A DNA stretch of 64,000 bases from assembly GCA_019454125.1 (NCBI GenBank), contig CP075365.1, positions 124,001-188,000 of the forward strand, given 5' to 3'. How positions within the stretch are numbered: position 1 is the first letter of the stretch; the number at the start of each line of letters is the position of its first letter. Source of the DNA: Fimbriimonadaceae bacterium (GTDB taxonomy: Bacteria > Armatimonadota > Fimbriimonadia > Fimbriimonadales > Fimbriimonadaceae). Shown here in pieces: positions 1 to 64,000 of the stretch. A program made the position numbers and the translations under genes. The notes under the pieces were generated by a model that was not told where the DNA came from, searched no databases, and was given only the letters and a program-made list of their open reading frames with translations.

Positions 1-18
1 CGGAACCGGTTCGTCGAG

Positions 19-279
19 ATGTTGCAGCACAGGTACGAGATGGGCCGACAGGCCGCCGAGGCCGCGGCGGACGACTGGGCCAGGAGGATGCGCGACCCGA
101 GGAAGCGCCAGGCGGCCTTGACCGTCGGCGGCGCGCTCCTGCTGATCGGGGCTGCGTTCGCGGGATACATGCTGTTCCAGAACATGTGCCGCCGGCGCGA
201 GCTCGAACACCGCGAGAGCCGGTTGGACGAGGAGGTCGCCTCCACGATGGATGCCAGCGACCCGATCGCCCGGTACTGA
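19..279 (+). CDS. Small single-pass membrane protein, unknown function
   Basis: Not a recognised family. The 86-residue product has a charged N-terminal half rich in Arg, Ala and Asp (about residues 1-36), one hydrophobic segment (about 37-53) and a charged tail ending in IARY. The frame stays open to the window edge (six more codons upstream of the ATG), so the true start may lie outside the window and the gene may be partial. It ends 64 bases before hslU on the same strand, so it may be co-transcribed with the HslUV protease genes; hslV would be expected upstream but is not visible. The call rests on an open frame and a clear membrane segment only. Confidence 0.5.
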   Translation: MLQHRYEMGRQAAEAAADDWARRMRDPRKRQAALTVGGALLLIGAAFAGYMLFQNMCRRRELEHRESRLDEEVASTMDASDPIARY

Positions 280-343
280 GCGCCGCCTTTCAGAACCAGC
301 CGATCCCGCCGTCCGGACGGGCGACGGGTACAACGAAGACTCC

Positions 344-1711
344 ATGTCGCTGCCGATTGAAGACCTCACGCCCCGCCAGATCGTAAAGGAGCTCGACAAG
401 TACATCGTCGGGCAGGCGGCCGCGAAGAGGGCAGTGGCCGTCGCCCTGCGCAACCGCTACCGCCGCCAGCGCGTCGACCCCAAGCAGCGCGAGGACATCC
501 TTCCCAAGAACATCCTTATGATGGGGCCGACGGGAGTGGGCAAGACCGAGATCGCCCGCCGACTCGCCCAGCTCGCTCGGGCGCCCTTCATCAAGATCGA
601 GGCGACCAAGTTCACGGAGGTCGGCTATGTCGGGCGCGACGTTGAGAGCATGGTCCGCGACCTGGTCGGCTCCGCCGTCCGGCTGGTCGAGAACGAGAAG
701 ATCGAGGCGGTGCGGCCCCAGGCGGAGGAGGCGGCGATCGACCGCCTGGTGGAGCTCCTGGACAAGAACCCGCACCCGGCCTACGCCATCTTCGGCGAGC
801 CCGGCGAGCAAGAGGACTACGCGCAGATGGAGGCGGAAATGGAGCAGCGCCGCGCCGAACTGCGCCAGGCAATCCTCCGGGGCGAGCACGATTCCACCTT
901 GATCGAGGTCGAGACCGAGGACGCGGGCAGCGGCTTCATTCAGATGTTCACCCCGCAGGGGATGGAGGAGATCGGCGTGGACAACCTCCCCTTTAACCAG
1001 AGCACGAAGTACGTCCGCACCAAGATGACCGTCCGCGAGGCGAAGGAGTTCCTGGTCGATGCGGAGGCCCGGCGCTTCCTAGACCGCACAAGCGTGAACC
1101 GGGAGGCTGTCCGGCGGACCGAGCAGACCGGCATCATCTTCTTGGACGAGATCGACAAGATCGGCGCGAAAGGAGGGGGCAGCGGCCCCGAGGTCAGCCG
1201 AGAAGGCGTCCAACGCGACCTCCTGCCCATCATCGAGGGTTCGACCGTGCCGACCAAGTTCGGCCCGGTGCGCACCGACCACGTCCTCTTCATCTGCGCG
1301 GGGGCGTTCCACATGTCCAAGCCCAGCGACCTGATCCCCGAATTGCAGGGCCGCCTGCCCATCCGGGTCGAACTCGACCCTTTGAACCAGGAGGACTTCC
1401 GCCGCATCCTTTTAGAGCCGCAGAACGCCATCACCCGGCAGTACCAGCTGCTGCTTGCAGTGGAGGGCGTAGACCTCACTTTCACCGACGACGCCCTCTC
1501 CGAGATCGCCCTCTTCGCGGCGGCCGTGAACGAGAAGGCGGAGAACATCGGTGCCAGGCGGCTCCACACAATGCTGGAACGGCTGCTGGAGCCGGAGATG
1601 TTCGACGCGCCCGAATGTGGGGCCAAGCGCATCGACGTCGACAAGGCCATGGTCGAAGAACGGCTCGGGCCGGTGATGAAAGACCTGCAGCTCAGCCAAA
1701 CGGTGGTGTAG
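344..1711 (+). CDS. hslU: HslU, ATPase subunit of the HslUV protease
   Basis: AAA+ unfoldase that feeds substrates to the HslV peptidase in the cytoplasm. The protein is 455 residues, normal for the family. It begins with the typical ELDKYIVGQ segment, has Walker A GPTGVGKT at 61-68, the GYVGRDVESMVRDL pore region, an intermediate domain of roughly 110-230 with the acidic stretch, and Walker B IIFLDEIDKI at 264-273. The frame is open from 251, but homology starts at MSLPIEDLTP, so I place the start at the ATG at 344. The extreme C-terminus, which docks into HslV, reads LSQTVV instead of the enterobacterial form. HslV itself is not in the window. Confidence 0.97.
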   Translation: MSLPIEDLTPRQIVKELDKYIVGQAAAKRAVAVALRNRYRRQRVDPKQREDILPKNILMMGPTGVGKTEIARRLAQLARAPFIKIEATKFTEVGYVGRDVESMVRDLVGSAVRLVENEKIEAVRPQAEEAAIDRLVELLDKNPHPAYAIFGEPGEQEDYAQMEAEMEQRRAELRQAILRGEHDSTLIEVETEDAGSGFIQMFTPQGMEEIGVDNLPFNQSTKYVRTKMTVREAKEFLVDAEARRFLDRTSVNREAVRRTEQTGIIFLDEIDKIGAKGGGSGPEVSREGVQRDLLPIIEGSTVPTKFGPVRTDHVLFICAGAFHMSKPSDLIPELQGRLPIRVELDPLNQEDFRRILLEPQNAITRQYQLLLAVEGVDLTFTDDALSEIALFAAAVNEKAENIGARRLHTMLERLLEPEMFDAPECGAKRIDVDKAMVEERLGPVMKDLQLSQTVV

Positions 1712-1732
1712 CGGCTCATTCATACTAAGGGC

Positions 1733-2380
1733 ATGGCCGAGGAAAAGCGACGGGGAGTCAACCCCCTCGTGAAGCTCTTCGTGGCGTTCCACGCCTTCAT
1801 GGTCTTGAGCTGGTCGCTGCCCAGACCCGCGCCCGCGGTGATGAACGGGGCACTGCCGCCGACCGCGGCCAACCTGGCTACCCACGCGCCGGACTTCCTC
1901 TTGGCCGCAAACCTCCGGCTCAGGAGCGAAGCCCCGACCCGCTACTACATGCTCTCGAGCGGCCTTTGGCAGTACTGGGACATGTTCTCCCCAAACCCCG
2001 CGAACGTCGACTTTTGGTACGACTCCGTCGTGACTTACCGCGATGGGACCACGCGCGTTGTGCCCTATCCTCGGATCCATGACTTGCCGATTTGGGAAAA
2101 GTACTTCAAGGAAAGGTTCCGCAAGTTCATCGAGCGAGTGAACAACGACGGGACCGACGCTTGGAAACGCCCCCAGTTCGCCCAACGGATGGCGTTGCTC
2201 GCCTATACCGACGCGAAAAACCCACCGGTGCGGGTCGAGCTGCGCCGCCACTTTAAAACCATGAAGTCGATGTACGAGCCTGTCCCAGAGGACTACACGA
2301 CTTACAGCTTCTTCACTTGGATCGTCGACCAAGACCGTCTTCGACGAGAAGCTAAACGTGCGCTTCCTATCAAGTCTTAA
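1733..2380 (+). CDS. Unknown membrane-anchored protein, partner of the HTTM protein
   Basis: A 215-residue protein with one hydrophobic N-terminal segment (about 13-30) and a soluble remainder rich in Trp and Tyr, including WQYWDMFSPNP and YPRIHDLPIWEKYF. The phrase 'W..F.PNP' with a following Tyr/Asp-rich segment is typical of proteins encoded next to HTTM-domain (gamma-carboxylase-like) membrane proteins, and here the next gene is exactly that. The two overlap by 23 bases, so they are almost surely translated together. Function is unknown; a role as accessory or substrate-binding partner of the HTTM protein is inference. Confidence 0.7.
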   Translation: MAEEKRRGVNPLVKLFVAFHAFMVLSWSLPRPAPAVMNGALPPTAANLATHAPDFLLAANLRLRSEAPTRYYMLSSGLWQYWDMFSPNPANVDFWYDSVVTYRDGTTRVVPYPRIHDLPIWEKYFKERFRKFIERVNNDGTDAWKRPQFAQRMALLAYTDAKNPPVRVELRRHFKTMKSMYEPVPEDYTTYSFFTWIVDQDRLRREAKRALPIKS

Positions 2381-3563
2381 CGAGAAGATATTCGGCTACG
2401 GATCCCCCGTTACGATGGGATTGGTCCGGATGCTCACCGGCACCCTCGCGTTCGTGAACTTTGCCATGATCGCGATCGACTTCGATTCGTGGTTCACTGA
2501 GCGGGGCTTCGTCCCCGCCTGGTTCGCAGAGCGCTGGGCCGGGGGGATCCCTCGCTTGAACCTGCTGGCGAACGTGACGGACGACCGCGTCACGATGCTG
2601 GTCTATGGCCTTTTGATGCTCGCCTGCCTCTTAACGGCGGTCGGCCTTTTCACCCGGGTTTCTAGCATCGCGATGTTCGCCCTCATCGTCACGATGCACC
2701 ACCGAAACCCCGAGATCTTGCACAGTGGCGACACCCTGCTCCGCAATATGGCCTTCTATGTGATGATCGCGCCGAGCGGCGCCGCGCTTTCGCTCGACCG
2801 CGTGATCGGACTTTGGAAAGGCACGGCTCCTTCGATCCCCGCAGAAGTCTCTTTGTGGCCGCAACGGCTCGTGCATTTCCAAGTGGCCGTCCTCTATTTC
2901 ACCACGGCCTGGCACAAGTGGGGAGGTTCTACTTGGCGCGATGGCACCGCGACGTGGTACGTGCCCCAACTTCATGAGTTCGATAGGTTCCCGCTTCCCG
3001 CCTTTATGGATCAACAACCTATCGTGGCAATCACCACTTATGGCACGCTCCTGGTTGAGCTAGCCTTCGCCTCGCTGGTCTTCGCGAAACCATTCAGAAA
3101 ATGGGTCTTGCTGAGCGGGCTCATCCTTCACGGCTTTATCGAGTACCGTTTCAACATCCCTCTTTTTTCCTTCATCATGACGAGCACATACGTTGCCTTT
3201 TACAGAGGCGAAGAGGTCAGCGCCTGGTGGAACCGGCTCACTGAGCGCTTCCAAGGGCGGCGGCTCCGCCTGCTCGCTCCGCACGGGGCCGACTGGAGCC
3301 CAAACCCCTTGCGGGCCCTCAAGGCGCTGGACGCCTTCCGCCAGATCGAGTTCGAAACCGGCCAAGAACCGGCGCTGGAGGCCCGCACCGCCGCGGGAAG
3401 ACCGGTGTCCCCCGTCTTGGCGAGCTTGGCCCGGTGTCCGGGAGCCTGGGCGCTCTGGCTCTGGGTGCCGGCTTGGCGCCGGGTGCTGAACGCTGCCCTC
3501 CAGAGCCGGGCCATGTCCGCCGAAGCTGCCGTTCAACCGATCCAGGAGGCGGCGACCGTCTAG
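2358..3563 (+). CDS. HTTM-domain membrane protein (vitamin K-dependent gamma-carboxylase-like)
   Basis: A 401-residue multi-spanning protein. The HTTM fold (four or more helices related to the membrane part of vitamin K-dependent gamma-carboxylase) covers about residues 15-295: hydrophobic helices near 18-36, 75-110, 125-145, 175-190, 220-245 and 250-275. The FTTAWHKWGGSTWRDGTA segment, with its His/Lys and Trp pairs, is characteristic of bacterial HTTM proteins. The last 110 residues look soluble. The start is GTG at 2358, inside the end of the preceding gene. In bacteria the substrate of these proteins is mostly unknown, so carboxylation is not claimed. Confidence 0.8.
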   Translation: MRFLSSLNEKIFGYGSPVTMGLVRMLTGTLAFVNFAMIAIDFDSWFTERGFVPAWFAERWAGGIPRLNLLANVTDDRVTMLVYGLLMLACLLTAVGLFTRVSSIAMFALIVTMHHRNPEILHSGDTLLRNMAFYVMIAPSGAALSLDRVIGLWKGTAPSIPAEVSLWPQRLVHFQVAVLYFTTAWHKWGGSTWRDGTATWYVPQLHEFDRFPLPAFMDQQPIVAITTYGTLLVELAFASLVFAKPFRKWVLLSGLILHGFIEYRFNIPLFSFIMTSTYVAFYRGEEVSAWWNRLTERFQGRRLRLLAPHGADWSPNPLRALKALDAFRQIEFETGQEPALEARTAAGRPVSPVLASLARCPGAWALWLWVPAWRRVLNAALQSRAMSAEAAVQPIQEAATV

Positions 3564-3564
3564 C

Positions 3565-4455
3565 GTGCGCTACCGCCTGAAACACCTCCTGCCCTGGCAG
3601 AAGCCCAAGACACCGGGCTTCGGCATTTCGAGCAGCTTTTATTTGAGCGTCCTGGCGGCCAGGCTGCCCCTGCCCTGTTTGGGAGCCTTCATCAACCCAA
3701 AGGGGGAAGGCGGCGCGGTCGCCGGGTTTGGAGTGCCCCTGGCGCGTGAAGCGGGAAAAGAGGCGATCGACCAGCCCTTGGAACGGGGTGTCTATGGCCT
3801 CTCTTCTCCGGACCGGCACAGCCTGCTGAAGATGCGAGTGCTTTCGAAGGAAGAGGCCGGGTTCGACCCCGAAGCCCTCGCCCGCAGCCCGCTCGCCAGC
3901 CACCTTCCCGCGGACGACCTTGACAAGATTCGCGCGACATGGTCGATCGTGCAGCTGACCTTCGAGGCGCACGACCCGAGCGTTTATCCCGCGCTGGACT
4001 TCCTGACCCAGTGCGCCGCGCGGCTGGCCGACCTCACAGACGGGCTCATCGCCGACCCCGTCTGCCAGGTTTATCGCTCCCCGGCGACCTGGCCGACGCC
4101 ACGAAAGGAGGGCGAGCCTCCGAACGTGACCGATTTCATCGTCGTCAAACACGGCGAGGGGTTCGCCCACACGCTTGGACTCGCCAAGTTCGCCCAGCCC
4201 GAGATCGAGCTGGCAGGGTTTGGGCCGGGACTGCTCGACAAGGTCGACCTCTTGCTCCTGAGCCTGGCGAACGGCGTGCTCCGAGGCCAACTTCTGCAAG
4301 CTGGAGACCGGTTCGGCACGGCCGGCAAGCAGTTCCGCCTTGCCGAGGGCGGGCTTGATCGCGGTCGTTGGGATGGGATCGATGTCCTCGAGATCCTGCC
4401 GGAGCAGACGGGTGGCCTCGACGAGGCCCTTGCCGCCTTCGGTAACCCAGACTAG
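3565..4455 (+). CDS. Unknown soluble protein, possibly DUF4261-like
   Basis: A 296-residue protein starting at GTG 3565, one base after the HTTM gene stop, so probably the third gene of the same operon. It opens with a basic stretch (MRYRLKHLLPWQK), has no clear membrane segment, and contains an alpha/beta region (about 120-245) with LTQCAARLADLTDGLIADP and HTLGLAKFAQPEIELAGF. That layout (metal- or ligand-free alpha/beta fold followed by 'TLGL..F..PE.EL') reminds me of DUF4261 proteins, but I cannot confirm it. Codon choice and lack of stops support a real gene; function is unknown. Confidence 0.6.
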   Translation: MRYRLKHLLPWQKPKTPGFGISSSFYLSVLAARLPLPCLGAFINPKGEGGAVAGFGVPLAREAGKEAIDQPLERGVYGLSSPDRHSLLKMRVLSKEEAGFDPEALARSPLASHLPADDLDKIRATWSIVQLTFEAHDPSVYPALDFLTQCAARLADLTDGLIADPVCQVYRSPATWPTPRKEGEPPNVTDFIVVKHGEGFAHTLGLAKFAQPEIELAGFGPGLLDKVDLLLLSLANGVLRGQLLQAGDRFGTAGKQFRLAEGGLDRGRWDGIDVLEILPEQTGGLDEALAAFGNPD

Positions 4456-4467
4456 CCAAAATTGGGC

Positions 4468-4917
4468 ATGCGCCCCCAATTTGAGGCCGTCCTTTATGCC
4501 GTCCGCGAGAGCCCCGCGAAGGGCCGCGCGTTGCGGGAGCTCGCGATACGCCAGCTGGACGGTTTGGACGGCTACGACTGGTCAGGGGTCTACCGGATGG
4601 ACGGTGGTCGCCTGGTGCTGGACGCCTATTGCGGCGCCGATACCGAGCACACCGAGATCGAGGTGGGGGTCGGCGTTTGTGGCACCGCCGTGGCCGAGGA
4701 CCAAGACCAGGTGGTCGAGGACGTCCGCGCCCTGACGAACTACCTCTCCTGTTCGACCCACACCCGGTCGGAGATCGTGGTTCTGATCCGGGACGGGGAC
4801 GGCGCCGTTCTCGGCCAAATCGACATCGACGGCCACACCGTCGGCCAGTTCGGGGAGGAGGACCGGGCGTTCCTCCAAGTGCTCGGCTCCCTGCTAGCCG
4901 AAAGATGGCAGGAGTGA
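4468..4917 (+). CDS. GAF-domain protein, free methionine-(R)-sulfoxide reductase-like
   Basis: A single GAF domain filling the whole 149-residue protein. It has the marks of the fRMsr family, which reduces free Met-R-sulfoxide with thioredoxin: GVGVCGTAVAE, then LTNYLSCS followed by TRSEIVVLI, then LGQIDIDG. Two of the three family cysteines are present (in VCGTA and LSCS); the third, ten residues before the VCGTA cysteine in E. coli MsrC, is a His here. The ATG at 4468 follows an in-frame TTG at 4462; I prefer the ATG. It lies 12 bases after the previous gene and ends the operon before a terminator-bearing gap. Confidence 0.75.
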   Translation: MRPQFEAVLYAVRESPAKGRALRELAIRQLDGLDGYDWSGVYRMDGGRLVLDAYCGADTEHTEIEVGVGVCGTAVAEDQDQVVEDVRALTNYLSCSTHTRSEIVVLIRDGDGAVLGQIDIDGHTVGQFGEEDRAFLQVLGSLLAERWQE

Positions 4918-4999
4918 GCGGGAAGACGACGGAAAACCGCGCAAGGTTCCCACATGCCCCCTCCATTCACCAAATCTTAATGCGCTAGAACTCACGTAT

Positions 5000-5130
5000 A
5001 AAGAAATGTTAAGTTATGGGAACCTTGTGATCACGGAGTCGTCAGAATCGCTTGGAAAGGGAGCGCAGGCTAAGGCGCAACTTTCCGTGAGTCTGTCCTA
5101 ATCGGGCCGCCACCGTGCGGCCCACTTTTT
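5000..5130 (+). ncRNA. Candidate structured small RNA in intergenic gap
   Basis: This gap between the GAF gene and the convergent reductase holds no open frame but several nested inverted repeats: TCACGGA 5031-5037 with TCCGTGA 5084-5090, GGAAAG 5054-5059 with CTTTCC 5081-5086 (competing for 5084-5086), and GCGC 5063-5066 with GCGC 5075-5078. It ends in a GC-rich stem plus T-run at 5104-5130. Upstream, TATAAA at 4997-5002 could be a -10 element, though no good -35 is seen. AAGGTTCCC at 4943-4951 also pairs with GGGAACCTT at 5018-5026. A 3' UTR of the GAF gene is an alternative; I do not recognise a known RNA family. Confidence 0.35.
5104..5130 (+). terminator. Rho-independent terminator
   Basis: A perfect 7-bp stem GGGCCGC (5104-5110) and GCGGCCC (5117-5123) with a six-base loop, followed by AC and five T (5126-5130) on the plus strand. 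It would stop transcripts from the GAF gene operon or from the candidate small RNA. On the minus strand no T-run follows, so it is directional. Confidence 0.7.
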
Positions 5131-6127
5131 AGCCAGTTTCGAAGACGGCTTCCATGTCCGAACTGTGCCCAGGGAACAGTTTGGCGGCAGGGTCAATCAT
5201 AGTTTTTATCAAGCAGACCACAGTCGCCGCCTCGCCCACGCCAGTAGCGATTAAGCGTATCTTATTCGCATAGGAGCAGACATCGCCGACGGCGAAGACT
5301 CCAGGAAGGCCCGTGTTGAACTTTTCGTCCACGACAATTTGGTTTCTTTCGATCTTGAAACCCCAGTCTTTTAAGGGCCCTAGGGACGACTTGAAGCCGA
5401 TGTTGACGACCACCGCGTCGCACTCCATCTTCTCGTCGCTCTTGTTCTGAACGTCTTCCAGGGTCAGGCAGTGCAACCGTCCGTTCCCGTGCACTTCCTT
5501 CACGACCCGCCAGAGGCGGAACTCGACGCCAAGGTCGCGCACGGCCTGGACCGTCTCCTCGTGCGCCCTGAACTGGTCGCGCCGGTGGACCAGCGTAATC
5601 GACCGCGCCACATCGTGCAGGTTCAGCGCCCAGTCGAACGCACTGTCGCCGCCCCCCACGATCACTACGCGCCGACCGGCGAACTCGGCCTTGGACCGTA
5701 CCCCGTAATAGACCCCCCGGCCGACAAACTCGTCCTCGCCCGCAGCGCCAAGCTTCGTCGGGCTGAACGCGCCGTTGCCGGCCGAGACCACCACGGTCCG
5801 CGTGGGATAGCGGTTCCCGCTGGCGGAGACGATCGAGTAGCCGTCCTCGCCCTCATTCTCCAGGTGCGCCGCGGTCTCTTCGAGCACGACCTCCGGCTTG
5901 AAGCGCGACGCTTGCTCGATCAGCCCGTCGGCCAATTGCCTGGCGGGCACGGCGGGGAAGCCGGGCATGTCGTAGACAAGCTTCTCCGGATAGAGCGCCG
6001 TGAGCTGCCCGCCGAGTTCCGGAAGGCTATCGATGATGCGGACGCTCATGCCCCGCATTCCCGCGTAGAAGGCGCCGAAAAGTCCGACGGGGCCCCCGCC
6101 GATGATCGTCGTATCGACCCTGCGCAT
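5129..6127 (-). CDS. Ferredoxin/flavodoxin-NADP reductase, thioredoxin-reductase-like type
   Basis: FAD- and NADPH-binding flavoprotein of the TrxR-like FNR family (Bacillus YumC type), transferring electrons between NADPH and ferredoxin or flavodoxin in the cytoplasm. Seen: FAD-binding GGGPVG near the N-terminus, the LGGQLTALYPEK and YDMPGFP segments typical of this family, NADP-binding GGGDSAFDWALNL, and C-terminal FAVGDVCSYANKIRLIATG. The CxxC redox pair of true thioredoxin reductases is absent, which fits FNR. The frame extends to a GTG at 6157, but family alignment favours the ATG at 6127 just before RRVDTTIIGGG. It stands alone, converging on the preceding operon. Confidence 0.9.
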   Translation of the reverse strand: MRRVDTTIIGGGPVGLFGAFYAGMRGMSVRIIDSLPELGGQLTALYPEKLVYDMPGFPAVPARQLADGLIEQASRFKPEVVLEETAAHLENEGEDGYSIVSASGNRYPTRTVVVSAGNGAFSPTKLGAAGEDEFVGRGVYYGVRSKAEFAGRRVVIVGGGDSAFDWALNLHDVARSITLVHRRDQFRAHEETVQAVRDLGVEFRLWRVVKEVHGNGRLHCLTLEDVQNKSDEKMECDAVVVNIGFKSSLGPLKDWGFKIERNQIVVDEKFNTGLPGVFAVGDVCSYANKIRLIATGVGEAATVVCLIKTMIDPAAKLFPGHSSDMEAVFETG

Positions 6128-6199
6128 GCTTCTTGGGCAGTCTACGGCTTTCGCCACGGGCAGGGCGGCCCGAACCTAGGGACAAAGCCCAGGCCGGGC

Positions 6200-6230
6200 A
6201 CAAAAGCGGGGCAGGCGCGGTGCCTGCCCC
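6200..6230 (-). terminator. Rho-independent terminator of the choice-of-anchor B gene
   Basis: Perfect 9-bp stem GGGGCAGGC (6208-6216) with GCCTGCCCC (6222-6230) and a 5-base loop. Read on the minus strand it is followed by GCTTTTG, a short T-run, 30 bases after the stop of the gene ending at 6260. Confidence 0.65.
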
Positions 6231-6259
6231 GATTCCGGCGCTCCGGTTCGGAATCCGCT

Positions 6260-7783
6260 TTACGGGTTCACAACGAAGGAAGCATGGTTGACGGACGCCT
6301 TGCCTCCCGAGGGCTTCAGCGTCACGCGCGCTTTCATCATCTTCTCGCCGTTCAAGAACTGGGCGGTGCCGCGGCCCTCGGGACGGAAAGTGGCGCCGTC
6401 ATCGGCCTTGGCCCCGACCCACTTGCCCTCCTTGTAGTCCCAGAGTTCGACCGTGGCGTCTTTCTGGTCCGATTCAAAGCCGAAGCCGACCTTGGCGAGC
6501 CCGGACCAACGGCTTTTGCCCTCGAACTCGATCTGGATGTCCTTGCCCTTGACCGTCACCGCCTGGGTGTCCACCGAGCTCAGGCCTTCGAGATCCTCGC
6601 GGGAGGCCTCGCCCTTCACCGCTTTGGCGCTCGTCACCGGCATCTTCACCTTGGTCGCGTCCGTGACGTCCACCACGAAGAGCCCGCGGTTGATGTCGCT
6701 GATCAGCACGATTCCGCTGGGCAAGAGCGGATAGTTGCTCCAAGCACCCTCAAAAACCGCGTCGTCGTTCTCCGGGTGGGTGTCGAAGTAGCCCACCATT
6801 TGCGGCGACGTCCGGTTATCGTTGGCGTTGAAGATCCAGAGGCCGGTCGTGTAGTTCGCGTGGTAGACGAAGTCGTTTCGGGTGTAGAGGTTGTGGTCGA
6901 TGGAGGGCTTGCCGGTCGTATAGGTCGAGACGAGCTCGGCGTTCTCCAGCACGCTCACGTCGAAGACGAGGGTACGGGTGGCGATCGAGTTCGTCGTCTC
7001 ATCGAACTCGTCGTTGACGTAGTAATACTTGCGGTCGCTGCTCAGCCACCCTTGGTGGCAATAGCCGACGAACGGATAGGCGACGCGGCGGATCAGGGAC
7101 GGATTGTCCTTGTCAGTCACGTCGAAGATTTCGAGGCCGCGGCCCTCACCGCCCCCGAAGAAGACCTGCTTGCCCTTATAAGGGCCCTCGGTGTACGTCA
7201 CGACCTGGGCCTCGTGCTGATAGACCGGAGTCATCGTCTTGGCGCCGACTTGGGTCGGGTTCAGCGGGTCGGCCTTCAGGTCGAAGCAAGTGGTCGTCCC
7301 CGTACCTTCGCGCGAGCCGCAGGTGTAAAGGAAACCGCTGACCTCGTCGACCGCGATGGTGTGCGAGCGACCAGGCGAAGGGATGGTGCGGACGAGGCGG
7401 ACCTCGCCCTCATCGACCTTCGAGAGGTCGATCACCTGCAAGCCGCTCGCCGCGTTCTCCGTCGAGACGTAAGCGGCCGACTTATAGGTCTTGATGTCCG
7501 ACCACAAGCCCTTGGTGTGCGGCACTTCTCCCACGACCTTGATGTCGTTCGGATCGGTCACCTCGACCACCAATGTCTTGTTGTCGAAGCCCATCAGGCC
7601 GTATTCACGGCCACTCGGGCTCACGTACCCCCAGCACGTGTTGCCGGAGGCCGCGCCAAAGTCGGACGGCGGGAAGTTCTTTAGGAGCTTGACGCCTTGG
7701 GCAGCGTATTCCGGGCCCGCGAGGGCGAGGGTGGAGAGGCAGGCCAAACCGAACACGGCACCGCCCATAACGATCCTTCTCAT
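6260..7783 (-). CDS. Secreted choice-of-anchor B family protein (LVIVD repeats)
   Basis: A 507-residue protein with a signal peptide (MRRIVMGGAVFGLACLSTLALA). The body is a beta-propeller of LVIVD-type repeats, seen as repeated 'VVEVTDPNDIKVVGE', 'LQVIDLSKVDEG', 'LEIFDVTDKDNPSLIRR' and 'LWIFNANDN' units, with the family hallmarks CWGYVSPSGREY near residue 50, HTIAVDEVSGFLYTCGS and GYCHQGWLS. About 100 C-terminal residues form a separate beta-rich domain. Probably exported and surface- or periplasm-located; no enzymatic activity is known. It is a tandem paralogue of the gene at 7949-9526, 165 bases upstream, and has its own terminator. Confidence 0.85.
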   Translation of the reverse strand: MRRIVMGGAVFGLACLSTLALAGPEYAAQGVKLLKNFPPSDFGAASGNTCWGYVSPSGREYGLMGFDNKTLVVEVTDPNDIKVVGEVPHTKGLWSDIKTYKSAAYVSTENAASGLQVIDLSKVDEGEVRLVRTIPSPGRSHTIAVDEVSGFLYTCGSREGTGTTTCFDLKADPLNPTQVGAKTMTPVYQHEAQVVTYTEGPYKGKQVFFGGGEGRGLEIFDVTDKDNPSLIRRVAYPFVGYCHQGWLSSDRKYYYVNDEFDETTNSIATRTLVFDVSVLENAELVSTYTTGKPSIDHNLYTRNDFVYHANYTTGLWIFNANDNRTSPQMVGYFDTHPENDDAVFEGAWSNYPLLPSGIVLISDINRGLFVVDVTDATKVKMPVTSAKAVKGEASREDLEGLSSVDTQAVTVKGKDIQIEFEGKSRWSGLAKVGFGFESDQKDATVELWDYKEGKWVGAKADDGATFRPEGRGTAQFLNGEKMMKARVTLKPSGGKASVNHASFVVNP

Positions 7784-7879
7784 GGAGTTAAGAAGTTATA
7801 CGGCAGATCGACTAGGCGAGATGCCCGGCATAAATGCTAGATACCGTCTGGGAATGGACGAAATTCGCTCTAACTCGCG

Positions 7880-7945
7880 AAAAAAGGCTTCGGCCCCACC
7901 CCCTCCCCATTTCGGGGAGGAGGGAGCAAGGGTCGGGGTGGCCCC
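7880..7945 (-). terminator. GC-rich inverted repeat ending in a T-run, between the tandem paralogues
   Basis: On the minus strand, just after the stop of the 7949-9526 gene, CTCCCC GAAAT GGGGAG forms a tight hairpin inside longer imperfect pairing of CCACCCC with GGGGTGG, then six T (plus strand A-run 7880-7885). It should terminate the upstream paralogue. The core belongs to the same kind of CCCCTCCCC / GGGGAGGGG repeat found at 59640-60225 and 61094-61164, so it may be a dispersed repeat element serving as terminator. Confidence 0.5.
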
Positions 7946-7948
7946 CCT

Positions 7949-9526
7949 TTACGGGTTGACGATCCAGTCGAGCTTGTCCACGTCCATCCGCCAGTTGTTG
8001 CTCTGGACGGGGCCGGCCTGGCTGATGCTCACCCGGGCGCGGACGGTCTTGCTCGTTGGCTCGATGAACCGGTCCGGGTTCGCGGCGGTGACGGTCAGGT
8101 CGGTGTCCGAGAGCGGCGCCGGCCCACTCTGCAGCGTGACCCAGTCGTTCGCTTGATAGTCGAACATCTCCACCTTCTGGGTCAAGTTCGCAATGCTGAC
8201 CTTCGTGCGGAGCTCCAAACGAAGCTTAGTGACGTCCGTCCACATCGACGTGCCGTTGAACTCGACCCGGATCGGCGGAGTCGAGGAGTTCGGCGTGATG
8301 CCCTTGGCGACGGTCAGATACTGGCCGTCAGTTTGCTGAAGCTCGGTGAGACCGCCGTTCAGAAGCGTGCCAGGGCCGACCTGGAAGCTCTCGACCAGGG
8401 CGGTGCGCTTCGTGGCCTCGGTCACGTTGACCAGGAAGAAGCCGCGATTAATGTCGCTGATGAGCACGTTGCCGCTCGGCAAGTAAGGGTAAGTGCTCCA
8501 GGCGCCGTTGTAGGACGCATTGTCGTTCGCTGGATAGGTGTCGAACCAACCGACCTGGACCGGGCGCTGGGGATCCGAATACCCGTCGAAGATGCGAAGG
8601 CCGCTCGTGTAGTTCGCCTGGAAGATGTAGCCGTTTTTGTTGTACTGGTTGTGGTCGATCGCGCGAGTGCCGCTCGTGAACGTCCCGACCAGGTCGGCGG
8701 TCTCGAGCACGCTCACGTCGAAGATCAGCGACCGGGTTGTGAAACCGTTGTCCGACTCGTCGAACTCATCGTCCAGGTAGAGGTAATTCCCGTCCGGGCT
8801 CAACCAACACTGGTGGCAATAGCCCACGAACGGGTACGCGACGCGGCGGATCAGCTGGACGTTGCTCTTGTTCGTCACGTCCCAGATCTCGAGGCCGCGG
8901 TTTTCCCCGCAGCCGAACATGATCTCGCGCCCCGCATAGGGGCCGCTGGTGAACTTGCGGACCTGAACGTCGTGCTGGTACGTGGGCGTGAGGGAACTCG
9001 AACCGACGACGACCGGGTTTGCGGGGTTGCTCAGGTTGAAGCACATCGTCGTGCCATTGGCCTGGTTGGAGCCGCAGGTGTAGAGGTAGCCGCTCGCCTC
9101 GTCGATATGGATGTTGTGGGTGCGGCCCGGGTTTGTGATGGTGCGAACCAGGGTGACGGTGCCGCTGTCGATGTTCGCCAGGCTGATGACCTGGACGCCC
9201 GTGTTGTTCGCCTCGGTCACCACGTAGCAGTGGTCACGATAAACCTTGATGTCGCTCCAACTGCTGGAGGAGTGGGGAATGCTCGTAAGGATGACCGGGT
9301 TGTTCGGGTCTGTGACCTCGATGAAGACGGTGCGGACGTCGGTACCCATGAGGGCGTACTCCCGCCCACTCGGGCTCACATAACCCCAGCAGTCGTTGCC
9401 TGCGCCGGCCTGGAGCTGGGCCAAAGTGAAGTTTTTGTAGAGGGTGACCTTGTCGGACTGGAATTGCGCCGACGCGGGGAGCGCGAGCGCGGCAGCCATG
9501 GCGAGAGCAAGCTGGCGGTAGTTCAT
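7949..9526 (-). CDS. Secreted choice-of-anchor B family protein (LVIVD repeats), paralogue
   Basis: A 525-residue protein with a signal peptide (MNYRQLALAMAAALALPASA) and the same architecture as its downstream neighbour: CWGYVSPSGREYALMG, HNIHIDEASGYLYTCGS, LEIWDVTNKSNVQLIRR, GYCHQCWLSPDGNYLYLDDEFDE and repeated LVIVD-like blades, followed by a beta-rich C-terminal domain ending DKLDWIVNP (the neighbour ends NHASFVVNP). The two share order and motifs along their whole length, so they arose by tandem duplication. Exported; function unknown. A hairpin with T-run follows it. Confidence 0.85.
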   Translation of the reverse strand: MNYRQLALAMAAALALPASAQFQSDKVTLYKNFTLAQLQAGAGNDCWGYVSPSGREYALMGTDVRTVFIEVTDPNNPVILTSIPHSSSSWSDIKVYRDHCYVVTEANNTGVQVISLANIDSGTVTLVRTITNPGRTHNIHIDEASGYLYTCGSNQANGTTMCFNLSNPANPVVVGSSSLTPTYQHDVQVRKFTSGPYAGREIMFGCGENRGLEIWDVTNKSNVQLIRRVAYPFVGYCHQCWLSPDGNYLYLDDEFDESDNGFTTRSLIFDVSVLETADLVGTFTSGTRAIDHNQYNKNGYIFQANYTSGLRIFDGYSDPQRPVQVGWFDTYPANDNASYNGAWSTYPYLPSGNVLISDINRGFFLVNVTEATKRTALVESFQVGPGTLLNGGLTELQQTDGQYLTVAKGITPNSSTPPIRVEFNGTSMWTDVTKLRLELRTKVSIANLTQKVEMFDYQANDWVTLQSGPAPLSDTDLTVTAANPDRFIEPTSKTVRARVSISQAGPVQSNNWRMDVDKLDWIVNP

Positions 9527-9672
9527 TTACATGTCGTCCCGAGTGAAGGCGGTCACGCTACCGGATTCATTCGCCATATCGCGATACCCCCACCAATAAC
9601 CGGCACGTTTACGAGCGCGTTAGACCAAAATTGTCCGAAGAGATCGCGTAATACGGTGCGGCGTCGGTTCCG

Positions 9673-11139
9673 TCATTGAGGCAAGGCAGAAGCAAGGATC
9701 GACTTCTCGGTCGCCTCGGCCCGCTGGAACTCGGCGGAGAGGCGGCCTTCACGCATGACCAAGATCCGGTCTGACACGCCCAAGACTTCGGGCAGTTCGC
9801 TAGAGACCAGGAGAACGGCCGCTCCATCGGCGGCCGCCTGGTGCACGATCTCGTAGATCTCGCGCTTGGCCCCCACGTCCACCCCCCGCGTCGGCTCGTC
9901 GAGCAGGAGCACCTTCGGCTTCGCCGCCAGCCACCGCGCTAGCACGACCTTCTGCTGGTTGCCGCCGGAGAGAAGGCGCACCGGCTGGCGCAGGTTCGGC
10001 GTCCTGATGCGCATCGCCTCCACCTGGCGCTGGGCCGCCGCCGCTTCGCCGGGATCGTCGACGAGGATCTGCTTGCGGCCCGCGAACGCCATGTTCTCAG
10101 TCACGGAGCGGCGAGGAAGCAACCCGTCCGCCTTACGGTCTTCGGGCACCAGCACGATCCCCGCCTCCACCGAACGACGCGGCGAGCCGAGACGGACGTC
10201 CTGGCCGTCCACCGTGACCTTGCCCCGACCGCGGTGGTAGATGCTGTGCAGGAGTTCCGTCCGCCCCGAACCCACCAACCCGAACAGCCCCACGATCTCG
10301 CCAGCCCGGAGGCTGAGGTCGACGGGCTCCGCCAACCCCGGACCGATCAACTGCGAGACGGTGAGGCGCACCGGGCCGAGCTCGTGGGCACGGTAGGGGA
10401 AGACCTCGCCCAACGGGCGCCCCACCATCGCCTCGATCAGCCGTTCGTCGGCCACGTCCTGCAGCTGGGCGTGGGTGGCCACGTGCTTTCCATCGCGGAG
10501 GACGGTGCCTGCGGAGCAGAGCCGCCGGATCTCCGCCATGCGGTGCGAGACATAAATGACGGCCCGACCTTCGCCCGCCAGGCGCCCAATGACCTCGAAC
10601 AACGCCTCCGCCTCCCGGCTCGTAAGGCTGCTCGTCGGTTCGTCGAACGCGATCACGCGGGCGTCCCAAGCGAGGGCCTTCGCAATCTCCACCGTCTGCC
10701 GGAGCGCGATGGAAAGCTTGCCGAGGCGCTCGCGCGGAGAGACCGAGACCCCGAGCCCGGCCATGAAATTCGCCGCTCCTTCCTCCATGGCCGCCCGGTC
10801 TACCAACCCCGCCCGGCCCGGCATGTGGCCAAGGTACACATTCTCGGCCACCGTCAGGTTCTCGACCAGGTGGAGTTCCTGATAGATCACGGCCACCCCG
10901 GCCTTCAAGGCGTCCACCGTCCCGCTGAAAAAGGTCGGCTGCCCGTCGAGCAGAAGCTTTCCTTCGTCAGGCCGGTGGGCGCCGCTCAGCACCTTGAGAA
11001 GCGTGCTCTTGCCCGCGCCGTTTTCGCCGAGCAGCGCGTGGACGCTGCCCGGCTCCACCCCGAACGAGACGCCGTCCAAGGCCCGGACGCCTGGGAACGA
11101 CTTGCCAATCCCCTGGAACTCGACGGCAAATCCGGACAT
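9673..11139 (-). CDS. Sugar ABC transporter ATP-binding protein (RbsA/MglA type)
   Basis: Duplicated ABC ATPase of the carbohydrate uptake CUT2 class, 488 residues. First half: Walker A GENGAGKST, signature-like region replaced by LSIALRQTVEIAKAL, Walker B VIAFDEPTSSLT and SHRMAEI. Second half: degenerate Walker A GLVGSGRTEL, complete signature LSGGNQQKVVLARWL and Walker B LLLDEPTRGVDVGAKREIY. These are standard for ribose/galactoside importers. The start is the ATG at 11139, not the much longer open frame. The cognate permease and binding protein are not adjacent: the downstream neighbour is a choice-of-anchor gene. It is divergent from the DUF885 gene, 54 bases away. Confidence 0.92.
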   Translation of the reverse strand: MSGFAVEFQGIGKSFPGVRALDGVSFGVEPGSVHALLGENGAGKSTLLKVLSGAHRPDEGKLLLDGQPTFFSGTVDALKAGVAVIYQELHLVENLTVAENVYLGHMPGRAGLVDRAAMEEGAANFMAGLGVSVSPRERLGKLSIALRQTVEIAKALAWDARVIAFDEPTSSLTSREAEALFEVIGRLAGEGRAVIYVSHRMAEIRRLCSAGTVLRDGKHVATHAQLQDVADERLIEAMVGRPLGEVFPYRAHELGPVRLTVSQLIGPGLAEPVDLSLRAGEIVGLFGLVGSGRTELLHSIYHRGRGKVTVDGQDVRLGSPRRSVEAGIVLVPEDRKADGLLPRRSVTENMAFAGRKQILVDDPGEAAAAQRQVEAMRIRTPNLRQPVRLLSGGNQQKVVLARWLAAKPKVLLLDEPTRGVDVGAKREIYEIVHQAAADGAAVLLVSSELPEVLGVSDRILVMREGRLSAEFQRAEATEKSILASALPQ

Positions 11140-11193
11140 GGTTCGCGAGTAAACCCGGAAAGCCGGGAGACACGGCCTGGTACCTTTCGGACT

Positions 11194-12852
11194 ATGCTGG
11201 GCTTTGCGGCTGTGGCCGCCTTCGCAACAATGGCAAGCCAACCTCAACAGACGTGGCCCGAGCGCATCATTCTCTACACCGAGGACATCGGTAGCCTTTC
11301 GCGGAAGTACGACGAAAGCCTTTCGCCCACCGGCGTCGACCGGATGGAACGGTTCTACCGGACGGTCGAGAAGGAAGCCCAAGCCGCTCCTGCTGAGACC
11401 CGGGACGACAAGGTCGATAAGGCCCTGCTGACGCTCGACGCGGCCAAGCGGGCCAAGCGGCTCGCCATCGAGGCCGGCCAAAACGAAGCCACCCCCCACC
11501 TCCCGTTCCGAGCGACGATCGTCGCCTTCGACGACGCCCGCCGAGACATTGAGCCTGTCCGTCCGAAAGAAGCGGCCAAAGCCCTGGCGCAAATCCCCGA
11601 AATGGTGGCCGACGCCCGGAGAGGCGCCCTGAATTCGCCCCCGAGCCGCGCCGTCGCCCTCCGTGCCTCACGGATGACGGCCCAATTGGGCCGGGCCCTC
11701 GAACGCTGGTTCAAGTTCTACGACGGCTATGACCCGCAGTTCAGTTGGTGGTGCCGCGCACCCTATGCCGAGGCAAAGGAGGCGGTAGACGGCTACGAAA
11801 AGTTCCTGCGGGAAGAGGTCGGCGGCGTGCGGCTCGGCGACCAGACCACCATCGTGGGCGACCCGATCGGGCGCGATGCCCTGCTCGCCGAGCTCCAGCT
11901 GGAGCTCATCCCCTACACGCCCGAAGAACTGGTCGAGATCGCCTGGCGCGAGTACGAATGGTGCCTGAAAGAGATGAAGAGGGCCAGCTCCGAGATGGGC
12001 TATGGCGACGACTGGCACCGGGCGCTGGAGGCGGTGAAGGGCATGCACGAGGAACCAGGCGGCCAGCCTCAGTTCATCAAAGGGCTGGCGGACGAAGCCG
12101 CCACCTACGTCCGAGACCACGGCCTCGTGACCGTGCCCGAACTCGCCGCCGAAACCTGGCGCATGGAGATGATGTCAGCCGAGCGGCAACTCGCCAGCCC
12201 GTTCTTCCTGGGCGGGGAAGCGATCATCGTGAGCTTCCCGACCGAAAGCATGCCCGAGGGGGCCAAGCAGATGAGCATGCGGGGCAACAACCGGCACTTC
12301 GCCCGAGCCGTCGCCCACCACGAGCTCATCCCGGGGCACCACCTGCAGCAGTTCATGACCCAGCGGTACCGCCCCTATCGCCAGGTCTTTTCCACACCGT
12401 TCTGGATCGAGGGCTGGGCGCTCTATTGGGAGTTCGTGCTCTACGATATGGGCTTCGCACGCTCGCCAGAGGACCGTATCGGGATGCTCTTTTGGCGGAT
12501 GCACCGGTGCGTCCGCGTCGAGTTCTCACTCGGGTTCCACCTAGGCAAACTGACGCCGGACCAATGCGTCGAAATGTTGGTCGACCGGGTCGGCCACGAG
12601 CCCGCGAACGCCGAAGCCGAGGTGCGCCGCTCCTTCGGCGGGGACTATCCCCCGCTTTATCAGGCGGCCTACCTGCTCGGCGGCTTGCAGATGAAGGCGC
12701 TGGCGGCAGAGGCCCTCGCAAAGGGCATGACCCTGAGGCAGTTCCACGACGAGGTGCTGCGCCAAGGGCCCATCCCGATCCCCATCCTCCGGATGGCGCT
12801 GGGGCTCGGCGATTCGCCCGCCGGCTGGAAGTTCGCCCAAGCCCAGCTCTGA
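11194..12852 (+). CDS. DUF885 family protein, putative secreted zinc peptidase-like
   Basis: A 552-residue DUF885 member with a short signal-like N-terminus (MLGFAAVAAFATMA). The hallmark HHELIPGHHLQQF lies at residues 375-387; this HExxPGH pattern resembles a metallopeptidase zinc site, with WIEGWALYWE about 30 residues later as a possible third ligand region. The rest is mostly helical. Members are widespread and annotated only as DUF885; peptidase activity is inferred from the motif. The open frame runs far upstream antisense to the ABC ATPase, but coding signal starts at the ATG 11194. Confidence 0.85.
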   Translation: MLGFAAVAAFATMASQPQQTWPERIILYTEDIGSLSRKYDESLSPTGVDRMERFYRTVEKEAQAAPAETRDDKVDKALLTLDAAKRAKRLAIEAGQNEATPHLPFRATIVAFDDARRDIEPVRPKEAAKALAQIPEMVADARRGALNSPPSRAVALRASRMTAQLGRALERWFKFYDGYDPQFSWWCRAPYAEAKEAVDGYEKFLREEVGGVRLGDQTTIVGDPIGRDALLAELQLELIPYTPEELVEIAWREYEWCLKEMKRASSEMGYGDDWHRALEAVKGMHEEPGGQPQFIKGLADEAATYVRDHGLVTVPELAAETWRMEMMSAERQLASPFFLGGEAIIVSFPTESMPEGAKQMSMRGNNRHFARAVAHHELIPGHHLQQFMTQRYRPYRQVFSTPFWIEGWALYWEFVLYDMGFARSPEDRIGMLFWRMHRCVRVEFSLGFHLGKLTPDQCVEMLVDRVGHEPANAEAEVRRSFGGDYPPLYQAAYLLGGLQMKALAAEALAKGMTLRQFHDEVLRQGPIPIPILRMALGLGDSPAGWKFAQAQL

Positions 12853-12899
12853 AGCAGAAGTGCTTTAACGCGACGCAGGGCACCCTATCACGCCCGCGC

Positions 12900-14363
12900 C
12901 TAGGTGGCCGGCCTCGGCTCAGTGGGCACTGCGCCCTCTGCCGCACGCTTTATGCCCCGGAGCATCCCTCCAAAAACGATGTTGTGGAACGGGACGACCA
13001 TGTACCAATAAAGCAAGCCGAAAAACCCCTTGGGGCGGAAACGCGCGGTCATCGTCAGGCGGGTCGTGCCCTCGGTATGGGAATCGAGCGCGAAGTCGAG
13101 GGTCGCCGTGCCAGGGAGCTTCATCTCGGCCAGGAGCATGAGGCTCTTGTCCGTCTCGACACCGATGACGCGCCAGAAGTCGAGTGCCTCGCCGTAGCCG
13201 ACTTCGTCGGGGTGCCGCCGTCCGCGCCGAAGCCCGGGCCCGCCCACGAGCTTATCCATCCAACCCCGGACCTGCCAAAGGATGTCACCGGAATACCAAC
13301 CGTGCCCCCCGCCCACTCGGCAAACGGCTCTGTAGACGTCGGCCTTCGACGCGAGAATGTCGATCGTCCGCTGATCTTTGAACACGGTGCCGCCTGCCCA
13401 TTCGGGGTCGCCTTGAACCGGGCCCGCCGCCGACCAACTGGTGACGACATTGCCCTGCTTGACTCGGGTCAAGGCGGTGTGGATCGCTTCCCGCACCCCC
13501 ATCGCCTCGTGCGGCATGAGCCGCTGGGTCAAGTCATTGGTCACCACCACCCGGTTCCGCAGCCCTTCCGCGAGGGGCCGTGCGATGCGGTAGGACACCG
13601 GGGTGACGAGCCCGATCCAGCCGGAGCTGAGACGCGGAGTGAGAACCGGCAACGGGATCACGATTCGGCGAGGCAGTCCCAGTTCGTCGCTCATGATGTT
13701 CATGAGGTCGCGGTATTGGAGCACGTCCCTGCCGCCGATCTCGAGCGTCTGCCCGTTCGTCTCGGGCACCGCGAGACACTCGGTCAGCCAATGGAGCACA
13801 TCGGCGATTGCAACGGGCTGGCATTCGGTCTTCACCCAACTCGGGGTGACCATGATGGGCAACCGCTCGACCAAGTAGCGAAGAATCTCGAACGAGGCCG
13901 AACCCGATCCGATGATCATGGCAGCGCGGAACGTCGTCACGGGCACGCCTCCCTCTTCCAGCACCTCCTCGACTTCGCGCCTTGAGCGCAGGTGCTCGCT
14001 CAAGTTTTCGCCCATTTCACCAAGCCCGCCGAGGTAGATAATGCGTTGGAGACCGGCCGCCTTTGCGGCTTTACCGAAGGCCCCGGCGAGCCTGCGGTCT
14101 TCTTCGGCGTAACGCGCCCCGCTCGCGTGCATTGAGTGGATCAGGTAGTAAGCACAATCGCAGCCCCTCAGCTTTCCGGCGAGTTCTGCCGGGTCCGAGA
14201 GATCGTCGGCGACGACGTCCACCCTCGGGTTCCGCCTCCAGTGACGGTCGTCAAGCTTCCGGGCGTTCCGGACGAGGCATAAGACCTCGTAGCCTTTATC
14301 GAGAAGCATGGGGACGAGCCGTCCTCCGACATAGCCCGTTCCCCCCGTTACCGCGACCCTCAT
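12900..14363 (-). CDS. SDR family NAD(P)-dependent oxidoreductase with DUF2867 domain
   Basis: Two-domain protein of 487 residues. N-terminal Rossmann fold of atypical SDR/NmrA type: VTGGTGYVGGRLVPMLL at the N-terminus, YYLIHSM and IIYLGGLGE, then FRAAMIIGSGSASFEILRYLVERLP. The C-terminal ~150 residues (from about VYRAVCRVGGGHGWY) form DUF2867, a START-like fold, ending with WYMVVPFHNIVFGGM. This fusion is common in bacteria; substrate unknown. I take the ATG at 14363: its sequence ATGA overlaps the stop of the small gene upstream, implying coupled translation. An in-frame ATG at 14399 would overlap that gene more. Confidence 0.88.
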   Translation of the reverse strand: MRVAVTGGTGYVGGRLVPMLLDKGYEVLCLVRNARKLDDRHWRRNPRVDVVADDLSDPAELAGKLRGCDCAYYLIHSMHASGARYAEEDRRLAGAFGKAAKAAGLQRIIYLGGLGEMGENLSEHLRSRREVEEVLEEGGVPVTTFRAAMIIGSGSASFEILRYLVERLPIMVTPSWVKTECQPVAIADVLHWLTECLAVPETNGQTLEIGGRDVLQYRDLMNIMSDELGLPRRIVIPLPVLTPRLSSGWIGLVTPVSYRIARPLAEGLRNRVVVTNDLTQRLMPHEAMGVREAIHTALTRVKQGNVVTSWSAAGPVQGDPEWAGGTVFKDQRTIDILASKADVYRAVCRVGGGHGWYSGDILWQVRGWMDKLVGGPGLRRGRRHPDEVGYGEALDFWRVIGVETDKSLMLLAEMKLPGTATLDFALDSHTEGTTRLTMTARFRPKGFFGLLYWYMVVPFHNIVFGGMLRGIKRAAEGAVPTEPRPAT

Positions 14364-14620
14364 CGCCTTGCCGCCTTGGTGAGCCCTTTCCATAGCCACC
14401 CGTTGTGCCGTACCGTGAGAGGGGGGAACCCGTTGAGCCGAACCTTCAGGAGAGGCAATCTCAACCCACGTAAGGGTTCTTCACTCGAGAAGAGCCAGCT
14501 CGCCAACTGTAAAGCAGGCTTAAGCGCCCCGAACCCGCTCAGACTCAACACGACCACCTCCTCTTCGGCCTGAACCTCAAATGGCCGGCCTCCTACAGTC
14601 CCTTGTAGACGGCCGACCAT
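14360..14620 (-). CDS. Small unknown protein, coupled to SDR gene
   Basis: An 86-residue protein of no family known to me: MVGRLQGTVGGRPFEV, then an acidic patch EEEVVVLSLSG, a Leu-rich middle (ALQLASWLFSSEEPL) and a basic C-terminus (WLWKGLTKAARR). It starts at ATG 14620, two bases after the stop of another small gene, and ends in ATGA shared with the SDR gene start. That tight packing on both sides is the main evidence that it is real. The frame stays open further upstream, but there it only shadows the other small gene. Confidence 0.6.
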   Translation of the reverse strand: MVGRLQGTVGGRPFEVQAEEEVVVLSLSGFGALKPALQLASWLFSSEEPLRGLRLPLLKVRLNGFPPLTVRHNGWLWKGLTKAARR

Positions 14621-14622
14621 GG

Positions 14623-14835
14623 TCAGTTTGGGCTCTGGGCGACCGGCTTGGTGCGGATCTTGAGCTGTCCGCTGACACGCCATTCCGCGTGCTCGGCGGT
14701 GGCACCAGTGCCGCTTGGGACGCTGACTCGGAGGTCGCTGAAGTCGTATGTGATCTCTGCGTTGCGGCCGGTGAGCTTGTCGTAGAGGCCGATAGCAAGA
14801 TCGGGCCAAGTCTTCGTGTGATCGGTCTCTTGCAC
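14623..14835 (-). CDS. Small unknown protein, first gene of the SDR operon
   Basis: A 70-residue soluble protein with KTWPDLAIGLYDKLTGRNAEITYDF and a beta-rich second half (RVSVPSGTG, EWRVSGQLKIRTKP). It is not a family I know, though the length and 'LYDKLTGRNAEITYDF' phrase look like a conserved small stand-alone domain. Its TGA is followed by CC and the ATG of the next small gene, so the three genes (14835 down to 12900) form one minus-strand operon. tRNA-Ala lies 146 bases upstream on the same strand. Confidence 0.6.
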   Translation of the reverse strand: MQETDHTKTWPDLAIGLYDKLTGRNAEITYDFSDLRVSVPSGTGATAEHAEWRVSGQLKIRTKPVAQSPN

Positions 14836-14981
14836 GTTGCGTACTTCGGGGGCTGTTCCTCGATCGTCTCACGGGCCCCAGGCCAGGCACGTGTACTCGC
14901 CCCCCTTTCCGCCGCTTTGGTTGCTAGACCCCGGGGAGCTCTCGAGGGAAACTCGCCAACCGCTTGAGCACGCGAAAAGCG

Positions 14982-15057
14982 TGGTGGAGGCTAGGGGACT
15001 CGAACCCCTGACCCTCTGCTTGCAAAGCAGATGCTCTCCCAACTGAGCTAAGCCCCC
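14982..15057 (-). tRNA. tRNA-Ala (anticodon TGC)
   Basis: Read on the minus strand: acceptor GGGGGCT pairs with AGCCTCC, D-arm AGCTCAGTTGGGAGAGC, anticodon arm CTGCTTTGCAAGCAG with TGC, T-arm with GGTTCGAGTCC, discriminator A and an encoded CCA (14982-14984). Length 76. One G-T pair sits in the acceptor stem. A CACGC/GCGTG hairpin overlaps the 3' end (14969-14983). Confidence 0.97.
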
Positions 15058-15121
15058 AGAGGAAGTGAAGTGTACCGTCGGGGCCCGGGGCACAGGCGGA
15101 TGGCTTAGGCAGAATCGGGCC

Positions 15122-15892
15122 GTGTCGCCACGCCTTGCCTTCGCTATCGAGACGGCCATAGCCGCAGGTCGGGCGACTTTGCCCTGGTTCCAGACCGGAG
15201 TGGACGCGGAGGCAAAGGGCGACGGCTCGCCCGTCACCGCCGCAGACCGAAGGGCGGAAGCGGTCGTCCGGGAACGGATCGGCAGACACTTCCCGGGCGA
15301 GGCCGTGCTCGGAGAAGAGGAAGGAGGAGACCCGACCGCGCCCGACCGCTGGGTCGTTGACCCGATCGACGGAACCAAGTCCTTCGTCAGCGGAGTCCCC
15401 CTCTTCGCTACGCTCCTCTCCTACGAAGTTGACAGTGTCCCTATTGTGGGCGTTGCATACTTCCCCGGTTTGGACGAGCTCTATTACGCTGAGAAAGGGG
15501 AGGGCGCCTTTTGGAACGGCAGGATTTGCCGCGTGGCGTCAGAAGAGGGCCGGGACACGGCCGTCGTCTGCCATGGGGGCATCAAGGCGATGCGCGGCGC
15601 GGGCCGTTTGGAAGGGTTGATTCGCCTGAGCGACCAAGTCATGGCCACCCGCGGCTGGTCCGACGCCTACGGACACGCCCTCGTCGCTTCTGGCCGAGCG
15701 GTCGCCATGCTGGACCCTGCCGTGAAGCGATGGGACGTCTCGGCCATGGCCCTCATCGTCCGCGAGGCGGGCGGCGTCTGGACCGACTTCGCGGGCCGGG
15801 AGGTGCTGGGGGACGAAGCCGTTTCGAGCACGCCCTGGTTCCACCCGACCGTCATGGAAGCCTATTCGGCCGTCGGAGCCGAGCCCCTATGA
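15122..15892 (+). CDS. hisN: Inositol monophosphatase family phosphatase, histidinol-phosphatase (HisN)-like
   Basis: Mg-dependent phosphatase of the IMPase fold, 256 residues. Metal ligands are visible: VLGEEEGG (Glu), WVVDPIDGTKSF (DPIDGT) and KRWDVSAMALIVREAGG. The DPIDGTKSFVSGVPLFATLL sequence matches the HisN branch (last-but-one step of histidine synthesis) better than inositol monophosphatase or CysQ, but substrate assignment by eye is uncertain. I choose GTG 15122 (MSPRLAFAIETAIAAG) because the upstream extension is unrelated. It opens a six-gene operon whose genes overlap; its TGA shares bases with the ruvX ATG. Confidence 0.85.
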   Translation: MSPRLAFAIETAIAAGRATLPWFQTGVDAEAKGDGSPVTAADRRAEAVVRERIGRHFPGEAVLGEEEGGDPTAPDRWVVDPIDGTKSFVSGVPLFATLLSYEVDSVPIVGVAYFPGLDELYYAEKGEGAFWNGRICRVASEEGRDTAVVCHGGIKAMRGAGRLEGLIRLSDQVMATRGWSDAYGHALVASGRAVAMLDPAVKRWDVSAMALIVREAGGVWTDFAGREVLGDEAVSSTPWFHPTVMEAYSAVGAEPL

Positions 15893-16293
15893 GAGCCCTG
15901 GCCGTGGATTTTGGCTCGAAGCGGATCGGAGTCGCGGTCGGCGAACATTCTGTCAAGCTCGCCACCCCGAAACCCGCCCTCGCGGCGAGCGGCACCCTCG
16001 CCCGCGACGCCGAGGCGATCGCCTCGCTGGCGCAAAGGGAGGAGGCGGAAGCCGTCGTCCTCGGCTTGCCCCTGGACGAATCCGGCCAGGAGACAAAGCT
16101 GAGCAAGGTGGTCCGCCAACTGGGCGAAAAGATTGCGGCGCTCGGACTCGCAGTGGACTATGTGGACGAGACGCTGACCAGCCACATCGCCCATCAGAGC
16201 CTGGAAGCGCAGGGCCTCACCATCGCGGGGACCAGGCGCCGCCTCGACTCGGAAGCGGCGTGCCAGATCCTGGAGAGGTGGTGGGCTGAGTAA
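15889..16293 (+). CDS. ruvX: Holliday junction resolvase-like RuvX (YqgF)
   Basis: RNase H-fold protein of 134 residues, the usual size. It starts ALAVDFGSKRIGVAVGE (first catalytic Asp), continues with VVLGLPLDESGQE, VDYVDETLTSH (Glu) and ends RRRLDSEAACQILERWW (last Asp), all RuvX hallmarks. In E. coli YqgF acts in 16S rRNA 5' end maturation and is proposed to resolve Holliday junctions. The ATG at 15889 overlaps the hisN stop as ATGA; the stop TAA overlaps the start of mltG. Confidence 0.93.
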   Translation: MRALAVDFGSKRIGVAVGEHSVKLATPKPALAASGTLARDAEAIASLAQREEAEAVVLGLPLDESGQETKLSKVVRQLGEKIAALGLAVDYVDETLTSHIAHQSLEAQGLTIAGTRRRLDSEAACQILERWWAE

Positions 16294-17290
16294 GACGGGC
16301 CGAAGGGTCGGCTGCCTGCTGGTCGCGGCAATCGGCCTTGCGGCGGCGGGCTTTCTGGCGTTCAAAGGGTACGTCGCCTCCTTGGCGGTCGTCGATATCG
16401 GCGAGGCGACGCAGGAGTACGTGAGGTTCAACCAACCTACGCCGGTCGGCGAGGCCGTCGATTTTCTGCAGAAGCAGAAGATCATCAAGGGCGACGCCAC
16501 CGGGAAGTACGTCCGACTGAGCAGGATGACGTTCACAGTGGCGGCCGGCACCTATTCGTTCCAGCGAGTCCACACCCCCGGTCAAGTCGTCGGCACCCTG
16601 CAGAAACCGGTCCGCAACATGGTGCGCCTGCCCGAAGGCTGGTGGATCAAGCGGACGGCCGACCGGCTTCAAGAGCAGCTTGTCTGCAGCGCTACAGACT
16701 ATGTCAAGGCGGCCAACGACGCCGCGGGCTTCTCCCGGAAAACGAGGACCGGCACCCTAGAAGGCCATCTTTTCCCGGACACCTACGACCTGCCACCCCT
16801 GCTGGGGGCGGAAGAAGTTGTGCAGCGTCAACTTCGGGCCTTCGAGCAGAAGGCATGGCCGATCCTGGAGGCGGCCGACGATCCAGAGGCGGCCCTCATC
16901 GTCGCATCGATGGTAGAAACGGAAACGGCGAAGGACAGCGAACGGCCCCGAGTCGCCGGGGTGATCTATAACCGTTTAAAGAGGAACATGAGGCTGGAGA
17001 TCGACGCGACCGTGCTCTACGCGCTGCAGAAGTGGCAGGTCTTGGGGCCTGGAGTCGTGCGCAAGGTCCGCTCGCCTTACAACACCTATCTCAACTTCGG
17101 CCTCCCGCCAGGGCCGATCTGTTCGCCGGGGGTCGCTTCGATCAAGGCGGCCGTCAACCCCGAGCAGCACGACTTCCTTTACTACGTCGCGCGGCCCGAC
17201 CGCAGCCATTTCTTCGCCAAGACGTACGAGGAGCATCGTGCCAACATCCGCAAGGCGTCAAAGGAACGGGAGGCCGCAGCAAAACGATGA
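16286..17290 (+). CDS. mltG: Endolytic murein transglycosylase MltG
   Basis: Inner-membrane lytic transglycosylase that cuts nascent peptidoglycan. The frame gives an N-terminal membrane segment (CLLVAAIGLAAAGFLAF), a LysM-like/YceG region, LEGHLFPDTYDLP, the catalytic ASMVETETA (Glu211 by this start, matching E. coli Glu218), GVIYNRLKRNMRLEIDATVLYAL and PYNTYLNFGLPPGPICSPG. No ATG, GTG or TTG in this frame lies before the membrane segment. The best start is CTG 16286, five bases after AGGTGG and overlapping the ruvX stop. A TTG at 16382 would delete the membrane anchor. With CTG the protein is 334 residues, the family's usual length. Confidence 0.9.
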   Translation: MSKTGRRVGCLLVAAIGLAAAGFLAFKGYVASLAVVDIGEATQEYVRFNQPTPVGEAVDFLQKQKIIKGDATGKYVRLSRMTFTVAAGTYSFQRVHTPGQVVGTLQKPVRNMVRLPEGWWIKRTADRLQEQLVCSATDYVKAANDAAGFSRKTRTGTLEGHLFPDTYDLPPLLGAEEVVQRQLRAFEQKAWPILEAADDPEAALIVASMVETETAKDSERPRVAGVIYNRLKRNMRLEIDATVLYALQKWQVLGPGVVRKVRSPYNTYLNFGLPPGPICSPGVASIKAAVNPEQHDFLYYVARPDRSHFFAKTYEEHRANIRKASKEREAAAKR

Positions 17291-18378
17291 GACACGTCCG
17301 TCCTGGGGTGTTCGCCCGCCAGAGCATGCCCAGCACGCTCCGCCGGTTCAGCCCGAAGGAAGCGCTCGAACGGCTGACAGACGTTGACTTGGACGCCTTG
17401 AAGCAGGCCGACAAACGCCTGATCCTGCTGGACGTAGACAACACCCTCATCCGGTGGCGCGAGACGCAGGCGTCCGAAGATGTCCTTGCCTGGCTCCAGA
17501 AGGCGAAGGCGCTGGGCTTTGACCTCTGCATCCTGAGCAACACGAACAACTGGGACCGGCTTGGCGCGCTCTCCAAAGCGATCGACGTGCCGTTCATCCG
17601 CGACAAGAACAAGCCCAGCCGGGCGATGTTCCAGCGGGCGCTGGAGAAGTTCGGGCGCAAGCCGGAGGAAGCGGTGATGATCGGGGACCAGCTCTTCACT
17701 GACGTCCTGGGCGCGAACCGCTCCGGGATCGACGCGATCTGGATTCGGCCGATGGCCTCGCACGAGTTCGCCGGAACCCGCTACATCAGTCGGAACCTCG
17801 AGCGGGTCGCGGCCCTCTTCCTTTACCAGTACTTCCAAGAACACCCTCCCAAAGAGGCGGTAGAGAAGGTCGAGCAGGGGCTTTACTCCGGTTCGACGCT
17901 CGTCCAGTTCGTCCGGTTCATCATCGTCGGGGCGAGCTCCACGATCATCGACATCGGCCTGCTCTTCGTCGTGATGTTCGCCGTCCCGATCAACGGCCAA
18001 CCGCTCGGCACGGTGCTGGGCGAATGGCTCTTGGCCTGGCAGCCCGGTGTTTTTGGCTTCGCCCAAGCCCGTCCCAGCGACGCAGCCGTCCCCGTGCTGA
18101 CCGTGCCCGTGACCTCGCTCGCGATCCTCAACGGCTTCTATTGGAACCGCCTTTGGACCTTTGAGAGCCGCGATCCGAGCACGCGCCACCGGCAGTTCGT
18201 CCGCTATTGGATCATCGCGCTGCTTGCGATGCTCATCAATGCCGCGGTCAAGACCTTGGGCAACAACGTCTTGCCGGGTCACGCAAAGCTCAGCTTGCTC
18301 GCCGCGTCGGCGATCGCGACCGTCGTGGCGGGTGTGTTCAACTTCTACTTCCAGAGAAACTGGACCTTTAAGTCGTGA
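17287..18378 (+). CDS. Fusion of YqeG-type HAD phosphatase and GtrA membrane domain
   Basis: A 363-residue two-domain protein. Residues about 30-190 are a HAD IIIA phosphatase of the YqeG/Gep4 type: nucleophile motif LLDVDNTLIRW (Asp49, Asp51), LCILSNTNNW (motif II), KPSRAMF with Lys, and VMIGDQLFTDVLGANRSG. Residues about 208-363 are a GtrA-like domain with four helices, ending in the hallmark FNFYFQRNWTFKS; the mid-domain copy NGFYWNRLWTFES precedes it. YqeG relatives dephosphorylate phosphatidylglycerophosphate; GtrA proteins are linked to flipping of polyprenyl-phosphate sugars. The two together in one chain suggests lipid phosphate processing at the membrane. Start ATGA overlaps mltG. 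Confidence 0.88.
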   Translation: MRHVRPGVFARQSMPSTLRRFSPKEALERLTDVDLDALKQADKRLILLDVDNTLIRWRETQASEDVLAWLQKAKALGFDLCILSNTNNWDRLGALSKAIDVPFIRDKNKPSRAMFQRALEKFGRKPEEAVMIGDQLFTDVLGANRSGIDAIWIRPMASHEFAGTRYISRNLERVAALFLYQYFQEHPPKEAVEKVEQGLYSGSTLVQFVRFIIVGASSTIIDIGLLFVVMFAVPINGQPLGTVLGEWLLAWQPGVFGFAQARPSDAAVPVLTVPVTSLAILNGFYWNRLWTFESRDPSTRHRQFVRYWIIALLAMLINAAVKTLGNNVLPGHAKLSLLAASAIATVVAGVFNFYFQRNWTFKS

Positions 18379-19193
18379 GCTGGAAGGAGTGGCGGGCCGT
18401 CGAACGTGGGGACTTGGCCGTCATCGGCGATCCCATCGCCCACTCCCTTTCACCCGTGATGCAGAACGCCGCTTTGCGGCACGCAGGTCTTTCGTGGGGC
18501 TATCAGGCCGTGCGAGTTCCCCTGGAAGAGTTTGACGAAGCGCTGGGGCACCTGGCCGCTTGCGGCCTTTGGGGCCTGAACGTGACCGTCCCTATCAAGG
18601 AAGCGGCCTTCGCCTGGTGCACCGACGTCGACCCGCGGTTAGGCGCCGCGAACACTTTAGACCTGCGGACACCGGGCCGGGGCACGAACACCGACGCTCC
18701 CGGGTTCATGGACACCCTGGCGGAACTTGGCGTCCAGCCGTGCCGGGCCGTGGTGCTCGGGGCGGGAGGGTCGGCCCGTGCTGTCGCCGTCGCCCTTTGC
18801 GACGCCGGATTCCAGGTCGCCCTGCACAACCGGACCTCAGACCGGGCGCGGGCCCTGAGGGGCGAAACCGGCCTTGCGATCGAGATCCTTGAGGAACCGG
18901 TCTTGACGGGGGGAGGGCTGGTGGTCAACGCCACTTCGGCCGGACTGGGAGGGGAGGCTCCATACGTGGCCTGGGAAACGGCCGAACCGGGCGCCCTCGC
19001 CTACGACCTGATGTACGGCCCAGCTCAGACCGCCTTCTGTGAGGCGGCCGAAGCGAGGGGGCTCCGTTCGACTGACGGCCTCGCGATGCTGGTCGCGCAG
19101 GGGGCTAGGTCGTTCACCTGGTGGCTCGACATCCCCGCTCCCCGTCAGGCTATGATGAGGGCGCTCGATGAGCATCGTCGCTCCAACCGCTGA
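18375..19193 (+). CDS. aroE: Shikimate dehydrogenase
   Basis: NADPH-dependent reduction of 3-dehydroshikimate to shikimate in aromatic amino acid synthesis. The 272-residue protein has the N-terminal substrate motif IGDPIAHSLSPVMQNAAL, LNVTVPIKEAA (catalytic Lys), NTDAPGFMDTL, NADP-binding VLGAGGSARAVAVAL, VVNATSAGLGGE and YDLMYGPAQTAFC, then a late DGLAMLVAQGARSFTWW. All are AroE hallmarks in order. The start is GTG 18375, overlapping the previous stop as GTGA. Its end overlaps sua5 by 26 bases. Confidence 0.95.
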   Translation: MSWKEWRAVERGDLAVIGDPIAHSLSPVMQNAALRHAGLSWGYQAVRVPLEEFDEALGHLAACGLWGLNVTVPIKEAAFAWCTDVDPRLGAANTLDLRTPGRGTNTDAPGFMDTLAELGVQPCRAVVLGAGGSARAVAVALCDAGFQVALHNRTSDRARALRGETGLAIEILEEPVLTGGGLVVNATSAGLGGEAPYVAWETAEPGALAYDLMYGPAQTAFCEAAEARGLRSTDGLAMLVAQGARSFTWWLDIPAPRQAMMRALDEHRRSNR

Positions 19194-20097
19194 GAATATT
19201 CGCTTCGCCGCACGGGTCGTCCGTGAAGGCGGGGCGGTTGTGATGCCGACCGAGACCGTCTATGGGCTGGCCTGCGACGCGACCAACGACGCGGCCGTCG
19301 CCAACGTCTTCTCCATCAAGGGGCGGCCGAGTGAGAACCCGCTCATCGTGCACATTGGAGGCCTGGACTGGCTCGAAAGGGTCGCCGCGTCCTGGCCGAA
19401 AGTGGTCGAAGAACTGGCCCTTCGCTATTGGCCTGGGCCACTGACCCTCGTCCTGCCGAAGTGCAAGGACTTGCCGGACCGGACCACGGCCGGGCTCGAG
19501 ACTGTCGCCGTCCGCGTGCCGGACCATGACGTCGCCCTCGCCCTCATCGACGAGGCGGGCTGCCCGATCGCCGCTCCCAGCGCCAACGCGTTCAGCCGAC
19601 TCTCACCCACCACCGCAGAAGCGGTCGCACCGGAGATCGCCGGCCAGGTGCCGATGATTCTGGACGGCGGACCTTGCTCGGTGGGACTCGAGAGCACCGT
19701 GCTCGACCTCTCGACAAAAACCCCGCAGATCCTGCGGCCGGGCGGCGTCTCGCGGGCCGACATAGAAGCGGCCCTGCGAATGCCGCTCGGCATCGTGCCT
19801 CCGCCAGCCGTCCGCCGCTCACCGGGCATGTACCAGCGGCACTATGCGCCTCGGGCGGCGATCCGGTTCGTCGACAGCCTTTCGAACGGCGAGAGCGGCT
19901 TGACCTTCCAGACCGCCACCGGCCCCGGACAGATCCACATGCCCCGCGAACCTCGGGCCTACGCGACCATCCTCTACGACGCTCTGCGGCGCGTCGATGA
20001 GTCCGGCGCGACCGAGATCGCGATCGAACTTCCACCCGAAGGGCCCGAGTGGGAAGCGGTCCACGACCGCTTGAAGAAGGCCTCCGCCACGCCCTAA
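19168..20097 (+). CDS. sua5: Threonylcarbamoyl-AMP synthase (Sua5/YwlC type)
   Basis: Makes threonylcarbamoyl-AMP from threonine, bicarbonate and ATP, first step of t6A37 tRNA modification. Residues 1-200 are the YrdC domain: GAVVMPTETVYGLACDA, IFSIKGRP-like NVFSIKGRPSENPLIVH, RVPDHDVA, PIAAPSANAFSRLSPTT, LESTVLDLS and ILRPGGVS. A linker with GMYQRHYAPRA leads to a Sua5 domain of reduced size. With 309 residues it is slightly short for Sua5 (about 340). The window also holds mtaB, which methylthiolates the t6A product. Last gene of the operon; it overlaps the convergent STAS gene by four bases. Confidence 0.93.
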   Translation: MSIVAPTAENIRFAARVVREGGAVVMPTETVYGLACDATNDAAVANVFSIKGRPSENPLIVHIGGLDWLERVAASWPKVVEELALRYWPGPLTLVLPKCKDLPDRTTAGLETVAVRVPDHDVALALIDEAGCPIAAPSANAFSRLSPTTAEAVAPEIAGQVPMILDGGPCSVGLESTVLDLSTKTPQILRPGGVSRADIEAALRMPLGIVPPPAVRRSPGMYQRHYAPRAAIRFVDSLSNGESGLTFQTATGPGQIHMPREPRAYATILYDALRRVDESGATEIAIELPPEGPEWEAVHDRLKKASATP

Positions 20098-20909
20098 GGC
20101 TTCCCGCCGGAGACCGGCCCCCGGACGATGACCAACGGGCGGCGGACCCGTTCGACCACGGCGGCCAACGTTTTCAGGCACGTCTCGTCGCCCTCGCGGA
20201 ACTCGGGGAGGGCAAGCACCACGTGCGCCGCTTCAAACTCGTCCGCGACCTCGTTCAGGATCGCCGAGAGGTCACGCCCGCGCTCGATGCGCAGCACGGT
20301 GGGAGTGCCCCGGTCGTGCAGCCGCTTCCGGGCGGTTTCCAGCCCGATGGCGGCGGCTTCCTCCTTCTCCGGCATCGGGGCCGTGACGGGCTTTTCCCGC
20401 GGGACGATGATCGGGGCGACGACGACCGCCTTAGCCGGCATCGATTCGACCAGTTCCTCCAAAACGTCAAGGAGGTGGGCATCGTCGCGGGTCACGCTGA
20501 GGCAGGCGACGATGTGGCGGTCGAAAGCCTTGAGCGACTCTTTCTTCCTTCGGGGGCCGTGCTCCTCGTCCTCGACCAAGAGGTCGAGCGAACGGCGGGC
20601 GTCATCGACCGTCTTGACGACGGGGAGTTGGGACCGCACGTTCGGCACCTGGCGCAAGACCTCCATGACATGCTCGGGGACGGCCGCGACGATGATGCGG
20701 GCGTCCTCGAACTTGTTCACGAACTCTATGGCGTCGATGAAGGTCTCCGCTCCTTCCTGCGTGACCTCGGTGATGTCGCTGCAGTCGATGATGACGCCGG
20801 TGGGGTGGCGCTTCAGCGTCAGCGAGATCGCCGTGTGGATCGTCTCCCAAAAGTTCGAGCGAAGCGGCCCGGAGAGACGGATGACGTCTTCGTAAGACTC
20901 GACGATCAT
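20094..20909 (-). CDS. STAS domain fused to universal-stress-like domain
   Basis: A 271-residue cytoplasmic protein. Residues 1-110 read as a STAS fold (VIRLSGPLRSNFWETI, GVIIDCSDITEVTQEGAETFIDAI, ARIIVAAVPEHV, LPVVKTVDDARRSL). The usual phosphorylated Ser of anti-sigma antagonists is not obvious: TQEGAE replaces DSSG. Residues about 128-265 look like a UspA-type fold (DRHIVACLSV, VVVAPIIVPR, AHVVLALP, PLVIVRGP). It starts five bases after the APC permease stop and so is probably its regulatory partner; sulfate transporters often carry STAS domains, but here it is a separate gene beside an APC permease. Function unknown. Confidence 0.7.
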   Translation of the reverse strand: MIVESYEDVIRLSGPLRSNFWETIHTAISLTLKRHPTGVIIDCSDITEVTQEGAETFIDAIEFVNKFEDARIIVAAVPEHVMEVLRQVPNVRSQLPVVKTVDDARRSLDLLVEDEEHGPRRKKESLKAFDRHIVACLSVTRDDAHLLDVLEELVESMPAKAVVVAPIIVPREKPVTAPMPEKEEAAAIGLETARKRLHDRGTPTVLRIERGRDLSAILNEVADEFEAAHVVLALPEFREGDETCLKTLAAVVERVRRPLVIVRGPVSGGKP

Positions 20910-20914
20910 AAGAG

Positions 20915-22789
20915 CTAGCGGAGGAAGTAGCGGACGTTCGTGACGACCACGTTCTTGCGCGAGGCGAGGGCGGTCTTCAATTGGGCGGCCGCGTTATTGT
21001 GTAGGATGGCATGCCAGGGATATTTGGGCACGGCCTGGGGCACGATGACAGTCACGACCAAGTCCGGATCCTCTGCGATCATCTGGTCCACGTAGTCGGT
21101 GACGGGATCCACCAGTGACCGGTAGGGCGAGTCCAAGATCACCAGCGGGAGGTCTTCGCCGAACTCTTCCCAGGCTTTCTTGAGACTTTCGGCGCTGGAG
21201 CCGTCGAGGGTCACGTGCAACGCGCGGACGTCCGCCGTGCTGGCCCGAGCATAGGCGATCGCGCTCAGGATGCCTTTGTGCAACCTCGGCACCAACAGGA
21301 GAGCCGCCGTCTTGTACTTGGGAATCACGTCGTCCGGAGCCAAGTTCAGTTCGTTCGCCAGATACTTGTAGTGCTTGCTGATCGCCTGGAAAAGGAACAG
21401 CATCGCGGCCAGCGCGATCACGATCAGGTAAGCGCCCTCTTCCCACTTCGTGACAAGCAGGATGCCCGTCACGATGAACGTGACCAGGGCGCCGAACCCG
21501 CTGATCGACATTTGCCAGGCCTTCTTGCGGGCGGAGCCGGTCGCGCCCTCGGCCAGGGCCTGCTTCCGCTCGGTCCAGAGCTTCATCGCCATGCCTGCCT
21601 GGCTCAACGTGAAGGAGATGAAGACGCCCATCGCATAGAGCGGGATCAAACTGTGGGTGTCCGCGTTGTAGAAGACGATGAGCGCCACCGCGAACAGAGA
21701 AAGCAGGACGATGCCGTTCTGGAAAACGAGGCGGTCGCCCAGCGACATCAGCTGCCGGGGGAGGAAGTTGTCCCGGGCGACGAAGCTGGCCAAGCGGGGG
21801 AAATCGGCGTAAGCCGTGTTCGCAGCCAGGAACAGGATCGTGGCCGTCGCGACAAGAGTCAGGCGGAAGAGCCAGGAGCCGTCGCCAAAGTGCAGGCTCG
21901 CCAGCTGCGCGACCACCGTCTGGTATCCCGGGGCATCGGCGGCCATGGGGACGATGCCGTAGTGCATTGCGGACCAGCTGACGCCCAAGAACATGGTGAG
22001 CAACAAACCGACCATGAGGATCAGGGTCAGGCCGGCGTTCCGGGGCGCCGGGTCCTTGAAGGCAGGCACACCGTCCGCGATCGCCTCCGTCCCCGTGAGC
22101 GCCGTACACGAGGCGGCAAAGGCCCGCAGGAGGAGGAGCACGTTGATCGCGTGCCACCCTTCGGCCGGAGCGGTGAGCCCCTGGGGCGGGATGTGTGGCG
22201 ACCCTGCCCCCCTCATCAAGCTCGTCCCGATGAGCGCCAGCATCATGACGACAAAGAAGTAAGTCGGTATGGCGAACAGCGCGCCGCTCTCTTTCGCGCC
22301 ACGCAGGTTCGCCAGGCCCAAGAGGGCGATGGCCGCGACGCCGATAGGGACGGCGAAGGGTTGGACGCCCGGCGCCATCGAAACGATGGCGGCAATGCCA
22401 GAACTGACTGAGACCGCGACCGTGAGGACGTAATCGATCAACAAAGAGGCCCCAGCGATCTTGGCCGCCCCTTTCCCAAGGTTCTCGGACGAGACGATAT
22501 AAGTGCCGCCACCTTTCGGATAGGCCTGGATCGTCTGGAAGTAGCTGAAGCCCACAATGAGCATCAGAACGCCGAGCCAGGCGCTCACCTTTAGCAGGTA
22601 TTGGAGTCCGACCGGCCCCGCCAAGACGAGGACCAACATGATCTCCTCGCTCGCATAAGCGACCGAAGAGAGCGCGTCCGAGGCGAAGACGGCGAGCCCA
22701 AAAGGAACGATGAGCTTCTCGTGGTGGGCCCGCTTTGTAGCGATCGGCCGCCCCAGCAATATCCGCTTAAGCCGTGATATCCCCGTCAT
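20915..22789 (-). CDS. APC family permease with cytosolic C-terminal domain
   Basis: A 624-residue amino acid/cation permease of the APC superfamily. It begins KRAHHEKLIVPFGLAVFASDALSSVAYASEEIM (helix 1 with conserved small residues), followed by about 12 helices to residue ~470, including YFQTIQAYPKGGGTYIVSSENLG, typical of this subfamily. The last ~150 residues are soluble, with LLVPRLHKGILSAIAYARA and VILDSPYRSLVDPVTDYVD, like a USP-related domain. The substrate cannot be told from sequence; amino acids or K+ are possible. Operon with the STAS/USP gene downstream. Confidence 0.87.
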   Translation of the reverse strand: MTGISRLKRILLGRPIATKRAHHEKLIVPFGLAVFASDALSSVAYASEEIMLVLVLAGPVGLQYLLKVSAWLGVLMLIVGFSYFQTIQAYPKGGGTYIVSSENLGKGAAKIAGASLLIDYVLTVAVSVSSGIAAIVSMAPGVQPFAVPIGVAAIALLGLANLRGAKESGALFAIPTYFFVVMMLALIGTSLMRGAGSPHIPPQGLTAPAEGWHAINVLLLLRAFAASCTALTGTEAIADGVPAFKDPAPRNAGLTLILMVGLLLTMFLGVSWSAMHYGIVPMAADAPGYQTVVAQLASLHFGDGSWLFRLTLVATATILFLAANTAYADFPRLASFVARDNFLPRQLMSLGDRLVFQNGIVLLSLFAVALIVFYNADTHSLIPLYAMGVFISFTLSQAGMAMKLWTERKQALAEGATGSARKKAWQMSISGFGALVTFIVTGILLVTKWEEGAYLIVIALAAMLFLFQAISKHYKYLANELNLAPDDVIPKYKTAALLLVPRLHKGILSAIAYARASTADVRALHVTLDGSSAESLKKAWEEFGEDLPLVILDSPYRSLVDPVTDYVDQMIAEDPDLVVTVIVPQAVPKYPWHAILHNNAAAQLKTALASRKNVVVTNVRYFLR

Positions 22790-22819
22790 AGCTCGGCTGA
22801 CCGCGCCGTCAACGCCTTG

Positions 22820-23872
22820 CTATCCTAGCACCCGACGCGTTTCCGTGATGCGCAGGTCGGGGTCTAACGTCAGCCAAACACGAGGGTCCAGGCTCAGGCC
22901 GGGGGCCGCCCTGCGGGGGTTGAGACAGCAAAGGCGGATCGCGGTCTCTGCGCCGAAGTCCTCCCACAAGAATCGGAAACTGTCATACAGCGTCGACGCG
23001 CTCCCCGCCAAAGTGCCGTCTTCCAAGCTGACGACGCCCTTGACCACGGACGCCTTGTGGCCCCACAGCTCGAACTCGCTCCGGTTGGGCAGCCCTGCGC
23101 CCGCGGCAGCGTCGCTGACCGCCACGATCTTCTCCAGCGGCTTGCACTTGAAGAGGAGCTCCGCCGCCTCCTTCGCGACGTGGACCCGGTCGTAGACCAG
23201 CTCGCAGGTCAGATCGGGGTTGGTGAGGGCGTAGCCGACGATGCCCGGGCTGCGATGGTGGAAGGGGCGCATCGCGTTGAACATATGGGTCACGTTCGAG
23301 GCTCCGAATTCGAAGCCGATCCGCGCCTCGTCGTAATCGGCGTCGGTGTGGCCCATCGAGACGGTGACGTTCCGGTCGCGCAACCGCGAGATGAGGGCCG
23401 TCGCATTGGGCAGTTCGGGAGCCAAGGTCACCAGCTTGAGCCGCGGGTCGTTCAAGACGTCGTCCCATTCGCCCGGGCCGCTCGGAGGGAGGGCGATCGC
23501 TTCCTTGGGCTGCGCACCGGCCCTCGCGGGGCTAATGAAAGGGCCTTCCATGTGAAAGCCCGCCACCATCGGATCTTCAGGCAAGAGGCTCAAGAACCGT
23601 TGGACACCCATCACCGAGCTTGCGACCGTCGTGGGAAGCAGCGACTCATATCCCTGCCGACACAGGGCGTCCAGCCACTTACGCCAGCCTTCCGAGTCGG
23701 CCGTCATGCCGTCGACTCCCACCCCGCCGTGAGCGTGGATGTCAACAAAGCCGGGGACCAGCGTCCCTTCGGGCTTCTTGGTCACCCTTTCGAGGATCGG
23801 CCCACCCTCGTCCCATTCGACAAGATAAGCCCCAAAACCCTGCGGACCAAGGGCATCAAGAACCTGGCTCAC
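22820..23872 (-). CDS. nagA: N-acetylglucosamine-6-phosphate deacetylase
   Basis: Amidohydrolase that removes acetate from GlcNAc-6-P in amino sugar recycling. Metal and substrate motifs are present: GFVDIHAHGGVGVDGMTAD (HxH), GFHMEGPFISPARAGAQ (metal Glu), SMGHTDADYDEA, ASNVTHMFNAMRPFHHRSPG, and VSDAAAGAG (catalytic Asp). At 350 residues it is a little short, as the N-terminal beta-domain is trimmed. The start GTG overlaps the dprA stop (GTGA at 23872-23869). No nagB is adjacent. Confidence 0.92.
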   Translation of the reverse strand: MSQVLDALGPQGFGAYLVEWDEGGPILERVTKKPEGTLVPGFVDIHAHGGVGVDGMTADSEGWRKWLDALCRQGYESLLPTTVASSVMGVQRFLSLLPEDPMVAGFHMEGPFISPARAGAQPKEAIALPPSGPGEWDDVLNDPRLKLVTLAPELPNATALISRLRDRNVTVSMGHTDADYDEARIGFEFGASNVTHMFNAMRPFHHRSPGIVGYALTNPDLTCELVYDRVHVAKEAAELLFKCKPLEKIVAVSDAAAGAGLPNRSEFELWGHKASVVKGVVSLEDGTLAGSASTLYDSFRFLWEDFGAETAIRLCCLNPRRAAPGLSLDPRVWLTLDPDLRITETRRVLG

Positions 23873-24954
23873 TGGGCGCGAGCGTACCCCTCGGTCGCCC
23901 GGACAATCGCGCCCTCAAGCTCCAAAATTGTCAGGGCGGAAAGCACGCGGCCGGGGGCGAGACCCGTCGATTCGGCAAGCTTTTCGACCGAAAGCGGCTG
24001 ACCGACCAACGCTCCGAAAACGGCCGCCTCGTCGCCGCCGAAGGCGGACGGGTCGAACTCCTGCCCAGGGGAAGCCTGCAGCCCCAAGCTCCGCAGGACT
24101 TGCCCCGGGTCGTCCGCTAACACCGCCCCTCGGCGGATCAAGGCGTGCGAGCCGACGAAGCTCGGTTGGTTCGCGGGGCCGGGGACGACGAAGGTCGTTC
24201 GGCCCGCTTCCCGAGCGTGCTTGGCGGTGATGAGGGCGCCGCTCTCGGACGGCACCTCGACCAAGATCACGGCCCTGCAAAGCCCGGCGACGACGCTGTT
24301 CCGACCCGGGATCCAATGCTTCTTCGGCCCGACCCCGCACGGGTAACGGCTCATGAGCGCCCCCCTTTCGCGGATCTTCGCGTAGAGCTGGGCGTGGCGG
24401 CTGGGATAGACCACGTCCACGCCGCAGGGGAGGACCGCGAGGGTCGCGCCCCCCGCCTCCATCGCAGCCTCGTGGGCTGCGCGGTCAATGCCCACCGCCC
24501 CGCCGCTCACCACCGTCGCGCCGGCTTGGGCAAGCTCGCCCGCGAAGCGCCGCGCCATCGCAAGCCCATAGGTGCTCGCCGTCCGCGTTCCCACGATGGC
24601 CACCATCGGCCGATCGAGGCACCGAAGGTCTCCGTCGACGAAGACGGCAGGGGGAGGCGAAGGCGCCCGCAAAAGCAAGGACGGCAAGCGGTCGCCGAAG
24701 AGCACCTCGGCCCCGCCCAGGAGAGCGCGCTCGGCGGCAGTGGCGTCATGGGCCGCCATCGCCTGGCGCTGTCGCTCGCTGGCACCGGGCCAAGCGAGAA
24801 GGAACGCTTCAGGGTCGGGGGAGGAAGACGCTCCGGCCGCGGCCCGGGACGCCTGTTCGACGCCCAGTTCCGCGGCCAAGATCCGCGACCAGAAGGCCGC
24901 GGAAAGTTCGCTAGGTCTAGCCGCCTCCGGCTGCCCCGCCACGCCTTCTGCCAC
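23869..24954 (-). CDS. dprA: DNA-processing protein DprA
   Basis: Loads RecA on incoming single-stranded DNA in natural transformation. The Rossmann core is clear: PMVAIVGTRTASTYGLAMARRFA, TVVSGGAVGIDRAAHEAAM, TLAVLPCGVDVVYPSRHAQLY, SRYPCGVGPKKHWIPGRNSVVAGLC and VEVPSESGALITAKHA. A C-terminal winged helix (VFGALVGQPLSVEKLAESTGLAPGRVLSALTILELEG) follows. The frame opens at a TTG at 25023, but that part only shadows the end of the PQQ gene; I pick GTG 24954, with GTG 24942 also possible. It overlaps the PQQ gene by about 38 bases. Confidence 0.92.
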   Translation of the reverse strand: MAEGVAGQPEAARPSELSAAFWSRILAAELGVEQASRAAAGASSSPDPEAFLLAWPGASERQRQAMAAHDATAAERALLGGAEVLFGDRLPSLLLRAPSPPPAVFVDGDLRCLDRPMVAIVGTRTASTYGLAMARRFAGELAQAGATVVSGGAVGIDRAAHEAAMEAGGATLAVLPCGVDVVYPSRHAQLYAKIRERGALMSRYPCGVGPKKHWIPGRNSVVAGLCRAVILVEVPSESGALITAKHAREAGRTTFVVPGPANQPSFVGSHALIRRGAVLADDPGQVLRSLGLQASPGQEFDPSAFGGDEAAVFGALVGQPLSVEKLAESTGLAPGRVLSALTILELEGAIVRATEGYARAQ

Positions 24955-26446
24955 CTGCGCCGCCGGTTCCCTCGGTCGCCGACTTGCGGGGCGCGAGGCC
25001 GGTTGCGGCCAGAGTGTTGTCAACGCTTACATTCACGGTTTGAGTGGCCTCGTTGCCAAGCCAGTCCTTGGCGACCACCCGGATCTCGTGTCGCCCGTCG
25101 GTCAGGGGCTGGTTCCGGCCGCCCGCCGCGATCTTCACGCTGAGGTAGCCGTCCCGCGAGTAGACGCCTTCGTACTCCTTGTCGTCCACGTAGACCTTCA
25201 GGCTCGAAGAGTTCACGCCGGACGAGGCGTCATCGATCTGGAAGAGGAACTCCAGGGGCGCCGCGCCGGAGATCTGTTCGCCACGGCGGGGCCAGAGCAT
25301 CGAGATCTCCGGCGGGGTGAGATCCACGCCGAGTCGGCTGTCGAAAGCGACCAGGCTGCCGTCGCGAAGCAGCACCAGCATCGTCGAGCCGCTCTCGGCG
25401 GCCGGGCCGGAAGCCGTCACGAACCGGGCAGGCGGGGTGTCGCCCCCACCGTCCGCAGCCACCTTAAAGAGCGGCGGGACGATGTAGTTGAAGACGATGT
25501 CGCCCGTGGTCGGGTCGAGCACGTTCACGGAACCGTTCGTCGTCGGGACGACGACCCACTTGCCGACGAACCCAGGTGAATTGACCGGCAGCGACTCCAA
25601 GTTGATCCCCGCGCGGAAGACCGGCTTCAGGTTCGCGTCGAACGTGAAGACGTACCCGTCGTCCGAGACCACCGCCACCCCGTTCGCGCTGACGGCCGGG
25701 CCGAAGGAAAGGGTCTTGTCCAGCCGCACCTCGCCTTTGCGGCCGCCGCTTGCCGCTCGGATCGCGGAGATATAGTTGCCGCTGGCGACATAGATGGAGT
25801 CGCCGTAGGCGACGAGCTGGGTCGCCGCGCTGAGGCTGCGCAGGCCGATGCGCCAATTCTCCTTCTTGGTGGCGACGTTCATCGAGATGATCTGCGGCTC
25901 GTTCGTCATGTAAATGACGCTGTCTTGCCAGGCGGCCAGGTTCGGATAGATCCCGTTGGCGGCCTTCACCGGCTGGGGCCAAAGGGGGCTGCCGCTGTCC
26001 AAGTTCAGCGCGACCAGGCTGCGGTCGGTGGTCGCATAGACCACGGCGTTGCCCGCGATGACCGGGGTGCCTGCGACGGGGGCTTCGGCCGGGTGCTGCC
26101 ACTTCAGGGCGCCCGTCGCCTTGTCCACGGCATAGACGATTCTGGCATCGGTGGCGCCAACGATCAAGTTGCCGGCAAGGGCCGCACCAGTTCGGAAGTT
26201 GCCGTCCAGAGGCTCGGCGACCGGGAAGCGCCAGTTCTGGTTGCCGGTCTTGCGGTTCACGCTATAGATGCGGCCTCCGACGGCGACGAAGACTTGGTCG
26301 CCGTCGACAAGCGGCGCTCCAGCAGGCGGGGCCGAAGTTGTCTCGGCCCATCGCCAGGCCACGGGGGCGACCCCGTCGAACTGGGCGACGGCGGAAGCGG
26401 CGAGGCCCGCAAGGGCCAGCACGGCGGTTGGGATTCTCGAAGACAT
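24917..26446 (-). CDS. Secreted PQQ-like beta-propeller protein
   Basis: A 509-residue exported protein: signal peptide MSSRIPTAVLALAGLAASAVAQ, then PQQ-like blades with repeated 'IYSVNRKTGNQNWRF', 'VYAVDKATGALKWQH', 'LVALNLDSGSPLWPQP' and 'VNVLDPTTGDIVFNY'. Residues about 375-485 are a different, immunoglobulin-like beta domain (TPPEISMLWPRRGEQISG, LFQIDDASSGV, DGRHEIRVVAKDWLGNEA). The tail is Gly/Arg-rich (RRRGGAAGGG). BamB-like propellers assist outer membrane assembly, but no such link is shown here. First gene of the minus-strand operon with dprA and nagA. Confidence 0.82.
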   Translation of the reverse strand: MSSRIPTAVLALAGLAASAVAQFDGVAPVAWRWAETTSAPPAGAPLVDGDQVFVAVGGRIYSVNRKTGNQNWRFPVAEPLDGNFRTGAALAGNLIVGATDARIVYAVDKATGALKWQHPAEAPVAGTPVIAGNAVVYATTDRSLVALNLDSGSPLWPQPVKAANGIYPNLAAWQDSVIYMTNEPQIISMNVATKKENWRIGLRSLSAATQLVAYGDSIYVASGNYISAIRAASGGRKGEVRLDKTLSFGPAVSANGVAVVSDDGYVFTFDANLKPVFRAGINLESLPVNSPGFVGKWVVVPTTNGSVNVLDPTTGDIVFNYIVPPLFKVAADGGGDTPPARFVTASGPAAESGSTMLVLLRDGSLVAFDSRLGVDLTPPEISMLWPRRGEQISGAAPLEFLFQIDDASSGVNSSSLKVYVDDKEYEGVYSRDGYLSVKIAAGGRNQPLTDGRHEIRVVAKDWLGNEATQTVNVSVDNTLAATGLAPRKSATEGTGGAGGRRRGGAAGGG

Positions 26447-26635
26447 CGTTTCTGCGTCCTGTAACTCTTCTCGGCCGGCAAGGTCACCGGACTCCGGCGC
26501 AGTCTACCGAAGGACGACGGGGGCCGTGCCGAGGGGTTCGTCCCTTATTGGACGCTTTCCACCCCAATTCAGTACGCGGGCCTGAAAAAGGACGCACCGC
26601 GCCGATAATCGGAAGGTATCCTACGCGCCTGGTAA

Positions 26636-26712
<77 letters not shown>

Positions 26713-26759
26713 ATCCCCGAGCCACCGCTAACGCGCGAATCGCTATACTCACCGGGCAG

Positions 26760-29555
26760 ATGGCAAGGAAAAAAGCCCCCGATGACGCAGGCGAGGCGAG
26801 GGAGACCCCCCGAGGGACGACCGGCCGAAGGCTCACCCCCGAAGACCTAAGTCGCCTCCCTTGGCGCTCGGTCGGACCCGCTGTCATGGGCGGCCGTGTC
26901 AGCGACCTCTGCTTCGAGCCCGGCAACCCTAAGACCTTTTACATGGGCTTCGCGACCGGCGGGCTCTGGGTCACGAAGAACCGTGGGACGACCTTCGAGC
27001 CCATTTTCGACAAGGTGCTTGAGACGTCCTCGATCGGTTCCGTCGCGGTGGTCCGGCTACCCGGGACCCCTGTCAGCACGGAGGCGGAGCCGCCCGCCGG
27101 AGCCCAGCCGAAGGCGGCCGCGAAGACGGCCTCGATGATGGACGAACCGCTCGGCGACGCCCCCGGGCAAGCGCCGTCGGGCGGAGACCAAGTCCCCATG
27201 CCCGAGCCGGTCGCGGCAAGCAAGGGCTTCCGCATCTGGGTCGGCACCGGCGAAGGCAACGGGCGGAACTCCAGCAGCTGGGGCAACGGCGTCTACCGCA
27301 GCGACGACGGCGGCAAGAATTGGGTGCACTGTGGGCTGGAGGACAGCCACGATATCCCGCGCCTCGTCGTGGACCCACGCGACCCTGACGTCTGCTATGT
27401 CGCTGCCCTCGGGCACCTTTGGGGCGCGAACCCCACCCGGGGCGTCTACAAGACCACCGACGCGGGCCGGACTTGGGAGCCCGTGCTCCAGATCGACGAC
27501 CAGACCGGGTGCTGTGAGATCGCGATCGACCCAGAAAACCCCGACACGCTTTTCGCCGCGATGTACCACCGTCGCCGCACCCCTTACAGTTTCACCAGCG
27601 GTGGCCCGCAGGGCGGGCTCTTCAAGACGACCGACGGCGGCCGAACCTGGAGAAAGCTGGCGGGCGGGCTGCCCGAAAAGACGGGGCGCATCGGCCTCGA
27701 CGTGTTTCCCGGCGACAGCCGCATCCTAGTGGCCGTGGTCGAAGCGACCGAGGGCGGGGCGAACTCGATCCGCGACGACCGCATGCGCGGGGGAGGAGTC
27801 TTCCGCAGCGAGGACGGCGGCGAGACCTGGGCCCGCTTCAGCGTGCGCAGCCCCCGCGCCTTCTACTTCAGCAAGGTCCGGTTCGACCCCAAGGACAGCC
27901 AGCGTGTCTACATGCTGGGCTGGACCTGCGAGGTCAGCGACGATGGAGGGCGGACGTTCCGCCAATTCCAGGCGAACCTGCTCCACGCCGACCACCACGC
28001 CATCATCATCGCGCCGGACGACCCCGAGCACATTGTGATCGGCACCGACGGAGGCACCTCCCAATCGTTCGACCGAGGCGCCACCTGGGATTTCCTGAAC
28101 ACGATCGCGACGGGGCAGTTCTACAACATCAGCCTTGACATGGGCGACCCATACCGCATCATCGGCGGCCTGCAGGACAACGGTACGTGGATCGGCCCCA
28201 GCGCCGGAGCCCGAGAGGTCGAGGCGGACAAGGCGGCCAAGACCCCCGCCACCGGGATCACGAACGCCGAGTGGCAGTATGTGAACTGGGGCGACGGCTT
28301 CCACGCCGACTTCGACCCGGAGGACCCGGACATCGTCTACGCCGAATGGCAGGGCGGCAACCTCGTCAGAGTCGATCTCGGCACAGGCGAGCGCCGCTAC
28401 ATCGCCCCCGAGGCCCGCGAAGGACAGCCGCGCCACCGCTTCAATTGGAACTCACCGTTCTTCGTCTCGCAGCACGACCCCTCCGTCATCTATCACGCGG
28501 GCAACTATGTGTTCAAGATCACGGACCGAGGCGAGAAGTGGGAGAAGATCAGCCCCGACCTCACCACGGCCGACCCGGCCAAGATCGAGACGGTCGGCTC
28601 CCACGCCGAGACCCATTGCACGGTCGTCACGATCGACGAATCGCCCCGAAAGGCGGGGGTGCTCTGGACGGGGAGCGACGACGGCCTGATCTACCTTTCA
28701 AAGGACGACGGCGGCTCGTGGAAGAACGTGACCCCGAAAGAGGTCGGCGGACGCTATGTCTCGCGCGTGGTGGCGAGCGCCCATGCCGATGGTCGCGCCT
28801 ACGCCAGCATCGACGGCCACCGGTCGGACGATATGGACCCGCTGATCCTTGCCACCGAAGACTGGGGCAGGACCTGGACGGATGTGACCGGCGACTTGCC
28901 CAAAGGGCGGTCCGTCAAAGTCGTCCGTGAAGACCTCTTCAGCCCGGACGTGCTCTACTGTGGGACCGAGAACGCAGCCTACGTCACCTTGGATCGAGGG
29001 CGCACCTGGGTTCGCATGAACGGCAAGGCGCTGCCGCCCACGCCGGTGGACGACATCAAGCAACACCCTCGAGAGACGGACGTCGTCCTTGGCACCCACG
29101 GACGTTCCATTTACGTGCTCGATAGCGGCGCGTTCTTCAGCCAGCTGACTCCGGAAGTCCTCGCCTCGCCCTTGCACCTCTTCGACCTGCAGCCCCGCCG
29201 CCCCATCTACCGGCTGAACTATCAAGGGCTATGGAGCCACAAGATCTTCCGGGCCGCGAACCCTTCGATCGGGCCGAGGATCGATTATTGGATCGGGGAG
29301 TACACGGGCGAGGAGGTGAAGGTCAAGATCGAGGACGCAAAGGGCAACACGGTCCGGGAACTGAGCGGCTCGAACGCGGCCGGGTGGAACCGGGTCACCT
29401 GGGACCTCCAACCGGAGGACTGGCTGAAGCAACCGGACCAGAACCAGGACGTGCTCTTCAACCCCTTCCATGTGCAGCCCGGCGACTATCAAGTCACGGT
29501 AACCATGGGTGATCACAAGGCCACGAAAAAGCTGGTGGTCTTGGAAAGGCTCTAG
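26760..29555 (+). CDS. Sortilin/VPS10-like beta-propeller (BNR repeat) protein
   Basis: A 931-residue propeller protein with many BNR/Asp-box-like repeats: 'TKNRGTTFEP', 'SDDGGKNWVHC', 'TTDAGRTWEPV', 'TTDGGRTWRKL', 'SEDGGETWARF', 'SDDGGRTFRQF', 'SKDDGGSWKNV', 'TEDWGRTWTDV' and 'TLDRGRTWVRM'. Such proteins are annotated as WD40/YVTN/BNR-like or glycosyl hydrolases, but no catalytic residues can be assigned. The C-terminus (from about 850) is a FlgD-like beta domain (VKIEDAKGNTVRELSGSNAAGWNRVTWDL). Unlike relatives, the N-terminus (MARKKAPDDAGEARE) is charged and shows no signal peptide. It follows tRNA-Ile by 47 bases. Confidence 0.85.
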   Translation: MARKKAPDDAGEARETPRGTTGRRLTPEDLSRLPWRSVGPAVMGGRVSDLCFEPGNPKTFYMGFATGGLWVTKNRGTTFEPIFDKVLETSSIGSVAVVRLPGTPVSTEAEPPAGAQPKAAAKTASMMDEPLGDAPGQAPSGGDQVPMPEPVAASKGFRIWVGTGEGNGRNSSSWGNGVYRSDDGGKNWVHCGLEDSHDIPRLVVDPRDPDVCYVAALGHLWGANPTRGVYKTTDAGRTWEPVLQIDDQTGCCEIAIDPENPDTLFAAMYHRRRTPYSFTSGGPQGGLFKTTDGGRTWRKLAGGLPEKTGRIGLDVFPGDSRILVAVVEATEGGANSIRDDRMRGGGVFRSEDGGETWARFSVRSPRAFYFSKVRFDPKDSQRVYMLGWTCEVSDDGGRTFRQFQANLLHADHHAIIIAPDDPEHIVIGTDGGTSQSFDRGATWDFLNTIATGQFYNISLDMGDPYRIIGGLQDNGTWIGPSAGAREVEADKAAKTPATGITNAEWQYVNWGDGFHADFDPEDPDIVYAEWQGGNLVRVDLGTGERRYIAPEAREGQPRHRFNWNSPFFVSQHDPSVIYHAGNYVFKITDRGEKWEKISPDLTTADPAKIETVGSHAETHCTVVTIDESPRKAGVLWTGSDDGLIYLSKDDGGSWKNVTPKEVGGRYVSRVVASAHADGRAYASIDGHRSDDMDPLILATEDWGRTWTDVTGDLPKGRSVKVVREDLFSPDVLYCGTENAAYVTLDRGRTWVRMNGKALPPTPVDDIKQHPRETDVVLGTHGRSIYVLDSGAFFSQLTPEVLASPLHLFDLQPRRPIYRLNYQGLWSHKIFRAANPSIGPRIDYWIGEYTGEEVKVKIEDAKGNTVRELSGSNAAGWNRVTWDLQPEDWLKQPDQNQDVLFNPFHVQPGDYQVTVTMGDHKATKKLVVLERL

Positions 29556-29659
29556 CTGTTCTGCCGGCGGCCCTCGGCTGGAGTCGGGGTCACCAGAGGG
29601 CGGGACCGCGCCGGGCCTTCGGCGGGCGCTGGAACGCCAGAAGGTTACAATGCTGTCTC

Positions 29660-30034
29660 ATGTCGGACCAGTGCCCGCTTAGCCAGGTCAAGTCCTCCGT
29701 TCCGAAGGACGCGGGGTTTGTCGCGATCAACTACATCGACTGCAAGGCACACTATCGAGACCGCTTTGAGTGCCTCTTCTGCACGCGCGCTCGCGCCATC
29801 GACCGCATGCCCGGCTTTATGGGGATGCAGGTCTTGAAAGACCAGAAGGAGAACGAGCCGTACTTGATCGTGAGCTACTGGAAAGACGAGGCCAGCTTCA
29901 ACGCGTGGGTCGGCAGCCCCGAGTTCCTAGAGGGCCACAAGCGTGGGTTCGAGGACATCACGGAGGCCAAGAAGCGCGGCGAGGAGCCGCCCATGTCCTC
30001 GCGGTTCCACACCTATTCGATCTTGACGGACTGA
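29660..30034 (+). CDS. Antibiotic biosynthesis monooxygenase/IsdG-like haem-degrading protein
   Basis: A 124-residue ABM-fold protein. The IsdG/IsdI catalytic triad is matched in identity and spacing: Asn24 (AINYIDC), Trp83 (FNAWVGS) and His93 (LEGHKRG), 59 and 10 residues apart. Also typical are PGFMGMQVLKD and YLIVSYWKDEASF. Haem breakdown to release iron is therefore plausible. Unusual: three Cys near the active region (C28, then CLFC at 38-41), not part of the known family. It may be a cytosolic homodimer. The gene is alone on its strand, converging on the response regulator. Confidence 0.75.
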   Translation: MSDQCPLSQVKSSVPKDAGFVAINYIDCKAHYRDRFECLFCTRARAIDRMPGFMGMQVLKDQKENEPYLIVSYWKDEASFNAWVGSPEFLEGHKRGFEDITEAKKRGEEPPMSSRFHTYSILTD

Positions 30035-30038
30035 GCGG

Positions 30039-30734
30039 TCAGGGCGCCGTAAGCTTGTAGCCGTAGCCCCGGACCGTGTGGAGGTACTGCGGCTTCGCCG
30101 GCCTCTCCTCGATCTTCTTGCGCAGTCGGTAGAGGATCACCTCGAGGCTGTTCGTATTGAACTCCATCTCGTAGCCCCAAGCCCGCTCGAAGATCGTGTC
30201 CCGATCCATCACCCGGCCCGCGTTTTGGGCCAGAAGCGCGATCACGTCGAACTCGCGGGAGGTCAGCGTGACAGGCTGTCCCGCCCGGCGCACCATCCGC
30301 TTGGCCAAATCGATCTCGAGGGCGCCGATCTGGATCGGCTTCGGCGCTTCGTCCTCGGTGGAGCCATATTCGTTCGCCCTGCGCAACTGGGCGCGGACCC
30401 GGGCGACCAACTCGATCGGCTCGAACGGCTTGGTCAAATAGTCGTCCGCACCGACCTCCAAGCCGACCACCTTGTCGATGGACTCCGAGCGGGCGGTGAG
30501 CATGATGATCGGCAGCTTCCAGCGAGAGCGGATCCGGCGGCACAACGTTAGGCCGTCCATGCCCGGGAGGCCAAGGTCCAAGATCAAGAGGTCCGGCTTC
30601 GCCTCGGTCACCAAAGCGAGGCCCTGCTCACCGGTGGAGGCGGTCGTCACCTCGAAACCTTGCCCGGTAAGCACCCGCTTGAGGTTGTCGAGCAGATAGC
30701 GGTCGTCTTCTACGACTAACAGTCTGTTTGGCAT
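30039..30734 (-). CDS. OmpR-family response regulator
   Basis: A 231-residue two-domain regulator. Receiver: acidic pair ED at 9-10, phospho-acceptor Asp53 (LLILDLGLPGMDG), Thr80 (IIMLTAR) and Lys102 (YLTKPFEP). The C-terminal winged helix (about 135-230) carries LTSREFDVIALLAQNAGRVMDRDTIFERAW and the RLRKKIE...VRGYGYKL signature of OmpR/PhoB DNA-binding domains. It starts 14 bases after the histidine kinase stop, so the pair is one operon and the kinase is its likely partner. Target genes are unknown. Confidence 0.93.
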   Translation of the reverse strand: MPNRLLVVEDDRYLLDNLKRVLTGQGFEVTTASTGEQGLALVTEAKPDLLILDLGLPGMDGLTLCRRIRSRWKLPIIMLTARSESIDKVVGLEVGADDYLTKPFEPIELVARVRAQLRRANEYGSTEDEAPKPIQIGALEIDLAKRMVRRAGQPVTLTSREFDVIALLAQNAGRVMDRDTIFERAWGYEMEFNTNSLEVILYRLRKKIEERPAKPQYLHTVRGYGYKLTAP

Positions 30735-30748
30735 CGAATAGACTTCCT

Positions 30749-32929
30749 TTAGATGCTTCGGGAGGCCGCTAACGTTACGCGAAACGTGGTGCCGACGCCA
30801 ATTTTGCTCTCGACCTCAAGCGTCCCGCCATGTTCTTGCGCGATACGGCGGCAACTGTAGAGGCCCAGACCGGTCCCGTCCGTCCTACCGGATAGGAACG
30901 GCTGGAACAGCGTGGACAGGTCTTCGGGCACGATCCCTTTGCCCGTATCGATCACCTCGACGACCACATTTGCTCCCACATGGTTGGCGCGGAGCTTGAC
31001 CGAGCCGCCGGAATCAGCCATCGCCTGGATCGCGTTGATGACCAGGTTCACGATGAGGTGCTCCAACTGGTGGCGCTCGCCCATGACCCAAAGCCCCCGG
31101 CCCTCCACCTCGCGCTCCAGCTTGGTCCCGTGGATCCGGGCCAGCGCCCCCGTCAGTTCGACCACGTACTCCAGCACCTCCGCGACGTCCAGCATGCTGT
31201 GCGAGACCATCCGCGGCTTGGCATAGGAAAGCAGACGGTGCGAAAGGAGCGAGAACCGGTCCAACTGGTCGCGGACCGCGCTGAGCGCCCATTCGGGGTC
31301 GGCGTGGCGCTCGTTCAACAAGATGGAGAGCGTCGAGAGGATGTTGCGGATGTCGTGCGCCGTGCTCGCGGCGAGCGTGCCCGCCACTGAGAGCTTCTCG
31401 CTTTCGACAAGCTGGCGCGAGGTGGTCTCGAGTTCGTCCCCGGTTTCGACCAGCTCCCGCTTCAGCGACTGGGTGCGGAGCAGCAAGTTCACCTGCTCCA
31501 CCAAGGCCTCGAGGTGGGCGCGATGGTGCTCGTCGTCGACGGGCGGCGCGGTCGGGTTGCCGAAGGCGACGACTCCCGAGACCCCCGTGCCGAGCGAGAT
31601 CGGAGCGAGGACGATGTACGACGTCCCGAGCATTTTTGCAAGGACGCAGGCTTCCGGCGTGGCGACGACGAAGTCGCGTTGCCGGTCTTGGGCGGAGGCG
31701 ATGCGAGAGAGGACCTGGCACCGCTCAGGTGCGACCTTGGCTGACCGCGGACGGTCGGCCCCGGCCGCATAGGCGAATCCCTCCCAATCCTTGCCGCCTT
31801 CGGCCACGAAGAGGCCGCACGCTTCATAGTCGAGCAGGCCGTGCAAGATGCGGACCTGGCTCTTCACAAGGGCCTTGCGGGAGTCCGATCCGAAAAGGTC
31901 GAACGCCTCGTTCATCGCGGAGAGCACGGTCCGGGTGGTCCCGAGGGCGCGCCTCTGGCGGGCGACCTCCCGCTCCTGCTGCTCGATCCGCTGGCGGATG
32001 TTCTCTTCACGCGCGAGTTCTGAACCGACCCGCAGCGCCAGCATGGAAAGGAACTGGACGTCCGCGTCGTCGAAGATGATCTCGGTGCGGTGGTCCAAGA
32101 CGCAGATCGTCCCGACGGGGCTGCCCTGGGCGGACATCACCGGCGCACCCAAGTAACGGTTTTGGCCGAATCGGGCCGGCAACAGGCTCGCAAGGGCCGG
32201 GCTTTGGCGCGCGTCTTGCACCAGGAAGGGCCTCACCGATTCGATCGCATACTGGCAATAGCTGTCGGAGACCTCGTTCCCGGGCGGGAAGGGCACGCCG
32301 GGCGGGGCCCCTGCCACCTCACTGAACTCCAGCCAGTCCCCTTTTCGGACGGAAAGGATCGAGATCGCGCCATCGAAGAACCGGGAGGCCATCTCGATCC
32401 CCTTGCGCAGCACATCGCGGGGCTCCGGGCTGTAAAAGTCGCTGAGCTCCTGCAGCGCTTCGCGCATCCGCATCGCCCTCCTCTCGCGGGTGACGTCCTG
32501 GAACGTCCAGACCCGGCCAATCAGACGCCCCTCGGAGTCCACCACCGGCCCCGTGAAGCGGCGGACCACCGCCTCGCCCGTCCCCTTGTCCAAGACCAGG
32601 TCGTCCTCGAACTGGTCGAGGGGGTTCGCGTAGACCTCGTCTAAGTTCCGAAGCCATGCGTCCGCATCACGGATGATCGGCAAGACCCGGCTTCGCACAC
32701 CCTCCACGTCGTCGCTCACGACCGCGGTCGGCTCGACCCCGAAGATCTCCCCGAAAACGCGGTTGCAGGCCAGGCTCTTGTGGTCCAGGTCGGTCAAGAG
32801 GACACCGTGGTCGATGGCGGCGAGGATCGCGCGAAGGGTCGCGGTGGGCTGGGGCTCCAAATTCGGGCGCAAGGCCACCCCGTCGTTCCCCGGTTCGAAC
32901 CGGTCGTCCCGCACTTTGCTCCGATGCAT
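30749..32929 (-). CDS. Soluble sensor histidine kinase (PAS-GAF-GAF-HisKA-HATPase)
   Basis: A 726-residue kinase without membrane segments, so it senses a cytosolic or gas/redox cue. PAS domain about 31-150 (IDHGVLLTDLDHKSLACNRVF, ending FQDVTRERRAMR); first GAF about 165-305 (with YLGAPVMSAQGSPVGTICVLDHR); second GAF about 335-485; coiled coil to 515; H-box Ser-Thr-Ala-His525-Asp-Ile-Arg-Asn; N-box around Asn628-Asn632; DTGKG at 661-665 and GTGLGL at 685-690. Partner regulator follows directly. The ligand of the PAS and GAF domains is unknown. Confidence 0.92.
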   Translation of the reverse strand: MHRSKVRDDRFEPGNDGVALRPNLEPQPTATLRAILAAIDHGVLLTDLDHKSLACNRVFGEIFGVEPTAVVSDDVEGVRSRVLPIIRDADAWLRNLDEVYANPLDQFEDDLVLDKGTGEAVVRRFTGPVVDSEGRLIGRVWTFQDVTRERRAMRMREALQELSDFYSPEPRDVLRKGIEMASRFFDGAISILSVRKGDWLEFSEVAGAPPGVPFPPGNEVSDSYCQYAIESVRPFLVQDARQSPALASLLPARFGQNRYLGAPVMSAQGSPVGTICVLDHRTEIIFDDADVQFLSMLALRVGSELAREENIRQRIEQQEREVARQRRALGTTRTVLSAMNEAFDLFGSDSRKALVKSQVRILHGLLDYEACGLFVAEGGKDWEGFAYAAGADRPRSAKVAPERCQVLSRIASAQDRQRDFVVATPEACVLAKMLGTSYIVLAPISLGTGVSGVVAFGNPTAPPVDDEHHRAHLEALVEQVNLLLRTQSLKRELVETGDELETTSRQLVESEKLSVAGTLAASTAHDIRNILSTLSILLNERHADPEWALSAVRDQLDRFSLLSHRLLSYAKPRMVSHSMLDVAEVLEYVVELTGALARIHGTKLEREVEGRGLWVMGERHQLEHLIVNLVINAIQAMADSGGSVKLRANHVGANVVVEVIDTGKGIVPEDLSTLFQPFLSGRTDGTGLGLYSCRRIAQEHGGTLEVESKIGVGTTFRVTLAASRSI

Positions 32930-32962
32930 GAGCCCTAGATCATTCTGTCGGCAAAACCTGGC

Positions 32963-34888
32963 CTATTCTGACGCTGAGCTGAACGAAACCTTACGTTGCC
33001 GCAAGTGGCCGATGAGCAAGGCGATGTCGGACGGGCGCACTCCCGGGATGCGACCCGCCTGGCCGATCGTCAAGGGGCGCACGGCCGTCAGCTTCTCGAT
33101 CGTCTCGTAGCTCAGCCCCTGCAGGGAGGAAAAGACGAACGTGGAAGGGATCGGCAGGTCTTCCAGTCGCCGCGCCATCAAGACTTCCTCCTCTTGCCGG
33201 GCCAGGTAGCCGCTGTAGACCGCTTCGATCTCAAGCCGCTCCCGCGCCCCGCGCCGGACCGACCCGGCGGGTTCGTCTTCCTTAAGCGTCAGTGGACTCT
33301 CGCCCAGGCCCGTGGCCCCGGCTAAGGCTTCTATCGTGCGGAACGAGACGTCCGGACGGCGCATAAGTTCGAAAAGGGAGGCGCGACCCTTGACCGGGGC
33401 CAGCTCCAGCCTCTCCAACTTGGCGTTCTCGGCTTCGAAGACCCACGTGCCTTGAAGCCATTCCCGTGCCCTTTCGATCGTCGCGCACTTTTCCTCGAAG
33501 CGGCGGCGGCGGTCCTCGGATGCCAAGCCCAATTCGATCGCCAAGGGTGTCAAGCGCTCGTCCGCATTGTCGTGGCGCAGCACGAGCCGGTGCTCCGCCC
33601 GCGCCGTCAACATTCGATAGGGGTCTTCGACCCCTTTCGTGACGATGTCGTCCACCATGACGCCGATGAAGCTTTGCGTCCGGGGAAAGACGACGGGCCC
33701 CTCGCCCCGCGTTCGCCGGGCAGCGTTGATTCCGGCCACGATGCCTTGACCGGCCGCCTCTTCATATCCGCTCGTGCCGTTGATCTGTCCGGCCAGGAAA
33801 AGCCCCGGCAGCAGCTTGGACATCAAGGTCGCATCCAGCTGGAGGGGGTCGGCCATGTCGTATTCCACGGCGTAGCCGGGACGAAGCATCTCCACCTCCT
33901 CCAAACCCGGGATCGTGCGAAGCGCGGCCAGCTGGACCTCGCCCGGCATCGAGGACGAGAAGCCCTGGACGTACACGGATTCGTCGTCCCATTCCTCCTG
34001 CTCGAGGAAGACCGGGTGCGAGTCCTTCTCCGCGAAGCGCACGACCTTGTCCTCGATGCTCGGGCAATAGCGTGGCCCGACCCCCTCGATTTGTCCGCTG
34101 AACATGGCGCTTTCGTCGAGCCGCTCGCGGAGCACGTCGTGGGTGGCGGGCAGGGTCCTCGTCTGCCAGGTCGGCAGGAGCTCCCGCCTTGGAAACGTGC
34201 GGTCATGCAGGTAGCTCATCGGCGCGGCGTCCGGATCGCTCGGCATCACGTCCGTCCGGGCGAAGTTGATCGACCCAAGCCGGACGCGCGGGGTCGTGCC
34301 TGTCTTGAAGCGTCGCATCCGGATGCCGAGCTCGACCAAATCGTCCCCGAGCGTTCTCACCGCGTCGTCCCCGTGGCGTGCGGCCACGGTCTTGTTGCGG
34401 CCCTCGTGGCAGAGCCCGTTGAGGAACGTGCCGGTGGTCACGACCACGGCGCCCGCCTCGATCCGCGTGCCTTGGACCACCACCCCGCGCAACGCCCCTC
34501 CCTCGGTCCAGAGGCGCTCGACTTGCCCTTCACGCGCGCCCAGGTTCGGCTCATTGAGCAGGACACGCTGCATGAAGGCGGGATAGTCGCGCTTGCAGAC
34601 CTGGGCGCGCGCGGTCTGGACGGCCGGCCCCTTGCCGGTGCCGACCCGCCGCAGGTGGGTCAGGGTGTGGTCGGTGGTGACCGCCATCTGTCCGCCCAGT
34701 GCGTCGACCTCGCGCGCGATGTGCCCCTTCGCCGGGCCCCCGATCGAGCAGTTGCAGGGCAGGTGCCCGATCCGGTCGAGCCGCAGGGTGACGCAGAGGG
34801 TGCGCCGCCCCATCCGGGCGGCGGCAAGCGCGGCCTCGATGCCCGCATGGCCCGCGCCGACGACGATCACGTCGTACCTCTCCTGCAT
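32963..34888 (-). CDS. mnmG: tRNA uridine-5-carboxymethylaminomethyl(34) synthesis enzyme MnmG (GidA)
   Basis: FAD enzyme that with MnmE modifies the wobble uridine of several tRNAs. Motifs: [21 protein letters not shown] (FAD), [24 protein letters not shown] (with catalytic cysteines), [51 protein letters not shown] and [20 protein letters not shown]-terminal GidA-associated helices follow. I start at ATG 34888; a GTG at 34912 is also in frame. The open frame is 641 residues from this start, normal size. It is divergent from the TPR gene, 55 bases away. Confidence 0.97.
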
Positions 34889-34943
34889 CCGGACATGGTA
34901 CCGCCCGGGCACAAACCATCTGAAAAGCGGGCAAAATCACGCG

Positions 34944-35783
34944 ATGCCGCTCACGAGCGAAGAGATCGACGCCCTTTGGAACTTTGCCGACCCAAGCGAG
35001 AGCGAGGCCCGGTTCCGAAGGGCCCTTGAAGAAGGGGGAGGGACCGAGGTCCAGACCCAGCTGGCCCGCTCGCTGGGGCTGCAGCGGCGGTTCGATGAGG
35101 CGCAGGCCGTGCTGGACGGTCTCGAAGGCGAGATGGACACCCCTCTGCTCAAGGCGCGGTACGCGCTGGAGCAGGGCCGCGTGCTCAACAGTTCGCAGAA
35201 GAAGGAGGAAGCCGTGGCTTGGTTCGAGACCGCCCTTGCCCGTGCGATCGAGGCGGACGAGGACTTTTACGCGGTGGACGCGATGCACATGCTCGGTATC
35301 GCGTCTCCGCCGGAAGATGCCCTGGACTGGAACCTCAAGGCGATAGCCGCCGCCGAGGCCAGCGCCCAGCCGCGTGCTAAAAAGTGGCTCGGCAGCCTGC
35401 TGAACAACACGGCTTGGACCCTCCACGACATGGGTCGGTTGGACGAGGCGCTGGGGCTATTCGAGAAGGCGCTCGCCTTCCGGCGCGAGCACGGCACGTC
35501 CGAGACGCAGCGCATCGCGGAGTGGAGCGTCGCCCGCTGCCTCCGCTCGCTCGGCCGCACCGAAGAGGCCCTCTCCCGCCAACGCGCGCTCCTCGCCGAG
35601 GACCCCGATGGTGGCTACACCTACGAGGAGATCGCCGAGTGCCTCCTCGCGCTGGGCCAAGCCGAAGAAGCCAAGCCCCACTTCGCCCGCGCCCACGAGA
35701 TCTTGAGCCGCGACGAGTGGTTGGTGGCGAACGAGCCAGCCAGGCTTGAGCGGCTTAAGTCGCTAAGCATGCAGGAAAGCTGA
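34944..35783 (+). CDS. TPR-repeat protein
   Basis: A 279-residue soluble protein of tetratricopeptide repeats. Several blocks show the pattern A..LG....A...: QLARSLGLQRRFDEAQAVLDGL, LNNTAWTLHDMGRLDEALGLFEKALAFRRE, VARCLRSLGRTEEALSRQRALL and IAECLLALGQAEEAKPHFARAHEIL. No enzyme domain is seen. Likely a protein-interaction scaffold in the cytoplasm. The start ATG 34944 (MPLTSEEIDALW) is chosen over the longer open frame, which shadows mnmG upstream. No partner gene is obvious. Confidence 0.8.
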   Translation: MPLTSEEIDALWNFADPSESEARFRRALEEGGGTEVQTQLARSLGLQRRFDEAQAVLDGLEGEMDTPLLKARYALEQGRVLNSSQKKEEAVAWFETALARAIEADEDFYAVDAMHMLGIASPPEDALDWNLKAIAAAEASAQPRAKKWLGSLLNNTAWTLHDMGRLDEALGLFEKALAFRREHGTSETQRIAEWSVARCLRSLGRTEEALSRQRALLAEDPDGGYTYEEIAECLLALGQAEEAKPHFARAHEILSRDEWLVANEPARLERLKSLSMQES

Positions 35784-35805
35784 ACCGCCTGTCGTATTGG
35801 CTAGA

Positions 35806-36033
35806 TTATAGGTCGCGGCGTAGGAGCGTCCCTGTCTCTGCGTCGATGAAGTAACGAGACGGATGGCGGCCGGTGCCGGGGTCACCTTTATCGATGAGCC
35901 GCCACGCTAACTTGTACCGCCCATCATCGCCTTTGGCCCAACCAAGTTTCGGCGTTATCGTCGCCCATTGTTTGCCTTTGGCCACCTTGGCAATCGCGGT
36001 TTTGGCGGTTGCCTCGTCGAGGTTGCGGAAGCG
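35806..36033 (-). pseudogene. PepSY-like coding remnant, in frame behind the pepF stop
   Basis: Directly after the pepF TAA, on the same strand and in the same frame, 75 codons stay open and end at TAA (35806-35808). They translate to a sensible sequence, with AKTAIAKVAKG, WATITPKLGW and RYFIDAETGTLLRRDL, the last resembling the C-terminal strand of PepSY domains (Y-x-D-A-x-T-G-x-L). It has no good start codon; the first possible one is a GTG after 16 residues. It could be the remnant of a gene truncated at its 5' end or a readthrough extension of pepF. It does not overlap the TPR gene on the other strand. Confidence 0.45.
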
Positions 36034-37860
36034 TTACGACTTGTGCGCGGCCCAAAGCCTTTCGAACTCGGCCTGTAGCCCTTCGATCGCTGCGAAGCCG
36101 CCTTGCCAGAACTCGCGGGAGCGGAGGTCGATACCGAGGTGGGCCATGAGTTCGAACGGATTCTGAGAACCGCCGAGCCGGAGCACCTCGACGTACTTTT
36201 GCTCGAACCCGGCGCCTTCGGCTTTCGCCTTCTGGTAAACCGCCAGCGCCAGCAATTCCCCAAAGGAATAGGCGTAGACGTAAAACGGCGCGAAGACGAA
36301 GTGGCCGACATACTGCCACCACAGCTTGTGCTGCTCGCCTAGGCGGAGCGCGTCGCCGAACATCGACTGGATCTCCTCCTGCCAGATCGCCTCGAAGTCG
36401 TCGCTACTGAGCTCGCCCTTCGTGCGACGGTGCTCATGGCAGCGCTGCTCGAAGCGGAACATCGCGGCCTGGCGGTGCACGCTGGCGAAGATGCCTTCCA
36501 GCTTCTGCGCATAGAGCGCGAGCCGGTCACGGTCGTCAGCCTCGCCTACGAGCCGCTCGAAGGTGAGCATCTCGCCGAAGATCGAGGCGAGCTCGGCCAG
36601 CGGCAGCGAACCGTCGAAGTTGAGATAGCTTTGCGCCCGGCTGAGCGAGCCGTGCACGCCGTGGCCCATCTCGTGGGCGAGGGTCATCACGTCGTCCAGC
36701 GTGCCGAGGTAGCTCTGTAGAAGCACCGGGTGGGTGTCCGGCGTGTTGTAGCTGCAGAAAGCGCCGCCCGTCTTTCCCTCGCGGGGCTCGGCGTCGATCC
36801 AGCCCTTGTCGAAGAACTCTTGCGCGCGGTCGCGGAGGGTCGCAGAGAAACCACCGAAGGACTCCAGCACGATCTGCTTGCCAAGTTCCCAGGAGACCGT
36901 GCGCTTCGTCTCGAAGAGCGGCGCGTAGCGGTCGATGTGGGTGAGCTCGTCCAAGCCGAGGGCCTCGCGCTTGACCCGGTAGTAGCGCTCGACGATGTCG
37001 CTCCGCTCCTTGCAGAGTTGCATGACGAGGTCGACGGTGGGTTTGTCGAGCTCGTTCGCCATGTGGCGGGAGCTCTCCGGGTGCTCGTACTTCCGCAGCC
37101 GGTCCTCCAGCCGCTTGTCCGCGAGCAGGGTGTTGTAGAGGAACGTGCAGGTGCGGCGCAGGTTGACGAGGCCCGCGGAGAACGCGTCGGCGGCGGCCTG
37201 GCGCACGAGGCGGTTGGGGTCGCGAAGCTTGGTGAGGACCTCTTCCATCGTCAACTCGACCGCGGCGGCCACGTCCGGACCATGGTAGTGGTACTTCTGG
37301 TTCGCGGTGAGCTCGTCGTGCAGGCGCATCCAGGCGCGCACGCCCGTGTTGGCGGTCTCCTCCAACAAGACCTCCTCGGTCTCCGAGAGGGCGTGCGGCC
37401 GGTAAGCCTGGCGGACGCTGAGGAAGTGCGCATAGGGGCTGCATGCGGGGTCCTTGGCGCAGTCCGCGATGTAGACCGGGTCCGCCGCCTGGAGCTCCAG
37501 GTCGAAGAACATCAGCTTGATGCGCAACTCGCTCGCCTTCTCGGTCTGTTCTTGCATGAAGGCGCCGTGCTCCGGCTTGCCCGTGTCGGCCGCGAAGACG
37601 AGGTTCGCATAGTGCTGCGGCTTGGACATCTCGGTCAAGATGGCTTCGTACTCGCGAAGGGCGGTGCCCAGCTCTGCACCGGTCATCGCCTTGTTGCCGA
37701 CCTTACTGCGGTAACGCGCGGCAAAATCGTCGGCCTTGCGGTGGCACTCTTCCCAGGTCGCGGCGATCTTCGGGTCGGCGAGCCCGGAGAAGAGGGCGGA
37801 CAGGTCCCACCGCACGCCCTTGGCGGCGGCCGATTCGATAGTGGCGCTCATTCCACCCAT
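36034..37860 (-). CDS. pepF: M3 family oligoendopeptidase (PepF-like)
   Basis: Cytosolic zinc endopeptidase of 608 residues. The zinc site is LAHEMGHGVHG with His396, Glu397, His400; the third ligand lies in LASIFGEMLTFERLV (Glu). Upstream is the M3B-type helical domain with LDELTHIDRYAPLF; SYNTPDTHPVLLQSYLG and YAYSFGELLALAVY also match PepF. Start ATG 37860 is preceded by GAGGG four bases away; a second ATG three codons in is possible. Cleaves short peptides. It follows the CDF gene by 15 bases in one operon. Confidence 0.93.
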   Translation of the reverse strand: MGGMSATIESAAAKGVRWDLSALFSGLADPKIAATWEECHRKADDFAARYRSKVGNKAMTGAELGTALREYEAILTEMSKPQHYANLVFAADTGKPEHGAFMQEQTEKASELRIKLMFFDLELQAADPVYIADCAKDPACSPYAHFLSVRQAYRPHALSETEEVLLEETANTGVRAWMRLHDELTANQKYHYHGPDVAAAVELTMEEVLTKLRDPNRLVRQAAADAFSAGLVNLRRTCTFLYNTLLADKRLEDRLRKYEHPESSRHMANELDKPTVDLVMQLCKERSDIVERYYRVKREALGLDELTHIDRYAPLFETKRTVSWELGKQIVLESFGGFSATLRDRAQEFFDKGWIDAEPREGKTGGAFCSYNTPDTHPVLLQSYLGTLDDVMTLAHEMGHGVHGSLSRAQSYLNFDGSLPLAELASIFGEMLTFERLVGEADDRDRLALYAQKLEGIFASVHRQAAMFRFEQRCHEHRRTKGELSSDDFEAIWQEEIQSMFGDALRLGEQHKLWWQYVGHFVFAPFYVYAYSFGELLALAVYQKAKAEGAGFEQKYVEVLRLGGSQNPFELMAHLGIDLRSREFWQGGFAAIEGLQAEFERLWAAHKS

Positions 37861-37875
37861 TATTCCCTCAGTCCC

Positions 37876-38796
37876 TTAGCCGAGATCGGGCTCGGCATGG
37901 TGCTCACGCTGCTGGTGGCGGAGCTCTTCCTCATAGGGCTCGTAGTGCACGATCGTCTCCGCCCCGCCGAGGGCTTGGCTGAGCTCCGCCTCGATCTCCT
38001 CGGCGAGGTCGTGGGCCTGGATGAAGGTGAGGTGGTCGTCCAGCATGATGTGCAGTTGGACGATGCGCTTCGAGCCGGACTGCCGCGTCTTGAGGGCGTG
38101 GTGGCCGCGCACAGCGGGATGCTCTGCGAGCACCCGCTCGATGCGCTGGAGGTCGGCCCGGGGCAGGGCCCCGTCCATCAAAGGGTGCAAGGCGCGCAAA
38201 AGGTGGCGGATAGCGAGAAAGGCGGTGATCCCCGTAAAGGCGAGCGCCACGGCCGGATCCATCCAGTTCAGCCCCGTCACCCGCGTCGCGACCAGGCCCA
38301 CGAGCACGCCGAGCGAGGCGAACGTGTCGCCGCGCAGGTGCTCCGCCTCACCGCGCAAGGCGGCCGAATCGGCCCTCTTCGCAGTCCGGATGAGGTAGCC
38401 GCGGACGGCCGTGTTCGCGAGAGCGGCATAGGCCATGGCGGCGATGCCCCAGCCCGCCTCGATCGGTTTGGGGTCGTGGAGCCGCAAGGCGGCCTGCCAG
38501 GCGATGACGCCCGCCGAGACCACGACCAGCACCATCTGGAACGCGCTGAGAAGATCCTCCGCCTTGCCGTGACCGAACGGGTGGTCGCGGTCTGGCGGCT
38601 CCGCCGCGATGCGGATCGTCCAGAGCGAGGCGGCCGAAACGGCGACGTCCAACATCGACTGGATCGCCTCGGCAAGCACGGCGATACTGCCCGAGAGCCC
38701 GCTCGCCACCCCCTTGAAGGCGACGACGAGGACGGTGGACAGGAGCGAGACGGCGGCCGCCCTTTGGGCCAGCACCGATTTTTCCGCCGCCGTCAT
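37876..38796 (-). CDS. Cation diffusion facilitator transporter
   Basis: Inner-membrane metal/proton antiporter of 306 residues. Six helices are visible (about 15-37, 41-60, 80-100, 113-132, 152-170, 176-195). The metal site pattern is partly present: helix 2 LAEAIQSMLDVAVS (the usual HxxxD is AxxxQ..LD) and helix 5 EAEHLRGDTFASLGVLVG (HxxxD, H and D). DHPFGHGKAEDL between helices 2 and 3 is the typical cytosolic loop. C-terminal soluble domain with HHALKTRQSG, IMLDDHLTFIQAHDLAEEIEAEL. Metal cannot be told; loss of the helix-2 pattern is odd. ATG 38796 chosen over a TTG 51 bases upstream. Confidence 0.88.
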   Translation of the reverse strand: MTAAEKSVLAQRAAAVSLLSTVLVVAFKGVASGLSGSIAVLAEAIQSMLDVAVSAASLWTIRIAAEPPDRDHPFGHGKAEDLLSAFQMVLVVVSAGVIAWQAALRLHDPKPIEAGWGIAAMAYAALANTAVRGYLIRTAKRADSAALRGEAEHLRGDTFASLGVLVGLVATRVTGLNWMDPAVALAFTGITAFLAIRHLLRALHPLMDGALPRADLQRIERVLAEHPAVRGHHALKTRQSGSKRIVQLHIMLDDHLTFIQAHDLAEEIEAELSQALGGAETIVHYEPYEEELRHQQREHHAEPDLG

Positions 38797-38976
38797 AAGC
38801 GTGATTTTCGCTCGAAACTGTCGTTTGAGGCTCGGGCCTTGCGGCAAGGAGCCCGGAATCGTCCGTCGTCGGATTGACTCCTTTTGACTTGTAGTTCGCG
38901 TGCCGCTTTCCTAGGCACTTCTGCCCAAACGATTCTAAGGGGAGCTCGGAGAGCAACTTTTGAATAAAATAGACTT

Positions 38977-39338
38977 GTGAGCAAACTTCTTACCAAAAAA
39001 TGGGCGTGCGCGGCTTCGTGCGTGGTAGCGGGATGGAGTTGGGTGGTCGCCGCTGCGGTTTCAACGCCGAACCCGGTCCGAGATAAGGGTTGCGGCATTG
39101 CCTCAGATCCAGCCTGCGTGAGCGCAACGCCTGCCCCAACGGTTGTCAGAACCATGCTGGGATGTCCCAGTTGAATTGGGCGTCCAGGTATAAAGATTGC
39201 GGCAGTCCCGGAAACTGTTACTCCGAGTCCTGCCGCTTCTGGGCATACACCGGCCAAAACTGTGTCACGGCAAATTACGTCGGTGAGTTCTTTAGCAACG
39301 CAGAAAGGTGCGGCCAGATATGGCAACCGGACAACTGA
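38977..39338 (+). pseudogene. Small secreted Cys-rich protein, apparently frameshifted
   Basis: Two open frames join here. From GTG 38977 a signal-peptide-like start (MSKLLTKKWACAASCVVAGWSW, ending VVAAAVS) runs to a TGA at 39172-39174 in the first frame. In the -1 frame, an open reading from 39090 to 39338 gives a Cys-rich sequence with ACPNGC, KDCGSPGNCYSESC, GQNC and ERCGQIW. One shift in the overlap (39090-39170) would fuse a signal peptide to the Cys-rich domain, as in the comparable protein at 55607-55939. Assembly error, true pseudogene, or two separate small genes are all possible. G+C is low at the start (38941-39000 has 22 of 60). It overlaps the pseudopilin gene by 19 bases. Confidence 0.45.
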
Positions 39339-39928
39339 GCCAGAAAACCCGAAGCGGCTTCACCCTCGTGGAGCTCGCCACGGTCGCGGCGATCGTCGCG
39401 ATCCTAGGCGCCGTCCTCTTTGCGGTGGTGGCAAGGGCCAAGTCGTCTGGCCACTATACGACCTGTCTTTCGAACCTCTCACAAATGGGTAAGGCCCATT
39501 CCCTTTACGCCTTAGACTATAGTGACACCTTGCCCGCTTGCCTTACGCCCATCTGCGTGGATTCTGACCTCAAGGGGGGTGACGTTAGGAAGCCTGCCCA
39601 TCTCTGGCGCGGGATGATAAAACCGTATGGATTGGCCGACGGCCAGTTTTTCTGTCCGAAAGATCCCCACGCCCATAGGGAGTTCAAGGACGGATGGGCC
39701 GACCACACGGCGTCCAGTTACCTTCACTGGGTGGGGATCACCGCGAACGGCATGCCCGTCGTCGCCACCACGATTGGCGACCCGACCAAAACGCCCCTGA
39801 TGCTTGAAGACGCGGTGGAGTTCCGCCGCAAGCCGGATTCGAACAACAGTTACGGTATTGGCCCGCACGATGGGCTGTCCAACATCGTCTATTTCGACGG
39901 CCACGTCAAAGCGTTCAAAAGTCCGTAG
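39320..39928 (+). CDS. Type IV pilin-like (pseudopilin) secreted protein
   Basis: A 202-residue protein with a prepilin peptidase site: KTRSG|FTLVELATVAAIVAILGAVLFAVV (Gly -1, Glu +5). The globular part has CLSNLSQMGKAHSLYALDYSDTLP, the usual start of small DUF1559-like pseudopilins, and a C-terminal GPHDGLSNIVYFDGHVKAF, the conserved 'H..G.N..F.DGHV' ending. It is probably processed and placed in a type II secretion/pilus-like apparatus, whose core genes are not in this window. ATG 39320 is preferred to GTG 39308. It directly follows the broken Cys-rich gene and so may be paired with it. Confidence 0.87.
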   Translation: MATGQLSQKTRSGFTLVELATVAAIVAILGAVLFAVVARAKSSGHYTTCLSNLSQMGKAHSLYALDYSDTLPACLTPICVDSDLKGGDVRKPAHLWRGMIKPYGLADGQFFCPKDPHAHREFKDGWADHTASSYLHWVGITANGMPVVATTIGDPTKTPLMLEDAVEFRRKPDSNNSYGIGPHDGLSNIVYFDGHVKAFKSP

Positions 39929-39990
39929 GGTCGCCCGGGTCTCGTTTAGGGGGTGCAGGCGCCCGCCGCGCTCCGTCATGATGTTCAGGC

Positions 39991-41652
39991 ATGCTCCTTG
40001 AGCTGACCGTCGAGAACATCGCGATCATCGACCGGGCGTCCCTTTCCTTGGGGCCCGGGTTCACCGCGCTCACGGGCGAGACGGGGGCGGGCAAGTCGTT
40101 GTTGGTCGACGCGATCGGCCTGGCCCTCGGCGGGCGCGCCGATTCTGACTTGGTGCGGACGGGGGCGCGGAAGGGAACGGTCACGCTCCTGGCCGACCTC
40201 AGCCGCTCGCCCGCGATCCTGGCCCGTTGCGCCGAGTTCGGCGTGGACATGGAGGACGGGCAGCTCGCCGTGCAACGTGAGGTGAGCGTGGAGGGCCGTT
40301 CCAACGTCCGCCTGAACGGGCGCCCTGCGTCGGTCGGCGTCCTCCGCGAGATCGGCGCGATGCTGGTCGACCTGCACGGGCAGCACGACCACCAGGCGTT
40401 GCTCGCCCAAGAGAAGCAGGTGGACTTCTTCGACGCCTGGATCGGCGAGGCCGCCTGGAAGGCACTTGCCGAGGTCCAAGAGCGGCACCACGAGTGGGAA
40501 GCCCTCCGCCGCCGGCTCGAAGCCCTGCGTGGCGGAAGGCGCGAACGCGAGCAACGCCTTGATATGCTGCGTTTCCAGGTCGGAGAACTCGAGGCGCTTG
40601 CGCCGGTCGAAGGCGAGGTGGAGCAGCTCGAGGCGCGCGTCGAGCGGCTGCGGAACGCGGAACGGCTGGCGGTGGGGGTCGGCGCCGCCCTCGCCCTCAT
40701 CGCCGACGAAGGCGGCGCCCAGGAGTCGCTCGGCCGGGCCTTACGGGAAGTGGAGGGCGCCGTCAACTACGACCCCGCATTAGGCGAAGCCCTCGAGACC
40801 CTGCGCGAGGCGACCCTCGCCGCGCGGGAGGCAGCGCCCCAGCTCCGCTCCTACCTGGACGAGCTCGAATCGGAACCGGATGCGCTCGAGCAGACCGCCG
40901 CCCGGCTCGACGCCCTGCGCCGTGCCATGCGAAAGTACGGCGACACCGAGGCCGCGCTGGTCGAATACCTGCGCGCCGCACGAGAGGAACTCGGGACATT
41001 GGAGACGGACGACCAAGACGAGGCCGGGCTCGTCCAGAGACTCGGCGCGGCGGAGGCCGACCTTCACGAAGCCGCCGCCCAGTTGACCGAAGTCCGGCGA
41101 GGCAGGGCCGAGGAGTTCGGCCGGCTCGTGACCGCGCAGATCCGCGAGCTTGCCATGGAGCGTGCCGAGTTCCGCGTGGTGGTCGATCCGAAGCCGATCG
41201 CCGCGGACGGTGCTGACTCGGTGGCCTTCTTCTTCACGGCGAACCCCGGAGACCCCCCACGTCCCCTCGCACGGGTCGCGAGCGGCGGCGAGATCAGCCG
41301 GGTGATGCTCGGAATCAAGGTCGCTTCCGCCGGGCGGGCCGGCGTGCCGACCCTCATCTTCGACGAAGTCGACACTGGCCTAAGCGGACGTGCGGCGGCG
41401 GTGACGGCGCGCAAGCTGGAGGAGTTGGCCCAGTTCTACCAGGTCATCGTCATCAGCCACCTGCCCCAGATCGCAGGGCGGGCGCACACCCAGTTCCGGA
41501 TCGAGAAGTCGGTGGAGGGAGAGCGCGCGAGGACGGACGTGCGGCTGCTGGAAGGCGAGGAGCGGCTGGCCGAAGTCGCAAGGCTGCTCGCCGGCGAGAA
41601 GGTCGGGGAATCGGCCCTGGCCAACGCCCGGGAAATCTTGGCCCGAGGCTAG
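39991..41652 (+). CDS. recN: DNA repair protein RecN
   Basis: SMC-like ATPase of double-strand break repair. Residues 1-60: LLELTVENIAIIDRASLSLGPGFTALTGETGAGKS with Walker A GETGAGKS; DLHGQHDHQALLAQE; coiled-coil arms about 155-380 rich in Glu/Arg/Leu; C-terminal signature RVASGGEISRVMLGIK, Walker B VPTLIFDEVDTGLSGRAA and ISHLPQIAGRA. Length 553 is typical. Start ATG 39991 is followed immediately by LLELTVEN, the family's own beginning. It is transcribed alone between the pseudopilin and a convergent gene whose stop is adjacent. Confidence 0.96.
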   Translation: MLLELTVENIAIIDRASLSLGPGFTALTGETGAGKSLLVDAIGLALGGRADSDLVRTGARKGTVTLLADLSRSPAILARCAEFGVDMEDGQLAVQREVSVEGRSNVRLNGRPASVGVLREIGAMLVDLHGQHDHQALLAQEKQVDFFDAWIGEAAWKALAEVQERHHEWEALRRRLEALRGGRREREQRLDMLRFQVGELEALAPVEGEVEQLEARVERLRNAERLAVGVGAALALIADEGGAQESLGRALREVEGAVNYDPALGEALETLREATLAAREAAPQLRSYLDELESEPDALEQTAARLDALRRAMRKYGDTEAALVEYLRAAREELGTLETDDQDEAGLVQRLGAAEADLHEAAAQLTEVRRGRAEEFGRLVTAQIRELAMERAEFRVVVDPKPIAADGADSVAFFFTANPGDPPRPLARVASGGEISRVMLGIKVASAGRAGVPTLIFDEVDTGLSGRAAAVTARKLEELAQFYQVIVISHLPQIAGRAHTQFRIEKSVEGERARTDVRLLEGEERLAEVARLLAGEKVGESALANAREILARG

Positions 41653-42468
41653 CTAGCGGCCGCCGAGGCCGCCCAGCCCGCCCAGAATGTTGCCCATCCC
41701 GCCGCCGATGTCGCCCGCGATCGAGAACCACTTGCGCTTGCGGTACTTGTCGCAGATCTCCTGGACAAGGTCGTCGGTCTGGCGGCCCGAGACGTCCACG
41801 CGGTTGCTGCTCGTCCCGCGCATCTTCATCAGGGATTTGACCGCTTGGTCCGGATCGCTGCCCGCCTGGGAGATCGCGTCCAAGACCTCGACCACCATCG
41901 TCTTGGTCTCGCCGAGGGCTTGCGCATAGGCGTTGCGGATTGGGACGCACTCGGGCGGCGGCGGCAGGCTGTCGAAGTCATCGATCAGCGTGTTCCACTC
42001 GGCCCGCTTCACCCCCGCCTGCTGGGCAATGTCCTCGGCCGGCGACTTGTCGAGGGCGTCCGGGTCGTTATTGAGGAGGCCGTCCATGACTCCCGGGGTC
42101 CCGCCGACCCCGGAAAGCATGGCGAGGTTCGTCAGGAGCCCGGCCATCTGCTCGGTGGACATGTCCTTGCGCTTCTTCTCGATGCGCTCCAGGTGCTTCA
42201 ACCAGTCCAGGATTGCCTGCGGCATCTCGGGCGGAACTTCTTGCGACGCCTGCAAGGCGGGTTGGGGCTCGGCAGTGGCCTGCGTCACCGGTGCGACGGG
42301 CACCTCGCCCGCTTGGGTCGCCGGGCCGCTCACGCCCTGGCCCTTGAAAAGAATGCCTGAAAGACCGACTCCCAGCACGATCGCGAGCACAAGCATTCCC
42401 AAGCCGATGTAAAGGTAGTTCCGGCTCTGCTTCGCATGGGCGGCGTACGGGTCGATCGGGGTCTGCAC
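41653..42468 (-). CDS. Unknown single-pass membrane protein
   Basis: A 271-residue protein with one membrane segment (about 18-40, YLYIGLGMLVLAIVLGVGL) after a short N-terminus, then a Pro/Ala/Gln-rich linker and a soluble helical part with LLTNLAMLSGVGG and DDFDSLPPPPEC. It ends in a Gly-rich tail (GDIGGGMGNILGGLGGLGG). I do not recognise the family. GTG start at 42468 follows a textbook ribosome site (AAGGAGGAC). The stop abuts the recN stop, so the genes converge. Orientation suggests the soluble part is outside the cytoplasm. Confidence 0.65.
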   Translation of the reverse strand: MQTPIDPYAAHAKQSRNYLYIGLGMLVLAIVLGVGLSGILFKGQGVSGPATQAGEVPVAPVTQATAEPQPALQASQEVPPEMPQAILDWLKHLERIEKKRKDMSTEQMAGLLTNLAMLSGVGGTPGVMDGLLNNDPDALDKSPAEDIAQQAGVKRAEWNTLIDDFDSLPPPPECVPIRNAYAQALGETKTMVVEVLDAISQAGSDPDQAVKSLMKMRGTSSNRVDVSGRQTDDLVQEICDKYRKRKWFSIAGDIGGGMGNILGGLGGLGGR

Positions 42469-42568
42469 GTCCTCCTTTTAGGGTCAGCCAATTGTGCCTG
42501 ACTTTCGCCATTGGTTTTGACGCCCGAAACCAACGGCCCGTTCCTTGACGGGCCTGTCAGGGCGAACT

Positions 42569-42586
42569 CTTCAAATCTTTTTGAAG
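42569..42586. promoter_or_regulatory. Inverted repeat in divergent promoter region
   Basis: CTTCAAA (42569-42575) and TTTGAAG (42580-42586) form a perfect 7-bp dyad with a 4-base centre, 20 bases before the ATG of the 42606 gene and 100 bases from the divergent start at 42468. It could be an operator or an RNA hairpin of the leader. Confidence 0.3.
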
Positions 42587-42605
42587 TCTGAGGAATAAGG
42601 AAGCT

Positions 42606-43127
42606 ATGGCACGGATTGGAGACGGACACCCCTTGTTCGCCTATTTCCGCGGCCTCGTTCACGAGGCGGTGGCGGTGGAGCTGCGTGAGCCCCGGATCGA
42701 CGACGTCGAACACTACGTCGCCCGGCTCCTCACCGATTTCGCCCTCTTGGACTCCGTCTTTGCGATCCAGGACGGCACCGGGCGTCGTCTTACCAGCATC
42801 CAGGAGATGCTTGCGGAAGGGGACGTGCTGCTCAATGCCGACTCCTTCGAACGGGAGCGGCAAGTCCACAAGCACATTGGCGACTACATCCTCTTCTGGT
42901 CTGGGGTCAACCCGGTCTATCTCACCCGGCTGAAGCTCACGGACGGTCGCGAAGTCGTCTGCGACTACACCCGCCAAGGCAAGGCGAGCTACCAGCTTGT
43001 GAGCCAGTTCGACTACTCGCCCTATGAGCGCGAGGCGGAGACGTTCGCGAAGCTAAGCGACCTTTTCGAAGGCGTCGCCTATGCGCTGGCCCGCGTCCGC
43101 CACCAGCTGCCCTTCGGACGAGCCTAG
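42606..43127 (+). CDS. Unknown soluble protein
   Basis: A 173-residue protein with no family I can name. It begins HPLFAYFRGLVHEAVAVELREP and has LLTDFALLDSVFAIQDGTG, then IQEMLAEGDVLLNADSFERERQVHKHIGDYILFWSGVNP. No signal peptide or membrane segment. Good ribosome site (AAGGA) ahead of the ATG 42606. It has regular alpha/beta composition and no low-complexity sequence. It ends four bases over the convergent MFS stop. Confidence 0.7.
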   Translation: MARIGDGHPLFAYFRGLVHEAVAVELREPRIDDVEHYVARLLTDFALLDSVFAIQDGTGRRLTSIQEMLAEGDVLLNADSFERERQVHKHIGDYILFWSGVNPVYLTRLKLTDGREVVCDYTRQGKASYQLVSQFDYSPYEREAETFAKLSDLFEGVAYALARVRHQLPFGRA

Positions 43128-44392
43128 GCTTCTTCCTTGGGCGGCAGGGGTTCGGTCGCGGCCGGCATGGTCGCGGCCCGTACATGCCGGTCGCCCCAGA
43201 CGGCAAGCGCGGCGGCGGTGATGCCACCTCCCATGACGAGGTACATGCGGACGAGCCCGACCGCCTTCAGCGAGAACCCCGTGAGGGCGGCTCCTACCGG
43301 TTGGACGCCAGCCGAGACCATCGAGGCCACGGAGTTCACGCGCCCGCGGTAGTGGTCTTCGACGACCAGGTTCATATAGGTCGAGAGCGGGATGAAGACG
43401 AAGGGCAGCGCGAGACCCGCCGCCACGTTCATCAGGACGTAGAAAACGTAGTTGGGAACGGCCATGCCGGCGACGGTCGCGCCGAGGACGACGCTGCCCG
43501 CGACAAAGCTCAGCCCCACCCGACGGACCTTCAACCGGTTCACGACCATGCTGCCGACGACCATCGAGAGCATGAACGCGAACTCGATGCCGGCCAAGGT
43601 CGCGAAAGAGCCCCCGAACCACTCCCGGTTCGTTGCGGTGTAGACCACCATGAACCCCGCGATGAAGAGGTTTGTCACGAGGTTCACGGCGAACAGCTTG
43701 CCCAAGACGGGGTGCCGGAAGATCACGTCGAACCCTTCGCGGGCCTGGGCGAGCACTTGGCTCTCGCCGCGCTCTCGCGCGTCGGCCTTGATCGCCGGGA
43801 GCATGCGGATGAACACCCAGGAGAGCAAGAACGTGGCCGCGTTCACGAGGATGGCGATCTGGAAGAACCGGATGGGGTCGAGCCGCTCGATCTGGGCCAG
43901 CAAGAGGACGCTCAGGGCGAGGCCCAATGTCTGCATCAAGCTCTGCGTCGCGGCGGAGAGAGAAGTCGCTTCCAGGAGCCGCTCCGGAGGCACGAGGCGC
44001 GGCACAGCGGCGCCCCGCGCCGGAAAGAAGAACACGTTCACGCAGGAGAGCAGGAACGGGACGAGCACAAGCGTCCACCGCGGCACCTCTGCGGAAACCA
44101 TGAGGAACCCGGCAAAGGCCAGGAGGAGGACGGTGCTCGCCAAATCCGCGAAGAGCATGATGCGGCGCCGGTCCATCCGGTCGGCGGCCACGCCCGCCAA
44201 CGGGCTGAGCAAGAGGAACGGTAGGGCGTTCGCGGAAGCCACGTACCCCACGAAGACCGAATCCCGCGTGATCCGGTCCGCCATAAAGATGAACGTCAGC
44301 CCATAGACGGCGTCGCCCAGTTGCGAAACCGTCTGCCCCAGCCACAGGTTGCGGAAATCGCGGATCTCTAGCGCGCCGAAGCTGGGTCGCAA
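43124..44392 (-). CDS. MFS transporter
   Basis: A 422-residue major facilitator of 12 helices. It starts MRPSFGALEIRDFRNLWLGQTVSQLGDAVYGLTFIF, the usual helix 1 of the DHA/MdrA-like group (NLWLGQ..S..GD). Later GVAADRMDRRRIMLFADL is the helix 2-3 loop motif (G..ADR.DRRR). The loop near 195-225 (ADARERGESQVLAQA) separates the halves. The substrate is unknown; drug or metabolite efflux is usual. TTG start at 44392, six bases after the end of the upstream gene, so it is co-transcribed with the dehydrogenase. Confidence 0.9.
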   Translation of the reverse strand: MRPSFGALEIRDFRNLWLGQTVSQLGDAVYGLTFIFMADRITRDSVFVGYVASANALPFLLLSPLAGVAADRMDRRRIMLFADLASTVLLLAFAGFLMVSAEVPRWTLVLVPFLLSCVNVFFFPARGAAVPRLVPPERLLEATSLSAATQSLMQTLGLALSVLLLAQIERLDPIRFFQIAILVNAATFLLSWVFIRMLPAIKADARERGESQVLAQAREGFDVIFRHPVLGKLFAVNLVTNLFIAGFMVVYTATNREWFGGSFATLAGIEFAFMLSMVVGSMVVNRLKVRRVGLSFVAGSVVLGATVAGMAVPNYVFYVLMNVAAGLALPFVFIPLSTYMNLVVEDHYRGRVNSVASMVSAGVQPVGAALTGFSLKAVGLVRMYLVMGGGITAAALAVWGDRHVRAATMPAATEPLPPKEEA

Positions 44393-44398
44393 GTGGAC

Positions 44399-45442
44399 CT
44401 ACTCTTTCATCGAGAGCACGATCTTGCCCGCGTCCCCGTGCTCCAAGATCTCCATGGCCCTGACGATGTCGGTATACGGCATTTCGTGGGTGACGATGGG
44501 GGAAACGTCCAAGCCCTTCTCGCTGAGAAGCCACGCCATCTGATCCCACGTCTCCCACATTTTTCGTCCGACGATGCCTTGCATGCGGAGCCCCTTGAAG
44601 ACGATGCGGTTGAAGTCCACCGACTTCAACGTGTCCGCATAGACCCCGAGGAGGGAGACGCGCCCCCCGGGGCGGGTGGCCTCGATCGCCAGGTCCAGTG
44701 CGGCAGGCTTGCCGGACATCTCCAGAGTGCCGTCCACCCCACGGGGCTCGTGCCGCGCGAGGATGTCGTAGACGTCGGTCTTGCTCGGGTTCAGGACGAT
44801 ATCGGCGCCGAGCTTCTCGGCCAGCTCGATCCGGTACGGGGCGACCTCGGTCGCATAGACCTTTCGGGCGCCGAGACACTTGCAGATGGCTACCGCGAAG
44901 AGCCCGATCGGCCCCAAGCCGGTGATGAGGATCGCCTTGCCCTCGACTGGCCCGTCCATGACGGTGTGGACGGCGTTGCCGAGCGCGTCTTGCAGGCTCG
45001 CGATGTTCTTCGGCACGACGCTTGGCGTCTTGCGCGCGTTCAGCTCGGGCACGACCGCATACGGGGCGAAGCCACCGTCCACGTCCACACCAAGGATCGA
45101 CGTGGTCGAGGCGACGTGCCCGTTGCCGATGAGGTAGTCCGGGTCGCACGGGTCGACGATGTGCGACTCGCTCGCGACAAAGTCGCCTATCTTCACGTTC
45201 TTGACCCCGTCGCCAAGCTCCACGACGGTGCCGCAGAACTCATGGCCGATGACCCGCGGCGGCTTGATTCGGCCCGCCGCCCAGGCGTCCCACTGGAAAA
45301 TGTGGAGGTCCGTGCCGCAAACGCTGCCGTGCTCCACCCGAATCCTCACATGCCCTGGCCGGATGATGGGCTCCGGAACATCGACAATCTCCAGCCCCCG
45401 ACCCGCTCGCGTCTTTGCGACCGCCTTCACAGCCCGGAGCAT
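44399..45442 (-). CDS. Zinc-type dehydrogenase of threonine 3-dehydrogenase family, structural-zinc site lost
   Basis: A 347-residue medium-chain dehydrogenase most like L-threonine 3-dehydrogenase: GSVCGTDLHIFQWDAWAAGRIKPPRVIGHEFCG with catalytic Cys42, His67, Glu68; NAD-binding GLGPIGLFAVAICKCLGA. The structural zinc lobe, four Cys at 97, 100, 103 and 111 in this numbering in Tdh, is replaced by Asp97, Asp100, Tyr103 and Ala111; Cys99 is not in a conserved place. The catalytic zinc site is intact. Threonine oxidation is thus only likely by similarity. A much longer open frame upstream is antisense noise; ATG 45442 is the start. Likely operon with the MFS gene. Confidence 0.85.
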   Translation of the reverse strand: MLRAVKAVAKTRAGRGLEIVDVPEPIIRPGHVRIRVEHGSVCGTDLHIFQWDAWAAGRIKPPRVIGHEFCGTVVELGDGVKNVKIGDFVASESHIVDPCDPDYLIGNGHVASTTSILGVDVDGGFAPYAVVPELNARKTPSVVPKNIASLQDALGNAVHTVMDGPVEGKAILITGLGPIGLFAVAICKCLGARKVYATEVAPYRIELAEKLGADIVLNPSKTDVYDILARHEPRGVDGTLEMSGKPAALDLAIEATRPGGRVSLLGVYADTLKSVDFNRIVFKGLRMQGIVGRKMWETWDQMAWLLSEKGLDVSPIVTHEMPYTDIVRAMEILEHGDAGKIVLSMKE

Positions 45443-45486
45443 ACCGACCAGGAGCCGCGCGAAAGTGCCAGGCAGAGACGCATGGC

Positions 45487-46809
45487 TCAGGCCCTCACCG
45501 ATATGAACGGCGAAGCGTCGCCCACAAGTTCGCCTTCGAGCATGAGGCCCTCCTGCCGCTCCAGCCGGACCCACTGGCAGGTGCCCCGCACTTCGGGCGG
45601 ACCCGCGAACTGGACGGAGAGATAGTTGTCCGAAAGCCCTTCGAGCAGGCCGTTGCGAGGCGTCTTGCCTTCCACCAGGACGCGCACCTTTTGGCCCAAG
45701 AACCGGGCGACGTGGGCGCGGCCGGATTCCGCCACCACTTCGGCCAACGCGAGCGAACGGCGGTGCTTCTCGTTCGGATCGACGGGGTCGCCCCAGGCGT
45801 CGGCCGGAGTCCCCGGTCGGGGGCTGAACCGGAAGACGTGCGCCTTGTAGTACCCCGCCCGGCGCACGGTCTCCAAACTGTTCGCAAAGCGCTCGGCGGT
45901 CTCGGTCGGGAAGCCCACCATGACGTCCGTCGTGAGCGTCACGCCAGGGACCGTGCGTCTCAGATCGTCGCAGAGCGCCAAATACTCGTCCTTGTCGTAC
46001 CGCCGGTTCATGTCCCGCAGGACGTCGGAATCGCCGCACTGAAGCGGGATGTGAAAGTGGGGGCAGACCACGCCTGCCTTTGCCAGGTCGATGATCGGGG
46101 GCGTGACCTGGTGCATCTCGATGCTGCTGATGCGCAGGCGGTCCAGGCCGGAGCGCTCGGCTAGGATTTGGACAAGCTCGTCGAAGCACGGCCCGCCACT
46201 CCCCGATTCCGGGCCATAGGCGCCGATCAGGACCCCCGTGAGCACGGCCTCTCGATAGCCCAGGTCCACCAGCCGGCGCGCCTCGTCCAGCACCTCTCGC
46301 CAGGGCCGCGAGACCAATCCAGGCCGCGTGAAGGGGATGGAACAGTAACTGCAGAGCACGTCGCAGCCGTCCTGCACCTTCAACGTGGCGCGGGTCCGCC
46401 GCTTTGCGCGACCGTCCGCCGCGGGGGTCTCAGCCTGTCGGTTGGCCCGGGCCGCCTCGGCCAGGAGCGGGAACCGGGTGAGAACGTGCTCCACCGCCTG
46501 TAGCTTTTCGGGGTTGGGGACGACGAGGTCGGCGTCGAGCGTGGCCCGCCCCTCGTTCAAATCCATTTGCGCGGCGCAACCGGTGGCGACGACCTTCGCG
46601 TCCGGGTTCAGCCGGCGGGCGCGCCGCACGGTGTTGCGGCTCTTCGCTTCGGCCTGGCCGGTGACGCTGCAGGTATTGATCACATAGACGTCCGCCTCCT
46701 GGTCGAAGGCGACCACGTCAAAGCCCGCCTCCAAGAAGGAGTCAAGGATTCGTTGCGTCTCGTACTGGTTGACCTTGCAGCCCAGCGTCGTGAAAGCCGC
46801 GCGCGGCAC
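45487..46809 (-). CDS. mtaB: tRNA t6A37 methylthiotransferase MtaB
   Basis: Radical SAM enzyme converting t6A37 to ms2t6A37. N-terminal MTTase domain cysteines: LGCKVNQYE, NTCSVTGQAEAKSRN and ATGCAAQ. Radical SAM triad CDVLCSYCSIPF with PGLVSRP following; TGVLIGAYG, RISSIEMHQV, FHIPLQCGDSDVLRDMNRRY and TTDVMVGFPTET are MtaB/MiaB family phrases; a C-terminal TRAM domain (from about residue 370). I choose GTG 46809 (VPRAAFTTLGC); longer reading is upstream noise. It is divergent from lpxK by 65 bases. Its substrate is made by Sua5 elsewhere in this window. Confidence 0.95.
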   Translation of the reverse strand: MPRAAFTTLGCKVNQYETQRILDSFLEAGFDVVAFDQEADVYVINTCSVTGQAEAKSRNTVRRARRLNPDAKVVATGCAAQMDLNEGRATLDADLVVPNPEKLQAVEHVLTRFPLLAEAARANRQAETPAADGRAKRRTRATLKVQDGCDVLCSYCSIPFTRPGLVSRPWREVLDEARRLVDLGYREAVLTGVLIGAYGPESGSGGPCFDELVQILAERSGLDRLRISSIEMHQVTPPIIDLAKAGVVCPHFHIPLQCGDSDVLRDMNRRYDKDEYLALCDDLRRTVPGVTLTTDVMVGFPTETAERFANSLETVRRAGYYKAHVFRFSPRPGTPADAWGDPVDPNEKHRRSLALAEVVAESGRAHVARFLGQKVRVLVEGKTPRNGLLEGLSDNYLSVQFAGPPEVRGTCQWVRLERQEGLMLEGELVGDASPFISVRA

Positions 46810-46874
46810 ACGGCTATTGTACGGCACGGGCCCGGCGAGTCTGGCCCGGCCCCGAAGGGCCACAATCCAGGCAC

Positions 46875-47834
46875 GTGCGGATCGACATGGAGTCGACCTG
46901 GGCTCCTGGCAGCCCGGCCCCCTATTTACTCTCGCCCTTGGCGCTTCTCTACGCCCTGGGATGGTGGTCGTATGAAGGGCTCTACGCCCTTGGGCTGAAG
47001 AAGCCCTTCGAGCCTCACCGGCCCGTCGTCAGTGTCGGGAACCTCCTCGTCGGCGGTTCTGGCAAGACGCCGCTGACCCTCTTCGTGTCCAGCGTGCTGA
47101 CCCGGTTGGGCAAGGCCCCCGTCCTTTCGCTCAGCGGCTATGGGGCGGCCCGGGCGAAATCGGCCTCGATCGCCCCGGAAGGCCCCCTCGACCCCGCCGA
47201 ATGGGGGGACGAGCCCACGATGGTCAGGTGGCTCCGGCCCGAGCTGCCGCTGGTGGTGGGGCGCGACCGCGTGCAAGCCGCGCGGCTGGTCCATGAGCGA
47301 TGGCCCGACCGGTCGATGCTCATGGACGACGGCTTCCAGCACCTGCGCCTGCGCCAGCACGTGCCCATCGTCATCGACGCCCGCGCCCCAAACCGGTTCT
47401 GCCTGCCCGCCGGGCCCTACCGTGAACCGCGCTGGACCGGCCTCAAACGGGCGCGGCTCGTCCTCCCTTCGAAGGATATGGCCTTGCGCCTGAGACCTGT
47501 TTGGCTGAGCCCGGAGGGAGAGGCGGTCGCGGGGCCGAAGGGCGACGCCCAGGCCGTCTGCGCTTTGGCCAGGCCCTATCGCCTTGTGAGCAACCTGGAG
47601 GCCCAGGGGATCAAGGTCAGGCGGGCGACCTTCCGCCCGGACCACGACCCCTTGACAGCACCGGGGCTACTCGAATCCTTCGACCCGAACCTTCCGACCG
47701 TGGTCACCGCGAAAGATTGGGTCAAACTTCGGGAGCGGCCCGATGTGGAACGGCTTGACGTGCGGGTGGCGCATTACGAACTCATGGTCGAGCCAGAGGC
47801 GGCATTCTTGGACTGGTTAGGTGGAACTCTCTAG
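46875..47834 (+). CDS. lpxK: Tetraacyldisaccharide 4'-kinase LpxK
   Basis: Phosphorylates the 4' position of lipid A precursor at the inner membrane. 319 residues. N-terminal hydrophobic segment (YLLSPLALLYALGWWSYEGLYALGL), nucleotide motif VVSVGNLLVGGSGKTPLTLF, then GYGA, DEPTMVRW, VVGRDRVQAA and the family marker LMDDGFQHLRLRQ. C-terminal VTAKDWVKL matches TxKD. First of a five-gene LPS operon; each gene overlaps the next. Start is GTG 46875, with ATG 46887 as an option. Confidence 0.92.
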   Translation: MRIDMESTWAPGSPAPYLLSPLALLYALGWWSYEGLYALGLKKPFEPHRPVVSVGNLLVGGSGKTPLTLFVSSVLTRLGKAPVLSLSGYGAARAKSASIAPEGPLDPAEWGDEPTMVRWLRPELPLVVGRDRVQAARLVHERWPDRSMLMDDGFQHLRLRQHVPIVIDARAPNRFCLPAGPYREPRWTGLKRARLVLPSKDMALRLRPVWLSPEGEAVAGPKGDAQAVCALARPYRLVSNLEAQGIKVRRATFRPDHDPLTAPGLLESFDPNLPTVVTAKDWVKLRERPDVERLDVRVAHYELMVEPEAAFLDWLGGTL

Positions 47835-48747
47835 CGAATTCAGGCGGCGACGGAAACGGCTCCGCAGGCGCGCGGTCGGGGTCGTGGCGAGCGGTTCGCT
47901 CTCGACCCTTCAGCGATGGCTCGCCGGGAAGCCACCGGAGAAGGTGGACGAGATCGGCGCCCGGTTTGGCCGCTTGATTCACCGTGTGGTTAAAAAGCGG
48001 CGGGAGCGGGCGCTCTCGAACCTGGAGCTCGTCTTCCCTGAGATGCCCGTCTCCGAGCGGGAAGCGCTTGCCCTGCGGGTCTTCGAGCACTTCGGCCGCG
48101 TCTCGGCCGAGTTCCTTGCGCACGCCTCGTTGGAGCCGGAGAGGGTGATCGCGACGACAGATGCCACAGGAATGGAGTATGTCGATGAGGCCCTTAAGCT
48201 TGGCCGTGGCGCCCTCCTGTTGACCGGCCACTTCGGCAACTGGGAGCGCGGGTCCGCATACCTTTCCAGCCTCGGGTACCGCATTAACGTCGTGATCCGG
48301 TCCGCGAACGACGACGGAGTCGACCAATTGGTGAACAGGCTCCGCGGAAAGGGCGGCGCGGGCATCATCCCTCGCGGAAACGCGGCGAAACTGATCTTCC
48401 AGAAGCTGCGTGCGAACGAGCTTGTCGCCATCCTCCCAGACCAAAACGCCGAGGACGCGTTCATCCCCTTCTTCGGCCATCCGGCCGGGACGAACCTGGG
48501 ACCGGGGGTGATCCACGAGCGGACCGGCGCGCCCGTGATCCCGTCAAGCTGCCTCTATGTCGGCGCTGGCCGGTGCAGCCTCACCGTCGGCGCTCCGCTG
48601 GTCGCCCTTCCCGGCTACGAGACCAAAGGCGAGGGACTCATGCGGGCCTTTCACACGTTCTTAGAGTCAGTGATCTCGCAGAACCCCGAGCAATGGCTGT
48701 GGTTCCACGACCGGTGGCGCCGCGCGCGCGAGGCCGGGCTCCTATGA
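47821..48747 (+). CDS. Lipid A biosynthesis (LpxL/HtrB-type) acyltransferase
   Basis: A 308-residue lysophospholipid acyltransferase. The acyltransferase motif is present as LLTGHFGNWERG (HxxxxE), with preceding basic N-terminus (FRRRRKRLRRR) and later VAILPDQNAED, PVIPSSCLYVG. It would transfer a secondary acyl chain to Kdo-lipid A. Lack of a strong membrane helix differs from LpxL of enterobacteria. GTG start at 47821 is 14 bases inside the lpxK end. Whether Kdo is present in this LPS cannot be told from this window. Confidence 0.85.
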   Translation: MELSSEFRRRRKRLRRRAVGVVASGSLSTLQRWLAGKPPEKVDEIGARFGRLIHRVVKKRRERALSNLELVFPEMPVSEREALALRVFEHFGRVSAEFLAHASLEPERVIATTDATGMEYVDEALKLGRGALLLTGHFGNWERGSAYLSSLGYRINVVIRSANDDGVDQLVNRLRGKGGAGIIPRGNAAKLIFQKLRANELVAILPDQNAEDAFIPFFGHPAGTNLGPGVIHERTGAPVIPSSCLYVGAGRCSLTVGAPLVALPGYETKGEGLMRAFHTFLESVISQNPEQWLWFHDRWRRAREAGLL

Positions 48748-49685
48748 AGGTGCTCGTCGCTCGGTTCTCCGCCATAGGGGACTGCGTGATGACGGCTTGG
48801 GCCGTCACCGCCCTGCGCCAAGCCCTGCCCGAAGCGAGGATCGTCTGGGCGGCCCAACAGCGTTGCGCCCCCGTGATCGATACCGACCATTTGGTCGATT
48901 TCACCCACATCTTTCGGCGGGAAGCCTGGAAGAAGGAGCGGTGGTCGCTGCGAAACTGGCGCGAAGCGACCGCGACCTACTTAGGGTTGCGCAAGGAGAA
49001 GTTCGACGTCGGGCTCGATTTCCAGGGCCATAGTAAGACCGCGCTCTGTCTCGCCCTCAGCGGGGCGAAGCGGAAACTGGGCTCCCGCGCGACAGACGCC
49101 CTTGCCGAAAAGCTCCTTCAAATCGTCGTCCCCCCGGGCCGGCGCCACGAAGTGGAAACCGCCCACCTTTTGGTCAACCAAGTGGCAGAAACGACCCTTC
49201 CAGTGCGTCCCCTAATGCCAAAGCCGCAGCCCTTTCCCTGGACCGGGGATAGACCTCTGGTGACGGTGCAGACCGGCGCGGGCGAAGACCAGAAGCTTTA
49301 CCCCGCCACGGCTTGGGAAGAGGTCGTGCGCACACTTGTTGCACGGCGATTCCATGTCGCGGTGATCGGTGCCCCGAGCGACCCGCGCCTGAACGTGGAG
49401 GGCGCGACCGACCTGGTCGGCCGCCTCAGCCTGAAGGAGGCCATGGGAGCGGTCGCCGCCAGCGACCTTCACCTTGCCGCAGACACGGGCACCGGGCACA
49501 TCGCCGCTGCTTACGGGGTGCCCGTCGTGAGCGTCTTCGGACCCAACCCGGCCTGGCGGTTCCGGCCCTATTCCGACCGAGCGCGGGTGCTGGAAGAGGG
49601 AGGGAATCCTGCCGCCGTCGCCTCCTCGCGGGTCGTCGAGGCGGCGTGCGAGCTCTTGGAGGCGCGGCTTGCGCGTCCTCGTTAG
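48744..49685 (+). CDS. Glycosyltransferase family 9 (heptosyltransferase-like)
   Basis: A 313-residue GT9 enzyme: MKVLVARFSAIGDCVMTAWAVTALRQALPEA at the N-terminus, LDFQGHSKTALCLALSGAKRKLG in the middle, and the sugar-nucleotide site AASDLHLAADTGTGHIAAAYGVPVVSVFGP near residue 255. Transfers heptose or another sugar to the LPS inner core at the cytoplasmic face of the inner membrane. ATGA overlap with the acyltransferase. It is paralogous to the following gene. Confidence 0.9.
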   Translation: MKVLVARFSAIGDCVMTAWAVTALRQALPEARIVWAAQQRCAPVIDTDHLVDFTHIFRREAWKKERWSLRNWREATATYLGLRKEKFDVGLDFQGHSKTALCLALSGAKRKLGSRATDALAEKLLQIVVPPGRRHEVETAHLLVNQVAETTLPVRPLMPKPQPFPWTGDRPLVTVQTGAGEDQKLYPATAWEEVVRTLVARRFHVAVIGAPSDPRLNVEGATDLVGRLSLKEAMGAVAASDLHLAADTGTGHIAAAYGVPVVSVFGPNPAWRFRPYSDRARVLEEGGNPAAVASSRVVEAACELLEARLARPR

Positions 49686-50616
49686 CCGCCTGTCCGCGCT
49701 AGGCGACGTCGTCTGCACGCTCCCCGTGGCCCACACTCTAAAGGCGGGGAAGGAGCCCTGCGAGGTCGTGTGGGTCTGTGACCGGCGGTTCTCCGCGATC
49801 CCAAAGCTCTGCGGCAGCATTGACCAAGTGGTTGAAGTGTCGAAGGACGTCCGTGAGGTCTGGCGCAAGGTTCGGGCCCTTGGCCGGTTTGACTATGCCC
49901 TCGACGTCCAGGGCCTGCTTAAGTCGGCTGCGGTGGTGGCGTTCGCCCAGGCAAAGCACCGGCTCGGCTATCACTGGCAGCGTGAGGGGAGCAGCCTCTT
50001 CAGCAAGGCCGTCGCTCCCGACCCTTCCTCACACCACGTGGTGGACCAATACGTGGACGTGGCGCGCGCGGCAGGAGGTTATGCCGACCGTGCCGTCTTC
50101 GACCTCGCTCCGGATTCAGGGGACGTCGCCAACGTTCGGGAAAAACTTGACTCAGCGGGGCGCCGCGCCCGCACTCCCCTCGTCCTGGTGAATGCAGGGG
50201 CGGGTTGGGCCACCAAAAGGTGGGATCCCGCGAAGTTCGCGCAAGTCGCGGAGTCCTGCACAAGGGCCGGGTGCGACGTCGCCTTCCTCGGGGCCCCGGG
50301 CGACCGCCCCATCTTCGAAGAGGTTCGGGCCAGAACGTCAACTCCCGTCCTCGATATGGTGGGTAAGACGAACATTGCCGAGCTCGTCGCGCTCGTCTCA
50401 CTCGCCGACGTCCACCTGGGGGGCGATACGGGAAGCACCCATATCGCGGCCGCGCTCGGGGTCAAGGCGGTCGGCATCTACTTGGTGACGGATCCCGTCC
50501 GGTCCTGCCCTTACGGGCAGATCCAAAGGTGCTTCGCGGGCAACCCCGAAGCAGACGAGGTCGTGCGAATGGTCCAGACTTGCCTGGAATTGGAGCCATG
50601 CCCCTCGCAACTTTAG
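49669..50616 (+). CDS. Glycosyltransferase family 9 (heptosyltransferase-like), second copy
   Basis: A 315-residue GT9 enzyme resembling the previous one: MRVLVSRLSALGDVVCTLPVAHTLKAGK, DVQGLLKSAAVVAFAQAKHRLGY, VLVNAGAGWATKRWDPAKFAQVA and VSLADVHLGGDTGSTHIAAALGVKAVGIYL. The start is TTG 49669, overlapping the previous gene by 17 bases. Two such enzymes in a row fit heptosyltransferases I and II of the LPS core, but order and acceptor are inferred from context. Confidence 0.88.
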   Translation: MRVLVSRLSALGDVVCTLPVAHTLKAGKEPCEVVWVCDRRFSAIPKLCGSIDQVVEVSKDVREVWRKVRALGRFDYALDVQGLLKSAAVVAFAQAKHRLGYHWQREGSSLFSKAVAPDPSSHHVVDQYVDVARAAGGYADRAVFDLAPDSGDVANVREKLDSAGRRARTPLVLVNAGAGWATKRWDPAKFAQVAESCTRAGCDVAFLGAPGDRPIFEEVRARTSTPVLDMVGKTNIAELVALVSLADVHLGGDTGSTHIAAALGVKAVGIYLVTDPVRSCPYGQIQRCFAGNPEADEVVRMVQTCLELEPCPSQL

Positions 50617-51068
50617 AGCAGGTCGAGAGCCTCAGGGCGGGCCGCCGCCTGGTCTTTACAAACGGCGTCTTCGACATTCTCCACGCGGGACACGTGGACT
50701 ACCTTGAGGCCGCACGGGCACTCGGAGACCTCCTTGTCGTGGCGATCAACAGCGACGACAGCGTGAGAAGACTGGGCAAGGGGGCAAACCGCCCGATCAA
50801 CCCTTTGGTCGACCGCGCTCGAGTTGTCGCCGCCCTACGTGCGGTGGACGCGGTGGTCTCCTTCGACGACGACACTCCCGAACAGATCATCGCGCAAATC
50901 CAACCGGACGTCCACGTGAAGGGGGGCGACTACCGTGAAGAAGACCTGCCCGAGGCCCGCATCGTCCGCGCCTATGGCGGCGAGGTCGTCATCCTTCCGT
51001 TCCTTCCCAACCGCTCGACCACGGCGATCCTTGAGCGACTTAGCCAGAGCCGCGAAGCTGAGGACTGA
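50598..51068 (+). CDS. rfaE2: D-glycero-beta-D-manno-heptose 1-phosphate adenylyltransferase
   Basis: Stand-alone adenylyltransferase domain of RfaE/HldE, 156 residues. It makes ADP-heptose for the GT9 enzymes encoded before it. Motifs: LVFTNGVFDILHAGHVDYLEAA (HxGH nucleotide site), LVVAINSDDSVRRLGKG, ADVVISFDDDTPEQ-type VVSFDDDTPEQIIAQIQPDVHVKGGDYRE and FLPNRSTTAILER (S/T-T loop). The kinase half of HldE is absent and should be elsewhere. ATG 50598 overlaps the previous gene by 19 bases; a longer open frame only shadows that gene. Ends 29 bases into the convergent gene. Confidence 0.93.
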   Translation: MPLATLEQVESLRAGRRLVFTNGVFDILHAGHVDYLEAARALGDLLVVAINSDDSVRRLGKGANRPINPLVDRARVVAALRAVDAVVSFDDDTPEQIIAQIQPDVHVKGGDYREEDLPEARIVRAYGGEVVILPFLPNRSTTAILERLSQSREAED

Positions 51069-52572
51069 AGACAGGGCTCGTATAGTCGCCTTCCTGCGAG
51101 AACCGCTTGGGCGGGCCGGATGCGTCGGACGGCACCGTAAAGATCACGCGCGACTTGCCCGGTTCCTGAACCGAGAAGACCAGTGTCTTGCCGTCCGGGC
51201 TCCAATTCGGACTGGAAATCTCGCCGATAGCCAGCTGCCGCGGGAGGCCGCCCGCTTCGGAAAGCGGGAAGACCACAAGCGCCTCGCCGATCAGGCGGCC
51301 TTCCGGGGCTTCGCGCCCGAGCACAAAGGCGACGGCTGAACCATCTGGCGAAACGCGCGGATAACCGAAGCTGAAGGTGCCGCTCGGGCGCTCGGTCTGG
51401 GGACGCGCGTCCTTCGAGGGAGGCCCCGTAAAGAGCGCGCGGTCCTTGCCGAAGGCCATGACCGCAGGCGGAGCCGTCATGGACGGGTCGAGGATGAAGA
51501 GTCCGTTCCGGATCGGCGGCACCGGGCGGCCGTCCACTAGGAACTCGGGCGGGGCCTGCGCGGGATCGAGGAACTGGTAGTCGCGGACGGCGATGATGGC
51601 CGTCCCGTTCGGAGCGACGTCAAAGTCGAGCTTCCTGCCCGCGAGGATCGGAGCCGGCGCGCCCTTGTTCAGCTCGCTCGAGAGAGGGCTGGCGACAAAC
51701 ACCTCGTCGAGTTCGCGGTGCATCCGGCTCCAAATGAGGGGATGGCCCGTCGCCGCCTTAGACTCGATGAAGCTGTCCCCGATCTGCCGGTAGGCCGCTT
51801 CCATCTGGCTCACGCTGCCCTCGCCTTCTTGGGTGGACTGCGACCGCTGGAGCGAGGGCGGCAACACCTGGCGCATCGTGCCTGTCCGCTGGTCGTACTC
51901 GTATGTCCTGCCCCCAAGGGTCACCAGGGCGAGGGGCTGGCCCTCGGGAGAATCTTTGTGGAACCAGATCGCCGACTTGCCCCGGGAATCCGTGGACCGC
52001 TTCTCGACCGAGTCCGTACCGGGCGCCCAGCGATAGATCTGGACGTCCCCGTCGCGGTTGCTCACCCAAAGCAGCCGGTTGCCGTCGGGGCGCCAATTGA
52101 GGTCGTGCTCTTCGTAGCCCTGGCTCACGCCGGGCGCGGCAACTTTCTTTCCGTCCGGGCCGAACGTAACGATGCGCGTTCCCTCGGAGACGTGCTCGAT
52201 CGCCGCGATCATGCCGGCCGTGTCCACCTTCGAGTCCCCTGTGGGGTCGACCGTCGCATTGCGAAGCCACTGGTATCCCGCCACAAGGGCCGCGATGCCG
52301 AAAAGCCCGATCGCAAGCCGCACGGCGACGCGTTGGCCAGGGGTGCCCGTATCCTTCGGGGCCGCTTCCGGGACGGCGGGCGCGGCCTCGCTTGCATTCG
52401 CCAGGCAGACCTCCAGCGCCTCGTCAAGTTTGCGACGGTGCTCAGGATAGGCCGGGTCGCTCCGTCCCTCGTCTTCCAGCTTGAAGAGCAACGCGCGGTA
52501 AGCACGACGGACTTCGCGCTCGGTCGCGGCTTCTCCGAGTCCGAGGATGGCGTAGGCTTCGCTCTGGTTCAT
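51040..52572 (-). CDS. Membrane protein with J-like N-terminus and TolB/PD40-type propeller
   Basis: A 510-residue protein: residues 1-60 look like a J-domain without HPD (AYAILGLGEAATEREVRRAYRALLFKLEDEG), then a membrane helix (about 82-103), then an extracytoplasmic beta-propeller with repeats 'HDLNWRPDGNRLLWVSNRDGDVQIYRW', 'PRVSPDGSAVAFVLG' and 'SSPNWSPDGKTLVFSVQ' typical of PD40/TolB. Loss of HPD means it probably cannot stimulate DnaK. ATG 52572 chosen, 19 bases after the fmt stop. Shares the operon with prmC, def, fmt. Confidence 0.7.
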   Translation of the reverse strand: MNQSEAYAILGLGEAATEREVRRAYRALLFKLEDEGRSDPAYPEHRRKLDEALEVCLANASEAAPAVPEAAPKDTGTPGQRVAVRLAIGLFGIAALVAGYQWLRNATVDPTGDSKVDTAGMIAAIEHVSEGTRIVTFGPDGKKVAAPGVSQGYEEHDLNWRPDGNRLLWVSNRDGDVQIYRWAPGTDSVEKRSTDSRGKSAIWFHKDSPEGQPLALVTLGGRTYEYDQRTGTMRQVLPPSLQRSQSTQEGEGSVSQMEAAYRQIGDSFIESKAATGHPLIWSRMHRELDEVFVASPLSSELNKGAPAPILAGRKLDFDVAPNGTAIIAVRDYQFLDPAQAPPEFLVDGRPVPPIRNGLFILDPSMTAPPAVMAFGKDRALFTGPPSKDARPQTERPSGTFSFGYPRVSPDGSAVAFVLGREAPEGRLIGEALVVFPLSEAGGLPRQLAIGEISSPNWSPDGKTLVFSVQEPGKSRVIFTVPSDASGPPKRFSQEGDYTSPVFSPQLRGSG

Positions 52573-52591
52573 GGGGTGGGCGGCTCCAGGG

Positions 52592-53509
52592 TCATTCGGT
52601 AAGACGGTCTCCAACGCTCAGGCGTGCCCCGTTTGCGTATTCGGGCCCGCTCATTCGTCGCTTTCCTTCCTGCTGGACCTCCAAAAGGTTGATCGCGCCA
52701 TCGGTAAAGCCCACGACGAGGCCGCCCTTCACCATCGCGACGACGCCCGGCCCGGGGGAGGCGTCGGTGACAAGCCGCGCCTGCGTCACCTTTAGCGGCC
52801 CGTCCTTGGTGCGGAGGAACGCGCCCGGGAACGGGGTGAACGCCCGAAAGCGGTTGTACTCGAGCTTGGCCGGGCTCTGGGGCTGGAGCTCCGCCTCGGC
52901 CTTCGTGACCTTGGCCGCGTGGGTCGCGAAGGCGTCGTCCTGCTTCTGGCGGGGATAGTCGCCTGCGACGATCAGCGGGAGCCAGCTGCGGGCGAGCTCG
53001 GCGGCAAGGCCGGCAAGCCGAGCAAAGAGCTCGCCGGCCGTTTCGTCCGGCCCGATCGAGCAAGACTCCGTCACGATGATGTCGCCCGTGTCCATGCCCT
53101 TGTCCATCTGCATGAGCGTCACCCCGGTGTACGTCTCGCCCGCTTCGACCGCCCGCTGGATCGGGGCCGCGCCGCGGTACCTCGGAAGCAAGGAGCCGTG
53201 CAGGTTGATCCCCCCGCGCCGGGTCGCGCCCAACATCGCCTCGCTCAGGATCTGTCCATAGGCCGCGACCAGGAGGCAGTCCGCGTCCAACCGCCGTATG
53301 CTCTCGACGAACTCAGGGGCGCGGCTCTTGACGGGCGTCTCGACCGGAAGGCCGAGCTCGATCGCCGCCTTTTTGACAGGAGAGGGCTTCAGGTCTAGGC
53401 CTCGGCCGCTCGGTCGGTCCGGCTGGCTGACCACCAGGGCCACGTGCGGCGCCACGGCACGCAACGCGGGGACGGCAAAGTCCGCCGTCCCCATATAGAC
53501 CACCTTCAC
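52592..53509 (-). CDS. fmt: Methionyl-tRNA formyltransferase
   Basis: Formylates initiator Met-tRNA with 10-formyl-THF. 305 residues: VVYMGTADFAVPALRA, VSQPDRPSGRG, SLLPRYRGAAPIQRAVEAGE (HGSLLPRYRGAAPIQ, catalytic His), TLMQMDKGMDTGDII and C-terminal FRAFTPFPGAFLRTKDG. GTG start at 53509 shares GTGA with the def stop. The pair def-fmt is a classic operon, with fmt product later processed by Def. A longer open frame upstream is spurious. Confidence 0.96.
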   Translation of the reverse strand: MKVVYMGTADFAVPALRAVAPHVALVVSQPDRPSGRGLDLKPSPVKKAAIELGLPVETPVKSRAPEFVESIRRLDADCLLVAAYGQILSEAMLGATRRGGINLHGSLLPRYRGAAPIQRAVEAGETYTGVTLMQMDKGMDTGDIIVTESCSIGPDETAGELFARLAGLAAELARSWLPLIVAGDYPRQKQDDAFATHAAKVTKAEAELQPQSPAKLEYNRFRAFTPFPGAFLRTKDGPLKVTQARLVTDASPGPGVVAMVKGGLVVGFTDGAINLLEVQQEGKRRMSGPEYANGARLSVGDRLTE

Positions 53510-54036
53510 TCGTCCCTCTCGTCCTGGTACGGATCCATCCAATGGAGCGTGGCGACATCGACCTTGTCGATGAACAGCACGCCGTCCAAGTGGTCGATCT
53601 CGTGCTGGACGATCCTTGCGGCGCTCCCTTCCATTTCGTACACCGCCTCGCGCCCGCGCCGGTCCAGCCCCTTCACCTCGACCATCTCGGCCCGCTTGAC
53701 GTCGCCGTAGAGGCCAGGGATGCTGAGGCAGCCTTCCTCGCCGACCTGCTCGCCCTCCGCGGTCACGATCTCCGGGTTGAAGAGCACCATCGGTCGTCCG
53801 TCCGGGATCAGGACGATGAGCCGTTCCAACACGCCGACCTGTGGCGCGGCGAGACCGACGCCGCGCGCCTTGCGCATGATCCGCGTCATGTTCTCGGCCA
53901 GGGCCAGGTGGCGCTTCGTAATCTTCTCGATCGGCTTGGCGACCTTGCGCAGGACCTCGGCCGGAACCTTTACGACCGGATGCTCATCGTCCTGAGCGTA
54001 GAGGTGCTTGTACTCGTCGGGTACGACGATATTCAT
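53506..54036 (-). CDS. def: Peptide deformylase
   Basis: Removes the N-formyl group of nascent proteins. 176 residues with the three metal-site boxes: GVGLAAPQVGV, EEGCLSIPG (metal Cys) and QHEIDHLDGVLF (HExxH). The catalytic Gln and Glu are within these boxes. ATG 54036 is preferred; the upstream in-frame MPSEYNGALTP is unlikely. Co-transcribed with prmC 59 bases upstream, and overlapping fmt by four bases. Confidence 0.97.
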   Translation of the reverse strand: MNIVVPDEYKHLYAQDDEHPVVKVPAEVLRKVAKPIEKITKRHLALAENMTRIMRKARGVGLAAPQVGVLERLIVLIPDGRPMVLFNPEIVTAEGEQVGEEGCLSIPGLYGDVKRAEMVEVKGLDRRGREAVYEMEGSAARIVQHEIDHLDGVLFIDKVDVATLHWMDPYQDERDE

Positions 54037-54095
54037 CGGGGTTAGGGCTCCATTGTACTCGGAAGGCACGTCAGGGGCCCCTGAACCGCCATCGG

Positions 54096-54905
54096 CTAGG
54101 CCCTTGCGAACGTCGCCGCCCTGGGCACACCACCCAGGTCGTCGGCCACGTCCTGCAAGACCCAGCCTCTTGGTTCGAACACCCCCCTGACGGCCTCCAG
54201 CATCCCGTCACCCAGCTCGACCAGCAACCGTCCCCAGGGCATCAGGTATGGCGCGGCCTCGTCCGCCAGGCGCCGATAGATGGCCAAGCCGTCCGGCCCA
54301 GCATAGAGCGCCACTTCCGGCTCATAGAGCGAAACGTCCGGGGGCAGCGCCGCCCCTTCCGCGATGTAGGGAGGATTGCTCACGATCAGCCCGAACTGCA
54401 TCCCCGCGAAGGGCTCGAACAGGTCCCCGTGGCGAAAGAGGACGACCGCGTCATGCTCCCGCGCATTGGCCCGCGCGACCCGCAGCGCCGCCGCAGAGAC
54501 GTCCACCGCCGCCACAAACCAGCTCGGCCGCTCCAGCTTCAGCGTGATCGCGAGGCAGCCTGACCCCGTGCCAACGTCCAGCACGCGGCCGCCAAGCCCG
54601 CCCAGGGCGGCCTCCACTAGGGTCTCGGTCTCTTGCCGCGGCACCAGCACGCCCGGCGCCACCCGGAACACGCGGCCATAGAAGTCGCGCGAACCCCGGA
54701 TATAGGCCAGCGGCTCGTGGGCCATCCTCCGCTCCAAGAGCGCGTCGGCACCGGGGGGAGCCAGCGACTCCGGGTGCGCCAGCACCCACGCCCGCCCCCG
54801 GCCCGTCGCCTGGGCCGCGAGCACCTGCGCCTCGAGGTCCGGCCTCTCGATCCCGACACGGCGGAGCCGGCCCGCGGCCGCCACCACCCACTCGCCGAGC
54901 GTCAT
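54096..54905 (-). CDS. prmC: Peptide chain release factor N5-glutamine methyltransferase
   Basis: SAM-dependent methylation of the GGQ glutamine in release factors RF1 and RF2. 269 residues: N-terminal helices (MTLGEWVVAAAGRLRRVGIERP), PLAYIRGSRDFYGRVFRV (RGxxxF), LVPRQETETLVEA, VLDVGTGSGCLAITLKLE (SAM site), SNPPYIAEG (NPPY catalytic) and EVALYAGPDGLAIYR. All PrmC hallmarks in order. The ATG 54905 is taken because the preceding 30 residues of open frame do not match. Leads the prmC-def-fmt-J-like operon. Confidence 0.94.
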   Translation of the reverse strand: MTLGEWVVAAAGRLRRVGIERPDLEAQVLAAQATGRGRAWVLAHPESLAPPGADALLERRMAHEPLAYIRGSRDFYGRVFRVAPGVLVPRQETETLVEAALGGLGGRVLDVGTGSGCLAITLKLERPSWFVAAVDVSAAALRVARANAREHDAVVLFRHGDLFEPFAGMQFGLIVSNPPYIAEGAALPPDVSLYEPEVALYAGPDGLAIYRRLADEAAPYLMPWGRLLVELGDGMLEAVRGVFEPRGWVLQDVADDLGGVPRAATFARA

Positions 54906-55044
54906 GCCACCGCAATTTACACCGAGCGCGCCTCTGGTCGACACAGGTGTGCCCCATGCCCAAACTTTTAGCTTGTTGAAAGAAGACCCCTTCATAGGAC
55001 TTTAGATCTGCCGATGCCTCTTTTGGGGTGGGTACTATCGCTTA

Positions 55045-55614
55045 ATGAGATCGGCCTTTACACTTACTGAAGTCCTGGTCGTGGCCGCGATCACCGGCGT
55101 GGTCGCTGCGATCTCATATCCCGTGGTGTCATCCGCAAGGCGCGAAGGGAGCAAATCCGCCTGCACCTCAAATCTCGCCCAGCTCAGTAAATCGACAGCC
55201 TTATACCGAGCGGATAATGGAGGCGACGGGACACTCGGTGGAATGTACGAGATGGGCCTCCCCCCAAGCGTGAACCTTCTGCCTGCATTGGCAGGCTATG
55301 GCCTGGGGGCGACCCTGAAATGCCGGGAGACCCCAAAACCTTGGATGCCAAGAGAGGCATTCCACTATCACTACATGCCGCTTGACGACAGGCCTTCTCA
55401 CCGCAAGGGGGGAGTCGCTTGGCGCAAATACGTATCAGAAGTCGGCGAAGAGGCGGTGCTGTTCATCGATGTAAACCACAACGACGAGTCGCACCCCTTT
55501 TTGAACTACGAGTTCCCAACCTTCGCGCTGGGTGTCAAGCTAAACGGATCGGTGCAACGAAGATTCTCCAAAGGAAACCCAGAAGACTATGCCTTATGGC
55601 GTACGCGTGAATAA
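55045..55614 (+). CDS. Type IV pilin-like (pseudopilin) secreted protein
   Basis: A 189-residue protein with prepilin-type N-terminus MRSAFTLTEVLVVAAITGVVAAISYPVV, Glu at +5 after Phe. The residue before the cleavage Phe is Ala, where Gly is nearly invariant, so processing may be weak. The core has CTSNLAQLSKSTALYRADNGGDGTL (like CLSNLSQMGKAHSLYALDYSD of the 39320 gene) but lacks the final DGHV motif, ending in RTRE. First gene of an overlapping trio with a Cys-rich secreted protein and a membrane protein. Confidence 0.8.
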   Translation: MRSAFTLTEVLVVAAITGVVAAISYPVVSSARREGSKSACTSNLAQLSKSTALYRADNGGDGTLGGMYEMGLPPSVNLLPALAGYGLGATLKCRETPKPWMPREAFHYHYMPLDDRPSHRKGGVAWRKYVSEVGEEAVLFIDVNHNDESHPFLNYEFPTFALGVKLNGSVQRRFSKGNPEDYALWRTRE

Positions 55615-55939
55615 AACGAATAGCTTCAAGATATTGAGTATGGTCGCAATTATTCATGGCTTGGCGACTTCTGGTGCTGTTGCCGAAGTCTCGCCAACCT
55701 GCCATTCCTGCACGGACACCTGGTGCCCTCCTGCATCACCGGACTCTCTGGATTGCTCTCAAGACTTTACTGACTACGAGTGCAACATAAGGGGCAACGA
55801 CTGTTGTTGGCGCAAGACGATCTACTACCATTGTCCGGAGCCGACCGGCTACACGTCCGTCACCTGGCAGAACCAGAAGCTTAACGCCTTCTGCTTGGGC
55901 AGCCCGATGACGAGGTGCCATTCGCAAGTCCCGTGGTAA
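55607..55939 (+). CDS. Small secreted Cys-rich protein
   Basis: A 110-residue protein with a signal peptide (about residues 8-26, ILSMVAIIHGLATSGAVA) and 10 cysteines in the mature part (32, 35, 40, 50, 59, 66, 67, 76, 96, 104), which could make five disulfides. No family recognised. It begins at GTG 55607, overlapping the pseudopilin stop; an in-frame ATG at 55589 is possible. The G+C is low (55621-55680 has 26 of 60 against about 70% in core genes), suggesting fast evolution or transfer. Overlaps the next gene by 25 bases. Confidence 0.65.
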   Translation: MNKTNSFKILSMVAIIHGLATSGAVAEVSPTCHSCTDTWCPPASPDSLDCSQDFTDYECNIRGNDCCWRKTIYYHCPEPTGYTSVTWQNQKLNAFCLGSPMTRCHSQVPW

Positions 55940-56610
55940 CCCCAAGAGAAACGACTGGACCGCGATGGAGACGCGTCAACATCGCAAAGGCGGCACTGGT
56001 CGCTATCCCGTTGATTTTTGCGCTTACTATCGTGGCGGCCTTGTTTAGTCGACGAATGGACGAGCGGAGCACGTCTCTGGCTGCCGTCGAACGGCTTGCG
56101 GATGGGGACCTGGTCTCAGTCTACAAGCTCTGTTCGGAAGAAGAGCGAAGGGCCCTGGGATTATCGGAAGATGCTGTCCGGAGAATCGAACAAAGATTGG
56201 TGACGCCTTATGTCCAAGCGATCAAGCACAGCGGCAAGGTGCAAACCGACTGGATGGCGCCAATGGCAAGCGCAATCTCGTCGCAGGAGTTTGTGACGCT
56301 CAACGGGCAAACCGGTCGAATCGCGTTTCAAGTAGACAGGAACCCTGAAGGCGCATTCGCATCGTTCACCGCAGCCATCTTCGAATGCTGGGAACTGCGT
56401 GAGGCAGTGGAGAGAGAGAACCCTTCGCTACAACCCTTGGGAGGGCCGTCTTTGCTCGTCGCCGCACTAGAACGAGACCGCCCGTTCTTTGAATCGATCG
56501 GCTTTACCGGTTTCTTTAACCAGAAGACGAAACGCATTTGGACATGGGACGAGGCGCGGATGTACTGGTTGGAGCTTGAGGAGCTCAGACGCGATAACGA
56601 AAGAGACTAA
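55915..56610 (+). CDS. Unknown single-pass membrane protein
   Basis: A 231-residue protein with one membrane helix (about 25-43, KAALVAIPLIFALTIVAALFS), then an exported part of mixed alpha/beta nature: LAAVERLADGDLVSVYKLCSEEERRALGLSEDAVRRI, later FFNQKTKRIWTWDEARMYWLELEEL. No known domain. GTG start at 55915 lies inside the Cys-rich gene, so the trio forms one transcript. It may anchor or process the exported partners, which is inference from position only. Its end is followed by the hflX leader region. Confidence 0.65.
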   Translation: MPFASPVVTPRETTGPRWRRVNIAKAALVAIPLIFALTIVAALFSRRMDERSTSLAAVERLADGDLVSVYKLCSEEERRALGLSEDAVRRIEQRLVTPYVQAIKHSGKVQTDWMAPMASAISSQEFVTLNGQTGRIAFQVDRNPEGAFASFTAAIFECWELREAVERENPSLQPLGGPSLLVAALERDRPFFESIGFTGFFNQKTKRIWTWDEARMYWLELEELRRDNERD

Positions 56611-56677
56611 AGGGCCGGGCACTTGCCTGCATAGAGCCGGTGGACCAGCACGTTCCTGGCAAGGTGTCACCGCGAGC

Positions 56678-56707
56678 TTGACAAACCCCGCCCCGACCTG
56701 CCATAAT
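56678..56707 (+). promoter_or_regulatory. Sigma-70-like promoter upstream of hflX
   Basis: A perfect -35 TTGACA at 56678-56683, an 18-base spacer and CATAAT at 56702-56707, matching TATAAT in 5 of 6. A start near 56714 gives a leader of about 170 bases before the hflX start. It is the best promoter match I noticed in the window. Confidence 0.65.
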
Positions 56708-56722
56708 AGCGCTCGTCTTCTC

Positions 56723-56801
56723 ATGTGGCTGATCGACCTCTGAGTCGGCGCTCCTCGCCGACCGCCCCCAACTCACCGCCAACCCGCGCGGTCAGGTCGA
56801 T
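56723..56801 (+). promoter_or_regulatory. Structured hflX leader with six-codon ORF (possible attenuator)
   Basis: An ATG at 56723 opens MWLIDL followed by TGA at 56741-56743. Overlapping it are pairings: ATCGACCT 56732-56739 with AGGTCGAT 56794-56801 (8 perfect), GTCGGCG 56744-56750 with CGCCGAC 56756-56762 (7 perfect), and GACCGC 56760-56765 with GCGGTC 56788-56793 (6 perfect). The last two compete at 56760-56762. A ribosome on the small ORF would block the outer stem. No terminator T-run follows the stems, so any control may be at translation or by a later stem. Functional role is inference. Confidence 0.4.
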
Positions 56802-56886
56802 TCCTCGTTCTGCACCCCAAAGCCAGACTTTCGGCTGTCCGCGCCCCGTCACAGGCCCCATCGGCCGTCGTAGGGACAGATAAGCA

Positions 56887-58158
56887 TTGCCACAACCCAA
56901 AACCACCCAAGAAGCCCCGGAGCGCATCTTCCTCGTCTACGTCAATTCGGACGAGGCTGAGGACGCCTATTTCGAGATGGAGCTCGAGAGCCTCGTCGAC
57001 GCGGCCGGAGGCGTCGTCGCAGGGAGCACCCGCCAGCGCCTCGACCGCCCCCACGCCAAAAACTACGTCGGAACGGGCAAGGCCGAGGAGATCAAGGGCT
57101 ACGTCGCCGCCTCCGCCGCGGACACCGTTGTCGTCGATTCCGAGCTGAACGCCGTCCAGATCCGCAACCTGCAGGACAACGTCGGGTGCCGCGTCATCGA
57201 CCGCACCACCCTCATCCTGGACATCTTCGCCAAACGCGCCCGCACCCGGGAAGGCCAGCTGCAGGTCGAGCTCGCCCAGTACAGCTACATGCTCCCGCGC
57301 CTGATGAGCGTCTACACCAAGTTCGAACGCCAGCGCGGCGGCATCGGCATGCGCGGCCCCGGTGAGACCAAGCTCGAGTCAGACAGACGCATGGTCAACA
57401 ACCGGATCGCGAACCTGAAGGACGCGATCGAAGACGTCAAGCGCCAGCGGCAGCTCCAACGCGCCGCCCGCGGCGAGCAGCCCGTCCCCATCGTCTCGCT
57501 CGTCGGCTACACCAGCGCGGGCAAGAGCACGCTCATGAACCGCCTGGCCGGCACCCATGTCTACACCGACGCGATGCTCTTCGCCACGCTCGACCCCACC
57601 ACCCGCCGCGTCGAACTGCAAGACGGCTTCCCCGTCTTCCTCACCGACACCGTCGGCTTCATCCGCAACTTGCCGACCCAGCTCGTCGCCGCCTTCCGCG
57701 CCACCCTGGAAGAGGTCGCCGAGGCCCACTTGCTGCTGCACGTCGTGGACGTCAGCCACCCAAACTGGGAAGAGCAGCGCGACGCCGTGATCGAGACCGT
57801 CGCCTCGCTCGGCGCCGGAGAGGTTCCGATGCTCACCGTCTTCAACAAGATCGACGCCCTGCCCGACGCGACTTTGACGCGCCGGCTCGTGGCCGAGTGG
57901 CCCGACTCCGTCGCCGTCTCCGCCAAGACGGGCGAGGGCACCGAGGAGCTTATCGCCCACATCGCCGGGATGCTCAAAGAGCGTTACTCCCTCGTCCGCG
58001 CCCTCGTGCCCTATGGCTCCAACGGCCTCATCGAGGCCGCCCACAAGTACGGCCGTGTGCTGAAGGAGGAGTATCGCGAGGACGGCGTCTACCTGGAGGC
58101 CGAGGTCGTCCCCGAATGGCGCGCCAAGCTCGCGGAGTACGCGGTCGGCCCCTCGTAA
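56887..58158 (+). CDS. hflX: GTPase HflX
   Basis: Ribosome-associated GTPase that splits stalled ribosomes under stress. 423 residues: N-terminal HflX domain with NYVGTGKAEEIKGYV, ELNAVQIRNLQDNVGCRVIDRTTLILDIFAKRA; the RTREGQLQVELAQYSYMLPRL stretch; GGIGMRGPGETKLESDRRM; GTPase G1 GYTSAGKSTLMNRL, G3 DTVGFIRNLP, G4 FNKID and a C-terminal tail. A TTG at 56887 follows AGGGACAG. The gene has a strong promoter and a structured leader (see 56678-56801). HflX is often induced by translation inhibitors. Confidence 0.96.
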   Translation: MPQPKTTQEAPERIFLVYVNSDEAEDAYFEMELESLVDAAGGVVAGSTRQRLDRPHAKNYVGTGKAEEIKGYVAASAADTVVVDSELNAVQIRNLQDNVGCRVIDRTTLILDIFAKRARTREGQLQVELAQYSYMLPRLMSVYTKFERQRGGIGMRGPGETKLESDRRMVNNRIANLKDAIEDVKRQRQLQRAARGEQPVPIVSLVGYTSAGKSTLMNRLAGTHVYTDAMLFATLDPTTRRVELQDGFPVFLTDTVGFIRNLPTQLVAAFRATLEEVAEAHLLLHVVDVSHPNWEEQRDAVIETVASLGAGEVPMLTVFNKIDALPDATLTRRLVAEWPDSVAVSAKTGEGTEELIAHIAGMLKERYSLVRALVPYGSNGLIEAAHKYGRVLKEEYREDGVYLEAEVVPEWRAKLAEYAVGPS

Positions 58159-58267
58159 CGCACGTTTGTTCGTGAACGGGCGCACCTTGGCGCATACTGT
58201 CAGGGTGCGACCCGTGAACGGCCTGCGGAACCTTGGGCCGCTCCTGACGGGCGCCTGGAGACAGCCT

Positions 58268-59623
58268 ATGAACCGGACCGCACGAATATCGTTCCTCGCC
58301 GTCGGGGCCTTGGCCAGCCTCGGCATCGCCGCCCTCTTCTCCTTGCCAGCCGTCGCCCAGGTGGGCGGGACGTTGCCTGCCTACGTCGCCCTCCAGGCCC
58401 AGTCGCCCGGAACGCCGCAAGTCGGCAACTCGAACGTCGGCGGCACCGCCGCCGCCGAAAATGTCGTCGCCCGCGCCGGGGTGTCCACGCCCACGCTCAC
58501 CATCGGAAGCGCCCAGCCTGGCTACCCGATCCAATTCCCCAGCACCCTGGGCAGCAAAGTCTCGCTCTACGGCGAAAGCGGTGCGCACTACGGCATGGGT
58601 GTGCAGGGCTTCCTCTACCAGATCTACACCGACTCGCCCGCGGCCAGCATCGCGTTCGGCCATGGCTCCAGCGAGTTCTTCACCGAGGTCGCACGTTTCA
58701 CCGGCAACGGCCGGCTCGGCATCGGCACGACCAGTCCCGGTGTCGAGCTCGACGTCAACGGGAGGATCCGCATGCGGACGAACGCCATATCGAACGGCGT
58801 CATGATCGGTGACAACAACGGCTTCGCCTCCTGGAACCTGGTCGGGGCCAATTCGCTCCAGTTCGACCCCGGTTCGCTGGCTCGGGTCACGAACAACAGC
58901 TTCGGGATCGGTAGCTTCGGCCTCGCCGGCGCCGCCACAAAAGGCATCGAACTGTTCCGCACCGGCTCGAACGCGCCCATGATCAAGCTCAATCCCAACC
59001 CGGGGAACAGTGGCGAGGTCACCCTCTACGGCAACAACGACAGCATCAACATCCAGATGAACGGCCTCGGCGTGGACGCCCGTCGCGGGATCCTCTCCGC
59101 CTTTGACGAGACCTCTTTGCCGCGCGCCTCGATCTACGTCGACTCCAACCGACAGGGCCGAATCCAGGCCGAACTCAAGAACTTCCGCGTCCCCGATCCC
59201 ACCGACCCCAGGAAGGATATCGTCTACGCCTGCATCGAGGGCCCCGAGGCTGCAATGTACACGCGCGGAACAGGCCAGCTCGCCTCCGGCGCCGCCCGCG
59301 TCAGCCTCCCCGACCACTTCCTCAAGCTCGCCAACCTCGGCACGATGACCGTCCACCTCACGCCCCGCGGCGACTGCGAGGGCCTCTACTACCAGCGCGA
59401 CGGTGACGCCGTCATAGTCCGCGAGATGCGCAAAGGCACGTCCTCGGTCGAGTTCGACTGGGAGGTGAAGGCCGTCCGTCGCGGGTACGAGGACGAGAAG
59501 GTCTATGAAAACTGGGACGACAACCCCGCCCTCCCCAGGGGCAGCCGCGAGAATCAGTGGAAGGCCAGGCTGCAGGCTCTGGCTGAGGCCAAAGCCCGCC
59601 TCACCACCCCCTCCCGCCCCTGA
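58268..59623 (+). CDS. Secreted protein with SPGTPQ-type N-terminus and tail-fibre-like repeats
   Basis: A 451-residue exported protein: signal peptide (MNRTARISFLAVGALASLG to AVAQ), then 'ALQAQSPGTPQVGNSNVGG', a beta-rich middle with 'VELDVNGRIRMRTN', 'GIGTTSPGVELDVN' resembling repeats of phage tail fibres and cell-wall proteins, and a C-terminal domain with RKDIVYACIEGPEAAMYTRGTGQL and VHLTPRGDCEGLYYQRDG. No known enzyme. It shares the N-terminal motif with the 61167 protein. Start ATG 58268; a longer frame from 58166 is unlikely. Surface role is inferred. Confidence 0.75.
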   Translation: MNRTARISFLAVGALASLGIAALFSLPAVAQVGGTLPAYVALQAQSPGTPQVGNSNVGGTAAAENVVARAGVSTPTLTIGSAQPGYPIQFPSTLGSKVSLYGESGAHYGMGVQGFLYQIYTDSPAASIAFGHGSSEFFTEVARFTGNGRLGIGTTSPGVELDVNGRIRMRTNAISNGVMIGDNNGFASWNLVGANSLQFDPGSLARVTNNSFGIGSFGLAGAATKGIELFRTGSNAPMIKLNPNPGNSGEVTLYGNNDSINIQMNGLGVDARRGILSAFDETSLPRASIYVDSNRQGRIQAELKNFRVPDPTDPRKDIVYACIEGPEAAMYTRGTGQLASGAARVSLPDHFLKLANLGTMTVHLTPRGDCEGLYYQRDGDAVIVREMRKGTSSVEFDWEVKAVRRGYEDEKVYENWDDNPALPRGSRENQWKARLQALAEAKARLTTPSRP

Positions 59624-59639
59624 GCGCGCCCAAAACCCC

Positions 59640-60225
59640 CGTCAACCCAACCTCCCCATCTCCCTTCCGAGGGAGAGGGGGCCAGGGGGGTGAGGGAATC
59701 GCGGCCCAGATGCGCGCGGCCAAGCACCTTTACCGGCCACGACCTAGCTGGAATCGCCTGACCGCGCCCGCGAAGAAACTGACGGCCTAAAATCCGCCTT
59801 CCCCTCCCCTGGCCCCTCCCCAAGCTTGGGGAGGGGGAGTGGGCTCCGGACTCCCACTCGCCCTTCCGAGGGAGAGGGGGTACCCAATCCGCGAAGGAGC
59901 GGACAGCCTAGGATCCGGCTTCCCCTCCCCTGGCCCCTCCCCAAGCTTGGGGAGGGGGAGTGGGCTCCGGACTCCCACGCGCCCTTCCGAGGGAGAGGGG
60001 GTGCCCCATCCGCGAAGGAGCGGACAGCCTAGGATCCGCCTTCCCCTCCCCTGGCCCCTCCCCAAGCGTGGGGAGGGGGAGGGGGTTCCGGGCTCCCACT
60101 CGCCCTTCCGAGGGAGAGGGGGTACCCCATCCGCGAAGAAACTGACGGCCCAAAATCCGCCTTCCCCTCCCCTGGCCCCTCCCCAAGCTTGGGGAGGGGG
60201 AGTGGGCTCCGGACTCTCCCTCTCC
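59640..60225. repeat. 121-bp tandem repeat of palindromic GC-rich units (775-bp gap without a gene)
   Basis: The gap 59624-60398 holds no credible gene. Copies of the CTTCCCCTCCCCTGGCCCCT start at 59798, 59919, 60040 and 60161, exactly 121 bases apart. Each unit has a perfect 24-base palindrome centred on AAGCTT (59813-59836 in the first copy; one copy has AAGCGT), a second inverted block CTCCC..GGGAG, and a GATCC/AATCC link. A partial unit without that palindrome lies at 59640-59700. Translations give proline-glycine strings; those open frames are spurious. Between 60226 and 60398 I see nothing clear. Confidence 0.85.
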
Positions 60226-60398
60226 CTTCCAAGGGAGTCGCGGGCTGCGCACGATGGTCGGCCCTTTGTTGCACCGTTGTTTCCCCCTTGCTGCACCGCA
60301 TTTGCACCGCTGGCCAGCGGGGGAGGGGTGGGGTTTGGAGGATCAGGCTTGGGGTTTCGGGTGGGGAATCGACCGGGTTATGCCGACGATTCCCTCGT

Positions 60399-61082
60399 AT
60401 GGCCAAGCTCAAGACGGCTTGTTTCCTCCCCGGCCTCAGTGGGGCGACGGGGAGTGCGGTGTTCGTGCAGATGCCGGACGGGAGCGTCTATCTGCGTGGG
60501 CGGCCGGTCGTCGACGACCCGGACACCGAGGCGCAGCGACACGTGCGCGGGCTGATGCGGCGGGCGGCGCGGGCGTTCCGCGCGCTCAGCGCCCCGCAGC
60601 AGCGGGCTTGGCTGGACTATGCCGAGGAGGAGGCGCGGCGCAACCGCCGCGAGGGGCAAGCCACGACCCCGCGGGCGTACAACCTTTTCACCGGGCTCGC
60701 GTACCAGGTGCTGCGGATCGACCCAGGCGCGACGATCCCGGTCACCCCTCCCGCCAGCCCCTTTAGCGGCGACGCGCCCAGCCTCTCGGTCGAGTCGGTG
60801 CCGGGGGCGGTGCGGTTCACGGCGGACGCGCCGAACGGGCTGGACGTCGTGACCGAGCTCATGCTCGCACGGGTGCGGTCCTCGATCTCGTTGCCGAACC
60901 CGAGGGCGTACCGGCACCAGGCGTTCGTGCGGTTCGTGCCGGGCTCGCTGTCGGTGGACGTGCCGCTAGAAGACAACCCCTACGCCGGCCGCTATGTGGC
61001 GTGCGCGGCCCGCTACCTGCGCTCAAGCACGGGCCAGGCGGCCGGGCCGATGGTGCTCGGCGTGGTGGAAGTCCCCGGTTAA
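60399..61082 (+). CDS. Unknown soluble protein
   Basis: A 227-residue protein with no family I can name. It begins MAKLKTACFLPGLSGATGSAVFVQMPDGSVYLRGRPVV, then a very basic/Ala-rich helical part (RRAARAFRALSAPQQRAWLDYAEEEARRN), TPRAYNLFTGLAYQVLRIDPGATIP and a beta-rich C-terminal half ending AAGPMVLGVVEVPG. No signal peptide. ATG 60399 is used; upstream open sequence is repeat. The plain order of a helical and a beta half resembles some phage virion proteins, but that is only an impression. A GC-rich inverted repeat follows. Confidence 0.55.
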   Translation: MAKLKTACFLPGLSGATGSAVFVQMPDGSVYLRGRPVVDDPDTEAQRHVRGLMRRAARAFRALSAPQQRAWLDYAEEEARRNRREGQATTPRAYNLFTGLAYQVLRIDPGATIPVTPPASPFSGDAPSLSVESVPGAVRFTADAPNGLDVVTELMLARVRSSISLPNPRAYRHQAFVRFVPGSLSVDVPLEDNPYAGRYVACAARYLRSSTGQAAGPMVLGVVEVPG

Positions 61083-61093
61083 GTGTCGCCGAT

Positions 61094-61164
61094 CTCCCTC
61101 CCCAACCCCTCCCTCATGGGGCCGGGCACGAGCCGACCCGGTCCACACGAGGGAGGGGAGGGAG
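61094..61164. repeat. Dispersed CCCTCCC / GGGAGGG inverted repeat at convergent gene ends
   Basis: CTCCCTCCCC at 61094-61103 and GAGGGAGGGGAGGGAG at 61149-61164 frame the gap between two convergent genes. The arms resemble the blocks at 7880-7945 and 59640-60225. It may act as a two-way terminator. Confidence 0.45.
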
Positions 61165-61166
61165 TG

Positions 61167-62213
61167 TCAGTCAAACGCGGAAGGCAGCGTCGGGACGGGG
61201 GTCGAAGCGGCCTCGTACTGCGCGCGCGCCGCCCTATAGGATTCCGCCTCCCTCGGGCGTTTCGCAGCCCACTCGGCATCCTCCCGGAAGCTGTGGCGGG
61301 GAGGGGCGAACGGTTGCGACCCCTGGGGGTTTGGCACCCGCTTATAGACCACGAAGCTGAAGGCCGTTTGGTCTGCGACCGCCGAAGTGTTCGCCGTGAC
61401 GACCAAGAACTTCCCGCCAACACTGCCTGTACGAGCGAAGCCTTGGCTGAGCCGGGTCACGACCGTCGCGTATTCGCTGAAGAAGAACGACTCTCCCGTT
61501 ATCGTGATTTCGTACCGGTCCAACCCCGAGTTGTACGTGGACGTCCAGTTCTGGGTGCCGCTGGAAACCCCGCCTGAAAAATCGACTTGTCCATAGGCGA
61601 CTGGCACCATGGCAGCGTCGCCGCCGGCGTAGCCATGTTTCGGCAGGGCCCCGCCCGTGCGGAGAGAGTCGGTGCCGGTCGCCGCAGTGAAGGAGTTGCC
61701 GCTGATGTTGTTCCGGCCTGCAACCGCGATTCCGTTCGCGCTATAGGCCTCGCCAAACACGCCCGTGCCCGCGCCGTCTTGCTTGCGCTGGATCCCCCAG
61801 ATCGCCACACCATTGTTGGAACGGTTGTAGAAGAGGCCCCCGACCGTGGACCCCGTGGCGCTCATGGCGTCGGCGACGAGCGCGCGCCCGCCGACGGAGT
61901 TCGTCGTGAAGTAACCGCCGGCGCCCAAACCACTGGCGGCAGTGTTCTTTCCATAGACGCTCACACCGCTTGCGGTCTCCGCCCGCACCCCCTGCAGCGT
62001 GCCGCCTTCGTTGACTTGGACCCGGGCGAGGCTGGGGTCCGTCCCGAGGCCCACCCTACGGCCGAGGATGTTTCCCGTGACGTTGATGTGGCCGGTCTGG
62101 GGCGTGCCGGGCGTCGAGTCCTGCAGGTTGACGAAGCCAGCGGCGATCGCACCGCCGGCCACTGCGCCGGAGACCGTCGCCGAGAAGAAGCTGACCAAGA
62201 GATGAGTTTTCAT
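61167..62213 (-). CDS. Secreted protein with SPGTPQ-like N-terminus
   Basis: A 348-residue exported protein: signal-like start MKTHLLVSFFSATVSGAVAGG, then 'LQDSTPGTPQTGHINVTGNILG', parallel to 'LQAQSPGTPQVGNSNVGG' of the 58268 protein. The middle has Gly-rich repeats (GVSVYGKNTAASGLGAGGYF, GNSFTAATGTDSL, GVAIWGIQ), and the C-terminus is a beta domain with TITGESFFFSEYATVVTRL, ending in RAQYEAASTPVPTLPSAFD. I take ATG 62213; a longer frame to 62258 adds only 15 unlikely residues. No family known. Confidence 0.72.
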   Translation of the reverse strand: MKTHLLVSFFSATVSGAVAGGAIAAGFVNLQDSTPGTPQTGHINVTGNILGRRVGLGTDPSLARVQVNEGGTLQGVRAETASGVSVYGKNTAASGLGAGGYFTTNSVGGRALVADAMSATGSTVGGLFYNRSNNGVAIWGIQRKQDGAGTGVFGEAYSANGIAVAGRNNISGNSFTAATGTDSLRTGGALPKHGYAGGDAAMVPVAYGQVDFSGGVSSGTQNWTSTYNSGLDRYEITITGESFFFSEYATVVTRLSQGFARTGSVGGKFLVVTANTSAVADQTAFSFVVYKRVPNPQGSQPFAPPRHSFREDAEWAAKRPREAESYRAARAQYEAASTPVPTLPSAFD

Positions 62214-62325
62214 GGTTGCACCAAAGCTCTCTAAACCGAGCTTGGCAAACCTTACCATTAAGTTTTAGACGCCACTGAACGTTGAATTCTGCGAGGGCGG
62301 GGGCGGCCAAGCTCCATCGGGCATA

Positions 62326-62760
62326 ATGCCAGGGTTCGTGGCCGCGGGCAAACAACGGTTAGGGTTTTGGTTAGGCGCGCTCGTCTTGCTCGTCGTCGCC
62401 CAGGCCCACTTGTGCGCCTCCGCCTTCTATTTGCCGGACGGCGGTCTGTGCCAGGCTTGCGAGCAGTTGGCCTGTGGCGAAGGCGGCGCGGGCCCTCTCC
62501 GTCCTGCGGCGGACCACAACGACTGCCACGATTGCTGCGAGCTTAAAACTTGCCACGGTGAGGGGCACTCCGGCCAAAAGGCGCTTAAATCGGAGCCGCT
62601 CAGCCTCGATGAAGTCCTTCTGCCGCCGGGCGAACTCTTTGTAGAGACCTCTCCGGTGGCCGCTTCACAAATCGGGGCGGCCCTGGTCGGCCATCCGCCT
62701 ACCGGCCCACCAAGCCCGACCGCATCCCGCGCCCCTCCCGCAACGCTTCAGACCGCTTAA
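62326..62760 (+). CDS. Cys/His-rich secreted protein before a TolC-type factor
   Basis: A 144-residue protein with a signal-like segment (about 14-30, WLGALVLLVVAQAHLCA) and a mature part rich in Cys and His (GGLCQACEQLAC, then DHNDCHDCCELKTCHGEGH), and a Pro-rich tail. It may bind metal. It stands 54 bases ahead of a TolC family gene and so may be part of a metal efflux system, as in CusCBA-type operons; the rest is beyond the window. Start ATG 62326. No family recognised. The tail resembles no known domain. Confidence 0.6.
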   Translation: MPGFVAAGKQRLGFWLGALVLLVVAQAHLCASAFYLPDGGLCQACEQLACGEGGAGPLRPAADHNDCHDCCELKTCHGEGHSGQKALKSEPLSLDEVLLPPGELFVETSPVAASQIGAALVGHPPTGPPSPTASRAPPATLQTA

Positions 62761-62814
62761 CCGACCTGCAGCCGGCGCAACGCCGGTTGCCCAGACCTAA
62801 GCCCTGAAGCTGAC

Positions 62815-64000
62815 ATGAATTCACAACGCCTCGCGGCCGCATGGCTGCTCCTGGCTCCGGCCCTTGCCGGGGCGCAATCGTTGACGTTGGACGACGCCCT
62901 GCGCGCCGCCCGCTCGAACCAGACGGCCCTTCAGGCCGCCGAGCTTGCGATCGAGAGGGCACGGGCCACGGCCCGCTCGCTTGGCGCGTATCCAGCGACC
63001 AGGGTCGGCCTTGGTCTCTCGAGCCCTAGCGACCTTGGCCCGACGGACGAAGACCTCTTCCTCGAACAGCCGATCGACGTCTTCGGTAGGGCTGCCGGGC
63101 AGAAACGTCTGGGCCAGGCCAGGGTCAAAGAGGCGGAAGCGGACTACCGGCATGCCCTTCTGAACCTGCAGGCCGAAGTGGTCGAGCTCTTCGCAAGGGC
63201 CAAGGCGGCGCGGGACTTGGCCACGGCGGCCCGCTCGCTGGAAGCCCTTGCCGAGCAGATCCTCGCCGCGACGGAGCGACGGGTCGAAGGAGGCGACCTC
63301 CCCCAAGTGCAAGCCACAAGGGCACGTATCGAGCATGGCCGGGCGCACCAGGAGGCGCGGGCCAGGACGTCGGAATACGAGGCGGCCCTGCGGCGCTTGG
63401 CGGCAGCGATCGGGGCGGCCCAAGTGGAAGCGGTGGAGGGGACGATCGAGCTTCCCTCGACGCGCGACGCGGACCTGGCTCAGCGGCCCGACCTCGAGAA
63501 GGTCCAGGCTCGAATCCAAGTTGCAGGGGCCGAGCGGCGCGCCGCCCAGCTTTCTCGACTGCCGGAGGTGAGTGCCCTTGCGTTCCGCTCTCCTTGGAGC
63601 GACGGCCGGGGCGAGGTCGGGGGACGGCTCCAGGCGACCTGGACGCTCTGGGACGACGGTCGCAGCCGCGCCCAGGAAGATTCGGCCAAAGCGGAGAGGG
63701 CAGCGCTGAAGTCCGAGTACGACGTGAACCTCCGGCGGGCGGAGGCGGAACACGCCGCAGTCGAGCTCGAAGCCACGACGGCGCGGGGGCAAGTGGAAGC
63801 CCTGGCCGGGCTGATCGACCAGAACCGGGCGCTGGTCGAGACGATCCAGCGCGGGCTCGACAACGGGATCGGGACGTTGACCGACGTTCTGGAGGCGACC
63901 CGTTCTCTGAGGGAACTCGAGCAAGCGGCGATCGAGGCCCGACTGCGGCTGGAGCTTGCGGAGGCGGCCCGGTTACGGACGACGGGTGTCGTGCTGGAGG
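62815..64000 (+). CDS. TolC family outer membrane efflux protein (3' end outside window)
   Basis: At least 395 residues, incomplete at the window edge. Signal peptide (MNSQRLAAAWLLLAPALAGAQ), then LTLDDALRAARSNQTALQAAE, the first repeat of the OEP family, long helices with ARATARSLGAYPATRVGLG and a second repeat: RPDLEKVQARIQVAGAERRAAQLSRLPEVSA and YDVNLRRAEAEHAAVELEAT, GLDNGIGTLTDVLEATRSL (typical of CusC/OprM). Works as trimeric outer membrane channel with an inner membrane RND or ABC pump. The Cys/His-rich gene before it suggests a metal substrate. Confidence 0.9.
   Translation, partial: MNSQRLAAAWLLLAPALAGAQSLTLDDALRAARSNQTALQAAELAIERARATARSLGAYPATRVGLGLSSPSDLGPTDEDLFLEQPIDVFGRAAGQKRLGQARVKEAEADYRHALLNLQAEVVELFARAKAARDLATAARSLEALAEQILAATERRVEGGDLPQVQATRARIEHGRAHQEARARTSEYEAALRRLAAAIGAAQVEAVEGTIELPSTRDADLAQRPDLEKVQARIQVAGAERRAAQLSRLPEVSALAFRSPWSDGRGEVGGRLQATWTLWDDGRSRAQEDSAKAERAALKSEYDVNLRRAEAEHAAVELEATTARGQVEALAGLIDQNRALVETIQRGLDNGIGTLTDVLEATRSLRELEQAAIEARLRLELAEAARLRTTGVVLE

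Follow-up and report, generated by a model that had tools for sequence, protein, structure and literature searches.

The hflX locus and its leader

The window considered here is a 64-kb stretch of DNA (G000:C1:124001-188000) from the genome G000, whose nearest relatives are Fimbriimonadaceae (Armatimonadota), and it carries on the plus strand a single-copy gene for the ribosome-splitting GTPase HflX (56887-58158; TIGR03156, PF13167, PF16360 and PF01926). The product scores 454.8 bits against TIGR03156 (cut-off 216.75), and a PF13167 search of the whole 2.65-Mb genome retrieved this one gene. Its start is TTG 56887, the sole possible one, given that an in-frame stop codon two codons upstream precludes any earlier start.

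Near hflX, the minus strand encodes a fmt-like ORF (52592-53542), def (53509-54069) and prmC (54099-54995), and in several relatives a PrmC-like protein is apparently encoded just past the 3' end of hflX in the same direction, as judged by eye. Two predicted exported proteins with no Pfam match (58166-59623, plus strand, and 61167-62258, minus strand) have an N-terminal segment in common (YVALQAQSPGTPQVGNSNV / FVNLQDSTPGTPQTGHINV), with 36% over 81 aa and an E of 2e-6 when compared as a single pair. A tandem array of a GC-rich 121-bp unit occupies 59768-60237 (3.9 copies, 90% matches). Fragments of 30 nt related to the unit occur at 59652 and as far as 60243, and the long ORFs that cross the array are probably not genuine.

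A sequence-only reading of the region ahead of hflX had described a promoter, a mini-ORF overlapping a stem, and competing stems, had proposed that ribosome stalling on the ORF reshapes these stems and tunes hflX, and had named RNA folding, covariation and conservation of the small ORF as ways to check this. The elements themselves are borne out. The promoter TTGACA-18-CATAAT (56678-56707, plus strand; TTGACA 56678-56683, CATAAT 56702-56707) matches the consensus at 11/12 positions and is the only sigma70-like site within 56300-57200, a span of 900 bases where 0.1 would be expected by chance. The same scan found no such site downstream of 56801, and it thus gave no sign of a transcription start beyond this point, which that reading had named as a refutation. 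Among relatives the -10 box is kept, while conservation of the -35 box is not obvious. The mini-ORF (uORF), MWLIDL*, spans 56723-56743 on the plus strand, from ATG 56723 to the stop TGA 56741-56743; it begins 164 nt before hflX and 15 nt past the -10 box and has no Shine-Dalgarno (SD) sequence. From the promoter position, its 5' UTR is expected to measure ~8-9 nt.

The stem, P1, has its 5' arm GATCGACCT (56731-56739) inside the uORF and its 3' arm AGGTCGATT at 56794-56802, both on the plus strand; its core pairs ATCGACCT (56732-56739) with AGGTCGAT (56794-56801), and an extra wobble G56731-U56802 extends it from 8 to 9 bp. Against dinucleotide shuffles P1 reaches p about 0.004-0.010, and taken alone the window is modest evidence for it. 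It encloses two plus-strand hairpins, P2 (GTCGGCG-CTCCT-CGCCGAC, 56744-56762, arms 56744-56750 and 56756-56762) and P3 (ACCGC/GCGGT, 56775-56792). An alternative helix, GACCGC (56760-56765) with GCGGTC (56788-56793), would compete with both, and its overlap with P2 agrees with the competition that had been placed at 56760-56762. The minimum-free-energy fold of the 87-nt domain (-30.9 kcal/mol) includes P1 and the two inner hairpins, with z = -2.71 and none of 200 shuffles as good, and this is the only place in the 64-kb window where a good -10 box is followed within 8-15 nt by a mini-ORF and accompanied by a P1-grade helix. A further plus-strand helix, AP, would exclude the full P1 domain by pairing GCGCGG (56786-56791) with CCGCGC (56839-56844), a GCGCC-like motif between P1 and hflX. 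AP is suggestive, with p 0.154 in the window and 0.012 combined over ten lineages, and it appears in folds with the uORF start blocked in silico. In Rfam, searched with the window at gathering score and with the leader by E-value, no family matched.

Conservation and distribution across relatives

We took, oriented and scanned 102 hflX upstream regions, drawn from almost the entire family and from some of the order. A common layout recurs in those relatives that have a leader, namely a -10 box, 9 nt, an ATG, a tiny ORF, and a P1 helix closing 1-3 hairpins, with hflX beginning about 140-190 nt past the uORF ATG. The spacing between -10 box and ATG is exactly 9 nt in 12 of 14 leaders, 10 nt in G002 and 15 nt in the window. 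The uORFs, 2-7 codons long and at the same place before hflX, encode MWLIDL (G000), MILFDL (G001), MILITL (G002), MIIFTLN (G107), MI (G006), MRLL (G015), MRLR (G088), MKL (G102, G103, G104, G105 and G106) and MKI (G108); conservation of the small ORF is thus established, and the apparently near-leaderless position that it occupies in almost all relatives had gone unmentioned in the sequence-only reading. In each case the helix joins ORF nt about 7-22 to a stretch that lies about 70-125 nt downstream. Measured from the A of the uORF start codon, the 5' arm of P1 sets in after 7-14 nt however long the ORF is, a regularity likewise absent from that reading, and its distance to the stop is not fixed. 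Hairpins inside P1 are present in all relatives and differ in sequence and number.

The frame itself also appears to be maintained. Within genus g30 it is constantly MK[L/I]*, encoded by differing codons (AAG CTC TAA, AAA TTG TAA, AAA ATC TGA), and G000, G001 and G002 keep M-x-L-x-x-L with exchange of TGA and TAA. These synonymous changes, together with the ORF length and fixed position, suggest that the uORF is translated.

The enrichment of this arrangement upstream of hflX was assessed with a descriptor consisting of a -10 box with at least 4/6 matches, 8-10 nt, an ATG and an ORF of 2-8 codons, a helix being counted as strong at a helix score of at least 17. The background yielded 20 matches per 441,847 bases (strong helix in 4/20), and about 30 kb upstream of hflX yielded 17 matches against about 1.3 expected. 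A strong helix accompanied 12 of these 17, with about 0.27 expected, and the joint enrichment, counted as about 8 lineages, has p about 5e-10. By spacing, 14 mini-ORFs upstream of hflX (including two secondary matches, in G105 and G106) lie at 9 nt, and 0-2 at each other spacing in the range 4-20. ORFs of at most 8 codons make up 14/15 upstream of hflX vs 18.5% in the background.

Comparison of P1 with shuffled downstream sequence gave a Fisher p of 2.4e-9 over ten collapsed lineages, with search ranges that were set after the first examples were known, and P1 is present in the fold of each of the ten domains tested, with z from -1.6 to -5.5. Automatic alignment with MAFFT/RNAalifold misregistered the arms and returned no consensus for all leaders or for six g30 leaders, and covariation was therefore counted within g30, the best-sampled genus, on arms placed by hand, a procedure biased in favour of the structure. 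Counted in this way, the covariation that had been called for is found: 7/11 P1 pairs show two-sided change and 83.6% of cells are paired, a two-sided count matched in 0/500 shuffles and reaching at most 4 in slid registers.

A tree of 44 HflX sequences places 12 of 13 leaders within a single half of the family (24 rows), where leader-bearing lineages are interleaved with OMP-hflX lineages; many hflX genes follow an outer-membrane-protein (OMP)-like gene by a few nt, and these OMP-hflX operons have no leader. The simplest reading of this pattern would be one gain followed by losses. The leader of G006 (L018) lies in the other half of the tree and may have an independent origin. It combines a 13-bp P1 (TAAGGAGGTCTAG/CTGGACCTTCTTG) with an MI* frame at spacing 9 just past the stop of the upstream gene, and the 3' side of its P1 could also pair with the hflX SD (CTTCTTGG/CTAGGAGG), making an outlying or independent form with opposite polarity possible. 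In G009 (L029), G101 (L114) and G028 (L024), the start codon of hflX itself is preceded by CATAAT at a distance of 6-8 nt, which would fit leaderless transcription of the gene in these genomes. Two weak candidates were set aside: G030 (MILFS*, spacing 9), probably a leader with a weak P1, and G014 (MKN*), with a spacing of 25 and no P1. The scan found no leader in other families of the order, and none of P1 grade in 40 hflX upstream regions from other Armatimonadota classes. Within the g30 genomes, 6 of 7 matches to the pattern -10/N9/ATG-AAR-NTN-stop are at hflX, so the device looks gene-specific; the one match elsewhere is a -10/N9/MKL* at G108:C253:7242-7268 (L167).

Proposed gating of hflX by ribosomes on the mini-ORF

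Taken together, these features probably describe a ribosome-gated, cis-acting attenuator of a housekeeping hflX, in which occupancy of the mini-ORF opens P1 and induces the gene; translation of the ORF, P1 as the OFF state, the sign of the response and the inducing signal are the parts of this model that we infer. Transcription would start a few bases before the ATG of the 2-7-codon ORF, and P1 would form between ORF nt about 7-22 and the downstream segment whenever the ORF is translated quickly or never. A ribosome held at the start or first codons, by an inhibitor of initiation or early elongation or by other translation stress, would cover the 5' arm and block P1. The leader would then refold, plausibly via AP, and raise the level of HflX, the factor by which ribosomes stuck in this way are split.

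The geometry bears directly on the sensing step. With only 7-14 nt between the A of the ATG and the P1 5' arm, P1 and a ribosome on the start or first codons have to be mutually exclusive. The constancy of this distance, together with the apparently near-leaderless ORF, suggests that the step being sensed is initiation or the reading of the first codons. A single drug-specific stall motif is disfavoured because the uORF peptides vary. The earlier proposal that stalling reshapes the stems and tunes hflX is thus anatomically well grounded, given that an ORF-bound ribosome would need to open P1; stalling by a drug may be the signal, and it may raise hflX.

The route from the leader to hflX is less clear-cut, as folding showed no consistent effect on SD accessibility and the leaders have no common terminator. 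Across leaders, ribosome-blocked folding produced no consistent change in accessibility of the hflX SD: when the uORF start was blocked in silico, the hflX start codon opened in G001, G015, G088, G102 and G103 and closed in G002, G104 and G106. Sequestration of the SD by the uORF region ('P0') was set aside, with a combined p of 0.20 over ten lineages and pairing above chance solely in G088 and G102/G103 (p 0.01-0.04; G015 0.07). No intrinsic terminator in the form of a T-tailed hairpin was found in the window or G001, and no type is common to the leaders; T-tailed, terminator-like hairpins occur mainly in T-rich members. In the GC-rich leaders, that of the window among them, C exceeds G by up to 18-21 per 60 nt, and this richness in C may permit Rho-dependent attenuation.

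Because P1 and its inner hairpins form a compact domain, the uORF peptides vary, and the folds pointed to no common output step, the leader could also be read as a folded RNA whose partner is a protein or a small molecule, in riboswitch-like or autogenous fashion, with the mini-ORF as an incidental or decoy element. We regard this as unlikely: no loop or ligand-core-like motif is conserved across leaders and nothing in Rfam matches, whereas the ATG, the short frame and the synonymous changes are conserved and the P1 arm is positioned relative to the ATG. A 5' stabiliser or insulator, in which P1 and the hairpins serve to shield the transcript while near-leaderless ORFs simply happen to be frequent near promoters in these genomes, would leave unexplained both the short stop-ended frame in nearly all leaders and its overlap with P1 at a fixed distance. 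We likewise consider it improbable, although short 5' UTRs are not rare here, given that a -10 box precedes a possible start by 6-15 nt in 4 of the window's 51 long ORFs, and although in G009, G101 and G028 hflX itself seems to lack a leader. It is very unlikely that the TCATGA-like palindrome around the ATG is the operator of a regulator that acts in trans close to the transcription start; many leaders do have TCATGA or something close to it, but several are without it (window CTCATGTGG, G015 CCATGC), and an operator predicts neither P1 with its covariation nor the short frames. Least credible of all is a functionless small ORF and stem arising by chance, since, however common 8-bp complementarities and mini-ORFs each are and however limited the P1 of the window alone (p about 0.004-0.01), about ten divergent leaders carry the arrangement at the same position, and it shows covariation.

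A distance of 9 nt between -10 box and ATG implies, from the predicted transcription start, a 5' UTR of about 0-4 nt; for the species of the window, the spacing of 15 nt weighs slightly against strict leaderlessness. The ribosomes that bind leaderless AUGs are mainly intact 70S particles (PMC9031893), and 70S ribosomes are what HflX splits (PMC4770234). We tentatively raise the rather speculative possibility that the leaderless uORF is read by undissociated 70S ribosomes, such that surplus or stalled 70S would engage the AUG at the 5' end, hold P1 open and raise HflX, which would in turn remove them. If true, this would constitute direct product-substrate feedback, in which the uORF reports the substrate of the enzyme under its control, and near-leaderless minimal ORFs allow the reading of a uORF by 70S ribosomes to be put to the test.

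Relation to known uORF leaders

Among the papers searched, none describes such an hflX leader for Armatimonadota. The closest parallels come from Firmicutes, to whose hflX/hflXr and vmlR uORF leaders the present one would be analogous and, apparently, independent. In Listeria monocytogenes, the rli80 leader of hflXr (lmo0762) carries a small ORF that overlaps its first RNA element (PMC6310831), and the likeness extends to a small-ORF leader before an hflX homologue that is reshaped by ribosome occupancy. However, rli80 has a 14-codon ORF with RLR, an intrinsic terminator and antiterminator, and a resistance paralogue downstream (PMC6310831), whereas the leader described here belongs to another phylum, has 2-7 codons, is predicted to be near-leaderless, shares no terminator and precedes a single housekeeping hflX. 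RLR is absent from the MWLIDL of the window and occurs among the leaders in G088 (MRLR*) only, the single PF13167 gene leaves no second, resistance-type hflX copy, and an rli80-type intrinsic terminator is seen in neither the window nor G001.

The uORFC-6-1 motif, which lies before hflX in Bacillales (PMC8632094), likewise combines a uORF with a covarying RNA structure downstream of its start and, compared by description, differs in its conserved RLR peptide and Firmicutes range. The placement of P1 matches the geometry of the vmlR leader of Bacillus subtilis, where a 3-codon uORF (MIN) sits in the first stem-loop, which is opened by ribosome occupancy. That leader responds to inhibitors of the initiation stage and tolerates variants of the peptide (PMC9226507). 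That uORF, however, has an SD, and its leader has an intrinsic terminator and controls an ABC-F gene (PMC9226507). Compared with the known hflX uORF leaders, the apparently near-leaderless uORF is a new feature. Overall, the locus offers a covariation-supported candidate for a uORF attenuator of a ribosome-rescue factor in Armatimonadota, at a single housekeeping hflX rather than a resistance paralogue. Added to the Firmicutes cases, it suggests that uORF control of hflX has arisen on more than one occasion.

One link to macrolide leaders of the erm type concerns the peptides themselves. G088 (genus g15) encodes exactly MRLR*, a short sequence to which macrolide-dependent stalling is ascribed (ErmDL; PMC8298421), and G015 encodes MRLL*; unlike erm-type leaders, the other hflX leaders here have no +X+ motif.
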